From Hufsiella ginkgonis (GTDB lineage Bacteria; Bacteroidota; Bacteroidia; Sphingobacteriales; Sphingobacteriaceae), in NCBI RefSeq assembly GCF_009834915.1, contig NZ_WVHS01000006.1, positions 124,001 through 188,000 on the forward strand: DNA of 64,000 nt, in the 5' to 3' direction. Numbering within the stretch: the first letter of the stretch is position 1; the number at the start of each line of letters is the position of its first letter. The position numbers and the translations under genes were made by a program. Of the stretch, positions 1 through 64,000 are shown in pieces. The notes below the pieces were generated by a model, which saw only the letters and a program-made list of their open reading frames with translations, had not been told where the DNA came from and made no database searches.

Positions 1-512
1 GTACCAAAGTCAGGATCGTTCACCATTACGAGCACTACCTTTCCTTTTACATCCAGGCCTGCGTAGTCGTTCCATCCCAATTCGGGGGCTACAATACCGT
101 ATCCTGCAAAAACCAGCTCATCATTATCGAGGCTAACCTTGGCGTCCGTGCGTTGTGTCCAGATCACGTAATCGTCAAAGCCTTTCAGGGTAAAATTTCC
201 CTTCGGGGAAGTAACCAGCATGGTTGCAGAAGCGGTCGGCGTGATCTCTACCAACGGTACATCCTGTAAAAAACTATTGCCGTTACCCGGCTCCAGGCCG
301 AGCTTTTTAAACTCCTCCTCGAGGTAAGCGATCGTCTTAGTTTCACCGGCGGTAAAAGGCTTCCGGCCCATAAACTCATCCGAAGAAAGCGTTTTAATAT
401 GCGCGGCGATCGACTCCTTACTAAAAGGGGCCTGGGTGAGTTCCGGCCGGTTGCATGACGCCAGCGAGGCGCCTGCAAAAACAAGGCAAGTGAGTTTGTT
501 GAGTGTCTTCAT
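1..512 (-). CDS. M28-type peptidase lipoprotein, N-terminal part only
   Basis: The reading frame opens at an ATG at 510-512 and runs off the left window edge, giving about 170 residues. It begins with a lipoprotein signal peptide: a hydrophobic stretch ends in Leu-Ala-Ser-Cys with the cysteine at residue 20, so the product should be a periplasmic or outer-membrane lipoprotein. The following segment (AHIKTLSSDEFMGRKPFT, then a T-I-A-Y-L-E-E-E-F-K-K-L-G-L-E-P block) is the usual entry into secreted M28 zinc aminopeptidases, and the later GYGIVAPELGWNDY stretch matches the protease-associated insert of that family. The metal ligands lie beyond the window, so activity cannot be judged. It starts 24 bases after the GH105 gene on the same strand and may be co-transcribed with it. 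Confidence 0.8.
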   Translation of the reverse strand, partial: MKTLNKLTCLVFAGASLASCNRPELTQAPFSKESIAAHIKTLSSDEFMGRKPFTAGETKTIAYLEEEFKKLGLEPGNGNSFLQDVPLVEITPTASATMLVTSPKGNFTLKGFDDYVIWTQRTDAKVSLDNDELVFAGYGIVAPELGWNDYAGLDVKGKVVLVMVNDPDFG

Positions 513-536
513 AGTTAAAACTACTAACTTTAAGAC

Positions 537-1703
537 TTATTTTATCTTATAAACTTCGCTTCCCGCCAGGAGAAAACAACCCAGTCCAAAATCCTCGAAA
601 TTGGGCTCCCGGTCATAAGTTACGGGTTGGCTGTCTTTAGGCTCCTTCCCTGTTCCCTGTACATATCCAAGAAAACCATTAGGATGTACAGAATCTTTGA
701 TCATGGCATTCCAGGCCTTGATAAGCACCGGTCGATACGTTTTTTCGTCGATCAGTTTATTATTAATACCCCAGGCCATCCCGTAAACAAAGAGGGAGGT
801 GCCGGTAATCTCCTTCCCGCCAAAGTCGGAAGGGTCGTGAAGGCTTACGTTCCACAGGCCGTCTTCGCGCTGGATGGCCGGCAATGCGCTTAACAGGTCT
901 TTATAATCTTTCAGGTACTCGTTATAATGCGGGTCTGATTTCGGCAGCACCTGGAGTGTACGCACCAATGCCGCCACTACCCAACCGTTCCCGCGCGACC
1001 AGTAACAATCCTGCCCGTTCGGCTCTTTGTACGGAGGCACGAAATCCTTGTCCCGCCACCATAATTTATCTTCCGGGTTGAACAACCCCTTTCCACCCTG
1101 CTGATATTTTGTGTCAGCGTACATTTCGTACATTTTATGAAAATAAGTAGTGTCGTTATAAACGACGCCCAACCTCGTAAAAACGGGCATGGCCATCTGG
1201 AAAGCATCTATCCACCACCAGTCGTCTTTTTTGGGGCTGCTCACCATCAGGTCGATGGACGCCTTGATATCTTTGATCCGTTCGGGGTTCTTCTTTTTAT
1301 CGAGCAGATACAGGTCGATATACGTTTGTCCGCAGGCCTGGTCGTCGCCATTACGCGTTTTTACCCCGTTGCGGAGCCCCCATTTATGCGCTTCTCCCCA
1401 GGCAACTGCGTAATCATAGTATTTCTTTTTTTGATTTTTATCCTTATCGACAGCATGAAGCGCCATTAATCCTTCGTAATAAACGGCCCTTGTCCATATA
1501 TTCGAAGGGCGTTCGCGTTCCGTCACGATCGGTTTCGCCACATCCGGCCACTTCTGCATAAAATACGCATTGGTGATTCGCATGGCATTCAATACTTCTT
1601 TTTTATCGGGTGTTTTCTGCGCATAAACGCCGGTTTGCAGGGCAGCCAGGAGGATCGCAGGGAAAGTCATCGCTTTCCAAAAAGAAGTTCTGAACAAGGG
1701 CAT
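537..1703 (-). CDS. GH105 unsaturated rhamnogalacturonyl hydrolase
   Basis: The 388-residue product is a secreted (alpha/alpha)6-barrel hydrolase that removes the unsaturated galacturonyl residue left at the non-reducing end of oligosaccharides by rhamnogalacturonan lyases. It has a signal peptide to about residue 29 (ending VYAQ). Family hallmarks are the WWWIDAFQMAMP block at 162-173, whose Asp166 matches the general acid/base of YteR-type enzymes, NGDDQACGQTY at 118-128, and YWSRGNGW at 234-241. Length is normal for GH105. It acts directly downstream of the PL11 lyases encoded in the same cluster, which create its substrate. The gene follows GH95 after 96 bases. GH88 is the main alternative, but the motif spacing and the pectin context favour GH105. 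Confidence 0.9.
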   Translation of the reverse strand: MPLFRTSFWKAMTFPAILLAALQTGVYAQKTPDKKEVLNAMRITNAYFMQKWPDVAKPIVTERERPSNIWTRAVYYEGLMALHAVDKDKNQKKKYYDYAVAWGEAHKWGLRNGVKTRNGDDQACGQTYIDLYLLDKKKNPERIKDIKASIDLMVSSPKKDDWWWIDAFQMAMPVFTRLGVVYNDTTYFHKMYEMYADTKYQQGGKGLFNPEDKLWWRDKDFVPPYKEPNGQDCYWSRGNGWVVAALVRTLQVLPKSDPHYNEYLKDYKDLLSALPAIQREDGLWNVSLHDPSDFGGKEITGTSLFVYGMAWGINNKLIDEKTYRPVLIKAWNAMIKDSVHPNGFLGYVQGTGKEPKDSQPVTYDREPNFEDFGLGCFLLAGSEVYKIK

Positions 1704-1799
1704 GATAGTAGCTTAAACTGGTTATGCCGCTAGTATCGGGCTTATTGGGTGAAAGAGCAACCTGTGGTGTCCTGCCCTGTTTGGTCCGCAAACTTTCGG

Positions 1800-4238
1800 C
1801 TACCTTGCGCTCAATTCATAAGTCTTGCCTTTAAGAGACTGAAATTCAGTAACAAACCAGGCGCCTTCCGGTTTAGAGACAGCAGCTACGCCCTTGATGT
1901 TTACGGGCAACGCCGACCTGATCCTGCAAATTCCACCGTTACCGGAAAGGACTTTTGCGGTAACTAATTTGTTATTATTCCAGGTCATGGCAACGGTAAA
2001 GTTACCTCTTGCCTTCAGGCCCTGTACGCTTCCGTTTATCCAGTTCGCGGGTATAGCGGGCAGGAGGTGGATCTCGCCCAGGTGGCTCTGCAGCAGCATT
2101 TCGGTAAAACCGGAAGTCGCGCCAAAATTGCCGTCGATCTGGAAGGGCGGGTGTGCATCGAACAGGTTGGGATACAAGCCGCCGCCTTTAGACACGGATA
2201 AGTCGCGCATCAGGTCGCGCACGAGCTTATAGGCATGATAGCCATCGAGTAAGCGTGCCCAGAAATTGATCTTCCACGCCAGGCTCCAACCGGTACCTGC
2301 ATCACCGCGCAGTTCGAGGGTTTTCCGTGCCGCATCACCGTACGCCGGCGTGCGTACCGGCGAAATTTCCCTCCCGGGATGGAGACCATAGAGCTGGCTT
2401 ACGTGGCGGTGAAACGGGTCAACATCTTCCCAGTCTTTGTACCATTCCTGGAGGTTGCCTTTTTTGCCGATGTGCAGGGGATATAACTTCGCCTTTTTCG
2501 CGATAATTAACTTTCTGAACGCTTCGTCCATACCCAATGCTTCTGAAGCTTCGATCACGTTGGTAAACAGGTCGCGGATGATGGACATGTCCATGGTAGT
2601 TGCAACGGAGACACTGCCCTTAAGGCCGTTACCATCTATAAAATCATTTTCGGGCGAAACCGAAGGCGCCGTCACCAGGAAACCGTTCTCATCCTCTGTG
2701 AGAAAATCAACGAAGAATTCCGCAGCGCCCTTCATAAGCGGGTAAGCGGTTGCGGCGAGGAACTTTTTGTCGCCCGTAAACTCGTAATGCTCATATAAAT
2801 GACGGGTAAGCCAGGGAGCGCCCATGTCCCAGTTCGCCCATTTTGGGTCGCCGCGACCAATATCGCCCACCGGGTTAGACAATGCCCAGATATCGCTGTT
2901 GTGATGTGCCACCCAGCCGTTCATATGGTAAAATTCCCGGGCGGTAACTTTCCCTGTAACGGACAAGTCTTTCAAAAACGCAAACAAAGGCTGCTGCATT
3001 TCCGCCAGGTTACTGATCTCAGCCGGCCAGTAATTCATCTGGGTATTGATGTTGATCGTATAATTTGAGCTCCAGGGCGGACGCATCGACTCATTCCAGA
3101 TCCCCTGCAGGTTTGCGGGCGGGCCGCCGGGGCGGGAGGCCGAGATCAGCAGGTAGCGCCCATACTGGTAAAACAAGGTTTCGAAAGAAGGATCGACCGC
3201 CCCTTTGGAGAAGGCAAGCAGCCGCTCGTTAGTGGGAAGCCGGCTTTGATTCGCGTCAGTAGACAAGTTCAGCGATACCCTGTTAAAATAATGCTGGTAG
3301 TCTTTTGTATGCGCGTTCAACAAACTGGTCCAGCTCTTTCCCGCCGCGGATGTAAGGTAAGAGGTGGCAAGTTGTTCTTCGTTCCTGCCCTGGCTATCGG
3401 GACATTTGTCAAAGCCGTTAAAGCTCGTGGCCGCCGAAAGGAACAGCAGGATCTCCGTAGCCCCTTGCGCGGTAATCCCGGTAGTATCCGCCGAAACCGC
3501 GCCTCCCTTGTTAACCGCTTTCAGGTGCAATGAAAACCGCATGCCGCGGCAGCCCGCTGTATCGGTCCAGGTAATGGGCTGGGCGTTATACCGTACATAA
3601 TTGGGATCTACACGTGCGGGCGCCTTTCCTTTTAATACCAGCTCGTTGCCATTTTTTACCAGTTTGCTGAACTTTAGCTGGCTGGTTCCCGAGATCTTCA
3701 AATTCAACTGACCCGGCTTACTGGCGGTTAGCCTCACCACCATCACCTGGTCGGGAAACGAAGCGATCACTTCACGGGTAAAAGTCGTACCATTTACGGT
3801 GAAGCGCGTTGTCGCCAGCGACTTACTTATATCGAGATCGCGATAATAGTTTTGCGGTGCAGCAGTGCCAAAATCCTGGCGAATCTGCAGATCTGCGAGG
3901 GGCAGGTATCCTTCAGAGTATACCCCCTGGATCTTTTTGGCCAGGCTGGCGGCTGCGGCGTAGTCTTCCTTTTTCAGCGCTTCGCGCGAAAGGTTGAGAA
4001 ATTTAGCCGCATCCGGGTTTACGTTGCCTGACACGGGCCCTCCCGACCAAAGTGTAGCCTCATTCAGCCGGATCAGTTCGCTGCCCGCATCGCCGAAGAT
4101 CATCCCGCCAAGGCGCCCGTTGCCGACGGGCAAGGCTTCGGTCCATACCTTTGCAGGCTTGTCGTACCATAGTTTAAGGTTCGCCTGGCAGAACGCACCG
4201 AGCGGGAGGCATAACAGGCACAATAAGATCTTTTTCAT
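1800..4238 (-). CDS. GH95 alpha-L-fucosidase / alpha-L-galactosidase
   Basis: This is an inverting (alpha/alpha)6 glycosidase of family GH95, 812 residues from the chosen start. That ATG opens a clear signal peptide (MKKILLCLLCLPLGAFCQ); an in-frame ATG 63 bases upstream would add a polar extension overlapping the previous gene. The N-terminal domain starts with KLWYDKPAKVWTEALPVGNG. Catalytic positions expected for the family are present: Asn396 and Asn398 in ININTQMNYWPAE, Glu530 in SVSPENDF, and Asp702 in HPPFQIDGNFG. The residue two before Asn396 is Thr394, where characterised alpha-1,2-L-fucosidases such as bifidobacterial AfcA have His. Thr at this site is associated with alpha-L-galactosidases. 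The linked fucose-type transporter and oxidation genes fit either sugar. Confidence 0.9.
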   Translation of the reverse strand: MKKILLCLLCLPLGAFCQANLKLWYDKPAKVWTEALPVGNGRLGGMIFGDAGSELIRLNEATLWSGGPVSGNVNPDAAKFLNLSREALKKEDYAAAASLAKKIQGVYSEGYLPLADLQIRQDFGTAAPQNYYRDLDISKSLATTRFTVNGTTFTREVIASFPDQVMVVRLTASKPGQLNLKISGTSQLKFSKLVKNGNELVLKGKAPARVDPNYVRYNAQPITWTDTAGCRGMRFSLHLKAVNKGGAVSADTTGITAQGATEILLFLSAATSFNGFDKCPDSQGRNEEQLATSYLTSAAGKSWTSLLNAHTKDYQHYFNRVSLNLSTDANQSRLPTNERLLAFSKGAVDPSFETLFYQYGRYLLISASRPGGPPANLQGIWNESMRPPWSSNYTININTQMNYWPAEISNLAEMQQPLFAFLKDLSVTGKVTAREFYHMNGWVAHHNSDIWALSNPVGDIGRGDPKWANWDMGAPWLTRHLYEHYEFTGDKKFLAATAYPLMKGAAEFFVDFLTEDENGFLVTAPSVSPENDFIDGNGLKGSVSVATTMDMSIIRDLFTNVIEASEALGMDEAFRKLIIAKKAKLYPLHIGKKGNLQEWYKDWEDVDPFHRHVSQLYGLHPGREISPVRTPAYGDAARKTLELRGDAGTGWSLAWKINFWARLLDGYHAYKLVRDLMRDLSVSKGGGLYPNLFDAHPPFQIDGNFGATSGFTEMLLQSHLGEIHLLPAIPANWINGSVQGLKARGNFTVAMTWNNNKLVTAKVLSGNGGICRIRSALPVNIKGVAAVSKPEGAWFVTEFQSLKGKTYELSAR

Positions 4239-4251
4239 AGCTGCATAGCAA

Positions 4252-5040
4252 TCAGGCATTTGCGAGGGCACGGTCCAGGTGTACATAGCCCCCGTCAACA
4301 TGGATCAACTGGCCGGTAGTATGGCTCGAACGTTCCGAGAGCAGGAACGCCGTCATATTCGCGATCTCCACGGCGGTGGTCATCCGGTTCTCCAGCGGGA
4401 TCCTGGCGGTGATCTCTTTCAACATTTCTTCGGCGTTTGAAAGTGTATGGATCCACCTGGCATATTGCGGGGTCCAGCATTCGGCTACCACCACGGCGTT
4501 TACACGGATCCCGTATTTGAGCAGCTCCACTGCCCATTCGCGGGTCAGCGCATTGCGCCCCCCATTCCCGGCAGCATATGCCGAGGTATTGCCCTGGCCG
4601 GTTTCCGCGGTTTTCGAGGTGATATTAACGATCGGGCCTTTTGATTTTTTTAACTCGGGAAGGGCATGGTGCGCCATTAAGTAATAATGCACCAGGTTTT
4701 TATGCAAGCTTTCCATAAAGCGGGCATAGTCGCCAGATTCCAGGCCTACGCCGTCGTTCACGCCGGCATTGTTCACCAGCCCGTCTATCCTGCCGTACTT
4801 AGCGACCACGACCTTTACCGCTTGCTCACACGCGACGGGATCCGAAAGCTCGGCAGCTACCGGGAAAGCTTGTTTCCCTTCGCCGGTAAGCGCGTTAACC
4901 AACAGCTCGTTATCAGCCTCGTTCCGGCCTACCACAACCACGATCGCACCTTCCGCTGCCAACACGCGCGAAATTCCCTCGCCGATACCTTTGGCGCCGC
5001 CTGTTACTATTACTACCTTATCTTTTAATTGTAAGTCCAT
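4252..5040 (-). CDS. SDR-family sugar dehydrogenase, probably L-fucose/L-galactose type
   Basis: The 262-residue protein is a classical short-chain dehydrogenase with a Rossmann fold. The cofactor-binding TGGAKGIG lies at about residues 14-21, NNAG near 90, and the structural NITSKT strand near 140. Placed between a fuconolactonase-like gene and GH95, it most likely oxidises the C1 of a deoxy- or L-hexose to the lactone with NAD(P)+. The active-site segment reads SAYAAGNGGRNALTREWA: the tyrosine is present, but the lysine expected four residues later (YxxxK) is Asn. The rest of this stretch agrees well with rhamnose/fucose dehydrogenase relatives, so this looks like a subfamily trait, not a reading error. 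It follows the amidohydrolase after 8 bases and precedes GH95 by 13. Confidence 0.83.
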   Translation of the reverse strand: MDLQLKDKVVIVTGGAKGIGEGISRVLAAEGAIVVVVGRNEADNELLVNALTGEGKQAFPVAAELSDPVACEQAVKVVVAKYGRIDGLVNNAGVNDGVGLESGDYARFMESLHKNLVHYYLMAHHALPELKKSKGPIVNITSKTAETGQGNTSAYAAGNGGRNALTREWAVELLKYGIRVNAVVVAECWTPQYARWIHTLSNAEEMLKEITARIPLENRMTTAVEIANMTAFLLSERSSHTTGQLIHVDGGYVHLDRALANA

Positions 5041-5048
5041 ATCTGCTG

Positions 5049-5879
5049 TTAATCTAAATTATAGAATTTTATCGCGTTGCCGCCCCAGAACTTTTCATTT
5101 TCGGTGACGGATAATTTAGAAGTGTATTGCGTTACGATACCGATCATTTTATCGTATCCACCGGCCACTTCGCATACCGGCCAGTCGGAACCGAACATCA
5201 GGCGGTCGGCGCCAAACGCATCGAATACTACATCCAGGTAGGGGGTAAAATCGCTGATCTTCCAATGCTGCCAATCTGCCTCCGTAACCATTCCCGAAAC
5301 TTTGCAGGAAATGTTTTCAAAGCGGGCGAGCGTTTCGAGGCCCGTCTTCCAGTCGCCGGTTTCTGCCTTTTTTATGCCCGGTTTGGCGATATGATCGAGC
5401 ACGAACGGCTGACCGGGAAAGGCTTTTGCCAGCTCCGCCGCAAAATGGAGCTGATCGGGAAAAATAAGGATATCGTAGGTAAAGCCATAGGCGCTCAATG
5501 CGCTGATGCCCCGCATAAAAGAAGGCTTGAGCATCAGGGCACGATCTGTTTCGCCTTGCAATACATGCCGGAAGCCTTTCATTTTTTTAAAGGCCGCCAG
5601 TTGCGCAAGCTGATCGTAAATATCTCCCGCCTGCAGGTCTACCCAGCCGACCACACCTTTCACGAAATCGTATGAAGCGGCGTTTTCCAGCTGGAAAACG
5701 TTTTCGGCCGGAGACTGGTCCGACTGCACCACCACACACCCGGAAATCCCATGCCTGGCCAGTACCGGGTGCAAATCCTGCGGAAAAAAATCACGTTGAA
5801 TGACCTGCATGCTTTCGTCGATCCAGCTATCCCGTACCGGGTCGAATTTCCAGAAATGCTGATGAGAATCGATTTTCAC
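5049..5879 (-). CDS. Amidohydrolase, L-fuconolactonase-like (COG3618)
   Basis: The product is a TIM-barrel amidohydrolase of the 2-pyrone-4,6-dicarboxylate lactonase/L-fuconolactonase group. It starts with the metal-binding IDSHQHFW motif and ends with DRLMFGSDWPVCE, both diagnostic. In the pathway it would open the lactone made by the neighbouring SDR, giving L-fuconate or L-galactonate in the cytoplasm. I chose a GTG start at 5877-5879, giving a 276-residue protein that opens (M)KIDSHQHFW as relatives do. An in-frame ATG at 5933 would add 18 residues and overlap fucP by 41 bases. The chosen start leaves a 13-base gap after fucP. No fuconate dehydratase or aldolase lies in the window, so the end of the pathway is elsewhere. 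Confidence 0.85.
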   Translation of the reverse strand: MKIDSHQHFWKFDPVRDSWIDESMQVIQRDFFPQDLHPVLARHGISGCVVVQSDQSPAENVFQLENAASYDFVKGVVGWVDLQAGDIYDQLAQLAAFKKMKGFRHVLQGETDRALMLKPSFMRGISALSAYGFTYDILIFPDQLHFAAELAKAFPGQPFVLDHIAKPGIKKAETGDWKTGLETLARFENISCKVSGMVTEADWQHWKISDFTPYLDVVFDAFGADRLMFGSDWPVCEVAGGYDKMIGIVTQYTSKLSVTENEKFWGGNAIKFYNLD

Positions 5880-5892
5880 GACTGTATGTATA

Positions 5893-7140
5893 TTAGTTAG
5901 TTGCCGTTCCTGTTTGATATCCTTTCCATCCAAACAACGCCACTACGAGGAAACAAACCAAGGGAACTATATATCCCTTCTGGATGTCGTTGGTCGCATC
6001 GCTGATCAGGCCGAAAATACGTGGCAAAATTGCGCCGCCCACGATCGACATAATGATCAGGCTGCTGCCAAACTCGGTATCGCGGCCAAGCCCCTTCACA
6101 CCCAGGGCAAAAATAGTGGGGAACATGATCGACATGAAAAAATAAATGCCAACTACGGCGAAAACGGTGATCATTCCATGTCCCAGTACAGCCACTACGC
6201 AAAGCGACACACAGATGATCGAATATAATGTCAGTAAGCGCGGTGCGGGCCAGAATCCCATGATAAAAGTTCCGGTAAAGCGACCAAGGAGAAACGCGCC
6301 GCCGCCTATACCGGTATACCAGGCCGCCTCCATATCCGTAAGGCCGGCAGATTTCCTGGCGTAAATAACAAAAAGGCTCATTACGCAAACCTGTGCGCCG
6401 ACGTAGAAGAACTGCGCGACTACGCCCCAGGCAAGGTGTCTGTGTTTAAATGCGTGGAGAATATTTTTCCCCGCAGGCGGCACGCCGGCATCCTGTTCAA
6501 TGGCAGGCAGCTTGGATAGCGCGAACAAAATCGCGATCACAACCAATACCGCCCCCAGGATGAAATAGGGTGTTTTTACCGAGGATGCCTCCGATGCCAA
6601 CGCGATCTTGCGCGCGGCTTCGCTCATGGTGTTTAATTCCGCATCGCTGTATCCTTTGGTCATGATGATCTTCCCCCCTAATACCGGGGCTATGAACGCT
6701 GCCAGGCCGTTGAATGACTGCGAAAGATTAAGCCGCTGCGGCCCGGTTTCCGGACTGCCCAACACGGTAACGTATGGATTGGCAGCGGTTTCGAGCGTAG
6801 TGAGGCCGCAAGCGATAACGAACAGCGCCACGAGGAAAAAGTTATACGACTGCGCATCAGCCGCCGGGATGAACATAAAGCAACCTATCGCGAAAAAAAG
6901 CAAGCCGGCTATGATACCGAATTTGTACCCGAATTTCTTCATGATCATGCCCGCAGGCACCGCCATTATGAAATAGGCGATGAACACGGCCGAATCCACC
7001 AGGGTAGCCTGTGAGGTGGTAAGCGTAAACGACTTCTGGAGATGCGGGATCAGGATCGGGTCGAGGTTATGAGCAAATCCCCATAGGAAAAAGAGCGACG
7101 TGACCAGGATGAACGGGAATAAATATTTGTTCTTTGTCAT
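5893..7140 (-). CDS. fucP: FucP-type L-fucose:H+ symporter (MFS)
   Basis: This 415-residue inner-membrane protein has the 12 hydrophobic segments and internal duplication of the major facilitator superfamily. Its N-terminus (LVTSLFFLWGFAHNLDPILIP) and TLETAANPYVTVLG in helix 4 are signatures of the fucose-galactose-glucose symporter group (FucP). It would import L-fucose, or the closely similar L-galactose or D-arabinose, with a proton. It is the first gene of a tight run fucP-lactonase-SDR-GH95 and is preceded by a 157-base intergenic stretch that could hold its own promoter. GlcP/NagP sugar symporters of Bacteroidota are close relatives, so substrate is inferred mainly from the neighbouring fuconolactonase. 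Confidence 0.86.
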   Translation of the reverse strand: MTKNKYLFPFILVTSLFFLWGFAHNLDPILIPHLQKSFTLTTSQATLVDSAVFIAYFIMAVPAGMIMKKFGYKFGIIAGLLFFAIGCFMFIPAADAQSYNFFLVALFVIACGLTTLETAANPYVTVLGSPETGPQRLNLSQSFNGLAAFIAPVLGGKIIMTKGYSDAELNTMSEAARKIALASEASSVKTPYFILGAVLVVIAILFALSKLPAIEQDAGVPPAGKNILHAFKHRHLAWGVVAQFFYVGAQVCVMSLFVIYARKSAGLTDMEAAWYTGIGGGAFLLGRFTGTFIMGFWPAPRLLTLYSIICVSLCVVAVLGHGMITVFAVVGIYFFMSIMFPTIFALGVKGLGRDTEFGSSLIIMSIVGGAILPRIFGLISDATNDIQKGYIVPLVCFLVVALFGWKGYQTGTATN

Positions 7141-7298
7141 GCTAAATGATTAATCAGGTTTACCCGGTTTCCCGGAAGGCTTTTGGTTAGCCAAAGAAAC
7201 TTATTTCCTGTTTAACGCGTTCGGGTAAATTACCTTTTTATTCACTTTAATTAACACCTGAACAGGCAAAAATTCCGTTTTGCGGCGTATTTAACTGA

Positions 7299-8081
7299 TT
7301 ACTTCAACATCCGGGTCAATTTCTTCAATTTCTTCACACCGCGTAAGCCTTCCACCACGCATTGCGCGTTCATGCGGGCGCCGGCCTCTACGGTGTGTAA
7401 GTTATCCGACGCGAAATAGGATTTAACCATTTCAGGGCCTTGCTTGTCGTACTTATCGGCGATGATGCCATTAAGGTCCACGAAATATGCACCGCCCTGT
7501 GCGGCGGCTTCCATGGCCCATTTGCCGTACCCTTCTGTCGCGCGGTTCACTTTACCTTCTTTCCAGTTGTTCCTGGGAATTAGCGAGCAAACGATCGGGG
7601 TGGCGCCTTTTGCTTTAATTTCTTCGATGTATTTACGGAGATACCAGCCATAGCTATAAACCGTTTCGTGCTTTTTGGTAATAGGATTATCGATCTCCTG
7701 GCTTTCGTCGCCGTTACCCTTAATGGTTCCCCGGGCACGTGCAGGCTCGTCGATGCCGCTTGCATCGTTGTGGCCAAACTGCATGATCACATAATCGCCC
7801 GGTTTAATATCGGGCAGCACTTTATTCCACGGCCCGGTAGTGCGGTAAGTACGGCTGCTTGTACCGCCAAGGGCATTATTTACCACCTTCACTTTCGTGG
7901 AATCGAACCAATCACCGAGATAATGTCCCCAGCCCCATTGCCCGTTCGAACCGGTATCCTGGCCATTTTTTACGGTCGAATCGCCGATCAGGAAGATCGT
8001 AGGTTTTGATTTTGGCGCAAGCAGGAAGGAACAAAGGATAAAGGACCCGGAAAGGAGGAGGATGGAAGTCAGCTTTTTCAT
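7299..8081 (-). CDS. CE12 rhamnogalacturonan acetylesterase (copy 1)
   Basis: This secreted SGNH hydrolase of 260 residues should remove acetyl esters from rhamnogalacturonan so that lyases can act. A signal peptide covers about the first 22 residues. The four SGNH blocks are visible: GDST with nucleophile Ser35, GGTSSRT near 72-78 (oxyanion glycine), GHND at 103-106, and the Asp226/His229 pair in SDNLHTVEAG. The spacing matches CE12 (RgaE/YesT). It lies 17 bases after a second CE12 gene, to which it is similar in order and motifs but clearly diverged, so this is an old duplication. The last residues are Lys-rich (KKLKKLTRMLK). Confidence 0.9.
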   Translation of the reverse strand: MKKLTSILLLSGSFILCSFLLAPKSKPTIFLIGDSTVKNGQDTGSNGQWGWGHYLGDWFDSTKVKVVNNALGGTSSRTYRTTGPWNKVLPDIKPGDYVIMQFGHNDASGIDEPARARGTIKGNGDESQEIDNPITKKHETVYSYGWYLRKYIEEIKAKGATPIVCSLIPRNNWKEGKVNRATEGYGKWAMEAAAQGGAYFVDLNGIIADKYDKQGPEMVKSYFASDNLHTVEAGARMNAQCVVEGLRGVKKLKKLTRMLK

Positions 8082-8098
8082 TGGAAACAGGGAATGGA

Positions 8099-8866
8099 TT
8101 ACTTTGCGAGGTAAGTGTTTAGCTTCAGGTCTTTCCGGAGTTTTACGCCGTCGATTACCGATTGGGCATTGATCTTTGCGCCGGCCTCGTTGGTGTGGGT
8201 GTGATCGCCCGGGAAGAACGTTTTTACTTGTTCTGCCCCGAATGCATCGTATTTATCTGCCGTGATCTTGTTAAGGTCCACGAAAACAGCGCCCTCTTCT
8301 TCGGCGACCTGGCGTGCCCACAAGCCGTAGTCTTTGTCGGCACGCATTACTTTGCCATCGCGAAACTCGTTTCTTGGGATCATCGACAACACAATAGGAG
8401 TTGCGCCTTTAGCTTTGGTGTCTCTTACAAACTTGCGGATGTACCAGCCATAAGTGTGCACAGTTTCCGGTTTTCCATCCGGCCACACCAGTTCCGCCAC
8501 ATCGTCGCCGGTGCCTTTTAACACGCCCCGGTATCCGGCTTTCGAAGTGTCGGGGCGGCTCCCCTCGTTATGACCGAACTGCATCATCACAAAATCTCCC
8601 GCTTTAAGAGTCGAAAGCACTTTTTCCCAGCGGCCCTCTTTAATAAAGGTACGGGTACTCCTTCCGGCCATTGCCTGGTTACTCACCGCGAGTTGTGTAC
8701 TGTCGAAATATGATTGTACAAACATCCCCCAACCCCGCTGTATGCCATTGGTATTACGCACGGTTGAATCGCCGATGATGTAAAGCGTATGTTGTTCGCG
8801 GTTGATAAACCCTGTGATCACGGCAAACAGCGCGACCAGGGTGATAAGTTTGATCTTCGGTTTCAT
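8099..8866 (-). CDS. CE12 rhamnogalacturonan acetylesterase (copy 2)
   Basis: The 255-residue product is a second secreted SGNH/CE12 esterase. Its signal peptide ends around residue 20. Motifs are GDST with nucleophile Ser34, AGRSTRT near 67-73, GHNE at 98-101 (Glu in place of the Asp of copy 1, which is after the essential Asn), and the Asp221/His224 pair in GDHTHTNEAG. Its start codon overlaps the stop of the preceding PL11 gene by four bases (ATGA), implying translational coupling. Two CE12 enzymes side by side may split work between acetyl groups on galacturonate O2 and O3 or between chain positions. That division is inference. Confidence 0.9.
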   Translation of the reverse strand: MKPKIKLITLVALFAVITGFINREQHTLYIIGDSTVRNTNGIQRGWGMFVQSYFDSTQLAVSNQAMAGRSTRTFIKEGRWEKVLSTLKAGDFVMMQFGHNEGSRPDTSKAGYRGVLKGTGDDVAELVWPDGKPETVHTYGWYIRKFVRDTKAKGATPIVLSMIPRNEFRDGKVMRADKDYGLWARQVAEEEGAVFVDLNKITADKYDAFGAEQVKTFFPGDHTHTNEAGAKINAQSVIDGVKLRKDLKLNTYLAK

Positions 8867-10761
8867 TTTTTGGGTGTTATAAAAGTGATGTTTGGCCGGG
8901 CAGGCTGCCGCATATCATCGCCGATATAAAAGCTGGTATGCGGCGGCTGGTTATAGGCGACATTTTGCCATGCGATGCTTAACCTGTATTGCGGGTCGTG
9001 CATAAACGTTGTAAAACGATACTTTGTTGGGATAGTGGTGGTGAAGATCCGCAGCTCCTTATTGTCGGCGGTGCGGCAGATCAATTCCTCGCGCCAGTCG
9101 CCGAACAGGTCGGCCGACAAACAAGGGTTGGATTTGGTACCATTATTTGAAGCGCAGTTATACAGGCGGCCGCTAAAAATTCGCTGACTTTTCGAGTTGA
9201 GATAGTCCCATTTATCGATGTCGACGCCGTTCAATATTTCGCTTAACAGGTCACCGTCCCAATAAATCCCCATATTTACGGCAGGAGTGCGGTCGGCGAT
9301 CTTATTTCCCTTTGCGTCGAACATACCGGTAATTCCTGCCCCCGCTACCCAGCATTCGGAGCCACGGTACCGGGGATCGATGTTTAGCGCCAGGCCGCGT
9401 CCCGGGCCCTCCCCGTCTTCTCCCGCTTTTACGGAAGCTTTTTTCCACAATATTTCGCCGGTACGCGCATCCCGGAAACTGGCGCCCGCATCATCGAAAC
9501 GTTCCTGGATGTCAAACACCTCCAGGCCGGGCCGGTCGGGATCCAGGTCGCTTACGTGCAAGGCATCGCCATGGCCCAGGCGGGTTGAATAGAGGCCTTT
9601 GCCATTGTCGTCGAGGGTCATGGCGCCGTATACGATCTCGTCTTTTCCATCACCGTCAACGTCAGCAATGGAAAGGTTGTGATTTCCCTGTCCGCGGTAA
9701 GCGCGATCGGCTTCGGTACCGTTATCGCTGTCGAATGTCCACTTTCGCGAAAGCTTTCCCTGGCGCCAGTCCCACGCGGTTACCACGGTACGGGTATAGT
9801 AACCGCGGCTCATGATAAGGCTGGGATGAACGCCGTCCAGGTAAGCGATACCGGCAAGGAAACGGTCCATCCGGTTGCCGTAACCATCGCCCCAAAGCGC
9901 TTTCAGCTCTTCGGTAGTCGGATCTGTTTTACCCGGATAACGCGGAGGCACAAAATCAGTAGTGGCCATTGCGGCGCCTGTTAGCCCGTTAAATAGGGTA
10001 AGGTATTCCGGACCGGCGAGCACATAGCCGTTCCTGTTTCGCCAATCCCTGGTCGAATCGCCGATCACTGTGCCTTTGCCATCGATCGAACCGTCGGCTG
10101 TTTTGCAGGCGATCTCGGCCTTGCCGTCGCCATCGAGGTCGTAAACCATAAATTGCGTGTAATGCGCGCCTTCGCGGATATTCCGGCCAAGGTTGATGCG
10201 CCACAATAGGGTGCCGTCTATCTTATAAGCTTCCAGGATCGGGGCAGTGGTAATTCCGCCCTGCGAATTATCACGTCCCCTTCCCACCTGGTGAAGAACG
10301 ATCTCGTAAGCGCCGTCTCCGTCAAGGTCTCCTACGGAGGCGTCGTTCGGTGTATAACCGTCAGGTGTTTGTAGTGGCAATGAAAGGTAAGGCAGCGCAG
10401 GTGCGTTAGCTTTCACGGTAAACGGATCACTGTCGGCTCCCTCTTTCCCGTTATTTACGGCCCTTATGAAGTAGGTATTATCGGCTGAAAAGCTGGCCTT
10501 TGTATCCGTAAAGAAAGTTTCCACCGCGATTGGTGTGCTGTTAAGCTTTGTTGCGCCGGCAGCGCCGGTTTTGCGGTACAGGTTAAATGTGACCTTAGCA
10601 GGATCGGATCCGAGCACCCGCCAGCTCACACAAACGCTGTCGGCAGACTTACGGATGGCTACCACGCCACGGTTAAGCATCTCCATTTGCCGTTGCGCCG
10701 ACGTTATAAACGCACACGAAACGATGGTCATCGTTACAAAAACGCTTCTCAGCAAACTCAT
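8863..10761 (-). CDS. PL11 rhamnogalacturonan lyase (copy 2)
   Basis: This secreted eight-bladed beta-propeller polysaccharide lyase (632 residues) cleaves the rhamnose-galacturonate backbone by beta-elimination. Its features are an N-terminal fibronectin-like domain after the signal peptide (AQRQMEMLNRG start), repeated calcium-binding loops of DLDGDG/DVDGDG type (NDASVGDLDGDG, YDLDGDGKAEI, ADVDGDGKDEI), and the C-terminal LSADLFGDWREELI and DPQYRLSIAWQNVAYNQPPH blocks typical of YesW/YesX. I start at the ATG at 10761, which opens a good signal peptide. An upstream ATG at 10812 overlaps the previous stop, but the 17 residues it would add are encoded by a 7-base repeat array. It is paired with a second PL11; one may act endo and the other exo, as YesW/YesX do, but I cannot assign which. 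Confidence 0.92.
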   Translation of the reverse strand: MSLLRSVFVTMTIVSCAFITSAQRQMEMLNRGVVAIRKSADSVCVSWRVLGSDPAKVTFNLYRKTGAAGATKLNSTPIAVETFFTDTKASFSADNTYFIRAVNNGKEGADSDPFTVKANAPALPYLSLPLQTPDGYTPNDASVGDLDGDGAYEIVLHQVGRGRDNSQGGITTAPILEAYKIDGTLLWRINLGRNIREGAHYTQFMVYDLDGDGKAEIACKTADGSIDGKGTVIGDSTRDWRNRNGYVLAGPEYLTLFNGLTGAAMATTDFVPPRYPGKTDPTTEELKALWGDGYGNRMDRFLAGIAYLDGVHPSLIMSRGYYTRTVVTAWDWRQGKLSRKWTFDSDNGTEADRAYRGQGNHNLSIADVDGDGKDEIVYGAMTLDDNGKGLYSTRLGHGDALHVSDLDPDRPGLEVFDIQERFDDAGASFRDARTGEILWKKASVKAGEDGEGPGRGLALNIDPRYRGSECWVAGAGITGMFDAKGNKIADRTPAVNMGIYWDGDLLSEILNGVDIDKWDYLNSKSQRIFSGRLYNCASNNGTKSNPCLSADLFGDWREELICRTADNKELRIFTTTIPTKYRFTTFMHDPQYRLSIAWQNVAYNQPPHTSFYIGDDMRQPARPNITFITPKK

Positions 10762-10769
10762 AACCGGCC

Positions 10770-10811
10770 ACTGATAATTGGTAACTGAAACCTGATCACT
10801 CACGGCACTCA
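10770..10811. repeat. Degenerate heptad repeat array at the PL11/PL11 junction
   Basis: Six consecutive 7-base words on the plus strand have the pattern ACTGATA, ATTGGTA, ACTGAAA, CCTGATC, ACTCACG, GCACTCA. The array fills the space between the two PL11 genes and includes the stop codon of the upstream one. It resembles the array at nusG (word GATCACT). See the finding on the heptad family. Confidence 0.6.
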
Positions 10812-12698
10812 TTTTTTAGGTTCTACTAATCTGATATAAGGTACCGGTAACGTTTTCATGTCGCTGCCCAGGTAAAACCCGGTATGCGGCGGCTGGTTAT
10901 ATCCCACGTTCTGCCAGGCAATGCCCAGGCGATATTGAGGATCGTGCATCAGCGTATATATTTTATGGGCAGTTGGAATGGTGGTGGTATAAATACGCAG
11001 GCTTTGTCCATCAGTAGTGGGGAAGATCACTTCTTCGCGCCAATCGCCGAAAAGATCGGCGCTAAGGGTGGGCGTGGATTTGGTCCCGTTATTCGAACGG
11101 CAACCCACCGCTTCCAGCAAAACGGGACCTTTATATTTCGTGATGCGGATGCCGTCGAGAATTTCGCGGTTCAGGTCGCCATCCCACCAGCTCAGGAAGT
11201 TTACGCCCCGCGGTGCATCGCCGATCCGTTCCCCCTTCAGGTTTAACAGTCCGCCGGAACCGGAATACCACATTTCCGCACCCGGGTTTGCGGGGTCAAT
11301 GTCATCCGCCACGCCACGGCCTACGTCTTCGTCCATGTGGCCTTTGTACAAGGTTTTCCCGGTCTTTGCGTCGTATACCGTTACGCCCGGGCCTTTGGTA
11401 CCCTCTTCTATTTCGTGGATGCCGAACACTTCCAGCCCCGGGTTAGAGGGATCGAGATCGGTTACATGCAGGGCGTCGCCGTGGCGGTAACCCGTGCTAA
11501 ACAGGCCTTTGCCGTTATCGTCTACCACCATCGATCCGAATACGACCTCGTCCTTGCCATCGTTATCTACATCGGCTACGCTGATGCCATGATAACCTTG
11601 TCCTGAATAGGGGTTTTCGCCGTCCTTACTGTCGAACACCCAGCGGGAGGTTAGTTTGCCGTTCCGCCAATCCCAGGCGGCCAGCACGGAGCGCCCGTAA
11701 TAGCCGCGGCACATGATCACACTGGGACGTACCCCGTCGAGGTAAGCTACGCACGCCGTAAACCGGTCTACGCGGTTACCCGTATTGTCGCCGCCGCCAT
11801 TGCCGCCATGTCCGTTCCAACCATCCAGCGGGTAACGATTGGGGATATAATCTGTAGTAGCCAGCGCTTCGCCCGTTTTGCCGCTGAAGATGGTAAAGTA
11901 TTCAGGGCCGTTCAGGATCTTGCCATAAAGCACATTCCTGGGTGCAACATCCAGGGTGCGCCAGTCTTTGGTCGAGTCGCCGATCACTTTTCCCTTTCCG
12001 TCGATGGTGCCATCGGCCGTTTTACAGGCGAACTCCGCAATACCATCGCCGTCGAGGTCGTACACCATAAATTGGGTGTAGTGTGCGCCTTCGCGGATGT
12101 TTTTGCCGAGACTGATCTGCCAGAGCAGCGTACCGTCCATTTTATAGGCCTGGAAAAGCGGGATGCCGGAAATACCCGGCGAAGGCGTATCTATACCACG
12201 ACCTGCCTGGTGCAGGATGATCTCGTACTCGCCGTCGCCGTCGAGGTCGCCAACTGATGCGTCATTCGGCGAGAAACCGGCAGGTGTTTTTATCGGTATG
12301 TCCAGGTACGATCGAACCGGGGCGTTCGCGGCAAGTGTAAAGGCTTTCCCCGGTTCCTGTTCCCTGCCCTTTATAACGGCCCGCACGAACCAGCTATTCG
12401 TTTCGTTGAACCTGGCTTTAGTATCTACAAAATTGGTGCTTTCGGTAATAGGCGCCGCATTGAGCTTCACCGGCGCGCCGTTGCCTGTTTTGCGGTATAG
12501 GTTAAAGGAGACGTCGTGAGGCTCGGTGCCGAGCAATCGCCAGCCCACGTACACGGAATCCGCCGATTGGTGAATGGCAATAAGCCCGCGGTCGAGCTTC
12601 TCCATCATCCGCTGTGCGGAGACAAACCCGGGAAACAAAGTGATTACCAGGAAAAGGGGGGCGCAGATCGCTCTTTTTGAAAGGTTTAGCAGGATCAT
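10809..12698 (-). CDS. PL11 rhamnogalacturonan lyase (copy 1)
   Basis: The 629-residue protein is the first of two tandem PL11 lyases. A signal peptide ends near residue 28 (GFVSAQ). The mature part begins RMMEKLDRGLIAIHQSADSV, followed by a fibronectin-like domain and then propeller blades carrying Asp-rich calcium loops (NDASVGDLDGDGEYEI, YDLDGDGIAEF, ADVDNDGKDEV). The C-terminal TLSADLFGDWREEVI and DPQYRLGIAWQNVGYNQPPH blocks match copy 2 closely. The loop before the GNRVDRF motif differs between copies: here it is Gly/Asn-rich (HGGNGGGDNTGNRV), in copy 2 it is KALWGDGYGNRM. That loop region is where endo- and exo-acting PL11 enzymes differ, so the copies probably differ in mode of attack. 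It follows the GH43 gene after 107 bases. Confidence 0.92.
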   Translation of the reverse strand: MILLNLSKRAICAPLFLVITLFPGFVSAQRMMEKLDRGLIAIHQSADSVYVGWRLLGTEPHDVSFNLYRKTGNGAPVKLNAAPITESTNFVDTKARFNETNSWFVRAVIKGREQEPGKAFTLAANAPVRSYLDIPIKTPAGFSPNDASVGDLDGDGEYEIILHQAGRGIDTPSPGISGIPLFQAYKMDGTLLWQISLGKNIREGAHYTQFMVYDLDGDGIAEFACKTADGTIDGKGKVIGDSTKDWRTLDVAPRNVLYGKILNGPEYFTIFSGKTGEALATTDYIPNRYPLDGWNGHGGNGGGDNTGNRVDRFTACVAYLDGVRPSVIMCRGYYGRSVLAAWDWRNGKLTSRWVFDSKDGENPYSGQGYHGISVADVDNDGKDEVVFGSMVVDDNGKGLFSTGYRHGDALHVTDLDPSNPGLEVFGIHEIEEGTKGPGVTVYDAKTGKTLYKGHMDEDVGRGVADDIDPANPGAEMWYSGSGGLLNLKGERIGDAPRGVNFLSWWDGDLNREILDGIRITKYKGPVLLEAVGCRSNNGTKSTPTLSADLFGDWREEVIFPTTDGQSLRIYTTTIPTAHKIYTLMHDPQYRLGIAWQNVGYNQPPHTGFYLGSDMKTLPVPYIRLVEPKK

Positions 12699-12805
12699 GA
12701 AGGATCTTTATGAATTGGTTGATCTAAATAACAAAAGCAGGCACAAAACACCGTCATGTTCTATCATGGCCCTGTTAAGGAGTAATACAGATGTTACAAG
12801 TACGG

Positions 12806-14323
12806 CTAGCGCGGGTGGATCTTCAGCTCCCAGATACCCGGCATTCCTTTTAAAACCGTGATACGCAGGAACCGGGCTTTGCCGATCTTTTTTATCGTTT
12901 GCGGGGAACGGACAACCAGTTCCTGCTGTTCCCGGCGGGTCGTCCATATTTTGCCATCTGCAGAGGTTTCGAGTTTCCAGGCATGGCCGAAGGAAGGAAG
13001 CACAAAAAAGATCTCCGCGTCGCCGATGTCTTTCATTGCGCCAAGGTCGAGCATCAGCCAGGGCTGCGGATCATCGTCCGCCGCCATCCACCGGGTACCG
13101 TTCTTTGTATCGACGGCGTTGTTCGCCGTATACGTAAACCCGCGTTCGGCGGGTTTTACATTGGGGCCGGTAAACCTCGACCCGAAAGTAGTGAGCAGGT
13201 TCGGCTGCGTTTCTATTTGCGCAGTAACTGTTTTGGCGGCTTTGGCGCTGGACGCGACGGCCGTAGCGTTGAGCGCCAGGCCGGGTTTTTTTTGACGGTT
13301 TTTACCCAGGTAACCGATGCCGTTAAAATCCGCCCTGACCGGCTGGATCGAACCATCGGCGTTAAAGTTCAGCTTGCCGGCAAAAACCTGGCGCGTGGTG
13401 CCTCCCTCGCCGTACTCGAGGTAAAGAAAATAAAAGTCGCCGGTACCCGGTACTTGCAGCACGTTGCCGTGGCCAGGCCCCCATACGCCCGTTGAAAGGT
13501 CCGACGAAATAAAGATACCCGGGCCGGGGGGAGCTTCGTACGGCCCAAGCGGCCCTTTACGACTGATCATGTAGCCGTTGCAATAATTGGCGTTTCCCGA
13601 AAGCGTATAAACATAATAGTAAATACCTTCCCGCTTAAATAGGATTGGCCCTTCTGAATAACCCCCGTATTTGGTAGGGATCTGTACGGGTTCTCCTGTT
13701 AGAGACCTCCAGTCGTCATTCAATTTTGAAGCATTTCTGCGTCTCCACACGATATAGGAGCTGCCATCATCGTCGACGAATACCTCGCCATCGATATCCG
13801 GCGCAAGCGGTTTACTGGCATCGGGGTGCGGGCCGTCGTTGAAATAAAGCCCAGCGCCCTCGGCAAACCGGAAGGGGCCTTCGGGTTTATCAGCAAGCAT
13901 AACGTAAGTGCCCATTTTTTCGTCGGGAGTAACAATCGTTGGAAACAGGTAGTATTTGCCCTTCCGTTTAATCGGTTTGCCCGGTGCCCAATACCTGAAA
14001 TAGCCGGTCCTTTTAGCCCCCTTATCATCTGTAAATTCGTAGGGCTTGTTCCAGTTGATGGAAGGGATCAGCGTGCCTTCGAAACTCCAGTTTACAAAAT
14101 CTTTGGATTTCCAGGCAACGGGCGGCCCCATTTCGGCAAGGCCGTGATTGATGTCGGTAGTGGCGTACAGGTAATAAGTGCCATTGAATACAGCTACGGA
14201 CGGGTCCGCGAGATGGTCGGGTACAAAAGGATTGAAATATGCCGGTAACTTTTCCTGTCCAAGTACATTATCAATAGAAAAAGACAACAGTAATGCTACC
14301 AGGCACAATAATGGATTCTTCAT
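12806..14323 (-). CDS. GH43 glycosidase with C-terminal F5/8-type (discoidin-like) domain
   Basis: This secreted two-domain enzyme has about 505 residues. A signal peptide (MKNPLLCLVALLLSFS) is followed by a five-bladed beta-propeller of family GH43, with the usual acidic triad: Asp in HLADPSVAVFNGTYYLY (base), Asp in LAPDIDGEVFVDDDG (pKa modulator) and Glu in YSEGPILFKREGIYYY (acid). A linker rich in Ala/Lys leads to a C-terminal beta-sandwich (ARGFT-like start, NAVDTKNGTRWMA, QPWLMLDLG) of coagulation factor 5/8 type, likely a carbohydrate-binding module. An ATG four codons upstream (14335) is an alternative start. Its target is probably arabinose or galactose in pectin side chains. The exact GH43 subfamily cannot be set by eye. 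It is the first gene of the pectin cluster. Confidence 0.88.
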   Translation of the reverse strand: MKNPLLCLVALLLSFSIDNVLGQEKLPAYFNPFVPDHLADPSVAVFNGTYYLYATTDINHGLAEMGPPVAWKSKDFVNWSFEGTLIPSINWNKPYEFTDDKGAKRTGYFRYWAPGKPIKRKGKYYLFPTIVTPDEKMGTYVMLADKPEGPFRFAEGAGLYFNDGPHPDASKPLAPDIDGEVFVDDDGSSYIVWRRRNASKLNDDWRSLTGEPVQIPTKYGGYSEGPILFKREGIYYYVYTLSGNANYCNGYMISRKGPLGPYEAPPGPGIFISSDLSTGVWGPGHGNVLQVPGTGDFYFLYLEYGEGGTTRQVFAGKLNFNADGSIQPVRADFNGIGYLGKNRQKKPGLALNATAVASSAKAAKTVTAQIETQPNLLTTFGSRFTGPNVKPAERGFTYTANNAVDTKNGTRWMAADDDPQPWLMLDLGAMKDIGDAEIFFVLPSFGHAWKLETSADGKIWTTRREQQELVVRSPQTIKKIGKARFLRITVLKGMPGIWELKIHPR

Positions 14324-14555
14324 TTTAGGCCACATATAAATCGCCGCCTGTTTCGGTTAGCCATCCCAGCGAAGGTTCGTAATTAATGTTCATACCAGGC
14401 ACATAAATAATTGGCAGGGTAAAAAGACTGAAAATTATCGTGAAGGGCATCCTGTACATTCCTGCATATGATGTTGTATGATAACGGAGAAGTAACAAAA
14501 TCACTACATCACTTGTATATAATTTTCGATAGCTTTAACTAACTTACCTGCTAAG

Positions 14556-15878
14556 ATGCTTAAAGGATACCTGCTTGCTTTCCTGGTGTTTTTTTCGATG
14601 GTTTCCAAGGCGGCTTCCATCCTGATCCCGATGGATGAAACGCAAAAAAACCACCTGAAATCGTACGGTATTGCTTACTGGACGCTTAAACGCGACCTTG
14701 CGGTAGACTGGCTGCTGAACTATCGCGGCGGCAGTTTCCTGGTTAAGTATGCCGGGCCGGTAGAGAACGAATGTAAAGTACGTGGCGTTTCGTTCGAGGT
14801 GATCAGCGATGCCCGGGTAAATGCCATCCTTACTGAAATTTCGGCCCCGGAAGCCAATATGGAGATCGTGAAACTGGAGAAAGCTGCAAAAGTAGCCGTG
14901 TATTCGCCAAATAATACGTTTACCACGAAAGATTATACCGATGCGGTGATCACCGCGCTGAATTACGCAGAAATCCCGTACGACGTAATCTACGACGAAG
15001 CTGTTTTAAAAGGCGAGCTTGCCAAATATGAGTGGGTACACCTTCACCATGAAGATTTTACCGGGCAGCTGGGGCTTTCGATGCAGCGCATGTCTGAAGA
15101 CGACATCCGCATCCAGCGGGAAATTGCAAAGAAATTCGGTTACCCGCATGTTCCCGCCATGAAACTGGCGGTGGCGAGGGCGATCAGCAAATTCGTAGCC
15201 GGAGGCGGCTATCTCTTTGCCATGTGTTCGGCGGGCGAAACGCTCGACGTAGCCCTTGCGGCCGACGGCGCAGATATTGTCGACAGTGGCTTTGATGGCG
15301 ATGATGTAGACGTTAACGCCCAATCGAAACTCGATTTCAGCAAGGCGCTGGCCTTCCAAAATTTCCAGCTTGCGCTGAACAATTACCGCGGGTTTTCGAA
15401 CATCAATACCGGCAACGCGGGACGCGGCGATCCTTCAGGCGACTTTTTTACACTTTTCAGCTTCTCTGCCAAGTGGGATATCGTGGCTTCCATGCTTACC
15501 CAGGACCACGAGTTCGTGATCAAAGCCTTCAACGGGCAAACTACCGCCTTTAACAAGGCCGTACTGAAACCATCCACCCTGGTGCTCGGCGAAACGAAAG
15601 CTGCGGGTGCGGCGAGGTATATCCACGGCGAATTTGGCAACGGCCAATGGACCTATTACGGTGGTCACGATCCCGAAAGCGGGTTTGGACGAGGCGGACG
15701 AGGCGGGGGTTTCGGAGGAGGAGGCTTTGGCGGTTTTGGCAGCGGCGGCGGGAACTTCGGAGGCGGCGGGCCTGGTCGGGGAACCGACCTTAGCTTAACC
15801 CCTAACTCCCCGGGTTACCGGCTGATCCTGAATAATGTACTGTTTCCTTCCGCCAAGAAAAAGAAACAGAAAACTTAG
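14556..15878 (+). CDS. Conserved Bacteroidota secreted protein (often auto-named asparagine synthetase B) with glycine-rich insert
   Basis: The 440-residue product has a signal peptide (to about residue 20) and then ILIPMDETQKNHLKSYGIAYW, the start of a conserved Bacteroidota family that databases often call asparagine synthetase B. I see neither an N-terminal nucleophile cysteine nor an ATP-pyrophosphatase motif, so that name is not supported. A class-I-amidotransferase-like alpha/beta region (VAVYSPNNTFTTKDYTDAVITALN split over two strands, then HLHHEDFTGQ) is recognisable, as is the conserved end NSPGYRLILNNVLFP plus a Lys-rich tail. Residues 376-409 are almost entirely Gly/Phe/Arg (GFGRGGRGGGFGG and on), where relatives have a short acidic loop. 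It is transcribed divergently from the pectin cluster and ends exactly against recO. Its function is unknown. Confidence 0.8.
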   Translation: MLKGYLLAFLVFFSMVSKAASILIPMDETQKNHLKSYGIAYWTLKRDLAVDWLLNYRGGSFLVKYAGPVENECKVRGVSFEVISDARVNAILTEISAPEANMEIVKLEKAAKVAVYSPNNTFTTKDYTDAVITALNYAEIPYDVIYDEAVLKGELAKYEWVHLHHEDFTGQLGLSMQRMSEDDIRIQREIAKKFGYPHVPAMKLAVARAISKFVAGGGYLFAMCSAGETLDVALAADGADIVDSGFDGDDVDVNAQSKLDFSKALAFQNFQLALNNYRGFSNINTGNAGRGDPSGDFFTLFSFSAKWDIVASMLTQDHEFVIKAFNGQTTAFNKAVLKPSTLVLGETKAAGAARYIHGEFGNGQWTYYGGHDPESGFGRGGRGGGFGGGGFGGFGSGGGNFGGGGPGRGTDLSLTPNSPGYRLILNNVLFPSAKKKKQKT

Positions 15879-16604
15879 TTACCAGATCTCTTCCAGCACG
15901 GCCAGCGATCTCACTTCGCCGAAACCTTCTATATGCAGCCGATAATAGCCGAGCAGCTTCTCCAGCAGGTATTTCCTGTCGGCTAAAGGAATGTACAGGT
16001 CCTGTATGGTTTCGAAATTCGTACTGGCCAATATATCCCAACTAGCGGTGTAAGGAGGGTGCAACGACAACGGATGGGCGGGCGGATGATGCGTATACTC
16101 CGCATGCCGCAGGTCGAAATACATCGACGGGCCGCCAGACACCGGCTTACCAGGAAAAAACCCGAGGAACTGTGTAAGACGCATCAAAAAAACTAGGTGA
16201 AAATAAACCACGCCCGTTTCGAGCCTGTCGAGCAGCTCGATGGCATGAAACACGTAGTTAAACAATACTTCGTCTGCCGTTTGTTGCTTTATGGAGCGGT
16301 ACAGCACCTCGTTGAGAAACAACACGACCGAACTTTTCACCAGGTTATAGGGAATGCTGTGAAAAATGGGTGAGTGCCTGATCTCCGCAGCGCGCTGGAT
16401 ATTTCCCGATGGTTTGTGGTAAACCACCATATCAAGGAGGTATAACGGCTGAAGGAATTGCTGTTTGATCTTCGCTTTCGGTTTCTTTACGCCGTTGATG
16501 AGGTACGACTGTAAACCGAACTTCTCCGTAAAGACCTGTACCACCACGCTGCTTTCGGCATAATCGGTTGTTTTAAATACGATGCCACGGGTTTTATGCA
16601 GCAT
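15879..16604 (-). CDS. recO: DNA repair protein RecO
   Basis: The 241-residue protein begins MLHKTRGIVFKTTDYAESSVVVQVFTE split across the OB-fold typical of RecO N-termini, followed by a helical domain. RecO anneals SSB-coated single strands and helps load RecA with RecR in gapped-DNA recombination. Length is normal. The Bacteroidota form lacks a recognisable four-cysteine zinc site, as here. The gene stops at the base right after the stop of the convergent upstream gene, with no intergenic space. A 36-base palindromic repeat lies just upstream of its start. Confidence 0.93.
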   Translation of the reverse strand: MLHKTRGIVFKTTDYAESSVVVQVFTEKFGLQSYLINGVKKPKAKIKQQFLQPLYLLDMVVYHKPSGNIQRAAEIRHSPIFHSIPYNLVKSSVVLFLNEVLYRSIKQQTADEVLFNYVFHAIELLDRLETGVVYFHLVFLMRLTQFLGFFPGKPVSGGPSMYFDLRHAEYTHHPPAHPLSLHPPYTASWDILASTNFETIQDLYIPLADRKYLLEKLLGYYRLHIEGFGEVRSLAVLEEIW

Positions 16605-16608
16605 TAAA

Positions 16609-16644
16609 TCCTCCTCCGCCTTCGGCGCCTCCTCTACAGGAGGA
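16609..16644. repeat. Small palindromic repeat upstream of recO
   Basis: TCCTCCT (16609-16615) pairs with AGGAGGA (16638-16644), enclosing a second small hairpin CGCC-TTC-GGCG. The nested structure looks like a mobile palindromic repeat or REP-like element, not a gene. No T-tract follows on either strand, so it is not an obvious terminator. Confidence 0.5.
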
Positions 16645-16760
16645 TAATGTTGAGATTAACAAAATGGAAAATAGCCCGATCCCGCTCCGTAAGGTTTCTG
16701 GCCGGTGTACGGGCTTGCCCCAACATTCCCGTGGAGTGCAGGGACGAGAGGATACGTTCC

Positions 16761-17108
16761 TCACCACAATTTAGGAATGAATATGACACACCCGATTATC
16801 GCTGCCAATATAGCCGATATCAATACGGCACCGGCGGCGATGTCCTTCACCAGTCCCGCTTTGGAATGGTAACCGGGCGAAACCAGGTCGACCAATACTT
16901 CGATCGCGGTATTCACCATTTCCGTTACCATCACCATCGCGAAACACAGAACCACGCAAACCCATTCGGTAAGGCTAAGACGAACCCACCAACCTAAACC
17001 GGTTACCAACAATGCCGCGATAATATGGATCCTGAAATTAAACTGGGTGCGAAACGACCACGCGATACCTTTTCCGGCGAAGCCGAAACTTCTCACTACC
17101 TTTTTCAC
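16761..17108 (-). CDS. dgkA: Diacylglycerol/undecaprenol kinase family protein (DgkA)
   Basis: This 115-residue inner-membrane kinase phosphorylates a lipid alcohol: diacylglycerol in proteobacteria, undecaprenol in many other bacteria. Three transmembrane helices are visible. The signature EMVNTAIEVLVDLV followed by SKAGLVKDIAAGAVLI carries the active-site Glu, Asn and Lys-Asp residues of the family, and the N-terminal FAGKGIAWSFRTQFNFRIH is also typical. Its start overlaps the stop of the small membrane protein gene by four bases, so the two are translated as a pair. Lipid specificity cannot be told from sequence by eye. Confidence 0.92.
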   Translation of the reverse strand: MKKVVRSFGFAGKGIAWSFRTQFNFRIHIIAALLVTGLGWWVRLSLTEWVCVVLCFAMVMVTEMVNTAIEVLVDLVSPGYHSKAGLVKDIAAGAVLISAILAAIIGCVIFIPKLW

Positions 17109-17359
17109 TCCGGCTCGATACGTTCTGCGCGTTCCTCGATAAGGGCATTGCGCTCAACCTTACGGATAAGGCTGTACAGTATGTATAAGAACCCGGCTCC
17201 AAATAACAATACGCCGATGATCATCGCCCAGCCGTATTTTACTTTGTGGTGGTGAAATTCCGGCTCACGGTCCATAATAAACCATCCCACGATGTTAAAA
17301 GCAATACCGGCTAACAGGAGCACGATGCCCCACCTCATATATTTGTTTCGGATAATCAT
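17105..17359 (-). CDS. Small two-helix membrane protein of unknown function
   Basis: The 84-residue protein has two predicted transmembrane helices (about residues 9-27 and 43-66), a short histidine-containing loop (EFHHHKVKYG) between them and a charged, Glu/Arg-rich C-terminal tail. It sits directly upstream of dgkA with an ATGA overlap, which suggests a linked membrane role, but I do not recognise the family. It is a credible gene because of the overlap, the codon usage and the clear membrane topology. Confidence 0.7.
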   Translation of the reverse strand: MIIRNKYMRWGIVLLLAGIAFNIVGWFIMDREPEFHHHKVKYGWAMIIGVLLFGAGFLYILYSLIRKVERNALIEERAERIEPE

Positions 17360-17832
17360 GTTGAGTCTATTTAGTTAAAACGTGATTTAAGGATATAGGT
17401 TTTAGCGTGCGGAAAATTGGTTGTTGCAAACATTAAATGTTGCCCGATCCATCGCTGCCCGCTGCCCTAAAGATACCAAATCGAACGCTTCCCCGTAACA
17501 GTTGTCGTGCAATATTCGCGGTGGCCCGATATTCGAAATCACCGGGATGCGGCAAAACCCCGGCAAAGCTTAAAGGTGTTTCCTACATATCGCGCCCGTA
17601 AAACTATGGCTATCATTGTATGACAGATCTGTTAAGAGGAGGCTAGTACTTTTTTTCTCATACGCTAATTTGAAAATATACGGCCTCCTCTTTTACTCCC
17701 TCACCCAAACCTACAACCTTATACAAGTTCAAAAAAAGCTGCCCCTGGCAGTCTTTATTCGGCTTAATTCGCGGGTAAGTTCCGGGTTTATGCATTATCC
17801 TGCTTAAATTGCGTGGATTATACCGCTTTGTC
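17360..17832. other. 473-base intergenic region with a perfect inverted repeat
   Basis: No convincing gene is seen here. Short open frames exist but have poor composition. The one marked structure is a perfect 10-base inverted repeat, AAGAGGAGGC at 17634-17643 and GCCTCCTCTT at 17683-17692, 39 bases apart. The two arms lie about 140-200 bases upstream of the glutamine-synthetase-like gene and could be an operator, a leader hairpin or the ends of a decayed small element. A 7-base word (CGCTGCC) is present twice in tandem near 17453. Confidence 0.5.
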
Positions 17833-19188
17833 ATGGATAAAGAACAGATCATACGTTACCTGCAGGAAAATGATATTCATAAAATAAAATTCGCCTTCGC
17901 CGATATCGACGGGATCCTGAGAGGGAAAATCATTCATCCAAAGAAGTTCCTTGATGGATTGGAATCCGGTTATGGTTTTTGCGACGTGGTGTTCGGCTGG
18001 GACAGCGGTGACGCATTATACGACGATGTAAAGATAACCGGCTGGCACACAGGCTACCCCGATCAGCCCTGCCGGATCGACCCCGATACTTTCCGCACCA
18101 TTCCCTGGCAGGAAAACATGCCTTTTTTCCTGGCAGATTTTAGCGGGTCGGCTGTTAACGCGCAGGTTTGCCCGCGCAGTTTACTGAAACGGATCGCGGC
18201 GGATGCCGGATCGATGGGTTATCATACCGAATTCGCACAGGAATTTGAGTGGTTCAATTTCAGGGAAACACCTGCGTCATTACAGGAAAAAGGATTTTCG
18301 CGCCTCGAAACGCTTACGCCCGGGATGTTCGGGTATTCGATCATACGTACCTCGCAGCACAGCGATTTTTACCTGGGACTATTTAACCAGCTGGCGGCTT
18401 TCGGTATCCCGCTGGAAGGGCTGCATACCGAAACAGGACCTGGTGTTTACGAAGGCGCCATTATACATGACGAGGTGCTGCGCGCTGCCGATAAAGCCGT
18501 ATTATTTAAAAATGCCGTTAAGGAAATTGCTTCCGTACATGGCATCGTAGCCTCTTTTATGGCCAAGTGGAACGTAAACCTCCCGGGATGCAGCGGCCAT
18601 ATCCACCAAAGCCTGTGGAACAGCGATCAAACGGAGAATCTTTTTTATGACGCCGGTGATCCGCTTTGCATGAGCGAAATCTTTAAGCATTACCTGGCAG
18701 GACAGCTGCATTGTTTACCTTATATTATGCCGATGTACGCCCCCACCATCAACAGTTATAAACGGTTGGTAGAAGGCGCATGGGCTCCAACTACCTGCTC
18801 GTGGGGTGTAGAAAACCGCACCGCCGCACACCGGGTGATCAATCCCTCGCCTGCCTATACCCGCCTGGAAACGCGGGTGCCTGGCTCCGACAGTAATCCT
18901 TACCTGGCGCTCGCCGCCGCGCTTGCCTCCGGCTTATACGGCATTAAAAACAAATTGCCGCTCACCCTTGCGGCTACCCGCGGCAATGCCTACCAGCAAG
19001 CCGGTAACGAACGGCTGCCGGCCAACCTGTATGAGGCCGCTACCGCGATGCAGCATTCTCCCCTCGCCAAAGAGCTCTTCGGCGAAACATTCACCGACCA
19101 TTTTACACGCACCCGGCTATGGGAATGGAAGAAGTTCTCCAGCGAAGTAACGGATTGGGAGATGAAGAGGTATTTTGAGATTATTTAA
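17833..19188 (+). CDS. Glutamine-synthetase-like (GS-I superfamily) ligase
   Basis: The 451-residue protein has the GS-I architecture. The N-terminal beta-grasp domain contains KFAFADIDGILRGK, and the catalytic domain has a first-shell glutamate in QEFEW, the LEGLHTETGPGVYEG segment, CSGHIHQSLW with His256/His258, PTINSYKRLVEGAW, ENRTAAHRV with Arg329/Arg334, and ETRVPGSDSNPYLA. It should ligate glutamate, via gamma-glutamyl phosphate, to ammonia or an amine. The CSWGVENRT and SYKRL forms resemble GlnA-like gamma-glutamyl-amine ligases (PuuA-type) more than housekeeping GS. I chose the second in-frame ATG, since the eight residues before it look non-conserved. It leads a four-gene operon with a kinase-like, a HAD and an MFS gene. 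The amine substrate is unknown. Confidence 0.85.
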   Translation: MDKEQIIRYLQENDIHKIKFAFADIDGILRGKIIHPKKFLDGLESGYGFCDVVFGWDSGDALYDDVKITGWHTGYPDQPCRIDPDTFRTIPWQENMPFFLADFSGSAVNAQVCPRSLLKRIAADAGSMGYHTEFAQEFEWFNFRETPASLQEKGFSRLETLTPGMFGYSIIRTSQHSDFYLGLFNQLAAFGIPLEGLHTETGPGVYEGAIIHDEVLRAADKAVLFKNAVKEIASVHGIVASFMAKWNVNLPGCSGHIHQSLWNSDQTENLFYDAGDPLCMSEIFKHYLAGQLHCLPYIMPMYAPTINSYKRLVEGAWAPTTCSWGVENRTAAHRVINPSPAYTRLETRVPGSDSNPYLALAAALASGLYGIKNKLPLTLAATRGNAYQQAGNERLPANLYEAATAMQHSPLAKELFGETFTDHFTRTRLWEWKKFSSEVTDWEMKRYFEII

Positions 19189-19191
19189 CGC

Positions 19192-20232
19192 ATGGATTAC
19201 TCCAATATCATAAAAAAAGCATGGGAAGGGTACGACGCTTCCAAATCTATCCATAAGATCGAAGACATTTCTGCGCAGGTTTCTACTAATCACGTGTTCA
19301 GGCTTACGTTTACCGACGGCGACATCGTAATTGCGAAGCTCTCGTATTTCGGCAAATATGAACACTTCCGCGAAGATCACCGCATTATCCACACCCTGTC
19401 TAACAACCTGTTATACCCGTTTGAGAACCTGCTTGCCAAATCGCTGTTAAAAAACAACCGGGTTTATACTTTCCGATATAAAAGAGGCAAAACGGATACC
19501 TGGGTGGTTTTTTATAATCCCATCCGGGTGCAGCAGCGGCTGCCGCGAAGGCTGGACGAAAGCCAGATCCGCAAACTGGGCCAGCAAACTGCAAAGTTCC
19601 ACAAGGCCTGCTCACGCGTTAAAAACGTGCTGCCTAAGTCTTCGAAAACGCTTCGCACGGATATCATCGCGCTTCGCGACCAGGTAGAGAAAGACCATCA
19701 GCGTTTTGGTACGGTCGCCCAGGGCGAATACATCAGGCATCATTGCGACCTGTTCCTTAAAAACCGGCTCAAATACAACGCAGGCGGGTTCCAAACCATC
19801 CCGGTATTTATCGACTGGAACATCGGTAACTTCTCGGTATCCGCCAACCAGAAGTTCTTCTCCAGGTGGGATTATGATTGGTTCCGCATGAGCAGCCGCA
19901 TGATGGACTTCTACTTCTTTAGCCGCGTGGTATCTGACGCCGGCGACCGCACCGTATTTAGTTACCTCGTTACCCCCATGATGGAGGAGCGATTCATCCT
20001 CTTCCTGGAAGAGTACCATAAGATCAACCCGCTTAGTGCAGACGAGCTCGGTTTTCTTGGCGAGGCTTACCGTTTCTTTATCCTTAACTACGTGATCAAG
20101 GACGGCAGCTACTTCTTTAACGATCAATACGCAAAGAAACTCCGGAACGAGGCGTTCGATATTTACCTTCCTTCCGTCGATACCGATTTTAATTCCGCAA
20201 CCCTGATAGAAGCCTTGAAACTCAAACCCTGA
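19192..20232 (+). CDS. APH/choline-kinase-fold phosphotransferase-like protein
   Basis: The 346-residue product looks like a small-molecule kinase of the aminoglycoside phosphotransferase fold. It shows an N-lobe with the lysine candidate IVIAKLSYFGKY, a catalytic loop FIDWNIGNFSV (Asp208, Asn213) and a metal-binding SRWDYDWF (Asp227, Asp229). The canonical His before the catalytic Asp is replaced by Ile (I-D-W-N). It begins three bases after the ligase stop and its own stop overlaps the start of the HAD gene (TGATG). The set ligase, kinase, HAD suggests chemistry on one metabolite through a phosphorylated intermediate. I cannot name the substrate; homoserine, choline or a sugar would all be possible for this fold. 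Confidence 0.72.
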   Translation: MDYSNIIKKAWEGYDASKSIHKIEDISAQVSTNHVFRLTFTDGDIVIAKLSYFGKYEHFREDHRIIHTLSNNLLYPFENLLAKSLLKNNRVYTFRYKRGKTDTWVVFYNPIRVQQRLPRRLDESQIRKLGQQTAKFHKACSRVKNVLPKSSKTLRTDIIALRDQVEKDHQRFGTVAQGEYIRHHCDLFLKNRLKYNAGGFQTIPVFIDWNIGNFSVSANQKFFSRWDYDWFRMSSRMMDFYFFSRVVSDAGDRTVFSYLVTPMMEERFILFLEEYHKINPLSADELGFLGEAYRFFILNYVIKDGSYFFNDQYAKKLRNEAFDIYLPSVDTDFNSATLIEALKLKP

Positions 20233-21080
20233 TGACTATGCAAACTACCTGCTTTAAAACGGTGTTGGAAAAATACCCGATCATTTTTTTTGACGGTTAT
20301 GGCGTTATTAAGAACTATAAAGGAATGGTGCCAGGTGTGGAGAAAACTTTCACTTGGATGCTAGAGCAGCAGAAGGAATATTACATTGTTACCAACGATG
20401 CGTCGCGCAGCCCCATGCAGCTGGCCGAATCATACCAGCGTCTTGGACTGCACATTGATCACGAACGCATCATATCCTCCGGCATGCTTGCCAAAGAATA
20501 CCTCGACCTGAAGGTTCACGACGGGATCGTAGCCTACCTCGGCACCGAGAATTCTGCCCATTATATCGAAAGTATGGGTCTGCATCCGCTGGCGGTGCGG
20601 GAGATCGACGAAACGAATATCGACCAGGTAAACGCGCTGTTATTTCTGGACGATGAAGGCTTCGACTGGAACTACGACCTTAATAAGACCCTTAACCTGC
20701 TTCGCAAGCGTACCATTCCCGCCATCGTGGCCAACACCGATTACGCTTACCCGGTGATGCAAAACGAGGTATCTATCGCCATTGGCGGCATCGCCTCGAT
20801 GATAGAAAACATTGCAGGTAAAGAGTTTATTCATTTCGGCAAACCGGATTCGCAGATGTTCATGTTCGCATATGACAAGATACGCGAAACACGTACCATC
20901 ACCAAGAAAGAGATCCTGATGGTTGGCGATACCCTGTACACCGATATTCTCGGCGGCAACAAATTCGGGCTCGACACGGTATTGGTGCTCTCGGGGAACA
21001 CGCAGCCGGAAGAAGCGGAAACCCTGATCAAAACAACGGGCATCGTTCCGACTTATATTTGTGATACCGCAGCGATATGA
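20232..21080 (+). CDS. HAD-superfamily protein, NagD-like class IIA, atypical motif I
   Basis: This 282-residue protein has the class IIA cap of NagD/AraL-type HAD proteins. Motif I is IIFFDGYGVIKN, with nucleophile Asp21, but the acid/base position two residues on is Tyr23, not Asp. Motif II is IVTNDASRS, motif III Lys lies in HFGKPDSQMF, and motif IV is MVGDTLYTDILGG. The other motifs are intact, so metal and phosphate binding are likely. Loss of the second Asp may slow phosphatase turnover or mark a subfamily with another mechanism. The gene overlaps the kinase-like gene before it and the MFS gene after it by a few bases, so all are one operon. Confidence 0.82.
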   Translation: MTMQTTCFKTVLEKYPIIFFDGYGVIKNYKGMVPGVEKTFTWMLEQQKEYYIVTNDASRSPMQLAESYQRLGLHIDHERIISSGMLAKEYLDLKVHDGIVAYLGTENSAHYIESMGLHPLAVREIDETNIDQVNALLFLDDEGFDWNYDLNKTLNLLRKRTIPAIVANTDYAYPVMQNEVSIAIGGIASMIENIAGKEFIHFGKPDSQMFMFAYDKIRETRTITKKEILMVGDTLYTDILGGNKFGLDTVLVLSGNTQPEEAETLIKTTGIVPTYICDTAAI

Positions 21081-22252
21081 CGACAAAAATACCCGCAACA
21101 TCCGCTATTTCGAAAAACACCATACGGTTCGCCTTATTCGGTTTCTTTTTTTGCCAGGGAATTTGCTTTGCATCGTGGGCCAGCCGCATCCCCGATCTTA
21201 AATTACTGCTTAAACTAAGTGAAGGCGAGCTTGGAAGCGTTTTACTCGCGCTGCCTGCGGGCCAGTTATGTACGCTCCCCTTTTCGGGAAAACTGGTTGC
21301 GCGGCTCGGCAGCAGGCAGGTAATGCTGTTCGCCGTACCGCTGTACTCGCTGGCATTGATCAATATCGGTTTTTCCTCCACTGCCTTGTACCTAACCGCA
21401 TCGCTGTTCCTCTTCGGCGTGGCAGGCAATATGGCAAACATTTCTATTAACACGCAGGGAGTTGCGGTGGAGAAGCTTTTCGGACGTCCCCTGATGGCGT
21501 CGTTTCATGGCGGATGGAGCCTTGCAGGCTTTACCGGCGCCGCGTTAGGCACGTTAATGATCTCCCTGAAGCTCCCACCTCACCAGCACTATTATTTTAT
21601 TTCGGCGCTGGTGTTCGTTATTGTGCTAACTGCCTCCCGGTACTTATTAAAAGGCAAACCGGCGCCGGCTGCCAAAAGGCCGCTTTTCTCCAAACCAGAC
21701 GGCTCATTGCTCCAACTTGGAGTGATCGGCTTTTGCTGCATGGCAGCCGAAGGGGCGATGTTCGATTGGAGCGGCGTCTACTTCCAGAAAGTAGTGATGG
21801 CGCCAACTGCTCTTATCACGCTCGGTTATGCCGCATTTATGTCGACCATGGCAGGTGGAAGGTTCGCCGGCGACCGGCTTGTTCACCGCTTCGGGCAACG
21901 CAAAATGATCCAGGCAAGCGGGGTCCTCATCGCCTCCGGGCTGGGGATCTCCATCCTGTTTCCGTATATCGTACCGGTCACTATTGGTTTTCTCATCACC
22001 GGGTTTGGCGTATCGTCTGTTATCCCCACGGTTTACAGCGCGGCGGGCAGGTCAAAGCTCGTTCCGCCAAGTATAGCGCTGGCATCGGTGTCGGGGGTCA
22101 GCTTTTTCGGGTTCCTGCTGGGGCCGCCGGTTATCGGGTACATTGCAGAGCTTTCAAACCTTCGCTATTCTTATGGATTCATCGCGATGCTTGGCTTTTG
22201 TACCACCATACTGGCTTCGCGCGCAGCGCTTATTCAGTCAAAAGCGTCCTGA
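21077..22252 (+). CDS. MFS transporter (YbjJ/FucP-like fold)
   Basis: The 391-residue integral membrane protein has about 12 hydrophobic helices. It opens with ALFGFFFCQGICFASWASRIPDLK split over helix 1 and the first loop, a pattern of the YbjJ-like MFS group (FASWxxRIPxLK). The loop 2-3 motif GKLVARLGSRQ and its second-half counterpart GRFAGDRLVHRFGQRK are typical MFS signatures. The start overlaps the HAD gene by four bases (ATGA). As the last gene of the ligase/kinase/HAD operon it may export the product or import the precursor. The 3' end overlaps the convergent HAD gene by 23 bases. Confidence 0.85.
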   Translation: MTTKIPATSAISKNTIRFALFGFFFCQGICFASWASRIPDLKLLLKLSEGELGSVLLALPAGQLCTLPFSGKLVARLGSRQVMLFAVPLYSLALINIGFSSTALYLTASLFLFGVAGNMANISINTQGVAVEKLFGRPLMASFHGGWSLAGFTGAALGTLMISLKLPPHQHYYFISALVFVIVLTASRYLLKGKPAPAAKRPLFSKPDGSLLQLGVIGFCCMAAEGAMFDWSGVYFQKVVMAPTALITLGYAAFMSTMAGGRFAGDRLVHRFGQRKMIQASGVLIASGLGISILFPYIVPVTIGFLITGFGVSSVIPTVYSAAGRSKLVPPSIALASVSGVSFFGFLLGPPVIGYIAELSNLRYSYGFIAMLGFCTTILASRAALIQSKAS

Positions 22253-22904
22253 CGAACGGATCGTTGTAGTCTTTAACGAAAGCCAGGATATTCGGCAAAT
22301 CACCGAATTCGTGCTCTTCGTGCATGGTGGTAAGTACTACCGAATTCATCCCGGCACGCAAAGCGGCTTCAACGCCTTTTGGATTGTCTTCAAAAACGAT
22401 ACAATTTTCGGGATCTATGCCGAGCATTTCCGCGGCTTTCAGGAACGTTTCGGGATGAGGTTTGCTGATCTGCACGTCATTGGCGCTAACCGCCACGGGA
22501 ATAAACGGGCGCAGGTCCAGGTTATCCAGGATAAAATCGACGTTAAATGTGATCGCGGCAGAGCCGATCGCCATCGGGATAAGCTGCCGATGGGCTTCCT
22601 CCAGGAACGTGCCGAGACCGTCGATCAGTTTCAGGTGCGGCCGGAAAGCTTCCTGGTAACGATGCTCTTTTTCCATAGAAATCTTTCCCATCTCTTCGTT
22701 GGTAAACCTGCCTTCTCCAAAAACGCGCACGAGCAATTCCTCGTTCTTACCATACATCTGCAATTTCACCTCTTCTTTGGTCAGATCGGCGCCCAGGTCT
22801 TTGGTCAGGATCCCATGCCAGGCATCGGTGTGAAAACCCATGTCGTCGATCATGGTCCCGTTCAGGTCGAATATAAAGGCTTTGCTTAGCGGCGTAGTTG
22901 TCAT
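22230..22904 (-). CDS. HAD hydrolase, beta-phosphoglucomutase-like, with DxN motif I
   Basis: The 224-residue protein belongs to the HAD subfamily with a helical C1 cap. Motif I is FDLNGTMIDD: Asp13 is the nucleophile, but the acid/base position is Asn15 instead of Asp. Motif II Ser is in PMAIGSAA, motif III Lys in ISKPHPETF, and motif IV in CIVFEDNPKGVEAA. Relatives act as beta-phosphoglucomutases or sugar-phosphate phosphatases. The Asn makes either activity uncertain, although FDxNG forms are common in Bacteroidota. It is convergent with the MFS gene and is separated from the next gene by an 85-base divergent spacer. Confidence 0.82.
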   Translation of the reverse strand: MTTTPLSKAFIFDLNGTMIDDMGFHTDAWHGILTKDLGADLTKEEVKLQMYGKNEELLVRVFGEGRFTNEEMGKISMEKEHRYQEAFRPHLKLIDGLGTFLEEAHRQLIPMAIGSAAITFNVDFILDNLDLRPFIPVAVSANDVQISKPHPETFLKAAEMLGIDPENCIVFEDNPKGVEAALRAGMNSVVLTTMHEEHEFGDLPNILAFVKDYNDPFVRTLLTE

Positions 22905-22989
22905 GCCGGTAAAGGTAAAGGTTTAACCGTGAACTATCCCGCCGCTCTCGTTCAAAATCATTATTTTACACCCCGTTAATTACTTGCGT

Positions 22990-24615
22990 ATGCACCGTTT
23001 GCCAGGACTTTTGTTTATTTCCGCTCTCTTTTTTGCAGGGTGCAGCGCTCCTTCTCCAGATAGCAGGAAAGTATTTAACATCAACCTCGAACAGGGCCTT
23101 ACCTCGCTCGATCCCGCGTTCGCGCGCAACCAGTTTGCTATATGGATGGATAACCAGCTTTATAACGGGCTGGTACAGGTAGACGACGACCTCAAAACAG
23201 TTCCGGCCATCGCTAAAAGCTGGGAGCTGTCACCCGATGGGAAACGATATACCTTTCACCTCCGGAAGGATGTGTATTTTCACGACGATCCGCTTTTCAG
23301 GAACGGCAAAGGCCGAAGGGTAACAGGGCCCGACTTCGTTTACAGCTTTGGAAGGATCATCGACCCGCTCGTGGCCTCTTCCGGCGGCTGGATCTTTAAC
23401 GGCAAGGTAAGCGGTAAGGAAGCCTTTGCGGCCCCCAACGACTCTACCTTCATTGTGAACCTGCGAAACCCGTTCCCTCCTTTCCTGAGTATGCTGACCG
23501 CCCAGTATTGTTCGGTTGTTCCGCACGAGGTAGCCGACCATTACGGCAAAGATTTGAGGAGCCACCCCGTTGGGACCGGACCCTTTAAGTTTAAGTATTG
23601 GAAAGAAGGCGAGATCCTGGTGCTGCTAAAGAATGAAAATTACTGGGAAAAAGACAAGAATGGCAACCGCCTCCCCTACCTCGACGCGGTAAAAGCATCC
23701 TTTATTTCGGATAAACAGACAGCATTCATGGAGTTTCTCAAAAATAACCTCGACTTTTTTAATAGTCTTGACGGGAGCTTCCGCGACGACCTGCTCACTA
23801 AATCCGGCCGACCGACAAAAAAATATGCGGGTAAGTTCCGCATGATCACCAATCCTTTTCTCAATACCGAATACCTGGGTATGCTGGTGGATACAAGTTT
23901 TTCTATCGTAAAGAATTCGCCTTTAAAAGATATACGCATCCGCAAGGCGATTAATTACGCCATCGACAAGAAGAAATTGGTTAAGTACCTGCGTAACAGC
24001 ATCGGGTCGCCCGGGCATTCGGGGTTTGTCCCTAAAGGGATGCCCGGCTTTAACGCTGATAGCGTGAGCGGTTATTCCTACAACCCCGAAAAGGCACGCG
24101 AGCTGTTGGCGGCGGCAGGTTACCCCAACGGAAAGAACATGCCCCCGGTATTGCTCCAGACCAGCACCACCTATAAAGACCTGATCGAATTCGTACAGGG
24201 TGAACTGGCCGCGATCGGCATCAACTGCCGTGTTGAAGTAAACCAGACCAGCAGCCTGCGCGACCTGATCGCGAAAAACAGCGTTAACTTCTTCCGCGGT
24301 TCCTGGATCGCGGATTACCCGGACGCCGAGAACTATCTTTCGGTATTCTACTCAAAGAATTATGTCCCCGTTGGCCCCAACTACACCAGCTTTAAAAACA
24401 AGCAATTCGATGCGCTTTTTGAAAAAGCTTATTTTGTAACAAATGATGAGGAACGGTTCCGGCTATACCGAAAAATGGACAATATCGTAATGGACCAGGC
24501 GCCGGTGGTGGTATTATTCTATGACCAGTTATTTAACCTCTACCAGAACAACATCAGCGGCTACAGCGTAAACGCAGAAAACCTGCTGATACTAAAGCGA
24601 ATAAAAAAGAAATAA
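22990..24615 (+). CDS. ABC-type solute-binding lipoprotein, family 5 (peptide/nickel type)
   Basis: This 541-residue lipoprotein belongs to the OppA/DppA family of extracellular solute-binding proteins. The signal peptide ends in Phe-Ala-Gly-Cys at residue 18. The lobe-1 entry LTSLDPAFARNQFAIWMDNQLYNGL and KSWELSPDGKRYTFHLRKDVYFHDD segments (each typical SBP_bac_5 text) and the later DIRIRKAINYAIDKKKL are diagnostic. It would bind oligopeptides or similar ligands at the membrane surface. No permease or ATPase genes lie beside it, so it either works with a distant ABC system or is an orphan. I start at the ATG at 22990; a TTG two codons earlier is also open. Confidence 0.87.
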   Translation: MHRLPGLLFISALFFAGCSAPSPDSRKVFNINLEQGLTSLDPAFARNQFAIWMDNQLYNGLVQVDDDLKTVPAIAKSWELSPDGKRYTFHLRKDVYFHDDPLFRNGKGRRVTGPDFVYSFGRIIDPLVASSGGWIFNGKVSGKEAFAAPNDSTFIVNLRNPFPPFLSMLTAQYCSVVPHEVADHYGKDLRSHPVGTGPFKFKYWKEGEILVLLKNENYWEKDKNGNRLPYLDAVKASFISDKQTAFMEFLKNNLDFFNSLDGSFRDDLLTKSGRPTKKYAGKFRMITNPFLNTEYLGMLVDTSFSIVKNSPLKDIRIRKAINYAIDKKKLVKYLRNSIGSPGHSGFVPKGMPGFNADSVSGYSYNPEKARELLAAAGYPNGKNMPPVLLQTSTTYKDLIEFVQGELAAIGINCRVEVNQTSSLRDLIAKNSVNFFRGSWIADYPDAENYLSVFYSKNYVPVGPNYTSFKNKQFDALFEKAYFVTNDEERFRLYRKMDNIVMDQAPVVVLFYDQLFNLYQNNISGYSVNAENLLILKRIKKK

Positions 24616-24631
24616 TTCTTTGCGTTTTTAA

Positions 24632-24662
24632 ACAAAAAAACCCCTCCGGTTTCCCGGAAAGG
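24632..24662 (-). terminator. Rho-independent terminator after the beta-barrel receptor gene
   Basis: Read on the minus strand, a stem of CCGG/CCGG with outer CCT/AGG pairs closes a GAAA loop and is followed by GG and a run of seven T. It lies 30 bases past the stop of the minus-strand receptor gene. The convergent SBP gene ends just before it, so it may work both ways. Confidence 0.75.
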
Positions 24663-24692
24663 CTTTAACTACACTAAACTAAAATCAAGTCT

Positions 24693-27197
24693 TTAACGCT
24701 GGCTACCGGTACCTGTACCCTGGCCGCCCTGCTGGCCGCCATCCTGTTTCAGGTCGTCGTTATTTACACCGCGTTTCTTCTTCGGCTGCGCATTGAAGTT
24801 CATCTTGCCGAAAGTCCAGCTGAAGTTTACGCCGAATGAACGGAACGGTAACGCAAAGCGGCTGGATTGTATCACGCTGCCTGTATTGATCTCGGAAGCG
24901 AAAATTTTATCTTCGTTAAACGGATCGATCGCATTCAACCCGATCTTGCCTTTTTTCTTAAGGATCTCTTTATTCATAGAAAGTACCCACATGTTGAAAG
25001 ATGGGTTCTTGCCCTGCAGCGTTCTTCTCGGTGCGTTAATGATGGCGAACGTTTCCGCGATAAATCCTTTCGGGAACGCATAAGAGCCGCTTGCGAAGAT
25101 ATTGTACTGTATATAGGTTTTGCTATCGTAAACAGCGGCCGACTGAATGGATGAGCTCGCCTTTGGCGTGTAAGTGAACAGGTTCACGTTGCCGCGCAGT
25201 GTTAACGGCTTAACGGGGTTTACCTGTGCGAAAATGCTGCTGCCCACCGAATTGCTGGTACCGATATTCCTGAAGCTGGTGAGATTGACAGGAATGATCA
25301 CCGAAGCGCCCGATGCATCTGTAGAGGTATAATCTTCGCGGGTTACGAAGCTTTCGATCGCGTCGCTGGTATGCCTGAAATACAGGGTGGCATTAATAAT
25401 AGTGCTTTTAATGAACGTAGAATAGTTCAGCTCCGCACTTTGAGAAACTTCCGGCGACAACCCCGGGTTACCCATCATGTGGTACTGGAGATTGCTGGTA
25501 TTACGGAACGGGTTAAGATACTGCAGGCTCGGACGCTGGATACGCTTTGTATAGCTCAACCGGAAAGTATTGCTGCCCACGCTCTTCGATACGGCAAGGC
25601 TAGGTACGAAATTGGTGTATGAATTAGAGAAAGGCTGTAAACCTGCGCTCACACTGCTTGCGTTGCCGTCTATCTGCGTATTCTCTACACGACCACCGAT
25701 CTGCAGCCCGACCATATGTTTTAACTGGATGCTCAGCACGCCGTAACCTGAATACACGTCCTGGCTATAATCGTAATCGTTTGACGCCACGTTGTCGAAT
25801 TTAAAGACGTCGCCGGTCAGCTGACGGTAAATATCGTAGTCGCTATTGATCTTGCGGGAAATTGCTTTGGTACCCGCCTCCAGCTTAACGGTCTTATTAA
25901 GCGGAAGCACGTAATCGATCTGCCCGGTGAACTCATCGTTCAATCCATCGTTCCTGGTCGACTGGTTGGGATTTTTTGCGGTATAGCTTGCCGTAAGATC
26001 CGTAGTATTTATGCCATGGCTCCATTGGCCGGCAAAGGTGAGCTCGCTGCCTTCCTTTTTAAATTTATGGGTGAAATCTGCATTCCAGTCAAAGCCGCCA
26101 AATTTAACGGTCTGATTGTTGGTTTGAGTGAAATTACCAACGTTGCCTGTGTTCACAGTCGAGCCATCATTAGAAAACTGGGTGGTATTATACCTGATGC
26201 CTGATGAAATGCTGTTAGAGGCATTGAAATCATACGCAAGATTTCCGGAGCCGATATAAGCGTGTCGTTGTGTTTCGCTGGTGCCATTCTGCTGGGCGAT
26301 CACCGTTCCCGAAGTAGTTTTGGTACCCGTAGAGATCTCGCTGGTTTGCGGCCAGCCCACCTGCGTTCCGAAATTCCCGGTAAGGCTAAGCCTGTTCTGG
26401 TTAACATTCAGGTTAGCGTTCCCGTTGTTCTGGCGGGTACCTACGCCTCCGCTGATGGAGCCGCTTACACCCGAAATGTCCTTTTTCTTCGTGATGATGT
26501 TGATGATACCGCCGGTGCCTTCCGCATCATATTTCGCAGACGGAGAGGTGATCACTTCCACGCTCTTGATCTGGTCGGCAGGGAACATCTTCATGGCATC
26601 CGCTGTGCTGGCTGCTACGGCCCCGCTTGGTCTGCCGTTAATCAGGATCCTTACGTTCTGGCTCCCGCGAAGGGAAACGTTTCCATCCTGGTCAACCGCT
26701 ACCATAGGCACTTTGCGAAGGACGTCGCCGGCATTACCACCCGAAACGGTGGCGTCTTTTTCCGCATTATAAACGATCTTGTCGACCTTATTCTCGATCA
26801 TAGCGGCAGTTCCGGTAACGGCGATCTCTTTTAACGCGCTTGCACTTGGCGCCAGCACTAAAGTTCCCAGGTTATTGTCGGGTTTATCCGGCGTAGTAGT
26901 TACCGGCGTAATGGTTTTGGTAGGATAACCGATATAGGTAACGGTAATCTTATAGGAGCCCGGGTTTAGGTTATTGAATTTAAATCCGCCCTTCTCGTCG
27001 GTTACCACACCGGTAAGCGGCACCTTACCCGTAGCGCGATAAAGCGTAATAGAAGCATAATCCAGCGGCTTCCTGGTAAGCGAGTCAATCAGGGTTCCGG
27101 AGATCTTGCCGGTTACCGTTGGCGCCCCGCCACCCATCTGGGCACGCGAAGAAGCAACAACTGAAATAAAGGCAATAAGTAAAAGTAAACGTTTCAT
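24693..27197 (-). CDS. TonB-dependent-receptor-like outer-membrane beta-barrel protein
   Basis: The 834-residue protein has a signal peptide (ending SSRAQ). An N-terminal carboxypeptidase-regulatory-like beta-sandwich follows (GKISGTLIDSLTRKPLDYAS, then GGFKFNNLNPGSYKI and YIGY). Next is a TonB plug domain (KDATVSGGNAGDVLRKVPMV, SLRGSQNVRILINGRPSG, PADQIKSVEVITSPSAKYDAEG, GGIINIITKK) and a long barrel with many aromatic-ended strands. It matches the outer-membrane beta-barrel (OMP_b-brl_3) group common in Bacteroidota, not the SusC type. The tail is hydrophilic and Gln/Gly-rich (KKKRGVNNDDLKQDGGQQGG). The substrate is unknown. It is monocistronic, with a terminator on its 3' side and a heptad repeat element between it and leuS. 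Confidence 0.88.
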   Translation of the reverse strand: MKRLLLLIAFISVVASSRAQMGGGAPTVTGKISGTLIDSLTRKPLDYASITLYRATGKVPLTGVVTDEKGGFKFNNLNPGSYKITVTYIGYPTKTITPVTTTPDKPDNNLGTLVLAPSASALKEIAVTGTAAMIENKVDKIVYNAEKDATVSGGNAGDVLRKVPMVAVDQDGNVSLRGSQNVRILINGRPSGAVAASTADAMKMFPADQIKSVEVITSPSAKYDAEGTGGIINIITKKKDISGVSGSISGGVGTRQNNGNANLNVNQNRLSLTGNFGTQVGWPQTSEISTGTKTTSGTVIAQQNGTSETQRHAYIGSGNLAYDFNASNSISSGIRYNTTQFSNDGSTVNTGNVGNFTQTNNQTVKFGGFDWNADFTHKFKKEGSELTFAGQWSHGINTTDLTASYTAKNPNQSTRNDGLNDEFTGQIDYVLPLNKTVKLEAGTKAISRKINSDYDIYRQLTGDVFKFDNVASNDYDYSQDVYSGYGVLSIQLKHMVGLQIGGRVENTQIDGNASSVSAGLQPFSNSYTNFVPSLAVSKSVGSNTFRLSYTKRIQRPSLQYLNPFRNTSNLQYHMMGNPGLSPEVSQSAELNYSTFIKSTIINATLYFRHTSDAIESFVTREDYTSTDASGASVIIPVNLTSFRNIGTSNSVGSSIFAQVNPVKPLTLRGNVNLFTYTPKASSSIQSAAVYDSKTYIQYNIFASGSYAFPKGFIAETFAIINAPRRTLQGKNPSFNMWVLSMNKEILKKKGKIGLNAIDPFNEDKIFASEINTGSVIQSSRFALPFRSFGVNFSWTFGKMNFNAQPKKKRGVNNDDLKQDGGQQGGQGTGTGSQR

Positions 27198-27290
27198 TGT
27201 TTTAGTCGTGTTTTGTGAATTAGTCGGAAAAGAGCGGAAATTGTTACATGCCGGCAGTTGTAACTCGACGAACGGTAGTTTTTGGGGGAT

Positions 27291-27363
27291 GAACGGGGGA
27301 AATGGGAAATGAAAACAGGAAATAGAAGCGGGGCGGCACCCGCCTGTTTCCTGTTCCCCGTTC
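27291..27363. repeat. Inverted heptad repeat arrays between leuS and the receptor gene
   Basis: The left arm (27291-27325) reads as five 7-base words: GAACGGG, GGAAATG, GGAAATG, AAAACAG, GAAATAG. A GC-rich 17-base spacer follows. The right arm (27343-27363) holds three words in the opposite sense: CCTGTTT, CCTGTTC, CCCGTTC. The element ends two bases from the leuS stop codon. The folded form could be a leuS transcript 3' hairpin. Confidence 0.65.
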
Positions 27364-27364
27364 T

Positions 27365-30172
27365 CTAAACTACCACATTTACGATCTTGCCCTTCACAAA
27401 GATCACTTTCCGTGCTTCTTTGCCTTCCAGGTATTTCTGAAAATCAGGATTTGATAAAACCACGCTTCGTACCTCCGTTTCGTCGAGGCTCAGCGAAATG
27501 TTGAGGTTCATTTTCATCTTGCCATTTACAGAGATCGGGTAAGCGAACTCATTCTCTACGAGATATGCCGGGTTAAACGCAGGGTACTGTGCGTAGGACA
27601 GGGTGCCGGGCGCATTGCCGAGTAAGGTCCACAGCTCCTCGGTGATATGAGGTGCATAAGCGGCAAGCGTAACTACAAGGTCCCGCAGGATCTTGCGCTT
27701 ATTGCACTTAAGTTCCGTTAATTCGTTTACACAGATCATAAAGCTCGACACGGAGGTATTGAATGAGAAGCGCTCGATGTCTTCTTCTACCTTGCGGATG
27801 ATCTTGTGCAGCGATTTCAGCTCTGCGCCCGTAGGTTCTTCATCCGATACGGAAAACTCCAGTTTATCATTGTGAAACAATTTCCAGAATTTACGAAGGA
27901 ATTTAAAGACCCCTTCGATACCGTTGGTGTTCCAAGGTTTGCTTTGCTCTAAAGGGCCGAGGAACATTTCGTACATGCGAAGAGTATCGGCGCCGTAACG
28001 GGCTGTCACATCATCCGGATTCACCACGTTATAATAGCGTTTCGACATTTTTTCGACCTCTACGCCGCAAACGTATTTGCCATTTTCGAGGATGAATTCC
28101 GCGTTCCCGAAATCAGGTCGCCATTCCTTGAATTTTTCAAGATCGAGCACGTCATTTTGCACGATATTCACATCCACATGGATAGCCGAAGTATCGTACG
28201 TATCCTTTAACCCGTTGGAAACGAAGGTATTCGTTCCTCTTCCTTCTTCGTCGATCAGCCGGTGAACAAAATTCGAGCGTCCCTGGATCATTCCCTGGTT
28301 GATCAGTTTCTTAAACGGCTCTTCCTCGTTTACGTAACCAAGGTCTTTCAGGAATTTATTCCAGAAACGGCTGTATAATAAGTGACCGGTAGCATGTTCA
28401 GACCCGCCGATATAGAGGTCTACGTCTTTCCAGTAAGCAACGGCCTCTTTCGAAGCAAACTCACCGTCGTTCTTTGCATCCATGTACCGGTACCAATACC
28501 AGCTCGATCCCGCCCAGCCCGGCATGGTGCTCAGTTCGTACTCGTACGCATCCTGGTATTTCCAGTTTTCGGCCCTGCCGAGCGGCGGTTCACCGGTTTC
28601 GGTAGGCAAGTATTTATCGATCTCCGGCAACAACAGCGGAAGCTCCTTTTCATCGATCAGGTAAGGTAACCCGTCTTTAAAGTAAACAGGCACGGGCTCG
28701 CCCCAGTAACGCTGGCGACCAAAGATCGCATCGCGCATGCGGTAATTAACCTTGGCATACCCGGCACCCAACTCCGCCAATTTGGCGTGAAGCACCGGGA
28801 TCGCTTCTTTATAGGTAAGGCCATTGATCGGCCCCGAATTGATATAATGCCCCTCTTTCGTCGGATCGGCTTCCGTTTCAATGTTCTGAATATCAATGAT
28901 CGGGACGATCGGCAGCTCAAAGTGTTTCGCGAACAGGTAATCGCGCTGGTCGCCAGAAGGGACCGCCATTACTGCGCCTGTTCCATAACCGGCCAATACA
29001 TAATCCGCAATCCACACCGGTACTTTATCTCCATTAAAAGGATTGACCGCGTAACTCCCGGTAAAGGCGCCCGAAACGGTCTTTGTATCCGCCATGCGGT
29101 CGCGCTCCGATTTCTTTTTTGCCTGGTTGATATAGGATTCGATCGCATCTTTTTGCCCGGCGGTAGTGAGCGTTTTAACAAGTTCATGTTCCGGTGCGAT
29201 CACCAGGAACGTTACCCCAAAAATCGTGTCTACACGAGTTGTAAATACTTCGATAAACAGGTCCGCTGATGGCCGGTGGCTGATGGCCGACGGCTCTACG
29301 GCAAACTTCACCATCGCGCCCACGCTCTTGCCGATCCAGTTACGCTGCATTTCTTTCAGCGGGTCGGGCCAGTCGATGTGGTCGAGCCCCCGGAGCAGGC
29401 GTTCCGAGTACGCAGTGATGCGCATACTCCATTGCATCATCTTCTTTTGCTCTACCGGGTAGCCGCCGCGTTCCGAGAAACCGTCCTTTACTTCGTCGTT
29501 AGCCAGCACGGTACCCAATGCAGCACACCAGTTCACATTGCTTTCGCGAAGATAAGTGAGGCGATACTTTAAGAGCAGCTCCTGCTGCCGGCGTTCCGAA
29601 AATGAAGCCCAGTCTGCAGCCGACACGGCGGGTACGTCATCATCGCAAACAGCGCCTACAGATCCGTTGCCATCACTTTTAAACCTGGCGATCAGCGCAT
29701 CGATGGGTTCCGCTTTATCCGTTTCGAGGTTGTACCACGAGTTGAACAGCTGCATGAAGATCCATTGCGTCCATTTATAGTAAGATGGATCGCTGGTACG
29801 CACCTCGCGGCTCCAGTCGAAGGAAAAGCCGAGATTATCCAGTTGCTCACGGTATCTGTTGATGTTCGTTTCGGTGGTAATGGCCGGGTGCTGCCCTGTT
29901 TGGATGGCATACTGCTCGGCCGGAAGCCCAAAAGAATCATATCCCATTGGGTGAAGCACATTAAAACCGCGCAAACGCTTATACCTCGAGAAAATATCAG
30001 ACGCAATGTAACCCAGCGGGTGGCCCACATGCAGCCCCGCCCCGGAAGGATAAGGGAACATGTCGAGCACATAATATTTGGGCTTGTCCGTGGTGTTTTC
30101 AACCCGGTACGTATTATCTTCCGCCCAAAACCGCTGCCATTTGTCTTCTATTTCTCTAAAATGATAGTCCAT
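27365..30172 (-). CDS. leuS: Leucyl-tRNA synthetase
   Basis: LeuRS charges tRNA-Leu with leucine. From the start at 30172 ([13 protein letters not shown], the conserved N-terminus) it has 935 residues; longer frames upstream add a hydrophobic stretch foreign to the family. The class I HIGH motif is HVGH at 48-51 ([12 protein letters not shown]), the CP1 editing domain contains TTRVDTIFG and DQRDYLFA, and the KMSKS loop is KMSKR at 708-712. A long insert around residues 145-185 is seen in many Bacteroidota LeuRS. At about 292-303, just before the editing-domain strand [11 protein letters not shown], extra residues [10 protein letters not shown] are encoded by a heptad repeat. The neighbouring metZ-like gene is divergent. 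Confidence 0.96.
29265..29299. repeat. Heptad repeat inside the leuS coding sequence
   Basis: Five contiguous 7-base words on the plus strand are GCTGATG, GCCGGTG, GCTGATG, GCCGACG, GCTCTAC. They encode about ten residues of the LeuRS editing domain in frame, at a site where other LeuRS proteins have a short loop. Confidence 0.6.
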
Positions 30173-30237
30173 TCCGCTTCTTAAAGTGAGGTGCGAAAAT
30201 ACGAAAAACCATGCGGAGAGCAGAAAGAAATATTCCG

Positions 30238-30245
30238 TAAGTTTG
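30238..30245 (+). promoter_or_regulatory. Candidate -7 element of the metZ-like gene
   Basis: TAAGTTTG matches the Bacteroidota -7 consensus TAnnTTTG. It ends only 7 bases before the ATG at 30253, which would put transcription start at or next to the start codon and yield a leaderless or nearly leaderless mRNA. No TTTG -33 element is found at the usual spacing, so support is partial. Confidence 0.35.
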
Positions 30246-30252
30246 CCGCGCA

Positions 30253-31422
30253 ATGAAAGAACAATCTAAACTGATCCGCACCCAAGCGGGTCGTTCGCAT
30301 AACCGCGAACACTCGGTTCCGCTGTATTTAACTTCGAGCTTTATTTTCGAAGATGCAGAACAGGGCCGTGCTGTTTTTGCAGAGGAAGAGGATGGGAACA
30401 TCTATTCGCGCTACTCAAATCCAAACACCACCGAATTCATCGACAAGATATGCCAGCTGGAAGGCGCAGAAGACGGGCTTGCTTTCTCTTCGGGTATGGC
30501 AGCCGTGTTTGCTTCCTTCGCAGGATTGCTGAAAAGTGGCGATCACGTAGTGTCCTGCCGTTCTATTTTCGGCTCTACACACCAGTTATTAACACAATTG
30601 CTCCCGCGATGGGGGATCACCAGCACCTATGTCGACGCACTTCATCCGGAAGAGTGGCAAGCGGCCATCCGTCCCGAAACCCGCATGATATTCCTCGAAA
30701 CACCTTCAAACCCCGGTTTGGAACTGGTAGACCTGGAGTGGCTCGGCAAGTTTAAAAACAAGTACCCGAACATTATTTTAAATGTGGATAACTGTTTTGC
30801 AACCCCTTATCTGCAGAAGCCCATTAAATACGGCGTGGATATCGTAAGCCACTCCGCTACCAAATATATGGATGGCCAGGGGCGCGTATTGGGCGGCATC
30901 GTGGTTGGAAAAAAAGAGCTCATCAAAGAAATGATGTTCTTTATCAGGCATACCGGCCCGGCTATGTCGGCGTTCAATGCATGGATCTTTTCCAAAAGCC
31001 TCGAAACACTTCCTGTACGGATGGACCGCCATTGCAGCAACGCCCTGCGCGTGGCCGAACTGCTTGAACGCCACCCGGAAGTAGAGCAGGTACGTTATCC
31101 TTTCCTGCCTTCGCATCCGCAGTACGAGCTCGCCAAAAGACAGATGAAACAGGGCGGTGGTATCGTAACCTTTATTGTTAAAGGCGGTTATGAGCGGGCA
31201 ACCCGTTTCCTGGATGCCCTGGATATGATCCTCCTTACTTCTAACCTGGGCGATGCCCGTACCATTGCCACGCATCCTGCTTCTACCACGCATTCAAAAC
31301 TTTCGGAAGAAGAAAGAGCGCATATCGCCATTTACCCGGGAACCATCCGGATCTCCGTGGGTCTCGAAGATATTAACGACATCCTGGACGACATCACCCG
31401 CGCACTGGATCAATCAAAATAA
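30253..31422 (+). CDS. Cys/Met-metabolism PLP-dependent enzyme (O-succinylhomoserine sulfhydrylase / cystathionine gamma-synthase type)
   Basis: The 389-residue protein is a fold-type I PLP enzyme of the trans-sulfuration family. The conserved [21 protein letters not shown] and [10 protein letters not shown] blocks form the cofactor phosphate site, [11 protein letters not shown] binds the substrate, and [13 protein letters not shown] carries the Schiff-base lysine. The GQGRVLGG form after the lysine resembles MetZ-type O-succinylhomoserine sulfhydrylases, which make homocysteine, although methionine gamma-lyases are close. It is divergent from leuS (80 bases between starts) and is followed at one base by an OsmC gene. 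Precise substrate choice needs a tree. Confidence 0.88.
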
Positions 31423-31423
31423 C

Positions 31424-31840
31424 ATGAAAGTTGAGCTGAAACGAGTAAATGATGCCGTGCATTTCGAGGGAGAAGGCGTAGCACCCAACGTAAAAATAAA
31501 CATCGACGGGTCACCGGATATCGGCGGGCTTGGATTGGGCGCAAGGCCGATGGAGCTGGTGCTGATGGCGCTGGGATCCTGCAGCTCATTAGACCTGGTG
31601 ACAATTTTGAAGAAACAGAAGCAGGTTATACACGACTTCTCTGTGGCTATAGAAGGCAAAAGAAGAGAGCAGGTCCCTACCATATTCACACATATTCACA
31701 TGGTATTTTCCCTCTCCGGGGAGATCGATCCCGGCAAAGCCGAAAAAGCGGCAGAACTTGCGGTAAAAAAATACTGCTCGGTGCACGATATGCTGGCAGC
31801 GGGCGGTGTAGAGATCACCTATAGTCTCCTGATTAACTAA
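31424..31840 (+). CDS. OsmC/Ohr-family protein
   Basis: The 138-residue protein begins MKVELKRVNDAVHFEGEG and has the two cysteines of the OsmC fold: the first in MALGSCSSLDLV and the second in KKYCSVHDMLAAG. Such proteins reduce organic hydroperoxides with a dithiol pair. The ARPMELVLMALGSC helix is standard. An upstream in-frame ATG at 31253 would place the start inside the preceding gene, so I use the ATG one base after that stop. Co-transcription with the sulfur-amino-acid gene is likely. This subgroup is the shorter YhfA-like type, whose physiological substrate is less clear than that of OsmC proper. Confidence 0.9.
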   Translation: MKVELKRVNDAVHFEGEGVAPNVKINIDGSPDIGGLGLGARPMELVLMALGSCSSLDLVTILKKQKQVIHDFSVAIEGKRREQVPTIFTHIHMVFSLSGEIDPGKAEKAAELAVKKYCSVHDMLAAGGVEITYSLLIN

Positions 31841-31961
31841 ACATTAACGCCGTATCGAGGTTTAACACGTAGCAAGTAAATTGTTTACAATCTAATTACA
31901 TGTTTAAACAACTATTGTCTCATCTTTGTGTTGTAAACTGAAAACGAAAAAAGAAAACAAT

Positions 31962-32495
31962 ATGGCACTTACAAAATGGGTATTGGACCCAACCCACTCC
32001 GAAGTACAATTTAAAGTAAAACACCTGGTGATTTCGACCGTGACCGGCACGTTCAAAGTATTTGAAGGCAGCCTGGAAACCGAAAACGAAGATTTCAGCG
32101 ATGCAAAGATCAGCTTCTCGATCGACGTGAACAGCATCGATACCAACCAGGCAGACCGCGACGGGCATCTTAAATCGGCTGATTTCTTCGATGCCGTCAG
32201 CTTTCCTACCATTGATTTCGCTTCTACCTCGTTCACTAAAACAGGTGACGATACGTACAGCCTGACCGGGGATCTCACCATCCATGGCAATACCAAACCG
32301 GTGACCCTCGACGTTGAGCACGGCGGTACCGCCACCGACTTCTACGGGAACTTAAAAGCAGGTTTCGAAGTGTCGGGAAAGATCAGCCGGAAGGAATTCG
32401 GGTTAGTTTGGAGCGGCATTACCGAAGCGGGCGCGATCGTAGTAGGCGATGACATTAAGCTATTAATTAACGTGCAGTTCGCTAAACAAGCGTAA
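31962..32495 (+). CDS. YceI-family lipid-binding protein
   Basis: The 177-residue product matches the YceI beta-barrel family, which binds polyisoprenoid-like lipids. It starts MALTKWVLDPTHSEVQFKVKH with no signal peptide, so it is cytosolic here. Further family marks are the FSIDVNSIDTNQADRDGHLKSADFF block, FPTIDFASTS, LTIHGNTKPVTL and RKEFGLVW. The start follows an AAACAAT spacer; a longer frame from 31926 adds only a Lys-rich unrelated stretch. A near-consensus promoter element (CATCTTTG at 31921-31928, one mismatch to TAnnTTTG) lies upstream, and a strong terminator follows, so the gene is probably transcribed alone. Confidence 0.92.
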   Translation: MALTKWVLDPTHSEVQFKVKHLVISTVTGTFKVFEGSLETENEDFSDAKISFSIDVNSIDTNQADRDGHLKSADFFDAVSFPTIDFASTSFTKTGDDTYSLTGDLTIHGNTKPVTLDVEHGGTATDFYGNLKAGFEVSGKISRKEFGLVWSGITEAGAIVVGDDIKLLINVQFAKQA

Positions 32496-32512
32496 GTATA
32501 CTTAATTTCCGG

Positions 32513-32541
32513 GCCCTGCATGATAACATGCGGGGCTTTTT
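32513..32541 (+). terminator. Rho-independent terminator after the YceI gene
   Basis: A 10-base stem (GCCCTGCATG with CATGCGGGGC, one G-T wobble) closes a four-base ATAA loop and is followed by five T. It starts 18 bases after the stop codon. Confidence 0.88.
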
Positions 32542-32608
32542 GTGTTACTGTAAACCTGCTGGCCTGCGACCAGGACAGGGAAAGAAATTTAAGAAACATT
32601 TTTAATTA

Positions 32609-32616
32609 TATTTTTG
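32609..32616 (+). promoter_or_regulatory. Candidate -7 promoter element of the polysaccharide gene group
   Basis: TATTTTTG fits the TAnnTTTG consensus and lies 46 bases before the GT2 start in a very AT-rich stretch just after the YceI terminator. A clear -33 TTTG is not present, so this is a weak call. Confidence 0.3.
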
Positions 32617-32661
32617 ATCATTAATAACATTTATTAATTTTAGAGAAAATATATTTCATAT

Positions 32662-33477
32662 ATGTTTCTCAGTGTTATTATTCCCACGGCTGGCAATACC
32701 GATGCGCTGTTACGGTGTCTGAATGCGCTTCACAGGCAAGGCAACGGCGATATCCCTTTCTCAGTAGAAATGATCGTAACGGATGATGCGTTGCAGGATC
32801 ATACAAAAACCAGCCTTGAAAAGAGATTCCCGGCGGTAAAATGGGTCCGGGGCCCGCATTGCGGACCTGCGGCCAACAGGAATAATGGGTCCATCCATTC
32901 AAATGGCGACTGGCTTGCCTTTGTAGATGACCACTGTATCCCGGATCCGGATTACCTTGCAAATATCGCGAAAGTGATCTGCGAGCACCCGAGTATCCAA
33001 TTAATAGAAGGGTATACCTACACCGACCGGGAAAAAAGACGTTACGATGAAGAAGCGCCGGTTAATCTTCATGGGAATAACCTCTGGTCCGGTAACCTCA
33101 TCATTAAGAGAAGCCTGTTCCTGGGAATCCAGGGATTTTGCGAAGAACTATCCATTCCGGCGTTGGAAGATATTGACTTTCACCTGACGCTTAGAAATCA
33201 CTATATACCGCTTTATTTCGCGCCGGAAATAAAAGTATGTCACCCGTGGACAAAGCGCAGGTCCCTGCTCTCGCGCTTGCGATCGGTCGACTCGGTCAGG
33301 ATCCTTTGCCAGCGCCATCCTTCCTTAAAAAAAGAGCTCGACCAGCGCCGGCACCTGCTGAAGTTTATTGAAGGGATACGGGAAAGGACTGCGGTATTAC
33401 TGAGGTTCAGGTTCAAGGGTTTCAGGGTTTACCTCGAAGATAACCTCGTCCACATCTACTACCTTATTAAACGCTAA
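32662..33477 (+). CDS. Family 2 glycosyltransferase
   Basis: The 271-residue GT-A enzyme starts with the nucleotide-binding strand LSVIIPTAGNTDALLRCL. It has MIVTDDAL where the first Asp pair sits and AFVDDHCIPDP as the DxD-like metal site, followed by an ALEDIDFHLTL segment that holds the catalytic-base Asp/Glu (ED). It lacks transmembrane helices. It would transfer a sugar from a nucleotide donor during surface polysaccharide assembly. It is the first gene of a four-gene run with 6-base and overlapping spacings, transcribed from an AT-rich region. Confidence 0.85.
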   Translation: MFLSVIIPTAGNTDALLRCLNALHRQGNGDIPFSVEMIVTDDALQDHTKTSLEKRFPAVKWVRGPHCGPAANRNNGSIHSNGDWLAFVDDHCIPDPDYLANIAKVICEHPSIQLIEGYTYTDREKRRYDEEAPVNLHGNNLWSGNLIIKRSLFLGIQGFCEELSIPALEDIDFHLTLRNHYIPLYFAPEIKVCHPWTKRRSLLSRLRSVDSVRILCQRHPSLKKELDQRRHLLKFIEGIRERTAVLLRFRFKGFRVYLEDNLVHIYYLIKR

Positions 33478-33483
33478 GCGGGT

Positions 33484-34737
33484 ATGGAAACAAACCAAAA
33501 ACCGGCGTTAAACAGGACCTGGATAGCCCTGTTATTGTATACCGTCTTTTCAGGAGTGCTGCGAAAGTGGTTTATTACCGGCGCCGCGGCCAAGAGTGCA
33601 ATCTTCGCCGGCAATTTGCTGCTCCCGCTTGCCCTCCTGTATTTTTCGGGGAGAGATTACACCGGAAAGAAAACATTATGGGTAACCGGTATTGCTTACC
33701 TGTCAATATTAACCGGGCTGGCGTTCCATCCGCTGCAGGTAAGTATCTATCATGGTTTTTCCGGGATACTTATCCATGCGCTGTTCTGGACCATCCTGTT
33801 TGTTTACCTCAACCACCCGCAATTTCCTATTGAAGGGAGATATGCTTTCATTTTCATCGGACTTTGTCTCATCGAAACTGCGCTTGGCAGCATTCAATAT
33901 TTCTCGCCCCCCGGATCGCTCATCAACCGGTATGCCGAGGGCGAGGGCGTGGGCGTGGTCGCTATGGCGGGGGCGTCGGTAAGAGTTACGGGAACCTTTA
34001 GCTATTTGGGAGGATTTAGCTCATTCAGCAGTTTTGCGGCATTTATTACGTGTTACTATATCAAAAGAAAACCAGGTAGCCCATTGATCCTGCCGCTACT
34101 GGTTACAGGAATTTATAATTGCCTGATCAGCGGCTCGCGGGCGGCACTATTGTTCTACCTGCTAACGATAACCGTTTTCCTGGTTACGGAAATTACTTTC
34201 ACATTTTATCGCCGCCATATTGTCCGGCTAGTTACGTCGTCAGTAATACTCGCCCTGGTAAATTCCGCATTACTCGATCCGTTCCATATCCAGTATGCCG
34301 TAGCCGCGGGTTTTGACTCATTTAATACGAGAACATTAGCCAACCAGGATGAAGGCATTAATCGCATCATCAGCGGACCGCTTGAGCCGTTCACCAAGAA
34401 GTTTTCCTTTAAACTGGCCGGTATCGGCCTGGGAGCGACCTACCAGGGGGCCAACGCCGCCTTTGGCCGATCCCCGCTGCTTGCGGGTATCGGTTATGAA
34501 AATGAGTTATTCCGGCTTGTCGCAGAAGGTGGTATCGTGTTACTCCTGTTACGCTTCCTTCTGCTTGCTTACGTGTTGTCATTCTTCCGGTTTTCGTTCT
34601 TCTTCAAACTATATCTTTTCCTGGTAATTGGCATATACAGCTCGTTCGTGTTTAACATTTACGGCGGGATCTTTATTGCCTCCGGTCTTTGTCTCGTTAA
34701 CCAGGCGTATCCTTATCCCCGGCGTTATGAAGTTTGA
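33484..34737 (+). CDS. O-antigen polymerase/ligase-like membrane protein (Wzy/WaaL type)
   Basis: The 417-residue protein has about ten to twelve hydrophobic helices and a large periplasmic loop between about 290 and 345 (GINRIISGPLEPF, GLGATYQGANAAFG, GYENELFRLVAEGG). The final part, with an acidic/aromatic stretch before the last helices, is typical of the O-antigen ligase/polymerase superfamily. Sequence in this superfamily is poorly conserved, so polymerase and ligase cannot be separated. The glycosyltransferases on both sides, overlapping by 11 bases on the 3' side, support a role in exopolysaccharide or O-antigen assembly. Confidence 0.78.
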   Translation: METNQKPALNRTWIALLLYTVFSGVLRKWFITGAAAKSAIFAGNLLLPLALLYFSGRDYTGKKTLWVTGIAYLSILTGLAFHPLQVSIYHGFSGILIHALFWTILFVYLNHPQFPIEGRYAFIFIGLCLIETALGSIQYFSPPGSLINRYAEGEGVGVVAMAGASVRVTGTFSYLGGFSSFSSFAAFITCYYIKRKPGSPLILPLLVTGIYNCLISGSRAALLFYLLTITVFLVTEITFTFYRRHIVRLVTSSVILALVNSALLDPFHIQYAVAAGFDSFNTRTLANQDEGINRIISGPLEPFTKKFSFKLAGIGLGATYQGANAAFGRSPLLAGIGYENELFRLVAEGGIVLLLLRFLLLAYVLSFFRFSFFFKLYLFLVIGIYSSFVFNIYGGIFIASGLCLVNQAYPYPRRYEV

Positions 34738-35926
34738 TTTTATCCTGGTCCACCCTGGTACCCAACATGCGTACCAGCTCGCCAATGCGGCCTCTTATTC
34801 GGGACAGTTTAAACGCGTTTACCTGTTCACGGGATTCCTTATCCGGGATACCCATTTTCTATGCCGCTTCCCCCTGTTCAGGAAACGTGCGAAATCCATC
34901 ACTCCTGGTGTCCGGGTTTATAACTTCCTGCTGATCGAGGCTTGTCTCCGGCTGCATAAGAAGATCAACGCGGCATTTTGTATTGGTAATAATGATCCTG
35001 ATTACCTCTGGCAAATGGTATTTAACTGGTTAATGATCCCTGTTATCTGGTATCAGCGAAAATATTGTCTTCTTGCCCTTTTCGAAACAGCAGGCTGGCC
35101 GCTGGTTAAGTACGCCAGGCAATTCAGGATCCCGGTCATCATGGACTTTCCATCTATGAGCCACGAGGAAGCAGCTATCCACGGAATAGACGAGAGTGCG
35201 TTTGGGAAGATGGTGAAGCTGAAAGAACGGCAGCTGATCAGTTACGCGTTTTTCTGCTCGTCTCTTGCTAAGGCGTCTTACCAGGACCTGACGTCCGCGA
35301 AAAAAAGCTTCGTGATACCACCCGGGACCTACCGGCATAACGGCCCCGGGATGTTTATTCCCGAAAAGCGCAGCGAGCTCAAAATAGCCTGTATTGCCAA
35401 CAATGAATTGCGCAAAGGGCTCGATACGCTGCTCCTGGCCTATAAGGAGCTGGATACACCCAAAAAGCTTTACCTGGTAGGTAAGATCAATAAACGATGG
35501 ATAAAGCGATTTTGCATTAACCACCAGGTAGATCAGACCAATATTTACCTTACCGGGCCGCTCCAGCATAATGATGTTACTGCGTTCCTGCTCAACAAAC
35601 AGGTCGACCTCCACATCCTGCCCAGCAGGTTCGACGCATTTGGAATGGTGGTCCCGGAAACTATGAGTTTAGGGATTCCCAACATCGTGTCCCGCAACGT
35701 TGGCGCCGGAGAGACATTACAGCATGGTAACAACATCCTTATCATGCCCGAAAATACGCCGGCTGCGCTTGCGAAACTGGTTAATTACTACCGGTATGCA
35801 TCACCAGAAAGCAAGACGGCATTACGAAGACGGGTGCGCAGACAGGCGGAAGGCATGAGTTGGCAGGCCTACTACGAGCGAGTTGCGCAAGCCCTCACAA
35901 TCATCCTGGAGGAACAGTCGTTATGA
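34727..35926 (+). CDS. Family 4 glycosyltransferase
   Basis: The 399-residue GT-B enzyme uses a retaining mechanism with a nucleotide sugar. The C-terminal domain contains the GT4 nucleotide-sugar block SRFDAFGMVVPETMSLGIP, with the E-x7-E-like pair carried as D...E, and then a NNILIMPEN segment. The start MKFDFILVHPGTQHAYQLA overlaps the Wzy-like gene by 11 bases; a frame opening 99 bases earlier lies wholly inside that gene and is rejected. Its stop overlaps the next GT4 start (ATGA). The acceptor is unknown. Confidence 0.83.
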   Translation: MKFDFILVHPGTQHAYQLANAASYSGQFKRVYLFTGFLIRDTHFLCRFPLFRKRAKSITPGVRVYNFLLIEACLRLHKKINAAFCIGNNDPDYLWQMVFNWLMIPVIWYQRKYCLLALFETAGWPLVKYARQFRIPVIMDFPSMSHEEAAIHGIDESAFGKMVKLKERQLISYAFFCSSLAKASYQDLTSAKKSFVIPPGTYRHNGPGMFIPEKRSELKIACIANNELRKGLDTLLLAYKELDTPKKLYLVGKINKRWIKRFCINHQVDQTNIYLTGPLQHNDVTAFLLNKQVDLHILPSRFDAFGMVVPETMSLGIPNIVSRNVGAGETLQHGNNILIMPENTPAALAKLVNYYRYASPESKTALRRRVRRQAEGMSWQAYYERVAQALTIILEEQSL

Positions 35927-37092
35927 ACCTCGCTTTTGTAGCTTCCCGGCCAACCCAGTTCGAAGCCCCGTTCTTCCGTTTTGTAGCTACGATAGAAACC
36001 GGTCACCATTTGCAGGTATTTTACCTCGATAGCGGCCTCGGCTACCGGGATCCCGAAACGAACTGCGTTGGTAACTGGGGAATCGATCTCTTTGCCGGCT
36101 ATGATCATCACCTGCTTGACCCGGCAGATCCGATGCGGGATTTCGCCGGGTGGCTAAGTGCCGGGTTTGCCATGGTGATACTGAACGGTTACCAGGGAGC
36201 TTACGCGGATCTCGTCAGGCTATGCAGGCGGAACCATACACCGGCCGCACTCAGGCTTGATACTGTCCTGTTCAACAAATCACGAATTAACCTGCTCCTA
36301 AGGCGGTTGTTGCTCCCCCACGTTTACAGGCAATTTGATCACTACCTCGCAGCCGGAAACGCATCAAAAAACTATCTCGAAAAAATGGGGATTGCACATA
36401 ACCTGGTTAACATATTCGGGTACTGCATCGATCATACCTTGTTCGCTTCAACGCAGCCTTCCCCGCATCCGCGTGATAAAATACCTGTCCTATTGGTGGT
36501 GGCAAAGTTCATCCCGCGCGAAAACCCGATGGAAGCCCTCATGGCATTTTGTGCATTAAACAGGAAAGATCTCAGGTTGATAATGGTTGGAGATGGCATA
36601 CTTGGTCCTGCCCTTTCAGCCTATGCAAACAGGTTTCCGTGGCTCGATATCAGGTTCCCCGGCTACCTTCCCTACACGCAGCTGGCAGCGCTTTTTCGCG
36701 CAGCTACCATCTTTATCCACGCGGCGAAAGATGAGCCATGGGGCGTTTCGGTGCATGAAGCAATTGCCGGCGGGTGCCGGATCATTTGCTCAGACCGGGT
36801 GGGCTCGGCATACGACCTGGTAAAACAAGGCAAAAATGGCTTTATTTATCCTTCCGGAGATATAAACGCTTTAACACGTGCAATTCCCGATGCACTTAGC
36901 CTGGACAACAACCTGGTAGATGAAACGAACGCTGCAGTAATCTCAGCATGGAGTTATCTTTATATGTGGAACGAGCTTCTCTTAGCTGCCGCAAGGTGTA
37001 CCGAAACGGGCTCAATCAGTCCTCGTCAAACCAACCCTCTGCTGGCGAAGGCCCTTCGAGCAGGGTATCGATCTCGCGGCGATCCTTTTTAG
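35923..37092 (+). CDS. Family 4 glycosyltransferase, 3' end antisense to the S4-domain gene
   Basis: The 389-residue protein is another GT-B enzyme. It starts MNLAFVASRPTQFEAPFFR and has the C-terminal donor block AKDEPWGVSVHEAIAGGCR with the E-x7-E pair (Asp/Glu at DEPWGVSVHE). RIICSDRVGSAYDLVKQGKN and GFIYPSGDINAL follow, as in typical GT4. The last 77 bases overlap the coding part of the convergent S4-domain gene, and the final residues (SPRQTNPLLAKALRAGYRSRG) have no family resemblance. The stop may therefore have been lost and replaced by read-through into the neighbour. The ATGA overlap with the upstream gene implies coupling. Confidence 0.82.
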   Translation: MNLAFVASRPTQFEAPFFRFVATIETGHHLQVFYLDSGLGYRDPETNCVGNWGIDLFAGYDHHLLDPADPMRDFAGWLSAGFAMVILNGYQGAYADLVRLCRRNHTPAALRLDTVLFNKSRINLLLRRLLLPHVYRQFDHYLAAGNASKNYLEKMGIAHNLVNIFGYCIDHTLFASTQPSPHPRDKIPVLLVVAKFIPRENPMEALMAFCALNRKDLRLIMVGDGILGPALSAYANRFPWLDIRFPGYLPYTQLAALFRAATIFIHAAKDEPWGVSVHEAIAGGCRIICSDRVGSAYDLVKQGKNGFIYPSGDINALTRAIPDALSLDNNLVDETNAAVISAWSYLYMWNELLLAAARCTETGSISPRQTNPLLAKALRAGYRSRGDPF

Positions 37093-37432
37093 TCGGGCGT
37101 CCCGTTCCCCTGTCGCGGTTCAGCACCGGTGCATGGAACATGGACTTATACGATGCTGTTTCCTCCCGGGGAGTAATGTCCTCATAAAAAGTAACTGCTG
37201 TCCTGGCATCAACACGGCGTTCCAATAACCCGGTAACGCGGACAACTTTACGGTCCGGCCCTTTCTGAACGGAATAAACCTCCCCAAGTTTCACGATATG
37301 TGAAGGCTTTATTGTTTGTCCGCCGAGCTTTACCCTACCTGCTTTACAGGCATCGGTAGCCAGGCTGCGCGTTTTAAATGCACGGATCGCCCAAAGGTAC
37401 TTGTCGATGCGTAATTTTTCTTTTTCAGACAT
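37016..37432 (-). CDS. S4-domain RNA-binding protein (Hsp15/HslR family)
   Basis: The 138-residue protein has an S4 RNA-binding domain at about residues 6-66 (LRIDKYLWAIRAFKTRSLA, then CKAGRVKLGGQTIKPSH and VKLGEVY), as in Hsp15. Hsp15 binds 50S subunits with stalled nascent chains. The C-terminal GTGRPTKKDRREID is a typical basic tail. Here it is followed by an acidic end (EGWFDED) encoded in the part that overlaps the GT4 gene on the other strand. It is a lone minus-strand gene in a plus-strand group. Confidence 0.87.
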   Translation of the reverse strand: MSEKEKLRIDKYLWAIRAFKTRSLATDACKAGRVKLGGQTIKPSHIVKLGEVYSVQKGPDRKVVRVTGLLERRVDARTAVTFYEDITPREETASYKSMFHAPVLNRDRGTGRPTKKDRREIDTLLEGPSPAEGWFDED

Positions 37433-37495
37433 ATAGATAGGAACGTGGGAGCAAAAATCCTCAAAAAACGTTTACTTTGCCAAAAAAATTACAGA

Positions 37496-38314
37496 ATGAT
37501 TCAAGAGCTTAAACAACTGATAGAAGACGCGTGGGAAGACCGCAACCTGATTAACTTTAAAGAGTACCGGGATGCGATTGAGAGAGTGATTCAACATCTT
37601 GATAAGGGCGAAATTCGTGTAGCTGAACCTATTGGCGCGCGCTGGCACGTAAACGATTGGGTCAAAAAGGCAGTGATCCTTTATTTCCCAATCCGTGAGA
37701 TGAAAGAAATAGAAGTTGGCCCCTTCGAGTTCCACGATAAAATGAAGCTAAAGACCGGGTATAAGAAACTTGGTGTACGGGTTGTTCCGCATGCGGTGGC
37801 ACGATATGGGGCATTCCTTGCAAAAGGGGTGATCCTGATGCCATCATACGTAAACATCGGCGCTTACGTAGATGAGGGCACCATGGTTGATACCTGGGCT
37901 ACGGTAGGTTCCTGTGCACAAATTGGCAAGAACGTTCATTTAAGCGGCGGCGTTGGCATCGGCGGCGTACTCGAACCCGTACAAGCATCCCCCGTGATCA
38001 TTGAGGATAATTGTTTCATCGGCTCCCGCGCGATCGTGGTGGAAGGCGTACATGTTGAAAGTGAGGCGGTACTTGGCGCGAACGTAGTGCTTACCGCTTC
38101 GACCAAGATCATAGACATCACTAAAAATACCCCGGTTGAATATAAAGGGTTAGTGCCTGCACGTTCGGTAGTTATCCCCGGATCATACACAAAAACTTTC
38201 CCGGCAGGAGATTACCAGGTGCCTTGCGCACTTATTATCGGTCAGCGTAAAGAATCTACAGACAAGAAAACGTCTTTGAATAACGCGCTGCGCGAACACA
38301 ATGTAGCGGTTTAA
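37496..38314 (+). CDS. dapD: 2,3,4,5-tetrahydropyridine-2,6-dicarboxylate N-succinyltransferase
   Basis: DapD transfers succinyl from succinyl-CoA to tetrahydrodipicolinate in the lysine/meso-diaminopimelate pathway. The 272-residue protein starts MIQELKQLIEDAWEDR; an upstream ATG at 37445 adds residues not found in the family. The C-terminal half is a left-handed beta-helix of hexapeptide repeats (VLMPSYVNIGAYVDEGTMVD, SCAQIGKNVHLSGGVGIGG, PVIIEDNCFIGSRAIVVEGV). The RWHVNDWVKKAVILYF block is diagnostic. A T-T-A-C-TTTG element at 37473-37480 resembles a -7 box. Confidence 0.96.
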   Translation: MIQELKQLIEDAWEDRNLINFKEYRDAIERVIQHLDKGEIRVAEPIGARWHVNDWVKKAVILYFPIREMKEIEVGPFEFHDKMKLKTGYKKLGVRVVPHAVARYGAFLAKGVILMPSYVNIGAYVDEGTMVDTWATVGSCAQIGKNVHLSGGVGIGGVLEPVQASPVIIEDNCFIGSRAIVVEGVHVESEAVLGANVVLTASTKIIDITKNTPVEYKGLVPARSVVIPGSYTKTFPAGDYQVPCALIIGQRKESTDKKTSLNNALREHNVAV

Positions 38315-38315
38315 T

Positions 38316-39437
38316 ATGCACATAGGCTTTGACGGGAAACGGTTAATTAAAAACTTTACGGGCCTGGGAAACTACAGCCGATATGTTGTAGGACTGCTTC
38401 GTAAATCGTTTCCCGGCAATCGCCTGGTCATCTATTCCCCGGTCACTCCGGCGGCATCACTGCCGGGAAACCTGGCGGGAACGGTGGTGAGAACACCGTC
38501 TGTTCGTGCCGGCCGTTCACTATGGAGAAGCTTCGGCATCATCAAAGCCTTAAAAAGGGACAATCTCGATCTTTATCATGGGTTAAGTAACGAAATTCCG
38601 TTCGGGATGGCGTCCTCGGGAATCGCATCGGTGGTTACCATCCACGACCTCATCTTCCTGAAGTTTCCTTCCTACTACCCATACATCGACCGAATGATTT
38701 ACCAGTTTAAAGTCCGTTACGCTTGCAAAGCCGCAAACAGGATCATCGCCATAAGTGAACAGTCTAAACGGGATATTACCAGCTTCCTGGGAACCCCTGC
38801 CGAAAAGATCGAGGTGGTATACATGAACTGCGACCCTATTTTTAAAAAGCTGTGGACACCGGAGGAAAAGTCGTCGCTGACCGCTAAGTATGGTTTGCCC
38901 GCACGATTTCTCCTGAATGTCGGCACGATCGAGGAACGCAAGAACCTGTTATTACTCGTAAAGGCTTTACCCCTGGTCGATAAAAACGTGCACCTGGTGG
39001 TTATCGGGAAAACAACCCCCTACACAGAATTGGTAAGACAGCACATTCGGGAAAACAGACTTGAAGCCCGGGTGCACTTTCTTAAAAACGTACCATTTGC
39101 CGATCTTCCGGGAATTTATCAGCTGGCGGATATTTTCATTTATCCATCCCGTTACGAAGGGTTCGGTATCCCGGTGGTGGAAGCGATTCAATCGCAGGTG
39201 CCTGTAATTGCCGCTACGGGCTCGTGCCTGGAAGAAGCCGGCGGACCGGGCGCATTGTATACCGATCCCGATAATTTTCCACAACTTGCAGAGCTGATCA
39301 ATTTAGTTATCAACAACCCGGGTAAGCGGGCAGAAATGATCGAAATGGGTAAGAAACATGTCGAAAACTTCGAAGACGACAGGATCGCAGGAAGGATCAT
39401 GGAAGTGTACCAAAAAGCAATCAACGATGTTAAATGA
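38316..39437 (+). CDS. Family 4 glycosyltransferase, mannosyltransferase-like
   Basis: The 373-residue GT-B protein starts MHIGFDGKRLIKNFTGLGNYSRY, a form shared by WbaZ/MtfB-like mannosyltransferases. It has VTIHDLIFLKFPSYY and RIIAISEQSKRDI in the N-terminal domain. NVGTIEERKNL and YPSRYEGFGIPVVEAIQSQVPVIA in the C-terminal domain contain the E-x7-E pair. It begins one base after dapD and overlaps the YrdC-type gene by 11 bases. It probably belongs functionally with the polysaccharide genes upstream, although it is in a housekeeping operon. Confidence 0.87.
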   Translation: MHIGFDGKRLIKNFTGLGNYSRYVVGLLRKSFPGNRLVIYSPVTPAASLPGNLAGTVVRTPSVRAGRSLWRSFGIIKALKRDNLDLYHGLSNEIPFGMASSGIASVVTIHDLIFLKFPSYYPYIDRMIYQFKVRYACKAANRIIAISEQSKRDITSFLGTPAEKIEVVYMNCDPIFKKLWTPEEKSSLTAKYGLPARFLLNVGTIEERKNLLLLVKALPLVDKNVHLVVIGKTTPYTELVRQHIRENRLEARVHFLKNVPFADLPGIYQLADIFIYPSRYEGFGIPVVEAIQSQVPVIAATGSCLEEAGGPGALYTDPDNFPQLAELINLVINNPGKRAEMIEMGKKHVENFEDDRIAGRIMEVYQKAINDVK

Positions 39438-39993
39438 CGAAGTAAACAAGACCCTTGAGGTGCTGAAAAGTGGCGGGATCATTCTCTACCCAACAGACAC
39501 GATCTGGGGATTAGGTTGTGACGCTACGAATGCCGCAGCGGTAGAGAAGATCTTCAGGCTTAAAGGCCGCGACAGTGGAAAAAGCATGATCATACTGCTT
39601 GATGATGTTAATAAACTGGATAGCTATGTCCGTGATGTCCCCGAAATTGCCTACGACCTGATCGAGTATTCCGAACATCCGTTAACCATCGTGTACTCGG
39701 GGGCCAAAAACCTGGCGCCGAATGTGGGACATTCAGACGGCAGCATCGGGATCCGTATCGTAAAACACAAGTTTTGTGCAGAGTTGATCAAGCGATTTCG
39801 TAAGCCGATCGTTTCTACATCGGCAAACATCAGTATGCAACCCTCTCCGGCCAACTTTATGCAAATAAGCGACGACATCATCAACGCTGTAGACTACGTG
39901 GTCGATCTCGAGCAGGATGACCTTACCCAAAAACGATCCTCTATCATTATGAAGCTGGAACCCGGAGGCCAATTTTCATTTATCAGACGATGA
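39427..39993 (+). CDS. L-threonylcarbamoyladenylate synthase (YrdC/Sua5 family)
   Basis: This 188-residue YrdC-fold enzyme makes threonylcarbamoyl-AMP for the t6A37 modification of ANN-decoding tRNAs. Characteristic text is SGGIILYPTDTIWGLGCDA, IFRLKGRDSGKSMIIL, HPLTIVYSG, GSIGIRIVKHKFC and KPIVSTSANISM. I use the ATG at 39427 (MLNDEVNKTLEVLKSG); an earlier in-frame ATG lies in the GT4 gene. It has no C-terminal Sua5 domain. Its stop overlaps the next gene by four bases. Being next to the tRNA 3'-end enzyme and near miaA, it joins a small tRNA-processing group. Confidence 0.93.
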   Translation: MLNDEVNKTLEVLKSGGIILYPTDTIWGLGCDATNAAAVEKIFRLKGRDSGKSMIILLDDVNKLDSYVRDVPEIAYDLIEYSEHPLTIVYSGAKNLAPNVGHSDGSIGIRIVKHKFCAELIKRFRKPIVSTSANISMQPSPANFMQISDDIINAVDYVVDLEQDDLTQKRSSIIMKLEPGGQFSFIRR

Positions 39994-41408
39994 AACAACA
40001 CCTCCGTGATCCCATATTTTCCAGGTTATCAGGCCTCGCAGACAGCCTTGCTATCGAGGTATATGTGATTGGCGGGTTCGTTAGAGACCTTTTTCTTAAC
40101 CGCCCATCCAAAGACATTGATATCCTGGTAATAGGAAACGGAGTAGATTTTGCCGAGGCGGCGGCTGCAATGCTGCATACAAAGGTATCGGTATTCAAGA
40201 ACTTTGGAACCGCTATGCTTCACTACCATGGCCTCGAGATCGAGTTCGTTGGCGCACGTAAAGAATCATACCGCTCTGAATCACGCAAGCCCATTGTAGA
40301 ATCCGGCACCCTGCAGGATGACCAGAACCGGCGGGATTTTACCATGAATGCACTTGCAATTTCGCTTAACAGTGCATCCTTCGGAAAATTACTCGATCCG
40401 TTTAACGGACTGGAAAACCTGCAATCGGGATTAATAAGAACTCCTTTGCCGCCCGCGGAGACCTTTTCCGACGACCCTTTACGGATGATGCGCGCCGTTC
40501 GCTTTGCATCACAATTAAATTTTACCATCGTTCCTGAAGCGATAGAAGCGATAAAACTGAATCTCGATCGGCTTAAAATAGTATCGAAAGAACGGATCAC
40601 CGACGAGCTCAACAAGATCATTTTATCGCCGAAGCCGTCTGTGGGGTTTAAGTTGCTGTTCGATACAGGGTTGCTTCATGAATTCTTCCCGCAGATGACC
40701 GCACTCTACGGGGTAGAAATCATTAACGGTAAGGGGCACAAAGACAATTTTTACCATACGCTCCAGGTGCTCGACAATGTGGCCGAAAAAAGCGGCGACC
40801 TGTGGTTACGCTGGGCCGCAATCCTGCACGATATCGCAAAACCCGCCACGAAAAAATTCGACGGCCGGCACGGATGGACTTTTCACGGACACGAAGATAA
40901 GGGAGCGAGAATGGTGCCGCACATCTTTACCCAGCTAAAACTCCCGCTTAACGAGAAAATGAAATTCGTGCAAAAGCTGGTGCAGTTACACCTGCGCCCA
41001 ATTGTACTTGCACAGGAGATTGTGACTGATTCCGCCGTTCGCCGGCTTTTGTTCGATGCAGGAGAAGATACTGAAAGCCTTATGATGCTTTGTCATGCAG
41101 ACATCACCACCAAAAACGAGTATAAGATCAAGAAGTACCGCCAGAATTTCCAGTTGGTGCAACAAAAGCTGAAGGATGTTGAGGAACGCGATAAGGTGAG
41201 GAACTGGCAGCCTCCCATTACGGGAGAAGACATTATGCAGACTTTCGGGATCGGCGCCGGGAAAGAGGTAGGGATACTCAAGAATCACATCCGCGAAGCG
41301 ATACTCGAAGGCGAGATTCCCAACAATCGTAAAGAAGCGTACGAATATCTACTGCTGAAAGGAACGGCTATCGGCCTGTCTCCTGTTCAGAATTTAATAA
41401 TTGATTGA
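39990..41408 (+). CDS. CCA-adding-type tRNA nucleotidyltransferase with HD domain
   Basis: The 472-residue protein has a class II poly(A)/CCA polymerase head. It starts with YVIGGFVRDLFLNRPSKDIDILV (Gly-Gly and the Asp-x-Asp metal pair), then RRDFTMNALA and DPLRMMRAVRFASQL. A C-terminal HD domain carries HDIAKPATK near residue 280 and FHGHEDKGARM. It should repair or add the CCA end of tRNAs, and the HD part may add phosphohydrolase activity. The start overlaps the YrdC-type gene by four bases. A closing inverted repeat begins at its stop codon. Confidence 0.92.
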   Translation: MKQHLRDPIFSRLSGLADSLAIEVYVIGGFVRDLFLNRPSKDIDILVIGNGVDFAEAAAAMLHTKVSVFKNFGTAMLHYHGLEIEFVGARKESYRSESRKPIVESGTLQDDQNRRDFTMNALAISLNSASFGKLLDPFNGLENLQSGLIRTPLPPAETFSDDPLRMMRAVRFASQLNFTIVPEAIEAIKLNLDRLKIVSKERITDELNKIILSPKPSVGFKLLFDTGLLHEFFPQMTALYGVEIINGKGHKDNFYHTLQVLDNVAEKSGDLWLRWAAILHDIAKPATKKFDGRHGWTFHGHEDKGARMVPHIFTQLKLPLNEKMKFVQKLVQLHLRPIVLAQEIVTDSAVRRLLFDAGEDTESLMMLCHADITTKNEYKIKKYRQNFQLVQQKLKDVEERDKVRNWQPPITGEDIMQTFGIGAGKEVGILKNHIREAILEGEIPNNRKEAYEYLLLKGTAIGLSPVQNLIID

Positions 41409-41455
41409 AACTTATCCCGCATAAGAACGTTATTTTTACTTAAAATTTCAATCAA
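41401..41455. repeat. Perfect 10-base inverted repeat at the end of the CCA gene
   Basis: TTGATTGAAA (41401-41410, containing the TGA stop) is exactly complementary to TTTCAATCAA (41446-41455), with a 35-base loop. The following sequence is AT-rich but lacks a T-run, so an operator or processing hairpin upstream of the next gene is as likely as a terminator. Confidence 0.5.
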
Positions 41456-41477
41456 CGATATAAAATATATTAGCGCA

Positions 41478-42131
41478 ATGGCAATTTACAGGTTTAGGGT
41501 CTCTTTTGAGGATTATGACGATATTATCAGGGAGATTGATATAAAATCAAACCAAACTTTCGAGGATTTGCATTATGCCATTCACAAAAGTACCGGGTAC
41601 GCCCCCTCTCAATCCTCCTCCTTCTATGTAAGTAACGACCAGTGGCTTAAAGGAGATGAGATCGCGTTTTTACCGTCACAGCGAAAAGTTAACGCGGGCA
41701 TCGCCTTGATGGAAAAATCTAAACTAAGCAGCTTTATAGACGATCCGCACCAAAAATTTTACTATACCTACAATTTCGAACGTCCTTACGATTTTCATGT
41801 TGAATTGATCAAAATTCTGCTGGATGATGAAAAAGGGAAGGAGTATCCCAGCCTGTTCAAAAGCATTGGCGATGCCCCGAAACCAGCCTCTGCCGGGGTC
41901 CCGGTCGCCGCAGCCGCACCAGAAGGAGATGATTTCGACTTCCTGAATGACCTGGAATACGCGCCCGAAGACGCTGATGACCTGGAGGAAGTAGACGAGG
42001 TAGATGACCGTGCAGTAGCGCCGGCAGACCATGAAGAAGAGGAAGAAGAAGACAAGGACGAATTCATGGATGAATTTTCAGACAATGAAGGCTACGATAA
42101 AGACGACATGCACTCCAAGGACGATTATTAG
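41478..42131 (+). CDS. pRiA4b ORF-3-like domain protein with acidic tail
   Basis: The 217-residue protein starts with the fold first named from plasmid pRiA4b ORF-3: YRFRVSFEDYDDIIREIDI, TFEDLHYAIHKSTGY, then a YNFERPYDFHVELIKIL strand. From about residue 140 it is low in complexity: Ala/Pro-rich, then a long Asp/Glu-rich tail (DDLEEVDEVDD, EEEEEEDKDEF). It has no catalytic motif that I recognise. The family is found in chromosomes and is not itself a transposase. It stands between the CCA enzyme and miaA, and is co-oriented with only 12 bases to miaA. Confidence 0.78.
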   Translation: MAIYRFRVSFEDYDDIIREIDIKSNQTFEDLHYAIHKSTGYAPSQSSSFYVSNDQWLKGDEIAFLPSQRKVNAGIALMEKSKLSSFIDDPHQKFYYTYNFERPYDFHVELIKILLDDEKGKEYPSLFKSIGDAPKPASAGVPVAAAAPEGDDFDFLNDLEYAPEDADDLEEVDEVDDRAVAPADHEEEEEEDKDEFMDEFSDNEGYDKDDMHSKDDY

Positions 42132-42143
42132 CCAGGAGTCCGG

Positions 42144-43064
42144 ATGCCCGGTGAAAAGAAATTAATTGTGGTGGCAGGGCCTACTGCCATCGGTAAAACC
42201 AGCCTGGCCATACAGCTCGCACAGCAGTTTGATACCGATGTTATTTCGGCAGACTCCCGGCAATTTTTCCGGGAAATGTCTATTGGTACAGCCAAACCAT
42301 CCGGCCCGGAGTTAACGGCCGTAAAACATCATTTCATAGATTCCCACAGCATTCACGAATCTTTTTCAGTTGGCGATTTCGAAGAACAGGGACTTCAATT
42401 ACTGGAAGAACTATTCAAAAACAAAGATATCGTTATTCTCGCCGGCGGTTCCGGGCTGTATATTGACGCTATTTGTAAAGGCTTCGACGATCTTCCCAAA
42501 CCCGGGAAAGGCATAAGAGAGGAGCTTAACTCCCAATACGCCGCCGAAGGTTTGGATCCATTATTACAGGAACTCGAAAATGCCGACCCGGAGTACTTCA
42601 GCCTGGTCGATAAACATAATCCGCAACGCATTATCAGGGCACTGGAAGTCTGGCGGTCGACAGGTACACCTGTTTCTGCATTGAGACTTAACCAGGGGAA
42701 CCTGCGACCTTTCTCCGTCATCCACATTGGCCTTACGCTGCCACGAGAGGTATTGTATGAACGCATAAACCTCCGCGTCGATCAAATGGTCTGCGATGGC
42801 CTCATCAATGAAGTGACCCGGCTGCTGCCGTATAGATCGCTCAACGCACTTAATACCGTTGGGTACAAGGAAATATTTGAATACCTTGATGGATATGTTT
42901 CACTCGACGAAGCGATCAGCCTCATTAAACAAAATACGCGCCGGTTCGCAAAACGACAACTAACCTGGTTCAGGAGAAATGATAAAATCACGTGGTTTGA
43001 ACCCGGACAATTACCGGAAATACGTTCATTTTTAGAAAAAGAGCTTATCAGGCCTGGGCGGTAG
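42144..43064 (+). CDS. miaA: tRNA dimethylallyltransferase
   Basis: MiaA attaches a dimethylallyl group to A37 of UNN-decoding tRNAs. The 306-residue protein has the P-loop GPTAIGKTS near residues 12-20, the DVISADSRQFFREMSIGTAKP block, HHFIDS, AGGSGLYIDAI and the later NTRRFAKRQLTWFRR motif. All are standard for the family and length is normal. The last 17 bases overlap the convergent DUF3467 gene. With the YrdC and CCA enzymes upstream it completes a tRNA-maturation run. Confidence 0.96.
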   Translation: MPGEKKLIVVAGPTAIGKTSLAIQLAQQFDTDVISADSRQFFREMSIGTAKPSGPELTAVKHHFIDSHSIHESFSVGDFEEQGLQLLEELFKNKDIVILAGGSGLYIDAICKGFDDLPKPGKGIREELNSQYAAEGLDPLLQELENADPEYFSLVDKHNPQRIIRALEVWRSTGTPVSALRLNQGNLRPFSVIHIGLTLPREVLYERINLRVDQMVCDGLINEVTRLLPYRSLNALNTVGYKEIFEYLDGYVSLDEAISLIKQNTRRFAKRQLTWFRRNDKITWFEPGQLPEIRSFLEKELIRPGR

Positions 43065-43359
43065 GTCCGCCGAAATTCAATGGCAACCCCGGTCCGCCGT
43101 CCTGGACACGGATACGCCCGTTTACGGTTTCGAACTTCTCTATGTTATCATCTAAAGCCATCAGCAATCGCTTGGCATGCTCCGGGCTGAGAATAATTCG
43201 CGACTTTACTCTAGCTTTGGGAATCCCCGGCATTACGCGAATGAAATCCAGTACAAACTCCGTATTGGAATGGGTGATAATGGCCAGGTTTGAATAAATA
43301 CCGTCTGCTATTTCCTCGGAAAGCTCTATGTTCAGTTGGTTGTCTTGTGGTTCTTCCAT
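43048..43359 (-). CDS. DUF3467 protein
   Basis: The 103-residue protein matches the small DUF3467 family: LNIELSEEIADGIYSNLAII, HSNTEFVLDFIRVMPG, KARVKSRIILSPEHAKRLL. It has no signal peptide or membrane helix. The family is widespread in Bacteroidota and its function is unknown. Its C-terminus (LPLNFGGPTAQA) overlaps the end of miaA. Confidence 0.87.
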   Translation of the reverse strand: MEEPQDNQLNIELSEEIADGIYSNLAIITHSNTEFVLDFIRVMPGIPKARVKSRIILSPEHAKRLLMALDDNIEKFETVNGRIRVQDGGPGLPLNFGGPTAQA

Positions 43360-43389
43360 GGTTGTATGTTAATATCAGCCTGTAAAGCT

Positions 43390-43659
43390 TTAGTTTTTAA
43401 AATTTATGATTGCAAGTACTGCATCGATAATGGCAAGGAACTGGACCAGGCCCATTATATAAATAGACCTGGTAAGTCTTATCTCCAGGTCATGGGAATT
43501 TTGCTTAAGCTCAGTAATGTCTGTTTTTGTTGCCAGCGTCTCCTTTCGCTTATTAAATTCTCCGCTCACTTCCGTTCGTACAAAAGTGATGAGATCTTCG
43601 GCTGCTTTTTCACCAAGTTTATTTTTCAAAAGCATAAATAACTGTAATTCTGAAACCAT
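43390..43659 (-). CDS. Small coiled-coil protein with C-terminal membrane anchor
   Basis: The 89-residue product has an N-terminal helical part (LQLFMLLKNKLGEKAAEDLI), a charged heptad-like coiled coil (RKETLATKTDITELKQNSHD) and one C-terminal transmembrane helix. This layout is like DUF1640/CCDC90-type proteins, but I do not claim the family. I prefer the ATG at 43659; a TTG seven codons upstream is open. A perfect TATATTTG (-7 type) lies at 43678-43685 on the minus strand, about 19 bases before the ATG. It is transcribed in the same direction as DUF3467. Confidence 0.62.
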   Translation of the reverse strand: MVSELQLFMLLKNKLGEKAAEDLITFVRTEVSGEFNKRKETLATKTDITELKQNSHDLEIRLTRSIYIMGLVQFLAIIDAVLAIINFKN

Positions 43660-43677
43660 CACGTTACTATTATACCT

Positions 43678-43685
43678 CAAATATA
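43678..43685 (-). promoter_or_regulatory. Candidate -7 promoter element of the small coiled-coil gene
   Basis: On the minus strand the sequence TATATTTG fits TAnnTTTG exactly. A -33 TTTG is not seen at 19-21 bases, so only half of the promoter is supported. Confidence 0.4.
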
Positions 43686-43746
43686 CTATTTTTTAAATAA
43701 TGGTTAATAAACTTTTTAATTTAATTATTATCTGATAAAATAAGAA

Positions 43747-43770
43747 AGTCCCTCCTTAACTGGAGGGACT
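43747..43770 (-). terminator. Terminator of the rpoBC operon
   Basis: A perfect 9-base stem (AGTCCCTCC with GGAGGGACT) and a six-base loop lie 72 bases past the rpoC stop. On the minus strand it is followed by a T-rich tail (TTTCTTATTTTATC). Confidence 0.8.
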
Positions 43771-43842
43771 CACTTTATTTTGACAAGCTCTGGTTAAGCA
43801 ACTATTCTACGAATTCTCGCCGATAGTAACTTTTCCTGGAAA

Positions 43843-46800
43843 CTATGCTTCAGCTTCTTCTTCCTGTTTAGAAGCCAACAGCCTGTCGTACTCTTCCTGC
43901 GAACCAACAATGATGCGCTCGTAGCTGCGGAGACCTGTTCCTGAAGGAATCAGGTGACCAACAATTACGTTTTCTTTCAGGCCTAACAGGTTATCACGTT
44001 TCCCGCTGATGGCGGCTTCGTTCAACACTTTGGTAGTTTCCTGGAAAGATGCCGCAGAGATGAACGATTTCGTACCTAACGATGCACGGGTGATACCCTG
44101 CAGGATCGGGCTGGATGTTGCAGCGATTGCATCGCGGGCTTCCACCAGTTTCAGGTCCTTACGCTTCAGGATCGAGTTTTCGTCTCTTAACTTACGCAGC
44201 GACACTATCTGACCCGGTTTCAGGTTAGTAGAATCACCCGGCTCGGTAACCACTTTCTTATCGTAGATATCGTCGTTCTCCAGCATAAAGTCCCAACGGT
44301 CAACAGAATCCTTCTCAAGGAAACGGGTATCGCCCGGATCTTCGATCTGTACTTTCTGCATCATCTGGTGCACGATCGTTTCGAAGTGCTTATCGTTGAT
44401 CTTTACACCCTGGAGGCGGTAAACCTCCTGGATCCCGTTCACCAGGTATTCCTGTACTGCGGCAGGTCCTTTGATAGAAAGAATATCTGCAGGAGAAATA
44501 GAGCCGTCTGATAATGGCATACCCGCTTTCACGAAGTCATTATCCTGTACGAGGATATGTTTAGAAAGAGGCACCAGGTACTTCTTGATCTGACCGTCTT
44601 TCGACTCGATCGAGATTTCGCGGTTACCACGTTTCACACCACCAAGTGTTACTACTCCGTCGATCTCGGTTACTACCGCAGGATTTGAAGGGTTACGTGC
44701 TTCGAAAAGCTCGGTTACACGCGGAAGACCACCTGTAATATCCCTTGTTTTTCCTGTAGAGCGTGGGATCTTGGCGATTACAGCACCAGGTTTTAATTTT
44801 TCATTCTCGTCAACCGCAATGTGGGCACCTACCGGGATGTTATATCCCTTAATAAATTCGCCCTTATCTACAATCCTGATCACAGGGTTTTTAGTCTTAT
44901 CACGGGTATCGATGATCACTTTCTCTTTGTGACCGGTCTGATCGTCAGATTCTTCACGGAAAGTCACCCCTTCAATGATCGCTTCGAACTCCGCTTTACC
45001 ACCAAACTCGGAGATGATCACCGCATTGTACGGATCCCAGCTACAGATCCTGGTGCCGCGTTCTATCTGCTGACCTTCTTTCACATACAGGTATGAACCG
45101 TAAGGAATGTTGTTGGTCATGATCACCTTATTGGTGTTTGCCTCGAGGATACGGAACTCGCCCGAGCGCCCAAGTACCACTTCCACCGGACCCTCTTCGG
45201 TTTCGAAAGGCACCGTACGGATGTTTTCAAACTCGATCACCCCATCAAACTTGGCGTTGATCACAGACTCAGCCGCAATGTTAGAGGCAGTACCACCCAC
45301 GTGGAAGGTACGAAGTGTCAACTGTGTTCCCGGCTCACCGATCGACTGTGCGGCAATTACGCCCACTGCCTCACCTGCCTGAACACGTTTACCTGTCGCC
45401 AGGTTACGTCCGTAACAAAGTGCACAAACACCACGTTTGCTTTCGCAAGTCAGTACGGAACGGATTTCGATACCTTCAAGCGGCGAGTTCGCGATCGCGT
45501 GCCCGATATGCTCCTCAATGTCATGCCCGGCCGCAACCAGTAACTCGTTAGTAAGCGGATCGTATACGTCGTGCAGGGAAGTTCTTCCCAGGATACGCTC
45601 ATAAAGCGGCTCAACGATGTCTTCGTTATCTTTTAGCGCAGTGGTAAAAATACCTCTTAAGGTACCGCAATCTGTTTCTCCGACGATCATATCCTGTGCA
45701 ACATCATGTAAACGACGGGTCAGGTAACCGGCATCGGCCGTTTTCAACGCTGTATCCGCGAGACCTTTACGCGCACCGTGGGTAGAGATAAAGTACTCGA
45801 GTACCGAGAGGCCTTCCTTAAAGTTAGAAAGGATCGGGTTCTCGATGATTTCCCCGCCGGAACCGGACTTCTGCGGCTTAGCCATCAGGCCACGCATCCC
45901 GCAAAGCTGACGGATCTGCTCTTTGGAACCACGCGCACCCGAGTCGAGCATCATGTATACCGAGTTGAAGCCCTGGTTATCGTTAGACAGGATATCCATT
46001 ACATTGGCGGTAAGCCTGTTGTTGATACGTGTCCAAACGTCGATGATCTGGTTGTAACGCTCGTTGTTGGTAATGAAACCCATGTTATAGTTGTTCATTA
46101 CTTCCTCCACTTCTTTCGAAGCCTGGCCGATCAGCGTAACTTTTGCTTCAGGAATGTTAAGATCCAGCAGGTTAAACGAAAGACCGCCGCGGAACGCCAT
46201 CTGGAAACCTAATTCCTTAATATCATCAAGGAACTGGGCCGCACGTGCCATCCCGGTATTTTTCACTACTTCACCAATAATGTCACGGAGTGATTTTTTG
46301 GTAAGAAGTTCGTTGATATATCCTACTTCTTCAGGAACGTGCTGGTTAAACAACACGCGGCCTACCGTGGTATCGATGATCTTGCTCACGATAGAACCGT
46401 CTTTCTCCTTGATCTTGCCTTTCACTTTAATAAAGGCATGGAGATCGATCATTTTCTCGTTATAGGCGATGATCACCTCTTCCGCAGAATAGAATGTTTG
46501 GCCCTGGCCTTTTACTACGCGTCCGGCATCCGTTTTCCGGCCTTTGGTAATATAGTATAAGCCAAGAACCATGTCCTGTGAAGGAACGGTGATCGGCGTA
46601 CCGTTGGCAGGGTTCAAAATATTATGAGATGCCAGCATCAGCATCTGGGCTTCCAGGATAGCGGCGTTACCTAACGGCAAATGCACGGCCATCTGGTCAC
46701 CGTCAAAGTCGGCGTTGAACGCGGTACAAACCAATGGGTGGAGCTGGATGGCTTTACCTTCCACCAGTTTCGGCTGGAAAGCCTGGATACCCAAACGGTG

Positions 46801-48129
46801 AAGCGTAGGCGCACGGTTTAACAGGACCGGGTGCCCTTTCAGCACATTTTCAAGGATATCCCAAACTAATGGATCTTTGCGGTCAACGATCTTTTTAGCA
46901 GATTTTACCGTTTTAACCACTCCTCTTTCAATCATCTTACGAATGATGAACGGTTTGAACAGCTCAGCGGCCATATCCTTTGGTAAACCGCACTCATGCA
47001 GCTTCAGGTTCGGTCCGACGACGATTACGGAACGGGCAGAATAATCCACACGTTTACCTAACAAGTTCTGGCGGAAACGCCCCTGTTTACCTTTCAGGAT
47101 ATCAGAAAGCGATTTCAACGCCCGGTTGCCTTCGGTTTTAACGGCGTTCACTTTACGTGAGTTATCGAACAGCGAGTCAACCGCCTCCTGGAGCATACGT
47201 TTTTCGTTACGTAAGATCACTTCAGGTGCTTTGATCTCAATCAGTCTTTTCAGACGGTTGTTACGGATGATCACACGACGGTAGAGGTCATTTAAGTCAG
47301 AAGTCGCAAAGCGACCACCTTCCAGGGGAACCAGCGGACGGAGCTCAGGCGGAATCACCGGAACGATCTTTACGATCATCCACTCAGGGTTATTTTCGAT
47401 CCTTGTTTTCGCACCGCGGAAGGCTTCTACCACCTGCAGACGTTTCAACGCCTCATTTTTACGCTGCTGCGAAGTCTCGTTGGCAGCCTGGTGACGCAGG
47501 TCATAAGACTGCTGATCAAGGTCAAGGCGCTTTAACAGCTCCTCGAGGGCATCAGCGCCCATCTTGGCGATAAATTTCTGCGGATCTTTATCGTCAAGGT
47601 ATTGGTTTTCTTTAGGAAGGGTATCCAGGATATCGAGGTATTCTTCTTCCGTCAGGAAATCCATTTTAGATATCCCGTCGGTTTCTTTGATACCTGCCTG
47701 GATCACCACATAACGTTCATAATAAATGATCAGGTCGAGTTTCTTGGTAGGCAAGCCTAACAGGTAACCGATCTTATTGGGAAGTGAACGGAAATACCAG
47801 ATGTGCGCGACAGGAACCACCAGGTTGATGTGTCCCATACGCTCGCGCCGTACTTTCTTCTCTGTCACTTCCACCCCGCAACGATCGCAAACGATCCCTT
47901 TATAACGGATCCTCTTGTACTTACCGCAATGACATTCGTAATCCTTCACAGGACCGAAGATCCGCTCGCAGAACAAGCCGTCGCGCTCGGGTTTGTAAGT
48001 ACGGTAATTGATCGTCTCAGGTTTTAAAACCTCACCGCTCGAACGCTCCAGGATCGACTCCGGCGAAGCCAGGCTGATCGTGATCGATGTGAAGTTACTC
48101 TTGATTTTATTATCCTTTTTATATGACAT
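43843..48129 (-). CDS. rpoC: RNA polymerase subunit beta'
   Basis: RpoC forms the catalytic cleft of RNA polymerase with RpoB. The 1428-residue protein has the N-terminal zinc site ([20 protein letters not shown]), the active-site NADFDGD motif with the three metal-binding Asp ([17 protein letters not shown]) and the bridge helix/trigger loop region ([19 protein letters not shown]). The second zinc site is also present ([17 protein letters not shown]). Length is normal for Bacteroidota. It follows rpoB after 83 bases, a gap largely made of an inverted heptad repeat element. Confidence 0.98.
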
Positions 48130-48140
48130 AGCTCTTTTAT

Positions 48141-48209
48141 GTTATACGTTGGACGTTAGACGTTATACGTGCAGCCGGAGCGTACAACGTATAACGTGAA
48201 ACGTAAAAC
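48141..48209. repeat. Inverted heptad repeat arrays between rpoB and rpoC
   Basis: The left arm (48141-48170) reads GTTATAC, GTTGGAC, GTTAGAC, GTTATAC, GT. After an 11-base GC-rich spacer, the right arm (48181-48209) reads in the opposite sense as ACGT-ended 7-base words (ACAACGT, ATAACGT, GAAACGT). The arms can pair in several registers. The element fills almost the whole rpoB-rpoC gap. Confidence 0.7.
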
Positions 48210-48212
48210 CTA

Positions 48213-51200
48213 TTAATCTAACGTGATATCTAATCCCAATCCTCTCAACTCATGAACCAATACATTGAATGACTCAGGAACTGACGGCGTCGGCAGGTTC
48301 TCACCTTTAACGATCGCCTCGTAAGTTTTGGCACGACCTACCACGTCATCGGATTTAACGGTAAGGATTTCCTGCAGGATGTTGGCAGCACCGAATGCTT
48401 CGAGTGCCCAAACCTCCATCTCACCAAAACGCTGACCACCAAACTGTGCTTTACCGCCCAACGGCTGCTGTGTAATAAGCGAGTACGGCCCGATAGAACG
48501 TGCGTGCATCTTATCGTCAACCATGTGGCCCAGTTTCAGCATGTAGATAATACCTACGGTGGTTGGCTGGTCAAAACGCTCGCCGGTTAATCCATTGTAC
48601 AGGTATGTTCTTCCGGATGTCGGTACTTTCGCTTTGGAAACCCATTCTTCCACTTCTTCGTGGGATGCCCCGTCGAAGATCGGTGTGGCGAATTTAATTC
48701 CAAGCTCTTTACCGGCCCAGCCCAATACGGTTTCATAGATCTGCCCAAGGTTCATACGGGAAGGTACGCCCAACGGGTTCAGCACGATATCTACCGGCGT
48801 TCCATCTTCCAGGAACGGCATGTCCTCGTCTCTTACGATACGGGCCACAATACCTTTATTACCGTGGCGACCGGCCATTTTATCGCCCACTTTCAGCTTA
48901 CGCTTCTTAGCGATATACACCTTAGCCATCTGTACGATACCTGATGGAAGTTCGTCACCCACGCTGATTGCGAACTTGTCACGCTTATAAGCACCCAGCT
49001 CTTCGTTAAGCTTGATGTTATAGTTGTGCAGCAGCAGCTTGATTAACTCATTCTTGTCATCATCTGTGGTCCATTTCGAGGGATTGATATTTGCATACTC
49101 CAGGTCGGTCAGGATCTTCTGCGTAAATTTCACGCCTTTGGCTACCAGCAGCTCGCGATAAACGTTGTATACCCCCTGGGAAGTTTTACCGTTTACAATG
49201 GCGAACAGCTTATCAAGCAAAGATTCTTTTAACGCTTTAACTGCTTTATCGTGCCTCGAATCCAGTTTCTCCAGGGCCGATTTCTCTTCCGCCTTAGTGG
49301 TTTTCTTAGCACGTGAGAACAGCTTAGTATCGATTACCACACCGGCGATAGAAGGGGGAGTCTTTAACGATGCGTCCTTCACGTCACCTGCTTTATCACC
49401 AAAGATGGCACGAAGCAATTTTTCTTCCGGTGAAGGATCTGACTCGCCTTTTGGCGTGATCTTACCGATCAGGATATCTCCTTCTTTTACTTCAGCCCCG
49501 ATGCGGATAATACCGTTCTCATCCAGGTCTTTGGTAGCTTCTTCGGAAACGTTCGGGATATCCGGCGTAAGTTCTTCTTCACCGCGTTTAGTATCGCGTA
49601 CTTCAAGCTCGAACTCCTCGATGTGCAGCGAAGTAAAGATGTCTTCACTTACCACACGCTCGGAAATCACGATCGCATCCTCGAAGTTGAAACCCTGCCA
49701 TGGCATGAACGCCACTTTCAGGTTACGGCCAAGAGCAAGCTCACCGTCCTGGGTAGCATATCCTTCACAAAGCACCTGCCCTTTCTGAACCTTCTGTCCT
49801 TTACGAACAATCGGTTTCAGGTTGATACAGGTACTCTGGTTGGTTTTCTTGAATTTTGTCAGCCTGTACGATTTCACTTCTCCGTCGAACGAAACCAGGA
49901 CATCATCCTCGGTCCTTTCGTAACGGATCTTGATCTCGTTCGCATCCACATACTCAACCACACCGTTGCCCTCTGCATTGATCAGGGTCCGTGAGTCACG
50001 TGCAACGCGACCTTCCAGTCCTGTACCAACGATCGGCGCCTCCGGGCGCAGCAGCGGAACCGCCTGGCGCTGCATGTTCGATCCCATCAATGCACGGTTA
50101 GCATCGTCATGTTCCAGGAACGGGATCAGCGAAGCCGCGATAGAAGTGATCTGGTTAGGTGCGACGTCGATCAGGTCAAGCTTAGTCGGCTCGATAACCG
50201 GGAAGTCGCCCTCGAAACGTGCTTTAACGCGTGGTGTTTCAAATTCTCCCTTATCATCATATACCGCGTTTGCCTGGGCGATGGTTTTTCCGTCCTCGTC
50301 TTCTGCCGAAAGGTAGATTACGGGTTCTTCAACCACTACTCTCCCGGTATCAACTTTACGGTACGGAGTTTCGATAAATCCCAAGTTGTTGATCTTGGCA
50401 TGTACGCAAAGCGAAGAGATCAAACCGATGTTCGGTCCCTCCGGCGTTTCGATCGTACAAAGGCGACCGTAATGTGTATAATGCACGTCACGCACCTCGA
50501 AACCTGCACGTTCACGTGACAGACCGCCTGGCCCGAGGGCCGACAGACGACGCTTATGCGTGATCTCCGCCAGTGGATTCGTTTGGTCCATGAACTGTGA
50601 TAACTGGTTTGTTCCGAAGAACGAGTTGATCACAGAAGAAAGCGTACGTGCATTGATCAGGTCGGTCGGTGTGAACACCTCATTGTCGCGGATGTTCATA
50701 CGCTCGCGGATGGTACGCGCCATACGGGCCAGCCCGACGCCGAACTGCGCATATAACTGCTCACCCACCGTACGCACACGACGGTTTGACAAGTGATCGA
50801 TATCATCCACCTCAGCTTTTGAGTTGATGAGCTTGATCAGGTATTTCACGATCGCGATGATATCCTGCTTGGTCAACACCTTGGTTTCGTAAGGCGTGTC
50901 CAGTTTCAGCTTGCGGTTGATCCTGTAACGGCCTACGTTTCCGAGATCGTATCTTTTATCTGAGAAGAATAAACGATCGATGATACCGCGCGCAGTTTCT
51001 TCATCCGGTGGTTCCGCATTACGTAACTGGCGATAGATATGCTCAACCGCTTCTTTTTCAGAGTTCGATGTATCTTTTTGAAGGGTATTATAGATGATTG
51101 AGTAATCAGCATTGTTAGCTGCATCATCTTTTGTAAGGATCACCGTTTTAACGCCGGCGTCAACAATCATATCGATATGATCGTCTTCCAGGATCGTTTC

Positions 51201-52022
51201 ACGCTCGAGAATGATCTCGTTACGGTCAATCGACACCACCTCACCGGTATCTTCATCTACGAAATCCTCTACCCATTTTTTAAGCACCCTTGCAGCAAGC
51301 TTACGGCCAACAAATTTCTTGAGACCTGATTTGCTCACTTTCACCTCATCGGCAAGTTCAAACAGCTCGAGGATCTCCTTATCCGAATCATACCCGATCG
51401 CGCGCAGCAAGGTTGTTACCGGGAATTTCTTCTTACGGTCGATGTAAGCGTACATTACGTTGTTCACGTCAGTCGCAAACTCTATCCACGACCCCTTGAA
51501 AGGGATAACACGCGCAGAATAGAGTTTGGTGCCGTTGGTGTGGCGGCTCTGGCCGAAGAACACACCCGGCGAACGGTGCAGCTGCGATACAATTACACGT
51601 TCAGCGCCGTTTACTACGAAAGTACCTTTAGGGGTCATATAAGGTATAGTACCCAGGTACACGTCCTGCACGATCGTTTCAAAGTCTTCATGCTCTTCGT
51701 CGTTGCAGGAAAGGCGCAGCTTAGCTTTTAACGGAACGCTGTAAGTGAGACCACGCTCAATACACTCCTGGATGTCGTAACGCGGCGGATCGATAAAATA
51801 GTCAAGAAACTCTAAAACGAAGATGTTTCTTGAGTCGGAAATCGGGAAGTTCTCAGCGAAAACTTTAAACAAGCCTTCCTGGTGGCGATTATCCGAAGTT
51901 GTTTCCAGTTGGAAGAACTCCCTGAAAGATTCTAACTGCACATCCAGGAAGTCAGGATAGTCGATAACGTGCCTGCTGGTTGCGAAGTTCACTCTTTCGT
52001 TCTGAATATTTTTGTTTGCCAA
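48213..52022 (-). CDS. rpoB: RNA polymerase subunit beta
   Basis: RpoB is the second large subunit of RNA polymerase. The 1269-residue protein contains the rifampicin-pocket region ([40 protein letters not shown]), the [14 protein letters not shown] block and the C-terminal [15 protein letters not shown] and [21 protein letters not shown] motifs, all intact. Residues of the rifampicin pocket look wild-type ([17 protein letters not shown]). It is separated from rplL by 148 bases containing two hairpins, the usual place where L7/L12 and polymerase expression are uncoupled. Confidence 0.98.
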
Positions 52023-52061
52023 GGGAATAAGATTTTAGTTTAAATAAACTGTGACTTGTTT

Positions 52062-52077
52062 TGCCGCATGTGCGGCA
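52062..52077 (-). promoter_or_regulatory. Hairpin in the rpoB leader
   Basis: TGCCGCA and TGCGGCA form a perfect 7-base stem with a two-base centre, 40 bases upstream of the rpoB start. No T-run follows. It may be an attenuator or a processing site in the rplL-rpoB junction, or a dyad operator. Confidence 0.4.
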
Positions 52078-52117
52078 TTGTAAGTCAAACAAAAATGGGC
52101 ATTATACAAACGGCAAT

Positions 52118-52141
52118 AGACCCCGGTGAAAACCGGAGTCT
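52118..52141 (-). terminator. Attenuator/terminator-like hairpin after rplL
   Basis: AGACCCCGGT and ACCGGAGTCT pair with one mismatch around a GAAA loop, 30 bases past the rplL stop. The tail on the minus strand is only partly T-rich, which fits partial termination before rpoB. Confidence 0.6.
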
Positions 52142-52170
52142 AAGCCATAGTTTATTGAGCTTGGATAAGC

Positions 52171-52548
52171 TTATTTGATCTCAACAACAGCTCCTGCTTC
52201 TTCTAACTGTTTCTTCAGGCCTTCTGCTTCGTCTTTAGTAACACCGGCTTTAAGCTCTTTTGGTGCACCGTCAACAAGTTCTTTAGCTTCTTTCAGACCT
52301 AAGCCAGTCAGGTCTTTTACCAATTTAACAACCGCTAATTTAGCGCCGCCAGCTTCTTTCAGGATCACATCAAATGTGGTCTTTTCTTCAGCAGCAGCAG
52401 GTGCTTCAGCAGCAGGAGCAGCAGCTACAGCTACAGCAGCAGCAGCAGGCTCGATGCCATATTCGTCTTTAAGGATTTGAGCGAGCTCGTTAACTTCTTT
52501 TACTGTTAAGTTTACTAATTGCTCAGCAAACGATTTTAAATCTGCCAT
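52171..52548 (-). CDS. rplL: 50S ribosomal protein L7/L12
   Basis: The 125-residue stalk protein has an N-terminal dimerisation domain ([20 protein letters not shown]), an Ala/Glu-rich hinge ([12 protein letters not shown]) and the conserved C-terminal domain [38 protein letters not shown]. It recruits translational GTPases such as EF-Tu to the ribosome. It lies 61 bases downstream of rplJ, in the standard order. Confidence 0.97.
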
Positions 52549-52609
52549 TTTATTTAAATTTTAATTTTTTTACGTTTTGTGTTTAATATCGGAGCTTTAA
52601 AGGTGCCCG

Positions 52610-53131
52610 TTAACCTCTTTCCTGTAATGTTTTAACCAATCCTGCAATCGTATTGCCACCCGACTGAAGAGCAGAAATAACGTTCTTAGCAGGCGACTGC
52701 AATAATCCGATGATCTCACCGATGAGTTGCTCTTTCGATTTGAGGTTTACGAGCGCGTCGATCTGGCTGTCGCCGATGAAAATGGAGGAGTCGATGAAAG
52801 CTACTTTCAGCGCCGGCTTTGTTTCCTTACCTTTTCTCAATTCCTTGATCAGCTTTGCCGGGGCATTTGCCGAGGAAGAGAACATGATAGTGGAAGAACC
52901 TTTCAGCTCGCCGTACACGCCTGAGTACTCACCGCCGGCAGCTTCCATTGCTTTGATCAGCAACTTGTTTTTAGCTACCTGGATGGTGATACCGTTCTCA
53001 AAACATTTACGACGGATGGCGTTGATCTTAGCAACGGTAAGGTTTGACGTATCGGTAATGTAAAAATTACCATACTCATTGATCTGATCAGTAAGTGCCT
53101 GAACAATCTCTTGTTTTTCTTCTCTGTTCAT
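52610..53131 (-). CDS. rplJ: 50S ribosomal protein L10
   Basis: The 173-residue protein anchors the L7/L12 dimers on the ribosome. The N-terminal NREEKQEIVQALTDQINEYG, ITDTSNLTVAKINAIRRK and KNKLLIKAME segments are characteristic, and the C-terminal helix (VISALQSGGNTIAGLVKTLQ) binds L7/L12. It starts two bases after rplA ends. The L10-L12 complex commonly represses its own mRNA, but I see no clear L10 leader here. Confidence 0.96.
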   Translation of the reverse strand: MNREEKQEIVQALTDQINEYGNFYITDTSNLTVAKINAIRRKCFENGITIQVAKNKLLIKAMEAAGGEYSGVYGELKGSSTIMFSSSANAPAKLIKELRKGKETKPALKVAFIDSSIFIGDSQIDALVNLKSKEQLIGEIIGLLQSPAKNVISALQSGGNTIAGLVKTLQERG

Positions 53132-53133
53132 GA

Positions 53134-53832
53134 TTAGATCCCCGCTACTGTTTTAGTTTCAACTTCGATTCCGGGACTCATTGTAGAAGACATGTGAATG
53201 CTTTTAAAATAAGTTCCTTTTGCAGCAGATGGTTTCAATTTAGAGATCGTCTGGATCACTTCCAGCGCATTCTCATAAATTTTATCTGCAGGGAAAGATA
53301 CTTTCCCGATAGAAGCATGGATAATCCCGGTCTTATCAACCTTGAAATCGATCTTACCGCCTTTTACGTCGGTTACCGCTTTTCCTACTTCCGTAGTTAC
53401 GGTACCCGATTTAGGGTTCGGCATCAGGTTACGTGGTCCCAGGATACGTCCCAGTCTACCAACCTTTGCCATTACACTAGGCATTGTAATAATGATATCA
53501 ACGTCAGTCCAGCCACCTTCTATTTTGGCAATGTATTCGTCCAGGCCTACGTAATCCGCTCCCGCTGCTCTTGCTTCTTCTTCCTTATCAGGACTTACCA
53601 AAGCCAAAACGCGGACAGTTTTACCGGTACCATGAGGAAGGCTTGCAATACCACGCACCATTTGATTCGCTTTACGCGGATCCACACCTAAGCGAACATC
53701 GATATCAACCGATGAATCGAATTTGGTGAGCGTGATCTCCTTTACCAGGGCCGCAGCTTCCTGTAACGAGTATGCTTTACCAGCCTCAACTTTCGAACGT
53801 GCCGTTTTTTGATTTTTTGTTAATCTAGCCAC
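53134..53832 (-). CDS. rplA: 50S ribosomal protein L1
   Basis: L1 forms the mobile stalk by the ribosomal E site and often represses its own operon. The 232-residue protein has the typical [21 protein letters not shown] start of the core, [40 protein letters not shown] and the final [18 protein letters not shown] block. It follows rplK after 23 bases. Confidence 0.97.
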
Positions 53833-53855
53833 TTCTTAAACTGATTATGATTTAA

Positions 53856-54299
53856 TTAATTGTTCCAGGGAGCCGTACCTGATACGGTGATCCCCATACT
53901 GCGTGCTGTACCAGCAACCATTTTCATGGCCGACTCTACTGTGAATGCATTCAAATCCACCATTTTATCTTTTGCAATCGTTTCAACCTGGTCCCAGTTT
54001 ACACTGGCTACCTTTTTACGGTTTGGCTCTGCAGACCCGCTTTTAATACCGGTAGCTTCCATTAACTGGATAGCCACAGGAGGGGTTTTAATGATAAAAT
54101 CAAATGATTTGTCAGTATAAACAGTGATCAATACCGGCAAAATCTTACCGGGCTTGTCCTGGGTACGGGCATTAAACTGCTTGCAGAACTCCATGATGTT
54201 CACCCCTTTTGCACCCAATGCAGGGCCTACCGGGGGAGAAGGATTTGCAGCGCCGCCTTTGACTTGCAGTCTCACCATTGCACCTACTTCTTTTGCCAT
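53856..54299 (-). CDS. rplK: 50S ribosomal protein L11
   Basis: The 147-residue protein sits in the GTPase-associated centre and is needed for the stringent response via RelA. It has [25 protein letters not shown] (N-terminal rRNA-binding and proline-rich loop, seen in two stretches), [15 protein letters not shown] and the C-terminal [12 protein letters not shown]. It heads the rplKAJL group; a 206-base gap to nusG upstream contains an inverted heptad repeat element. Confidence 0.97.
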
Positions 54300-54371
54300 A
54301 TTATTTATCTACTTTATTTATTTCTCAAGTTAGTAGTGGAAGCTGTAACTTTGAGCTCATATCCATTAGTT

Positions 54372-54510
54372 GTCAGTTTACAGTGATCAGTAGTCAGTTC
54401 TTATAACGCCTACCATCGCACTCAACTGTTTTAATATCGATGACCAGTGTTAAGAATTCAATTTATGCATGCAGCAGGAACTGATCACTCACAACTGATC
54501 ACTGATCACT
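54372..54510. repeat. Inverted heptad repeat arrays between nusG and rplK
   Basis: The left arm (54372-54399) reads GTCAGTT, TACAGTG, ATCAGTA, GTCAGTT. The right arm (54483-54510) reads GATCACT, CACAACT, GATCACT, GATCACT in the opposite sense. The 83-base spacer between them has no gene. The right arm contains the nusG stop codon. Confidence 0.7.
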
Positions 54511-55051
54511 CCTTCTCTACCTGCATATAATTCAGCTCGAGCGGGGTACGGCGACCGAAGATCTTCACCATTACTTTTAGTTTCTTCTTCTCTTCGTTCA
54601 CCTCTTCGATCACGCCGTTAAATCCGTTGAAAGGTCCGTCCATTACTTTAACGTTCTCTCCCACATAGAAAGGCACATTGATCATTTCTGTCTGGCCTGC
54701 CATCTCATCCACCTTGCCGAGGATGCGGTTCACTTCAGCCGGCCGCATTGGTACTGCATTACCGCCCTTGTCGCCAAGAAACCCGATCACGCTATTTACA
54801 TTCTTGATAATATGTTCAAGCTCACCATCTAAAGTGGCTTCTATCAGCACGTATCCAGGGTAGAAATTTCTCTCTTTCGCGATCTTTTTACCATCACGCA
54901 TCTGGTAGTACTTTTCCATAGGGATCAGCACCTGGGGCAATAAATGCGAAATGCCGAGACGATTAACTTCCGCCTCGATATACTGTTTCACTTTTTTTTC
55001 TTTACCGCTTACAGCCCTAACCACATACCATTTCAGTTGATCACTCATCAT
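54506..55051 (-). CDS. nusG: Transcription termination/antitermination factor NusG
   Basis: NusG bridges RNA polymerase to Rho and the ribosome. The 181-residue protein has the NGN domain (KWYVVRAVSGKEKKVKQYIE, FYPGYVLIEATLDGEL, NVNSVIGFLGDKGG) and a C-terminal KOW domain (GENVKVMDGPFNGFNGVIEE). It is next to secE as usual. The second methionine codon is also a possible start. The stop codon lies within a heptad repeat array, so the repeat sets the exact end of the gene. Confidence 0.96.
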   Translation of the reverse strand: MMSDQLKWYVVRAVSGKEKKVKQYIEAEVNRLGISHLLPQVLIPMEKYYQMRDGKKIAKERNFYPGYVLIEATLDGELEHIIKNVNSVIGFLGDKGGNAVPMRPAEVNRILGKVDEMAGQTEMINVPFYVGENVKVMDGPFNGFNGVIEEVNEEKKKLKVMVKIFGRRTPLELNYMQVEKE

Positions 55052-55060
55052 CCAGTCGTT

Positions 55061-55255
55061 TTATGTAAGTGATTTATATAATAGTTTTAACAGGTTTCCG
55101 GCTACCTGATCCATTGAAAACACTATCCCAGCAATAATCAGAGAAGCTACCAGTACGATCATTGCAGAGCTCCACAATTCTTTCCTGGTAGGCCATGACA
55201 CCTTTTGGGTCATCTCTATATATGATTCTTTAATAAATTCTACTACGCCAGCCAT
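55061..55255 (-). CDS. secE: Preprotein translocase subunit SecE
   Basis: This 64-residue membrane subunit clamps SecY in the translocon. The amphipathic helix FIKESYIEMTQKVSWPTRKEL and the single transmembrane helix after it are diagnostic. It is nine bases upstream of nusG and directly after tRNA-Trp, the usual arrangement. Confidence 0.95.
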   Translation of the reverse strand: MAGVVEFIKESYIEMTQKVSWPTRKELWSSAMIVLVASLIIAGIVFSMDQVAGNLLKLLYKSLT

Positions 55256-55274
55256 GTATACGTTTAGCTATTTG

Positions 55275-55346
55275 CACGGGAACAAGGATTCGAACCCTGA
55301 TCAAAGGTTTTGGAGACCTCTATTCTACCATTGAACTATTCCCGTG
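55275..55346 (-). tRNA. tRNA-Trp (CCA)
   Basis: The 72-base gene folds into a cloverleaf: a 7-base acceptor stem (CACGGGA with TCCCGTG), an anticodon loop with CCA (CTCCAAA), and a T arm containing GGTTCGAATCC. No CCA end is encoded. It lies between tuf and secE and is probably cut from that transcript. Confidence 0.96.
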
Positions 55347-55382
55347 TATTCCCTCCCCGGGAGGGATCAACTTCTATCAGAA

Positions 55383-55416
55383 CAAAGTACCCAGGAGGTT
55401 TTTCCTGGGTACTTTG
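55383..55416 (-). terminator. Strong hairpin after tuf
   Basis: A perfect 14-base stem (CAAAGTACCCAGGA with TCCTGGGTACTTTG) around a six-base loop lies 26 bases past the tuf stop. The tail is not a clean T-run, so it may act as a partial terminator or a processing/stability hairpin ahead of tRNA-Trp. Confidence 0.75.
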
Positions 55417-55441
55417 CCACTGTTTTCCCCGTAGGGAAGTA

Positions 55442-56629
55442 TTATTTTAAGATTTCAGTTACCTGTCCGGCACCTACGGTCCTGCCACCTTCACGGATAG
55501 CGAAACGTAAGCCTTTTTCCATCGCGATAGCATTGATCAGCTTTACAGTGATCGATACGTTATCACCAGGCATAACCATTTCTACACCTTCTGCCAGGGA
55601 GATCTCCCCGGTTACGTCAGTGGTACGGAAATAGAACTGAGGACGGTATTTGTTGAAGAACGGAGTGTGACGGCCACCTTCTGCTTTCGACAATACGTAA
55701 ACTTCTGCCTTGAAATCGGTGTGAGGCGTTACTGAACCTGGTTTGCAGATAACCATACCGCGACGGATATCGGTCTTCTCAATACCGCGTAACAATAAAC
55801 CTACGTTGTCACCAGCTTCACCCCTGTCAAGGATCTTGCGGAACATTTCCACACCCGTAACAGTTGATTTAAGGTTTTCAGCGCCCATGCCCAGGATGTC
55901 TACAGGCTCACCAGAGTTGATCACACCACGCTCGATACGGCCAGTAGCAACAGTACCACGACCAGTGATCGAGAATACGTCTTCCACAGGCATAAGGAAC
56001 GGAAGGTCAGTCAAACGCGGAGGAATCGGGATGTAGCTGTCTACAGCGTCCATTAACTCCATGATCTTATCCACCCACTTAGGATCAGCGTTTAAGCCGC
56101 CCAAAGCTGAACCCTGGATCACAGGAATATCGTCACCCGGGTATTCGTAGAATGATAATAATTCACGGATCTCCATTTCAACAAGCTCTAACAATTCCGG
56201 GTCATCTACCATATCCACTTTGTTCATGAATACAACCAATGAAGGAACACCTACCTGGCGAGACAAAAGGATGTGCTCGCGTGTTTGTGGCATCGGACCG
56301 TCTGTAGCCGCAACTACGATGATCGCGCCGTCCATCTGCGCAGCTCCTGTAACCATGTTTTTTACGTAATCCGCGTGACCCGGGCAGTCTACGTGTGCAT
56401 AGTGACGGTTTGCTGTTGAATACTCAACGTGAGCTGTATTGATGGTGATACCTCTTTCCTTTTCTTCAGGAGCAGAGTCAATTGAATCAAATGAACGTGC
56501 TTCAGATAAACCTTTATCTGCCAGTACTTTTGTAATAGCGGCAGTTAATGTAGTCTTACCGTGGTCAACGTGACCGATTGTACCGATGTTTAAGTGCGGC
56601 TTACTGCGGTCAAATTTTTCTTTTGCCAT
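55442..56629 (-). CDS. tuf: Elongation factor Tu
   Basis: EF-Tu delivers aminoacyl-tRNA to the ribosome. The 395-residue GTPase shows G1 GHVDHGKT, the switch [16 protein letters not shown]3 [13 protein letters not shown]4 NKVDMVDD and G5 SALGG, followed by beta-barrel domains II and III ([26 protein letters not shown]). All key residues are present. It is embedded in a tRNA cluster, as in many Bacteroidota. Confidence 0.98.
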
Positions 56630-56686
56630 TGTTTTATACTTATTAGTAGGTTAATTTTATTTAGTTGTTATTAATACACTTCTATG

Positions 56687-56758
<72 letters not shown>

Positions 56759-56803
56759 TGTTGATCGCTAACCCGGTCGTAAAACTGGGTTGCAGATCCG
56801 GTG

Positions 56804-56876
56804 AGCGGAAGACGAGGTTCGAACTCGCGACCTATAGCTTGGAAGGCTATCGCTCTACCAACTGAGCTACTTCCGC
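56804..56876 (-). tRNA. tRNA-Gly (TCC)
   Basis: This 73-base cloverleaf has acceptor stem GCGGAAG/CTTCCGC, anticodon loop CTTCCAA (anticodon TCC) and T arm GAGTTCGAACCTC. Confidence 0.95.
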
Positions 56877-56939
56877 TTAAAATATGATGCGGTTTTGATT
56901 TATCGTAATTTACGACAATCAAAACCACGATCATCATTG

Positions 56940-57020
56940 TGGGGGGAGAAGGATTCGAACCTTCGTAGCCGAAGCAACGGATTTACAGTCCGTCCCATTT
57001 GACCGCTCTGGTATCCCCCC
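56940..57020 (-). tRNA. tRNA-Tyr (GTA)
   Basis: This 81-base class II tRNA has acceptor stem GGGGGGA/TCCCCCC, anticodon loop CTGTAAA (anticodon GTA), a long variable arm (TGCTTCGGCTACG region) and T arm AGGTTCGAATCCT. Confidence 0.95.
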
Positions 57021-57054
57021 GGTATACCTAAGGCCTGAACCTTAGGATATAAAG

Positions 57055-57127
<73 letters not shown>

Positions 57128-57258
57128 TTTTATATTTAAAAAACTTTGTTAATACCTTAAAGAACGTATTTCAAAAGGGCAAATGAACTATTTATTATAC
57201 CCCCCTGAAACGGACTGCAAATCTACACAAAATAAAAGCCCAACAAAATTTTTTTACA

Positions 57259-57286
57259 AAAAAAATCGGCAGGGTTCTCCCCGCCG
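57259..57286 (-). terminator. Terminator of the xerC-hpf transcript
   Basis: On the minus strand CGGCGGGG and CCCTGCCG pair around AGAA and are followed by eight T and more A/T. It starts 30 bases after the hpf stop. Confidence 0.9.
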
Positions 57287-57315
57287 ATCATTTATGTATT
57301 TTATTGTTAAACTGC

Positions 57316-57660
57316 CTATTCTGCGCTGGCTACTTCGGCCAGGATTTCCTTGTGGTTGCTTAAATGTGACCTGAGTTTGGTTTTATATTTCTCTACCTGC
57401 TTACGCAGCGATTCGATGGCAAGATCGGTAGCTTCTTCAAATGATTTGCATTGCTCCTTCGCGAAAAACTGTGTACCAGGTATGCTTACCTTAATCTCGG
57501 AGACCTTATTCGCCTCATCCTCTGTATTTTCGAGTTTGAGATAAACCTCTCCGCTGATGATTTGGTCGAAGAACTGGTCAAGCTTATCAACTTTTTTCTG
57601 GATGAATGCCAGTAACTTTTTGTCTGCGGTAAAGTGGATTGATTGAACACTGATTTTCAT
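57316..57660 (-). CDS. hpf: Ribosome hibernation-promoting factor (short HPF/RaiA family)
   Basis: The 114-residue protein binds the decoding centre of idle 30S subunits in slow growth. The MKISVQSIHFTADKKLLAFI start, VYLKLENTEDEANKVSEIKV and CKSFEEATDLAIESLRKQVEKYK segments match the RaiA/HPF alpha/beta domain. It lacks the extra C-terminal dimerisation domain of long HPF. It lies 15 bases after the recombinase gene and shares its transcript, ending at a good terminator. Confidence 0.92.
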   Translation of the reverse strand: MKISVQSIHFTADKKLLAFIQKKVDKLDQFFDQIISGEVYLKLENTEDEANKVSEIKVSIPGTQFFAKEQCKSFEEATDLAIESLRKQVEKYKTKLRSHLSNHKEILAEVASAE

Positions 57661-57675
57661 GTTTCCTCCTGTTTT

Positions 57676-58557
57676 TTAAGCTTTGGGATGGGCTTGTTTA
57701 TAAATTAATTTTAACCGGTCCACTGAATTATGGGTATATATCTCCGTAGCAGCCAGGCTCGCATGACCGAGCAACTCCTTGATCGCGTTAATGTCGGCTC
57801 CGTGATTTAGCAAACTGGTAGCGTAGGTATGCCTGAGAACATGCGGACTTTTTTTCTGGTGGGTCGATATGCTTGAAAGATATTTTTTCACTATCCGGTA
57901 AACCAGGCCGGGATAAATGTCCAGTCCTTTATTTGTAACGAGCAGCGTTAACGAATTGTTATTAAATTGTTGCTTTTTTTTCTCGCTGATATACAGTGAA
58001 ATAAGATTAACCAGTGATTTATCTACCGGGATGATCCGCTCTTTGTTCCTTTTCCCGAGCACTTTTATAGTTTCGGCATGAAAATCCACCGATCCTTCCC
58101 TAACGGAAACAAGTTCTGCGAGGCGCATACCCGTGCCGAACAACATCTCCATGACCAGTTTATCGCGAAGACCTGTGAAATCGCCTGCAAACACACCCGG
58201 ATCGTCGAGCAGGAGGTTGAGCTTTTCTTCTTCCACAAATACGGGGAGCTTCCTGGGGATTTTGGGCGCCTTTACCTGCATCAGCGGATTATGTGACGCA
58301 AGCCCCTCCCGCAGGAGAAATTTATAAAATGAGCGCAGCGACGAAAGCTTCCTGGCCACCGATTTAGGGCTCATCCCGTTGTCGAGCAGTTCAACCATCC
58401 ACGAGCGCACATGAAAATGCGTCGCATCTGCAAGATTAATTTCCGATTGGCTTAAGAAATCTGAATATTGCTGAATATCCTCCCGGTAGGCCCCAAACGT
58501 GTGCGGCGAAAAGCGTTTCTCGTATTGAAGGTAACTGATAAAACGCGTTAAAAACAT
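57676..58557 (-). CDS. xerC: Tyrosine recombinase, XerC/XerD type
   Basis: The 293-residue recombinase should resolve chromosome dimers at dif with a partner Xer protein. The N-terminal SAM-like core-binding domain spans about residues 1-90. The catalytic residues are all visible: Arg145 (TGMRLAELV), Lys169 (VLGKRNKER), His239 and Arg242 (HVLRHTYA), His265 (LGHASLAATEIYTH) and nucleophile Tyr274. The housekeeping context (rpsU-xer-hpf) argues for a core Xer enzyme, not a mobile-element integrase. XerC versus XerD is not settled by eye. Confidence 0.93.
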   Translation of the reverse strand: MFLTRFISYLQYEKRFSPHTFGAYREDIQQYSDFLSQSEINLADATHFHVRSWMVELLDNGMSPKSVARKLSSLRSFYKFLLREGLASHNPLMQVKAPKIPRKLPVFVEEEKLNLLLDDPGVFAGDFTGLRDKLVMEMLFGTGMRLAELVSVREGSVDFHAETIKVLGKRNKERIIPVDKSLVNLISLYISEKKKQQFNNNSLTLLVTNKGLDIYPGLVYRIVKKYLSSISTHQKKSPHVLRHTYATSLLNHGADINAIKELLGHASLAATEIYTHNSVDRLKLIYKQAHPKA

Positions 58558-58611
58558 AGGTGGAGAGTTATATTCCCGAGTGAATATACGGAATACCTGA
58601 TCCGCCGAAAG

Positions 58612-58662
58612 AAAAAAACAAAAAAGCTGCTTAACTACACCGGGCGGAATAGCTAAGCAGCT
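58612..58662 (-). terminator. Terminator of rpsU
   Basis: On the minus strand AGCTGCTTAGCTA and TAGTTAAGCAGCT form a 13-base stem with one mismatch and a 12-base loop, followed by TTTTTTG and a longer T-run. It lies about 21 bases after the rpsU stop. Confidence 0.9.
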
Positions 58663-58683
58663 CTATATATCACAGGATATAAA

Positions 58684-58875
58684 TTAAACTACATCCTGGT
58701 TGAGGCCTTGTTTATAAACGGCGCGTTTAACCACGTTACGGCGGGCAACAGATTTCTTCTCATATGCCTGGCGACTACGAAGCTCTCTTAAAACACCCGT
58801 CTTTTCGAACTTTTTCTTGAAACGCTTAAGCGCTTTGTCAAGTGATTCGCCATCTTTTACATTGATAATGATCAT
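58684..58875 (-). CDS. rpsU: 30S ribosomal protein S21
   Basis: The 63-residue basic protein starts MIIINVKDGESLDKALKRFK and has RELRSRQAYEKKSVARRNVV, the normal S21 pattern. It helps mRNA binding near the anti-Shine-Dalgarno region; in Bacteroidota S21 is one of the proteins implicated in masking that region. It has its own promoter and terminator. Confidence 0.96.
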   Translation of the reverse strand: MIIINVKDGESLDKALKRFKKKFEKTGVLRELRSRQAYEKKSVARRNVVKRAVYKQGLNQDVV

Positions 58876-58910
58876 GATCTAAAAATACCCCCTTTCATTT
58901 TTCAGGACTG

Positions 58911-58942
58911 CAAATGTACAAAACAGCTTTAGAAAAACCAAA
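58911..58942 (-). promoter_or_regulatory. Consensus Bacteroidota sigma-70-type promoter of rpsU
   Basis: On the minus strand a -33 TTTG (58939-58942) and a -7 TACATTTG (58911-58918) are separated by exactly 20 bases. This is the consensus arrangement for Bacteroidota, 36 bases upstream of the rpsU start codon. Confidence 0.85.
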
Positions 58943-58960
58943 GAGATTAAATAATAATCG

Positions 58961-60115
58961 CTATTTCAGGATCTCCCTGGCGATCACGATCTTTTGGATC
59001 TCCGAAGTCCCTTCACCGATGGTGCAGAGTTTTGCGTCCCTGTAGTATTTTTCCACCGGGAAATCTTTGGTGTAACCATACGCACCAAAGATCTGTACCG
59101 CTTCATTTGCGGTACGTACAGCCACTTCCGACGAATAGTATTTGGCCATGGCAGAGAGCTTTGTAACCGGTTCGTGCCTGTTTTTCTTATCCGCGGCCTG
59201 CATGATCAGGAGTTCTGCCGCTTCAATCTCTGTAGCCATGTCGGCAAGCTTAAACGAAATTCCCTGGAAACCGGATATCGGCTGACCAAACTGGTGGCGT
59301 TCTTTCGAATACTTCAATGCGGCCTCAAAAGCGCCCCTGGCAATACCAAGCGCAAGTGCCGCAATAGAAATCCGGCCACCATCGAGGATCTTCATCGCCT
59401 GTTTAAAGCCCTCTCCTTCCGCGCCAAGCAGATTTGCTTTCGGGATCCGGCAATTATCTAAAATAACTTCCGTCGTTTCGGAAGCGCGCATACCCAGCTT
59501 ATTCTCTTTTTTACCGGCGGAGAACCCTGGTGTGCCCTTCTCCACCACAAAGGCTGACACGCCGCCGGACTGGCCTTTTTCCCCGGTTCTGGCCATCACT
59601 ACGGCTACATCACAGGATTTTCCATGGGTGATCCAGTTCTTGGTTCCCGATAACACGTATTCATCGCCATCCTGAACGGCGGTGGTGGCCATTCTCAACG
59701 CGTCAGAACCGGTATTAGCCTCTGTAAGCGCCCAGGCTCCAAGCCAGGCTCCGGAAGCCAGCTTCGGTAACCACTTAATCTTTTGATCATGACTACCAAA
59801 GCCGAGGATATGCCCGGTACACAATGAGTTATGCGCAGCTACCGACAACCCGATCGAGCCGCATACCTTGGAAATCTCCGAAATCACCCGAACATATTCC
59901 TGGTAGCCAAAACCCGATCCCCCGTATTCCTCCGGCACCAGCACACCCATCAAGCCCAGCTCTCCCAGCTGCTTAAATACCTCCAGCGGAAAATGCTGCG
60001 TCTCGTCCCACTCCATTACATGCGGCCTGATGTACCGGGAGGCAAAATCCTGCACCATCTGCGTAATCATCAGCTCATTTTCTGAAACGGTCGGATCCTG
60101 TCCTATATCAATCAT
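58961..60115 (-). CDS. Acyl-CoA dehydrogenase
   Basis: The 384-residue flavoprotein oxidises an acyl-CoA to the trans-2-enoyl-CoA, passing electrons to ETF. It has the NELMITQMVQDFASRYI start, GLMGVLVPEEYGGSGFGYQE, the FAD-binding WALTEANTGSDA and NWITHG blocks and the C-terminal RDAKLCTIGEGTSEIQKIVI, which contains the active-site Glu of short/medium-chain enzymes. I use the ATG at 60115; a GTG 12 codons upstream is open but unneeded. The range of the acyl chain cannot be read directly. It is a single-gene unit following the helix-hairpin-helix gene by 76 bases. Confidence 0.93.
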   Translation of the reverse strand: MIDIGQDPTVSENELMITQMVQDFASRYIRPHVMEWDETQHFPLEVFKQLGELGLMGVLVPEEYGGSGFGYQEYVRVISEISKVCGSIGLSVAAHNSLCTGHILGFGSHDQKIKWLPKLASGAWLGAWALTEANTGSDALRMATTAVQDGDEYVLSGTKNWITHGKSCDVAVVMARTGEKGQSGGVSAFVVEKGTPGFSAGKKENKLGMRASETTEVILDNCRIPKANLLGAEGEGFKQAMKILDGGRISIAALALGIARGAFEAALKYSKERHQFGQPISGFQGISFKLADMATEIEAAELLIMQAADKKNRHEPVTKLSAMAKYYSSEVAVRTANEAVQIFGAYGYTKDFPVEKYYRDAKLCTIGEGTSEIQKIVIAREILK

Positions 60116-60191
60116 ATTATCGGGTTTATAGTTAGTCTTCTCCAACAACACACATCTGGAAGATTAGTTGTCGGTAAGTACCATGATTAGT

Positions 60192-61085
60192 TCAGAACAC
60201 AAGGTAGGGAATTATTTTTCGGATCACCTCCTCCGGAAGGACCAGCACCCTGGACAGGTCATCGGCCGACCGGTATGGCCCGTGCTGCTTCCGGTATTGA
60301 AGAATGGCATTTACCTGTTTAAAGGTCAGGTAGGGCATTTTCTTCAGATCATCGAACCCGGCGGTATTAACCGGTATCTGCCTGATAACGGCGGGGTCAA
60401 TTTTCAGCCTCTCCTGCAGCTGCCCGTACCTGGCTGAATCCATTCCGTATACTTCCAGCAACTGTTCCTTTTTGTAAAAACCGCCCAGCCGGTCCCGGTA
60501 ACGGATAATACGGGAGGCAAACGCCGGACCGATCCCTCTTACCGCCTCAAGACCCGCGGAATCAACCGTGTTAAGCTCAGCTACAGGGTCAGGAAGCCGT
60601 TCGTACCGGTCTGCCTCGAAAGATCTTGGCGCGGATCCACGTGGAGGTGAGACTATTTGTATATACGGCTCAAGGTTACCGTACAGCTCCGCGCTTATCG
60701 AATAGATCTTCCGGAGGTCTTCTTTCCGGTAAAACCGGCCGCCTTTCAATTCGAAATTCTTAATGGTCCTCACCTGCCTGGAGCTTAGTCCTAACTTAAG
60801 CCAGGATTGTTCCGGAAGACCGTTTGGATCAAACTTAAAATAATAAGGCTTGCCGCTCTTCCTACGATAAGATGATCCGTCATCCCCGTGTTTTTTTTCC
60901 GCCCTGCGAACCGTTTCAAAGCGCGCGATTTCGCTTCTGAATGCGGAAAGATCAAACTCTTCTGGCGGCCGCAGCCACTCATACACGTAAGGACTCAGGT
61001 AAGCCAGCAGCAGGATAGCGAACAAAATCAGTATCCCGTTCAACTCACGCTTTGTGAAACTTAAAAGTTTTACCAGGTGCTCCAT
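60192..61085 (-). CDS. Membrane-anchored helix-hairpin-helix protein (ComEA-like)
   Basis: The 297-residue protein has one N-terminal transmembrane helix (about residues 17-34) and then a series of helix-hairpin-helix units: RQVRTIKNFELKGGRFYRKE, LEAVRGIGPAFASRIIRYRD, and DDLKKMPYLTFKQVNAILQY. Such domains bind DNA without sequence specificity; ComEA uses one to pull in DNA during transformation. Here three to four copies sit outside the cytoplasmic membrane. No other competence gene is nearby, so a DNA-uptake role is inference from the family. Confidence 0.85.
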   Translation of the reverse strand: MEHLVKLLSFTKRELNGILILFAILLLAYLSPYVYEWLRPPEEFDLSAFRSEIARFETVRRAEKKHGDDGSSYRRKSGKPYYFKFDPNGLPEQSWLKLGLSSRQVRTIKNFELKGGRFYRKEDLRKIYSISAELYGNLEPYIQIVSPPRGSAPRSFEADRYERLPDPVAELNTVDSAGLEAVRGIGPAFASRIIRYRDRLGGFYKKEQLLEVYGMDSARYGQLQERLKIDPAVIRQIPVNTAGFDDLKKMPYLTFKQVNAILQYRKQHGPYRSADDLSRVLVLPEEVIRKIIPYLVF

Positions 61086-61574
61086 GGAACAAAGCTGGCT
61101 ATTAAAAGCACATAGTGGCCGCGAATAAGTACTTATTAACGGACTTTTTTATCAACACATTGTCTAACAACAACAATGTTGATAACCCTTGCATAAAACG
61201 CGGACTGGTTAAAAAGTTCGCAATAAAGTTATGGCCCGCTACCTCATAATAATCCTTTCGCTGTTTACCCGGTGCCAGGATCAGGCAAAATTATGGGGAT
61301 AGGGATATATTTTTATCCTCCTCCGATCTTATTGGAGTAACCTAATAAAAACAAGTTACTTATTTGTAGTGAAATCCTGTCATCCTCCCGGGGGGTCCCG
61401 TACGCGCGAAGGATAATTATCGTCCACACTTTCGGACTGATCCATACCAGGCAAGCTGAAGCAATAGCAGGTATTTAAAAGGAACAGGCTGCCCTTTTTA
61501 AGACAGCCTGTTCCTTTTTTACCGGGGAACTGGAAAATTCCCGAATTCGTCGGCTGCTGAACAGCCAGGTTATT
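61086..61574. other. 489-base intergenic region with hairpins
   Basis: I find no gene here. It contains an imperfect hairpin at 61150-61184 (TATCAACA with TGTTGATA cores), 65 bases before the ComEA-like start. A small hairpin AGTAAC/GTTACT lies at 61336-61360, and the terminator described separately is at 61477-61518. A small RNA cannot be excluded, but none is recognisable. Confidence 0.5.
61477..61518 (-). terminator. Terminator after the beta-helix lipoprotein gene
   Basis: A perfect 15-base stem (AAAAGGAACAGGCTG with CAGCCTGTTCCTTTT) encloses a 12-base loop, with A/T runs on both sides. It lies 56 bases past the minus-strand stop and can work in either direction. Confidence 0.88.
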
Positions 61575-63017
61575 TTACTTTACAGCACCAGGTGTAGTGT
61601 AAGGGAGGTTCTGAGGATCGAAATGAGCCCAGCCAGTTGACCAATCAGTTGTTCCAAATGCGCCTTTGTAAGCAACCTTTTCAAAGAAAGCGTCGGTTAC
61701 TTTCGTATTAGTAAATACAGCACCGGTTTCGGCAGCTGAACCAGTTTTTACTGTGAATACCGGAACTCCCGCAGAAGCGGCAGCAACGATATCAGCAGGG
61801 TATTTGTAAGGATTGTTCATCAATACATCACCATAGCTACCGGAAACAAACGCGTTATCGGCAGTGATTTTGGTTAAGATATCTGCTTTATTAGTCCCCT
61901 TAACTTCATTGCTCTTGATGTTGCAACCATATACCAGGTTGTTAGCAAAAACCAGCTCATTGTTTACAAAGTTGGTAGTAGTTGCTTTTACCAGGCCAGC
62001 TTTGCTGTCATCATCAATGTAGATACCTTCAGGGAACCCTACGAAGATCGAGTTAAAAGTACTGATCGAAGAGTTTCTGCGGATCTGTGCGGCATGCTGG
62101 AAGAAACCGTTAATCTTGGTAGCAGCGGTAGCCAATGGGCCAACGATTGTTACGTTAGAGAATACAGTTGAAGTTTTAGCGGTTTTAGCGGAACCGTCAG
62201 CATCGTTATCAGACTCGAAGCCATTTGAACCCGACTGGTCGGCTACCAGCGGGAAACGCTGCGCCAATGCAAACTGGATTTTACCGGAGAAACCGAAATC
62301 GGTGTCGAAGTCATCATCCCAGCTGCCGATTGCCAGCAAGTGCTTTGCGGTAACAGTACCACCAAACCATTCGAAAGCGTCGTCACCTGAACGATATACT
62401 TCGATATAATCAAGCGTAGTTCCGCTGCCGACACCACCCATGGTTAAGCCGTTGATCTCGTTATCCACCGAGAAAGGAATACCGGCATATTCGATACGAA
62501 CATATTTCAGGGTACCGGAATTGTCAGCAGCATCTGTACCACCGTACTGAATGTATTTTGCTTCGTCGCCACCGGCAGTCGGTGTTAAACCACCTTCGAT
62601 TTTAACGCTGGAGCCCTGGTTAACAGGTGCTTTTCCGAGGAGGATAATTCCACCCCAGTCACCTTCGCGGCGGGCGCCGGCAGACAGTGCGGAGGTAAAT
62701 ACGATCGGCTTGTCGACAGTACCGATCGCGCTGATCTTAGCACCCCGGGTGATTACCAAAGTACCTTTAGAAGCTTTGTCGCCTTTTATAATAGTGCCAG
62801 GTTCGATGGTCAGCGTGGCGCCATCCATTACATATACGAAACCTTTAATGGTGTAGATCTTATCAGCAGTCCAGGTAGTGCTGGTTTTGATGTCACCACT
62901 AACCTCAACGGTATTGCCTGCAGGAATAATCTCCCCGTCATCATCATTGCTCGAGCATGACGCCACAAATAATGAGAACGAAAGTCCCAGTAGCGCGAAT
63001 AGTAGATTTTTTTTCAT
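61575..63017 (-). CDS. Surface lipoprotein with parallel beta-helix repeats, partner of a TonB receptor
   Basis: The 480-residue lipoprotein has a signal peptide ending Val-Ala-Ser-Cys (Cys21) followed by SSNDDDGE, an acidic tail like the Bacteroidota export signal for surface lipoproteins. The body has turn-rich repeats of a right-handed beta-helix (YVMDGATLTIEPGTIIKG, GTLVITRGAKISAIGTVDKP, GLTMGGVGSGTTLDYIEVYR). Relatives occur throughout Bacteroidota next to TonB-dependent receptors and are sometimes misnamed multidrug transporter. It follows the receptor gene by 84 bases. It may act as a capture lipoprotein for the same ligand. The start is the ATG of MKKNLLFALLG; two earlier in-frame starts add no signal-like sequence. 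Confidence 0.8.
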   Translation of the reverse strand: MKKNLLFALLGLSFSLFVASCSSNDDDGEIIPAGNTVEVSGDIKTSTTWTADKIYTIKGFVYVMDGATLTIEPGTIIKGDKASKGTLVITRGAKISAIGTVDKPIVFTSALSAGARREGDWGGIILLGKAPVNQGSSVKIEGGLTPTAGGDEAKYIQYGGTDAADNSGTLKYVRIEYAGIPFSVDNEINGLTMGGVGSGTTLDYIEVYRSGDDAFEWFGGTVTAKHLLAIGSWDDDFDTDFGFSGKIQFALAQRFPLVADQSGSNGFESDNDADGSAKTAKTSTVFSNVTIVGPLATAATKINGFFQHAAQIRRNSSISTFNSIFVGFPEGIYIDDDSKAGLVKATTTNFVNNELVFANNLVYGCNIKSNEVKGTNKADILTKITADNAFVSGSYGDVLMNNPYKYPADIVAAASAGVPVFTVKTGSAAETGAVFTNTKVTDAFFEKVAYKGAFGTTDWSTGWAHFDPQNLPYTTPGAVK

Positions 63018-63101
63018 TATCATTTTTGTATTTTTTAAGTATTGCAAAAGAACCGTCAATACGTAACCTGAGCATCAAGCCTGTATTAAATAATTGTTAG
63101 G

Positions 63102-64000
63102 TTATTTACCTAGCGTGTAAGAAAGTGAAAGAGAGATATTTGCTCCGGATTTATATCTAGCGAACAGCTCATCTTTGATCTGGGCGCCGCTCGAAGGATC
63201 CGTAACTATTTTACCCGGGCTGTATTTTCCATCCTTGGTATAATCAAAGTAAAAAAGCGCAGAGTTGTTCAGGATATCGCTTACGTTTAACTTAAGCTGC
63301 ATCTTGTCTTGTTTCAGGAAACGATAGTTTGCCTGGAAATCAAGCACGTTCCGCGGGTTTTCCCATACGTCTGTAAGACGCTGACCGCCCACGTTGGTGA
63401 TACGCTTGCCTATGCGGTTATATAACAAGCTCAGGTTAAGCGAGTTGTTTAAGGCATTGTGCTGGATACCTGCGTTCAAAGTATAGGGCGACTGTCCTAC
63501 CATCGGACGATTGTCCCGGAGGAAACCCTGTCCTTCCGGGTTCTTTACGTTCGACTTGATGATCGCGCCGTTCACGTAGAACGTAGTATTCCGGAAGAAG
63601 AACGACTCATCATTGATAAAGGCCAGGCCGTGACGGAATTCCAACTCCGCACCATAGTTAACGGCTTGTTTAGTGTTGAAATAACTGATCGACGGTGTCG
63701 AGTTCACATCGTAAATACTAGGCTCGATGGCATTGTTAAAGTGCTTATAAAACGCAGACACCGAAAACACCTCACCGGCACCAGGATAGATCTCATAACG
63801 GAGATCTGCGTTATCGATCATTGTTCTTTTCAGGTTCCTGTTTCCTTCCACAACCGCCAGCACCTCGTAGTCATAGTAGTCGAACGGGGCAAGTTCCCTG
63901 AATTCCGGGCGGGCAAGGGTCCGGTAATAAGACGCTCTTAAGTTCGATTTAGGGCTCAGTGCATAAGAGTAGTTTAAGGATGGAAGCACGTCAAAATAAT
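63102..64000 (-). CDS. TonB-dependent receptor, C-terminal part
   Basis: This is the end of an outer-membrane barrel that continues past the window edge; about 299 codons are visible. The pattern of alternating strands is clear: YSYALSPKSNLRASYYRTLA, RPEFRELAPFDYYDYE, FSVSAFYKHFNNAIEP, LDFQANYRFLKQDKMQLKLN, ending in an aromatic/hydrophobic last strand (SLSLSYTLGK). Those features fit TonB receptors (RPEFRELAPF is a common strand-loop form). It is the upstream partner of the beta-helix lipoprotein. The plug domain and TonB box are outside the window, so the ligand cannot be inferred. Confidence 0.88.
   Translation of the reverse strand, partial: YFDVLPSLNYSYALSPKSNLRASYYRTLARPEFRELAPFDYYDYEVLAVVEGNRNLKRTMIDNADLRYEIYPGAGEVFSVSAFYKHFNNAIEPSIYDVNSTPSISYFNTKQAVNYGAELEFRHGLAFINDESFFFRNTTFYVNGAIIKSNVKNPEGQGFLRDNRPMVGQSPYTLNAGIQHNALNNSLNLSLLYNRIGKRITNVGGQRLTDVWENPRNVLDFQANYRFLKQDKMQLKLNVSDILNNSALFYFDYTKDGKYSPGKIVTDPSSGAQIKDELFARYKSGANISLSLSYTLGK

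Follow-up and report, generated by a model that had tools for sequence, protein, structure and literature searches.

Do the four tightly packed genes between positions 17833 and 22252 of the window form one metabolic route, and on which compound would they act? The window is a stretch of 64,000 nucleotides from Hufsiella ginkgonis. All four genes lie on its plus strand and encode, in order, a glutamine synthetase (GS)-like protein, a kinase, a HAD protein and an MFS transporter. The initial annotation had read them as a complete route, in which an amine is glutamylated or activated, phosphate is added or removed, and the compound is exported or imported.

Gene arrangement

The GS-like gene (17833..19188, plus strand, 451 aa) starts with ATG at 17833; the frame is open from a TTG at 17809. 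It is followed after 3 nt by the kinase gene (19192..20232, plus strand, 346 aa). The kinase gene overlaps the HAD gene (20232..21080, plus strand, 282 aa) by 1 nt, and the HAD gene overlaps the MFS gene (21077..22252, plus strand, 391 aa) by 4 nt; the same layout had been noted before as a gap of three bases and two overlaps. Earlier assignments to the GS-like, HAD and MFS families are borne out by matches to Gln-synt_C (4.3e-94), to the HAD-IIA model TIGR01460 (138.5 bits against a cutoff of 100.15) and to MFS_1 (PF07690; 2.3e-20, 73.2 bits against a cutoff of 33.4). A beta-PGM-type HAD gene is found on the opposite strand (22230-22904); it was not counted into the cassette. A literature search for the gene set gave no match among titles and abstracts.

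Distribution among Bacteroidota

Gene occurrence was counted in 296 Bacteroidota genomes, separate searches being treated as one draw because the genomes listed in them agree. In addition, 107 loci were inspected: 27 sampled loci, and 80 named loci kept from at least 528. Titles of 57 of the 80 named loci read Mucilaginibacter. Two named loci, L096 and L134, are likely duplicates of the sampled L032 and L033; hence the 107 loci include two likely duplicates.

The kinase and the HAD protein are a strict pair and constitute the inseparable unit of the cassette. Both occur in the same 36 of the 296 genomes, and their genes are adjacent in 35 of these. A GS-like ortholog is present in 30 of the 36 pair genomes against 4 of the remaining 260. 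In 29 genomes, H. ginkgonis among them, the GS-like gene is directly upstream of the kinase gene with the HAD gene downstream (2.3 kb distant in one case); these genomes span the class of the window and another class. Since 29 of 296 genomes show this arrangement, it is more than chance; the genes are real. Among the named loci, the GS-like gene is next to the kinase gene in 69 of 80. An adjacent GS ortholog is missing from seven pair genomes. Six of these have no ortholog at all; in the other (G126), it lies on a separate contig, inside an ethanolamine operon. Four genomes have the GS ortholog without the pair, and in all four it is part of an ethanolamine-type operon.

The MFS gene does not appear to belong to the recurring set. 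No MFS match was found around the kinase gene in the 27 sampled or the 80 named loci, of which L056 and several named ones are truncated by contig ends; in 16 relatives the MFS homologue is encoded away from the cassette. The gene looks like a local addition. Co-occurrence, which had been proposed as a check on the four-gene reading, is thus seen in Bacteroidota for the GS-like, kinase and HAD genes; the MFS gene stands beside them in this genome only. The recurring cassette consists of three of the four genes.

The glutamine synthetase gene glnA is a frequent neighbour. In 70 of the 107 loci (a count that includes the two likely duplicates) it is found at most 5 kb upstream, on the same strand; it is not near 16 of the 27 sampled loci. 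Three loci without the GS-like gene (L050, L053 and L056) have glnA directly before the kinase gene, at 169-375 nt. UbiA, MenC-like and AMP-binding (menaquinone-type) genes were considered as further cassette members and rejected. Since they occur in 7 or 8 of 28 loci, are missing from the others and vary in orientation, they were taken as chance synteny. A tblastn search with the kinase against 72,556 plasmid records gave no match.

The GS-like enzyme

The GS-like protein misses the cutoffs of three GS models. It scores 222.8 bits against an equivalog cutoff of 429.15 for GlnA (TIGR00653), a shortfall of 206 bits, and 201.5 against one of 650 for PuuA (NF045547); it is also below the GlnT cutoff. 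The PuuA score speaks against a Puu-type pathway. The best solved-structure match is 11zs, followed by 5dm3, which we take to be from Chromohalobacter salexigens.

Cassette enzymes were aligned from 21 of the 29 genomes with the GS-like gene directly upstream of the kinase gene; 20 of the 21 (all except L052) entered the tree and the site table. E137, E139, E200, E207, H256, H258, R311, R329, R334, E346 and R348 are identical in all 20. Proline occupies the position of GSI N264, and the other listed metal, glutamate and ATP positions are kept. Around GSI D50 the alignment is uncertain; as it stands, it places Asp at that position in 16 of 20 cassette enzymes and in all five of the ethanolamine-operon enzymes. 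The ammonium-site Glu (E327 of the GSI flap) is replaced by Trp in all 93 GS homologues read in the loci; in the window protein this is W317 (codon 18781..18783, plus strand). E. coli GlnA has Glu at this position and PuuA has Tyr. The protein shows the GlnA4-type pattern, in which metal, glutamate and ATP residues are kept and a nonpolar aromatic residue stands for E327. According to PMC6529630, the flap residue is Trp in PauA7 and Phe in GlnA4.

With Trp in place of the ammonium-site Glu in every homologue read, glutamine synthetase activity is unlikely for this enzyme; the genome carries a separate, GSII-type glnA. The earlier assignment as a glutamate-amine ligase is supported, and an ordinary glutamine synthetase, which had been named as one outcome that would count against the four-gene reading, is disfavoured by the sequence.

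The probable amine is indicated by gene context. In five genomes, GS orthologs (58-61% identity) are found in an operon of permease, GS, Fe-ADH, a C26 gamma-glutamyl-hydrolase-like protein and ALDH. The same layout has been proposed for ethanolamine in Streptomyces, and an ethanolamine glutamylation route has been predicted in C. salexigens (both PMC6529630). By this analogy in layout, the acceptor is most likely ethanolamine or a closely related amino alcohol; the window protein is a probable ligase of glutamate with ethanolamine or an amine like it. One of the five operon permeases was scored; at 438.5 it passes the ethanolamine permease cutoff of 381.75. In the tree, the five ethanolamine-operon enzymes form a single clade (98/91) nested in a group of 25 rows (98/95), to which the cassette enzymes also belong. 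The order within this group is not resolved; the well-supported branches are compatible with the cassette enzymes as a group of their own. Two positions alone separate the two sets in the site table at the thresholds used.

The remaining genes of the ethanolamine-type operon do not accompany the cassette. No oxidising gene is present in it, and no alcohol dehydrogenase, aldehyde dehydrogenase, hydrolase or permease gene lies beside the GS-like gene of the window. A single C26 hydrolase query gave no match in this genome; it matched at E values under 1e-10 in 12 of the 36 pair genomes. Only eight of the 36 encode a permease like that of the ethanolamine operon (E 1e-30); ethanolamine uptake by such a permease is thus not tied to the cassette. 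H. ginkgonis encodes EutB, EutC and an ethanolamine-type permease elsewhere in its genome, so ethanolamine use there would not depend on the cassette route. A literature search for an ethanolamine glutamylation cluster in flavobacteria listed PMC6529630 and PMC9397018 and led no further; the passages of PMC7500099 concern aniline.

The kinase

The window kinase has no Pfam or NCBIfam match; Pfam APH (PF01636) is among the families it does not match. Among 28 kinase members (one from each of 28 of the 36 pair genomes), APH was reported for two, with a best E of 0.0091, in a search limited to E 1 whose filters drop most matches above 0.1. A kinase profile searched against the sequences of solved structures gave a best E of 0.76. 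The label "APH-like" in the initial annotation is supported by the predicted fold and by no family profile for the window protein. The AlphaFold2 model (pLDDT 89) aligns to homoserine kinase, amicoumacin kinase, N-acetylhexosamine kinase and APH(2'') with a VIA-align Z of about 20; the top matches of this predicted model reach 20.6 over 298 and 310 aligned residues. As judged from the model, the protein has the aminoglycoside/choline-kinase fold. Sugar, amino-acid and antibiotic kinases are all among its fold neighbours, and their Z values are tied.

Four residues (K49, D208, N213 and D227) are invariant in 28 of 28 aligned kinases. We tentatively read D208 and N213 as the catalytic Asp and metal-binding Asn of an Asp-x4-Asn motif (D208-W-N-I-G-N213; 19813..19830, plus strand), and K49 and D227 presumably represent the Lys and the metal-binding Asp of the APH/choline-kinase motif. 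The presumed catalytic Asp is preceded by Phe, where His is usual.

The HAD protein

The HAD protein is an ortholog of 2hx1 of Cytophaga hutchinsonii (sequence match E 3.7e-121). Its model has a TM-score of 0.95 to 2hx1, 0.84 to chronophin and 0.78 to LHPP. It does not reach the cutoff of TIGR01458, which we take to be the LHPP model (45.7 against 175.95 bits). A literature search for 2hx1 and C. hutchinsonii found no paper on function.

HADs were aligned from 27 of the 28 loci of the kinase alignment; the exception is L055, where the longest ORF overlaps that of the kinase. Motif I reads D-x-[FY] in 27 of 27 aligned HADs and in 105 of the 107 loci, the other two not being read. In the window protein it is D21-G-Y23 (20292..20300, plus strand); the nucleophile is kept and the general-acid Asp at +2 is replaced. 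T54, K204, D233 and D238 are invariant in 27 of 27, and motifs II, III and IV are intact. The motif I of haloacid dehalogenases resembles D-x-Y; P-type ATPases carry Thr at the +2 place. The passages of PMC8490876 give no motif for haloacid dehalogenases. HAD phosphatases are described in PMC8069645 and PMC6321591 as having a DxD motif I with the general-acid Asp at +2. Because this Asp is missing, it is doubtful that the protein is an ordinary phosphatase, and the phosphate addition or removal suggested earlier is doubtful for this partner as well.

Proposed pathway and alternatives

From the observed gene order, co-occurrence, residue changes and predicted folds, we infer a route in which every substrate and the order of steps are provisional. 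The best overall explanation, which is favoured tentatively and falls short of being probable, combines amino-alcohol glutamylation by the GS-like enzyme with phosphate chemistry by the kinase and the HAD protein. The GS-like enzyme would ligate glutamate, through its gamma-carboxyl and at the cost of ATP, to a small amino alcohol; this is most likely ethanolamine, and the product would then be gamma-glutamyl-ethanolamide. The adjacent kinase would be an active small-molecule alcohol kinase that phosphorylates the hydroxyl of the amino alcohol or of the glutamyl amide. Its constant partner, the HAD protein, keeps the Asp nucleophile, Mg site, Thr and Lys and has an aromatic residue in place of the general acid. 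Its substrate may be a phosphorylated compound that can release its leaving group without protonation (an anhydride, an acyl phosphate or a P-N bond); alternatively, it may cleave a bond other than to phosphate. Together, the three enzymes would hold the amine in a glutamylated, phosphorylated pool, which the frequent presence of glnA would link to nitrogen assimilation. The MFS protein would be a transporter whose gene was recruited to the operon in this lineage. A more specific proposal is that the kinase and the acid-less HAD are a new two-protein phospho-module of Bacteroidota, in which the kinase phosphorylates a gamma-glutamyl amino alcohol and the HAD hydrolyses or transfers the product without a general acid; this is rather unlikely.

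The pair may instead be an independent module acting on another phosphorylated metabolite, such as a sugar or amino-acid derivative; its genes would be co-transcribed with the GS-like gene and glnA in response to nitrogen but would serve a separate pathway. This is possible, if somewhat doubtful. The six pair genomes without a GS ortholog, the one with it elsewhere, the four GS orthologs found without the pair in ethanolamine-type operons and the breadth of the kinase fold neighbours are consistent with it; the GS-like gene directly upstream in 29 of 36 pair genomes from two classes, and adjacent in 69 of 80 named loci, argues against it. The pair could also be a phosphorylation switch of the GS-type enzymes: phosphate would be placed on the GS-like protein or on GlnA by the kinase, and taken off or sensed by the HAD. 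In favour of this, many loci have glnA close to the cassette, and in three that lack the GS-like gene it comes directly before the kinase gene; moreover, if the HAD were an ordinary phosphatase of the compound that the kinase phosphorylates, the pair would run a futile cycle. However, the fold neighbours of the kinase are small-molecule kinases, HADs of the NagD clade reportedly have small-molecule substrates (PMC11277029), 16 of the 27 sampled loci have no glnA nearby and the +2 Asp of HAD phosphatases is missing. A switch is therefore improbable.

The original reading of one complete four-gene route, with export or import by the MFS protein and ordinary addition and removal of phosphate, is quite improbable. 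The genes do overlap in this genome, but no MFS match was found at the sampled and named loci (some of them truncated by contig ends), the relatives keep their homologues elsewhere and the HAD has no phosphatase general acid. It is very improbable that the first gene encodes an ordinary glutamine synthetase. The catalytic domain family is matched, most metal, glutamate and ATP positions are kept and Asp aligns at the D50 position; against this stand the GlnA shortfall, the invariant Trp, the separate GSII-type glnA and the orthologs in ethanolamine-type operons.

The preferred reading, amino-alcohol glutamylation coupled to phosphate chemistry, supplies a testable acceptor class for this GS-like family of Bacteroidota, and an ethanolamine glutamylation operon is indicated in the phylum. 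The kinase family is unrecognised by Pfam, and in the 296 genomes it is found only together with the HAD. For this partner a solved structure exists (2hx1), and its catalytic motif is one that would impair an ordinary phosphatase; the role of an acid-less HAD beside a kinase is a well-posed biochemical question. If true, the phospho-module would add to amine and nitrogen metabolism a previously undescribed branch that combines glutamylation with phosphorylation.

Comparison with known systems

The kinase resembles several members of the APH/choline kinase superfamily over nearly its full length: homoserine kinase 2ppq, amicoumacin kinase 6sum, N-acetylhexosamine 1-kinase 4ocj, YihE 1zyl and aminopropanol kinase 6ef6 (Z 19.5-20.6, predicted model). 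It differs from them in sequence, with 10-16% identity in the alignments.

The HAD protein and 2hx1, a "possible sugar phosphatase" by its structure entry, share 65% identity in the structural alignment; motif I of 2hx1 is D-A-F. LHPP, also of the HAD-IIA type, acts on phospholysine, phosphohistidine and pyrophosphate. The two proteins share the fold and the replacement of the +2 Asp of motif I, which is Ser in LHPP (PMC11277029). In contrast, the window protein has an aromatic residue there, and identity to LHPP is 17%.

PuuA, the gamma-glutamylputrescine synthetase of E. coli, shares with the GS-like enzyme the GS superfamily and an ammonium flap without Glu. Unlike PuuA, the window protein falls far below the PuuA cutoff, and no Puu genes adjoin it.

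A close parallel is the GlnA4 gamma-glutamylethanolamide synthetase pathway of Streptomyces coelicolor. Both have a GS-like ligase in which an aromatic residue replaces the ammonium Glu (PMC6529630), and orthologs of the window enzyme adjoin permease, alcohol dehydrogenase, aldehyde dehydrogenase and hydrolase genes. Unlike the GlnA4 pathway, the window cassette has no oxidising or hydrolysing genes; the kinase and HAD genes stand in their place.

Gene organisation

The initial annotation described four tightly packed genes on one strand, encoding a glutamine synthetase (GS)-like ligase, a kinase, a HAD protein and an MFS transporter; coordinates and spacing bear this out, and three of the four have family matches. 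The GS-like gene (17833-19188, forward strand) matches Gln-synt_C above cutoff; 3 nt separate it from the kinase gene (19192-20232, forward), which has no Pfam or NCBIfam match. In the window sequence, the HAD gene (20232-21080, forward; HAD-IIA above cutoff) overlaps the kinase gene by 1 nt and the MFS gene (21077-22252, forward; MFS_1 above cutoff) by 4 nt.

A beta-phosphoglucomutase-type HAD gene (22230-22904, reverse strand) is convergent with the MFS gene and overlaps its 3' end by 23 nt. Downstream of the four genes, an SBP_bac_5 gene (oligopeptide-binding type; 22984-24615, forward) encodes a protein whose start resembles that of a lipoprotein. A 440-aa protein with a Gly-rich tail, encoded at 14556-15878 (forward), has no Pfam or NCBIfam match.

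Recurrence in Bacteroidota

The kinase protein was used as a query against 296 Bacteroidota genomes, that of the window among them. It is found in 36 genomes, in one copy each (every E < 1e-100), and the HAD protein is found in exactly the same 36 (E 1e-40). Kinase is followed by HAD on one strand, with a gap of at most 265 nt, in 35 of these pair genomes; in the remaining one the two genes stand 2.3 kb from each other. Of the 296 genomes, 34 have a GS ortholog (54% identity or more): it occurs in 30 pair genomes out of 36, against 4 of the 260 that lack the pair; six pair genomes have none. It lies directly upstream of the kinase gene in 29 pair genomes, with a spacing of 6-194 nt (once 625 nt), and in genome G126 it sits on a different contig from the pair. 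Fisher tests of co-occurrence are extreme; the genomes are related, so these p-values are not probabilities. A second large group of pair genomes (f23) belongs to a class other than that of the window.

Across the 80 named loci (of at least 528) whose kinase is nearest to that of the window, 57 of them with Mucilaginibacter in the title, GS adjoins in 69 and HAD in 78 under a 700-nt rule. Of the 11 loci without adjacent GS, three end at a contig end, three have GS 709-781 nt upstream on the same strand, one carries it on the other strand, and none was seen in four. One of the two loci without adjacent HAD ends at a contig end; the other has HAD about 1.4 kb off.

Joint recurrence of all four families, as first envisaged, holds in the 296 Bacteroidota genomes for GS, kinase and HAD; the MFS gene did not recur with them in the loci compared. 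No MFS match occurs in the 27 sampled loci, up to 18 kb each (E 1e-3), or in any named locus (E 1e-5), 107 loci altogether. MFS homologues are present in 61/296 genomes (E 1e-40). In 16 relatives whose surroundings were read, the cassette genes (GS, kinase and HAD) are not beside them; their neighbours are mostly unlike, with one neighbour family in 3/16 and one gene order common to two genomes of one genus. A second genome of the window's genus was not found among the 60 relatives compared for this gene.

GS-like enzyme

The ligase is very probably not an ordinary glutamine synthetase, in agreement with the initial annotation: it scores far under the equivalog cutoffs of GlnA, GlnT and PuuA, and the ammonium-flap Glu is replaced by Trp. 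Residues were read in an alignment with E. coli GlnA of 20 cassette enzymes and five from ethanolamine-type operons. The listed metal, glutamate and ATP positions are identical in all 20 cassette enzymes except the N264 position, which is Pro. The flap Trp (W317) is found in all 20, in all five ethanolamine-operon enzymes and in each of the 93 GS homologues read from the loci. Phe stands at the Tyr-179 position. According to PMC6529630, PauA7 carries Trp and GlnA4 Phe at the flap position, and loss of E327 and D50 is a sign of amine ligases. The D50 position aligns as Asp in 16/20 cassette and 5/5 ethanolamine-operon enzymes, which counts against the amine-ligase sign; the alignment around this position is uncertain.

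Kinase and HAD protein

The kinase family is unrecognised by Pfam and NCBIfam models; of its 28 members, two give a Pfam APH match, the better one at E 0.0091. The 27 homologues share 47-73% identity with the window protein, and a profile search against sequences of solved structures found no relative. Almost all of the AlphaFold2 model (pLDDT 89) matches the aminoglycoside/choline kinase fold. Z values are tied or nearly so for homoserine kinase 2ppq and amicoumacin kinase 6sum (both 20.6), N-acetylhexosamine kinase 4ocj (20.3), YihE 1zyl (20.2) and aminopropanol kinase 6ef6 (19.5), and they point to no particular substrate. K49, D208, N213 and D227, presumed to be catalytic from the motifs of this fold, are invariant among aligned members.

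The HAD protein is an ortholog of 2hx1 (model TM-score 0.95, 65% identity), a Cytophaga hutchinsonii structure named only 'possible sugar phosphatase'. Motif I reads D-x-[FY]-G-V in 27/27 aligned proteins and in 105 of 107 loci, the other two not being read. HAD phosphatases are defined by D-x-D, the second Asp being the general acid-base, in the relevant parts of PMC8069645 and PMC6321591; at the equivalent site of the alignment, chronophin reads D-C-D. Loss of this general acid argues against an ordinary phosphomonoesterase, while intact motifs II, III and IV argue against a dead protein. LHPP likewise lacks the second Asp (Ser there) and, according to the portion of PMC11277029 concerned, acts on phospholysine, phosphohistidine and pyrophosphate.

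Ethanolamine-type operons

Five genomes share a layout of permease, GS, iron-containing alcohol dehydrogenase, Peptidase_C26 (PuuD-like) hydrolase and aldehyde dehydrogenase (loci L183, L184, L185, L186 and L194). G033, G091, G150 and G162 have a GS ortholog and no pair; G126 has the pair elsewhere. Hydrolase and aldehyde dehydrogenase form one 699-aa ORF in G033 (L183), whose permease, the single one of the five tested against NCBIfam, is above the ethanolamine permease cutoff.

Maximum-likelihood analysis places the five operon enzymes in one clade (98/91), and this clade and all 20 cassette enzymes make up a 25-row group (98/95), with more distant GS homologues outside. Branching inside this group is unresolved: of 200 bootstrap trees, 4% unite the cassette enzymes as a single group, and such a group is still compatible with the well-supported branches alone. 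At the thresholds used, only positions 336 (Ile/Leu) and 350 (mostly Pro/Val) separate the two sets. Because of the shared group, the two separating positions and the operon layout, we think that the cassette GS accepts the same amine or a similar one, either ethanolamine or some other amino alcohol.

Five of the six ortholog-less pair genomes, and two further genomes, carry GS homologues of 33-36% identity (L187-L193); an aldehyde dehydrogenase is nearby in 6/7 loci. L187 and L188 have a permease resembling that of the five operons; L187 additionally has a short-chain dehydrogenase and a GATase-type protein. In another observation, contig G190:C65 of a pair genome without GS ortholog carries a permease (171947-173290) 55% identical to the ethanolamine-operon permease, about 13 kb from the pair (about 186-188 kb, L036).

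Genomic context

A GSII-type glnA is found in 61/80 named and 11/27 sampled loci, and in 70/107 it lies no more than 5 kb upstream, in the same orientation. It directly precedes the pair, by 169-375 nt, in three sampled loci without a GS-like gene (L050, L053, L056). The window's genome has glnA on another contig. Also on another contig (L195:5874-9354) are an ethanolamine-type permease and then the ethanolamine ammonia-lyase genes EutB and EutC, which give this genome a second ethanolamine route; one C26 hydrolase query gave no match in the genome.

A permease of the ethanolamine-operon kind is present in 8 of the 36 pair genomes (E 1e-30) and a C26 hydrolase match below E 1e-10 in 12; the cassette is therefore not bound to these catabolic genes. 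Its role may be storage or buffering, or it may act on another amino alcohol.

Proposed pathway and known systems

From gene order, co-occurrence, residues and predicted folds, we infer substrates and an order of steps. GS would very probably form a gamma-glutamyl amide, with ethanolamine or another amino alcohol the slightly favoured acceptor. The kinase might then, tentatively, phosphorylate the hydroxyl of this amide or of the free amine. More tentatively still, the HAD protein could act on a phosphorylated product that carries a good leaving group, or else on a bond of non-phosphate type.

Among openly licensed literature, no paper was found on the gene set or the kinase-HAD pair. The GS belongs to the gamma-glutamyl-amine ligases, a kind already known. 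In the part of PMC6529630 on ethanolamine, a Streptomyces route is proposed in which glutamylation by GlnA4 is followed by oxidation to gamma-glutamylglycine and hydrolysis to glutamate and glycine; the five Bacteroidota operons resemble this proposed route.
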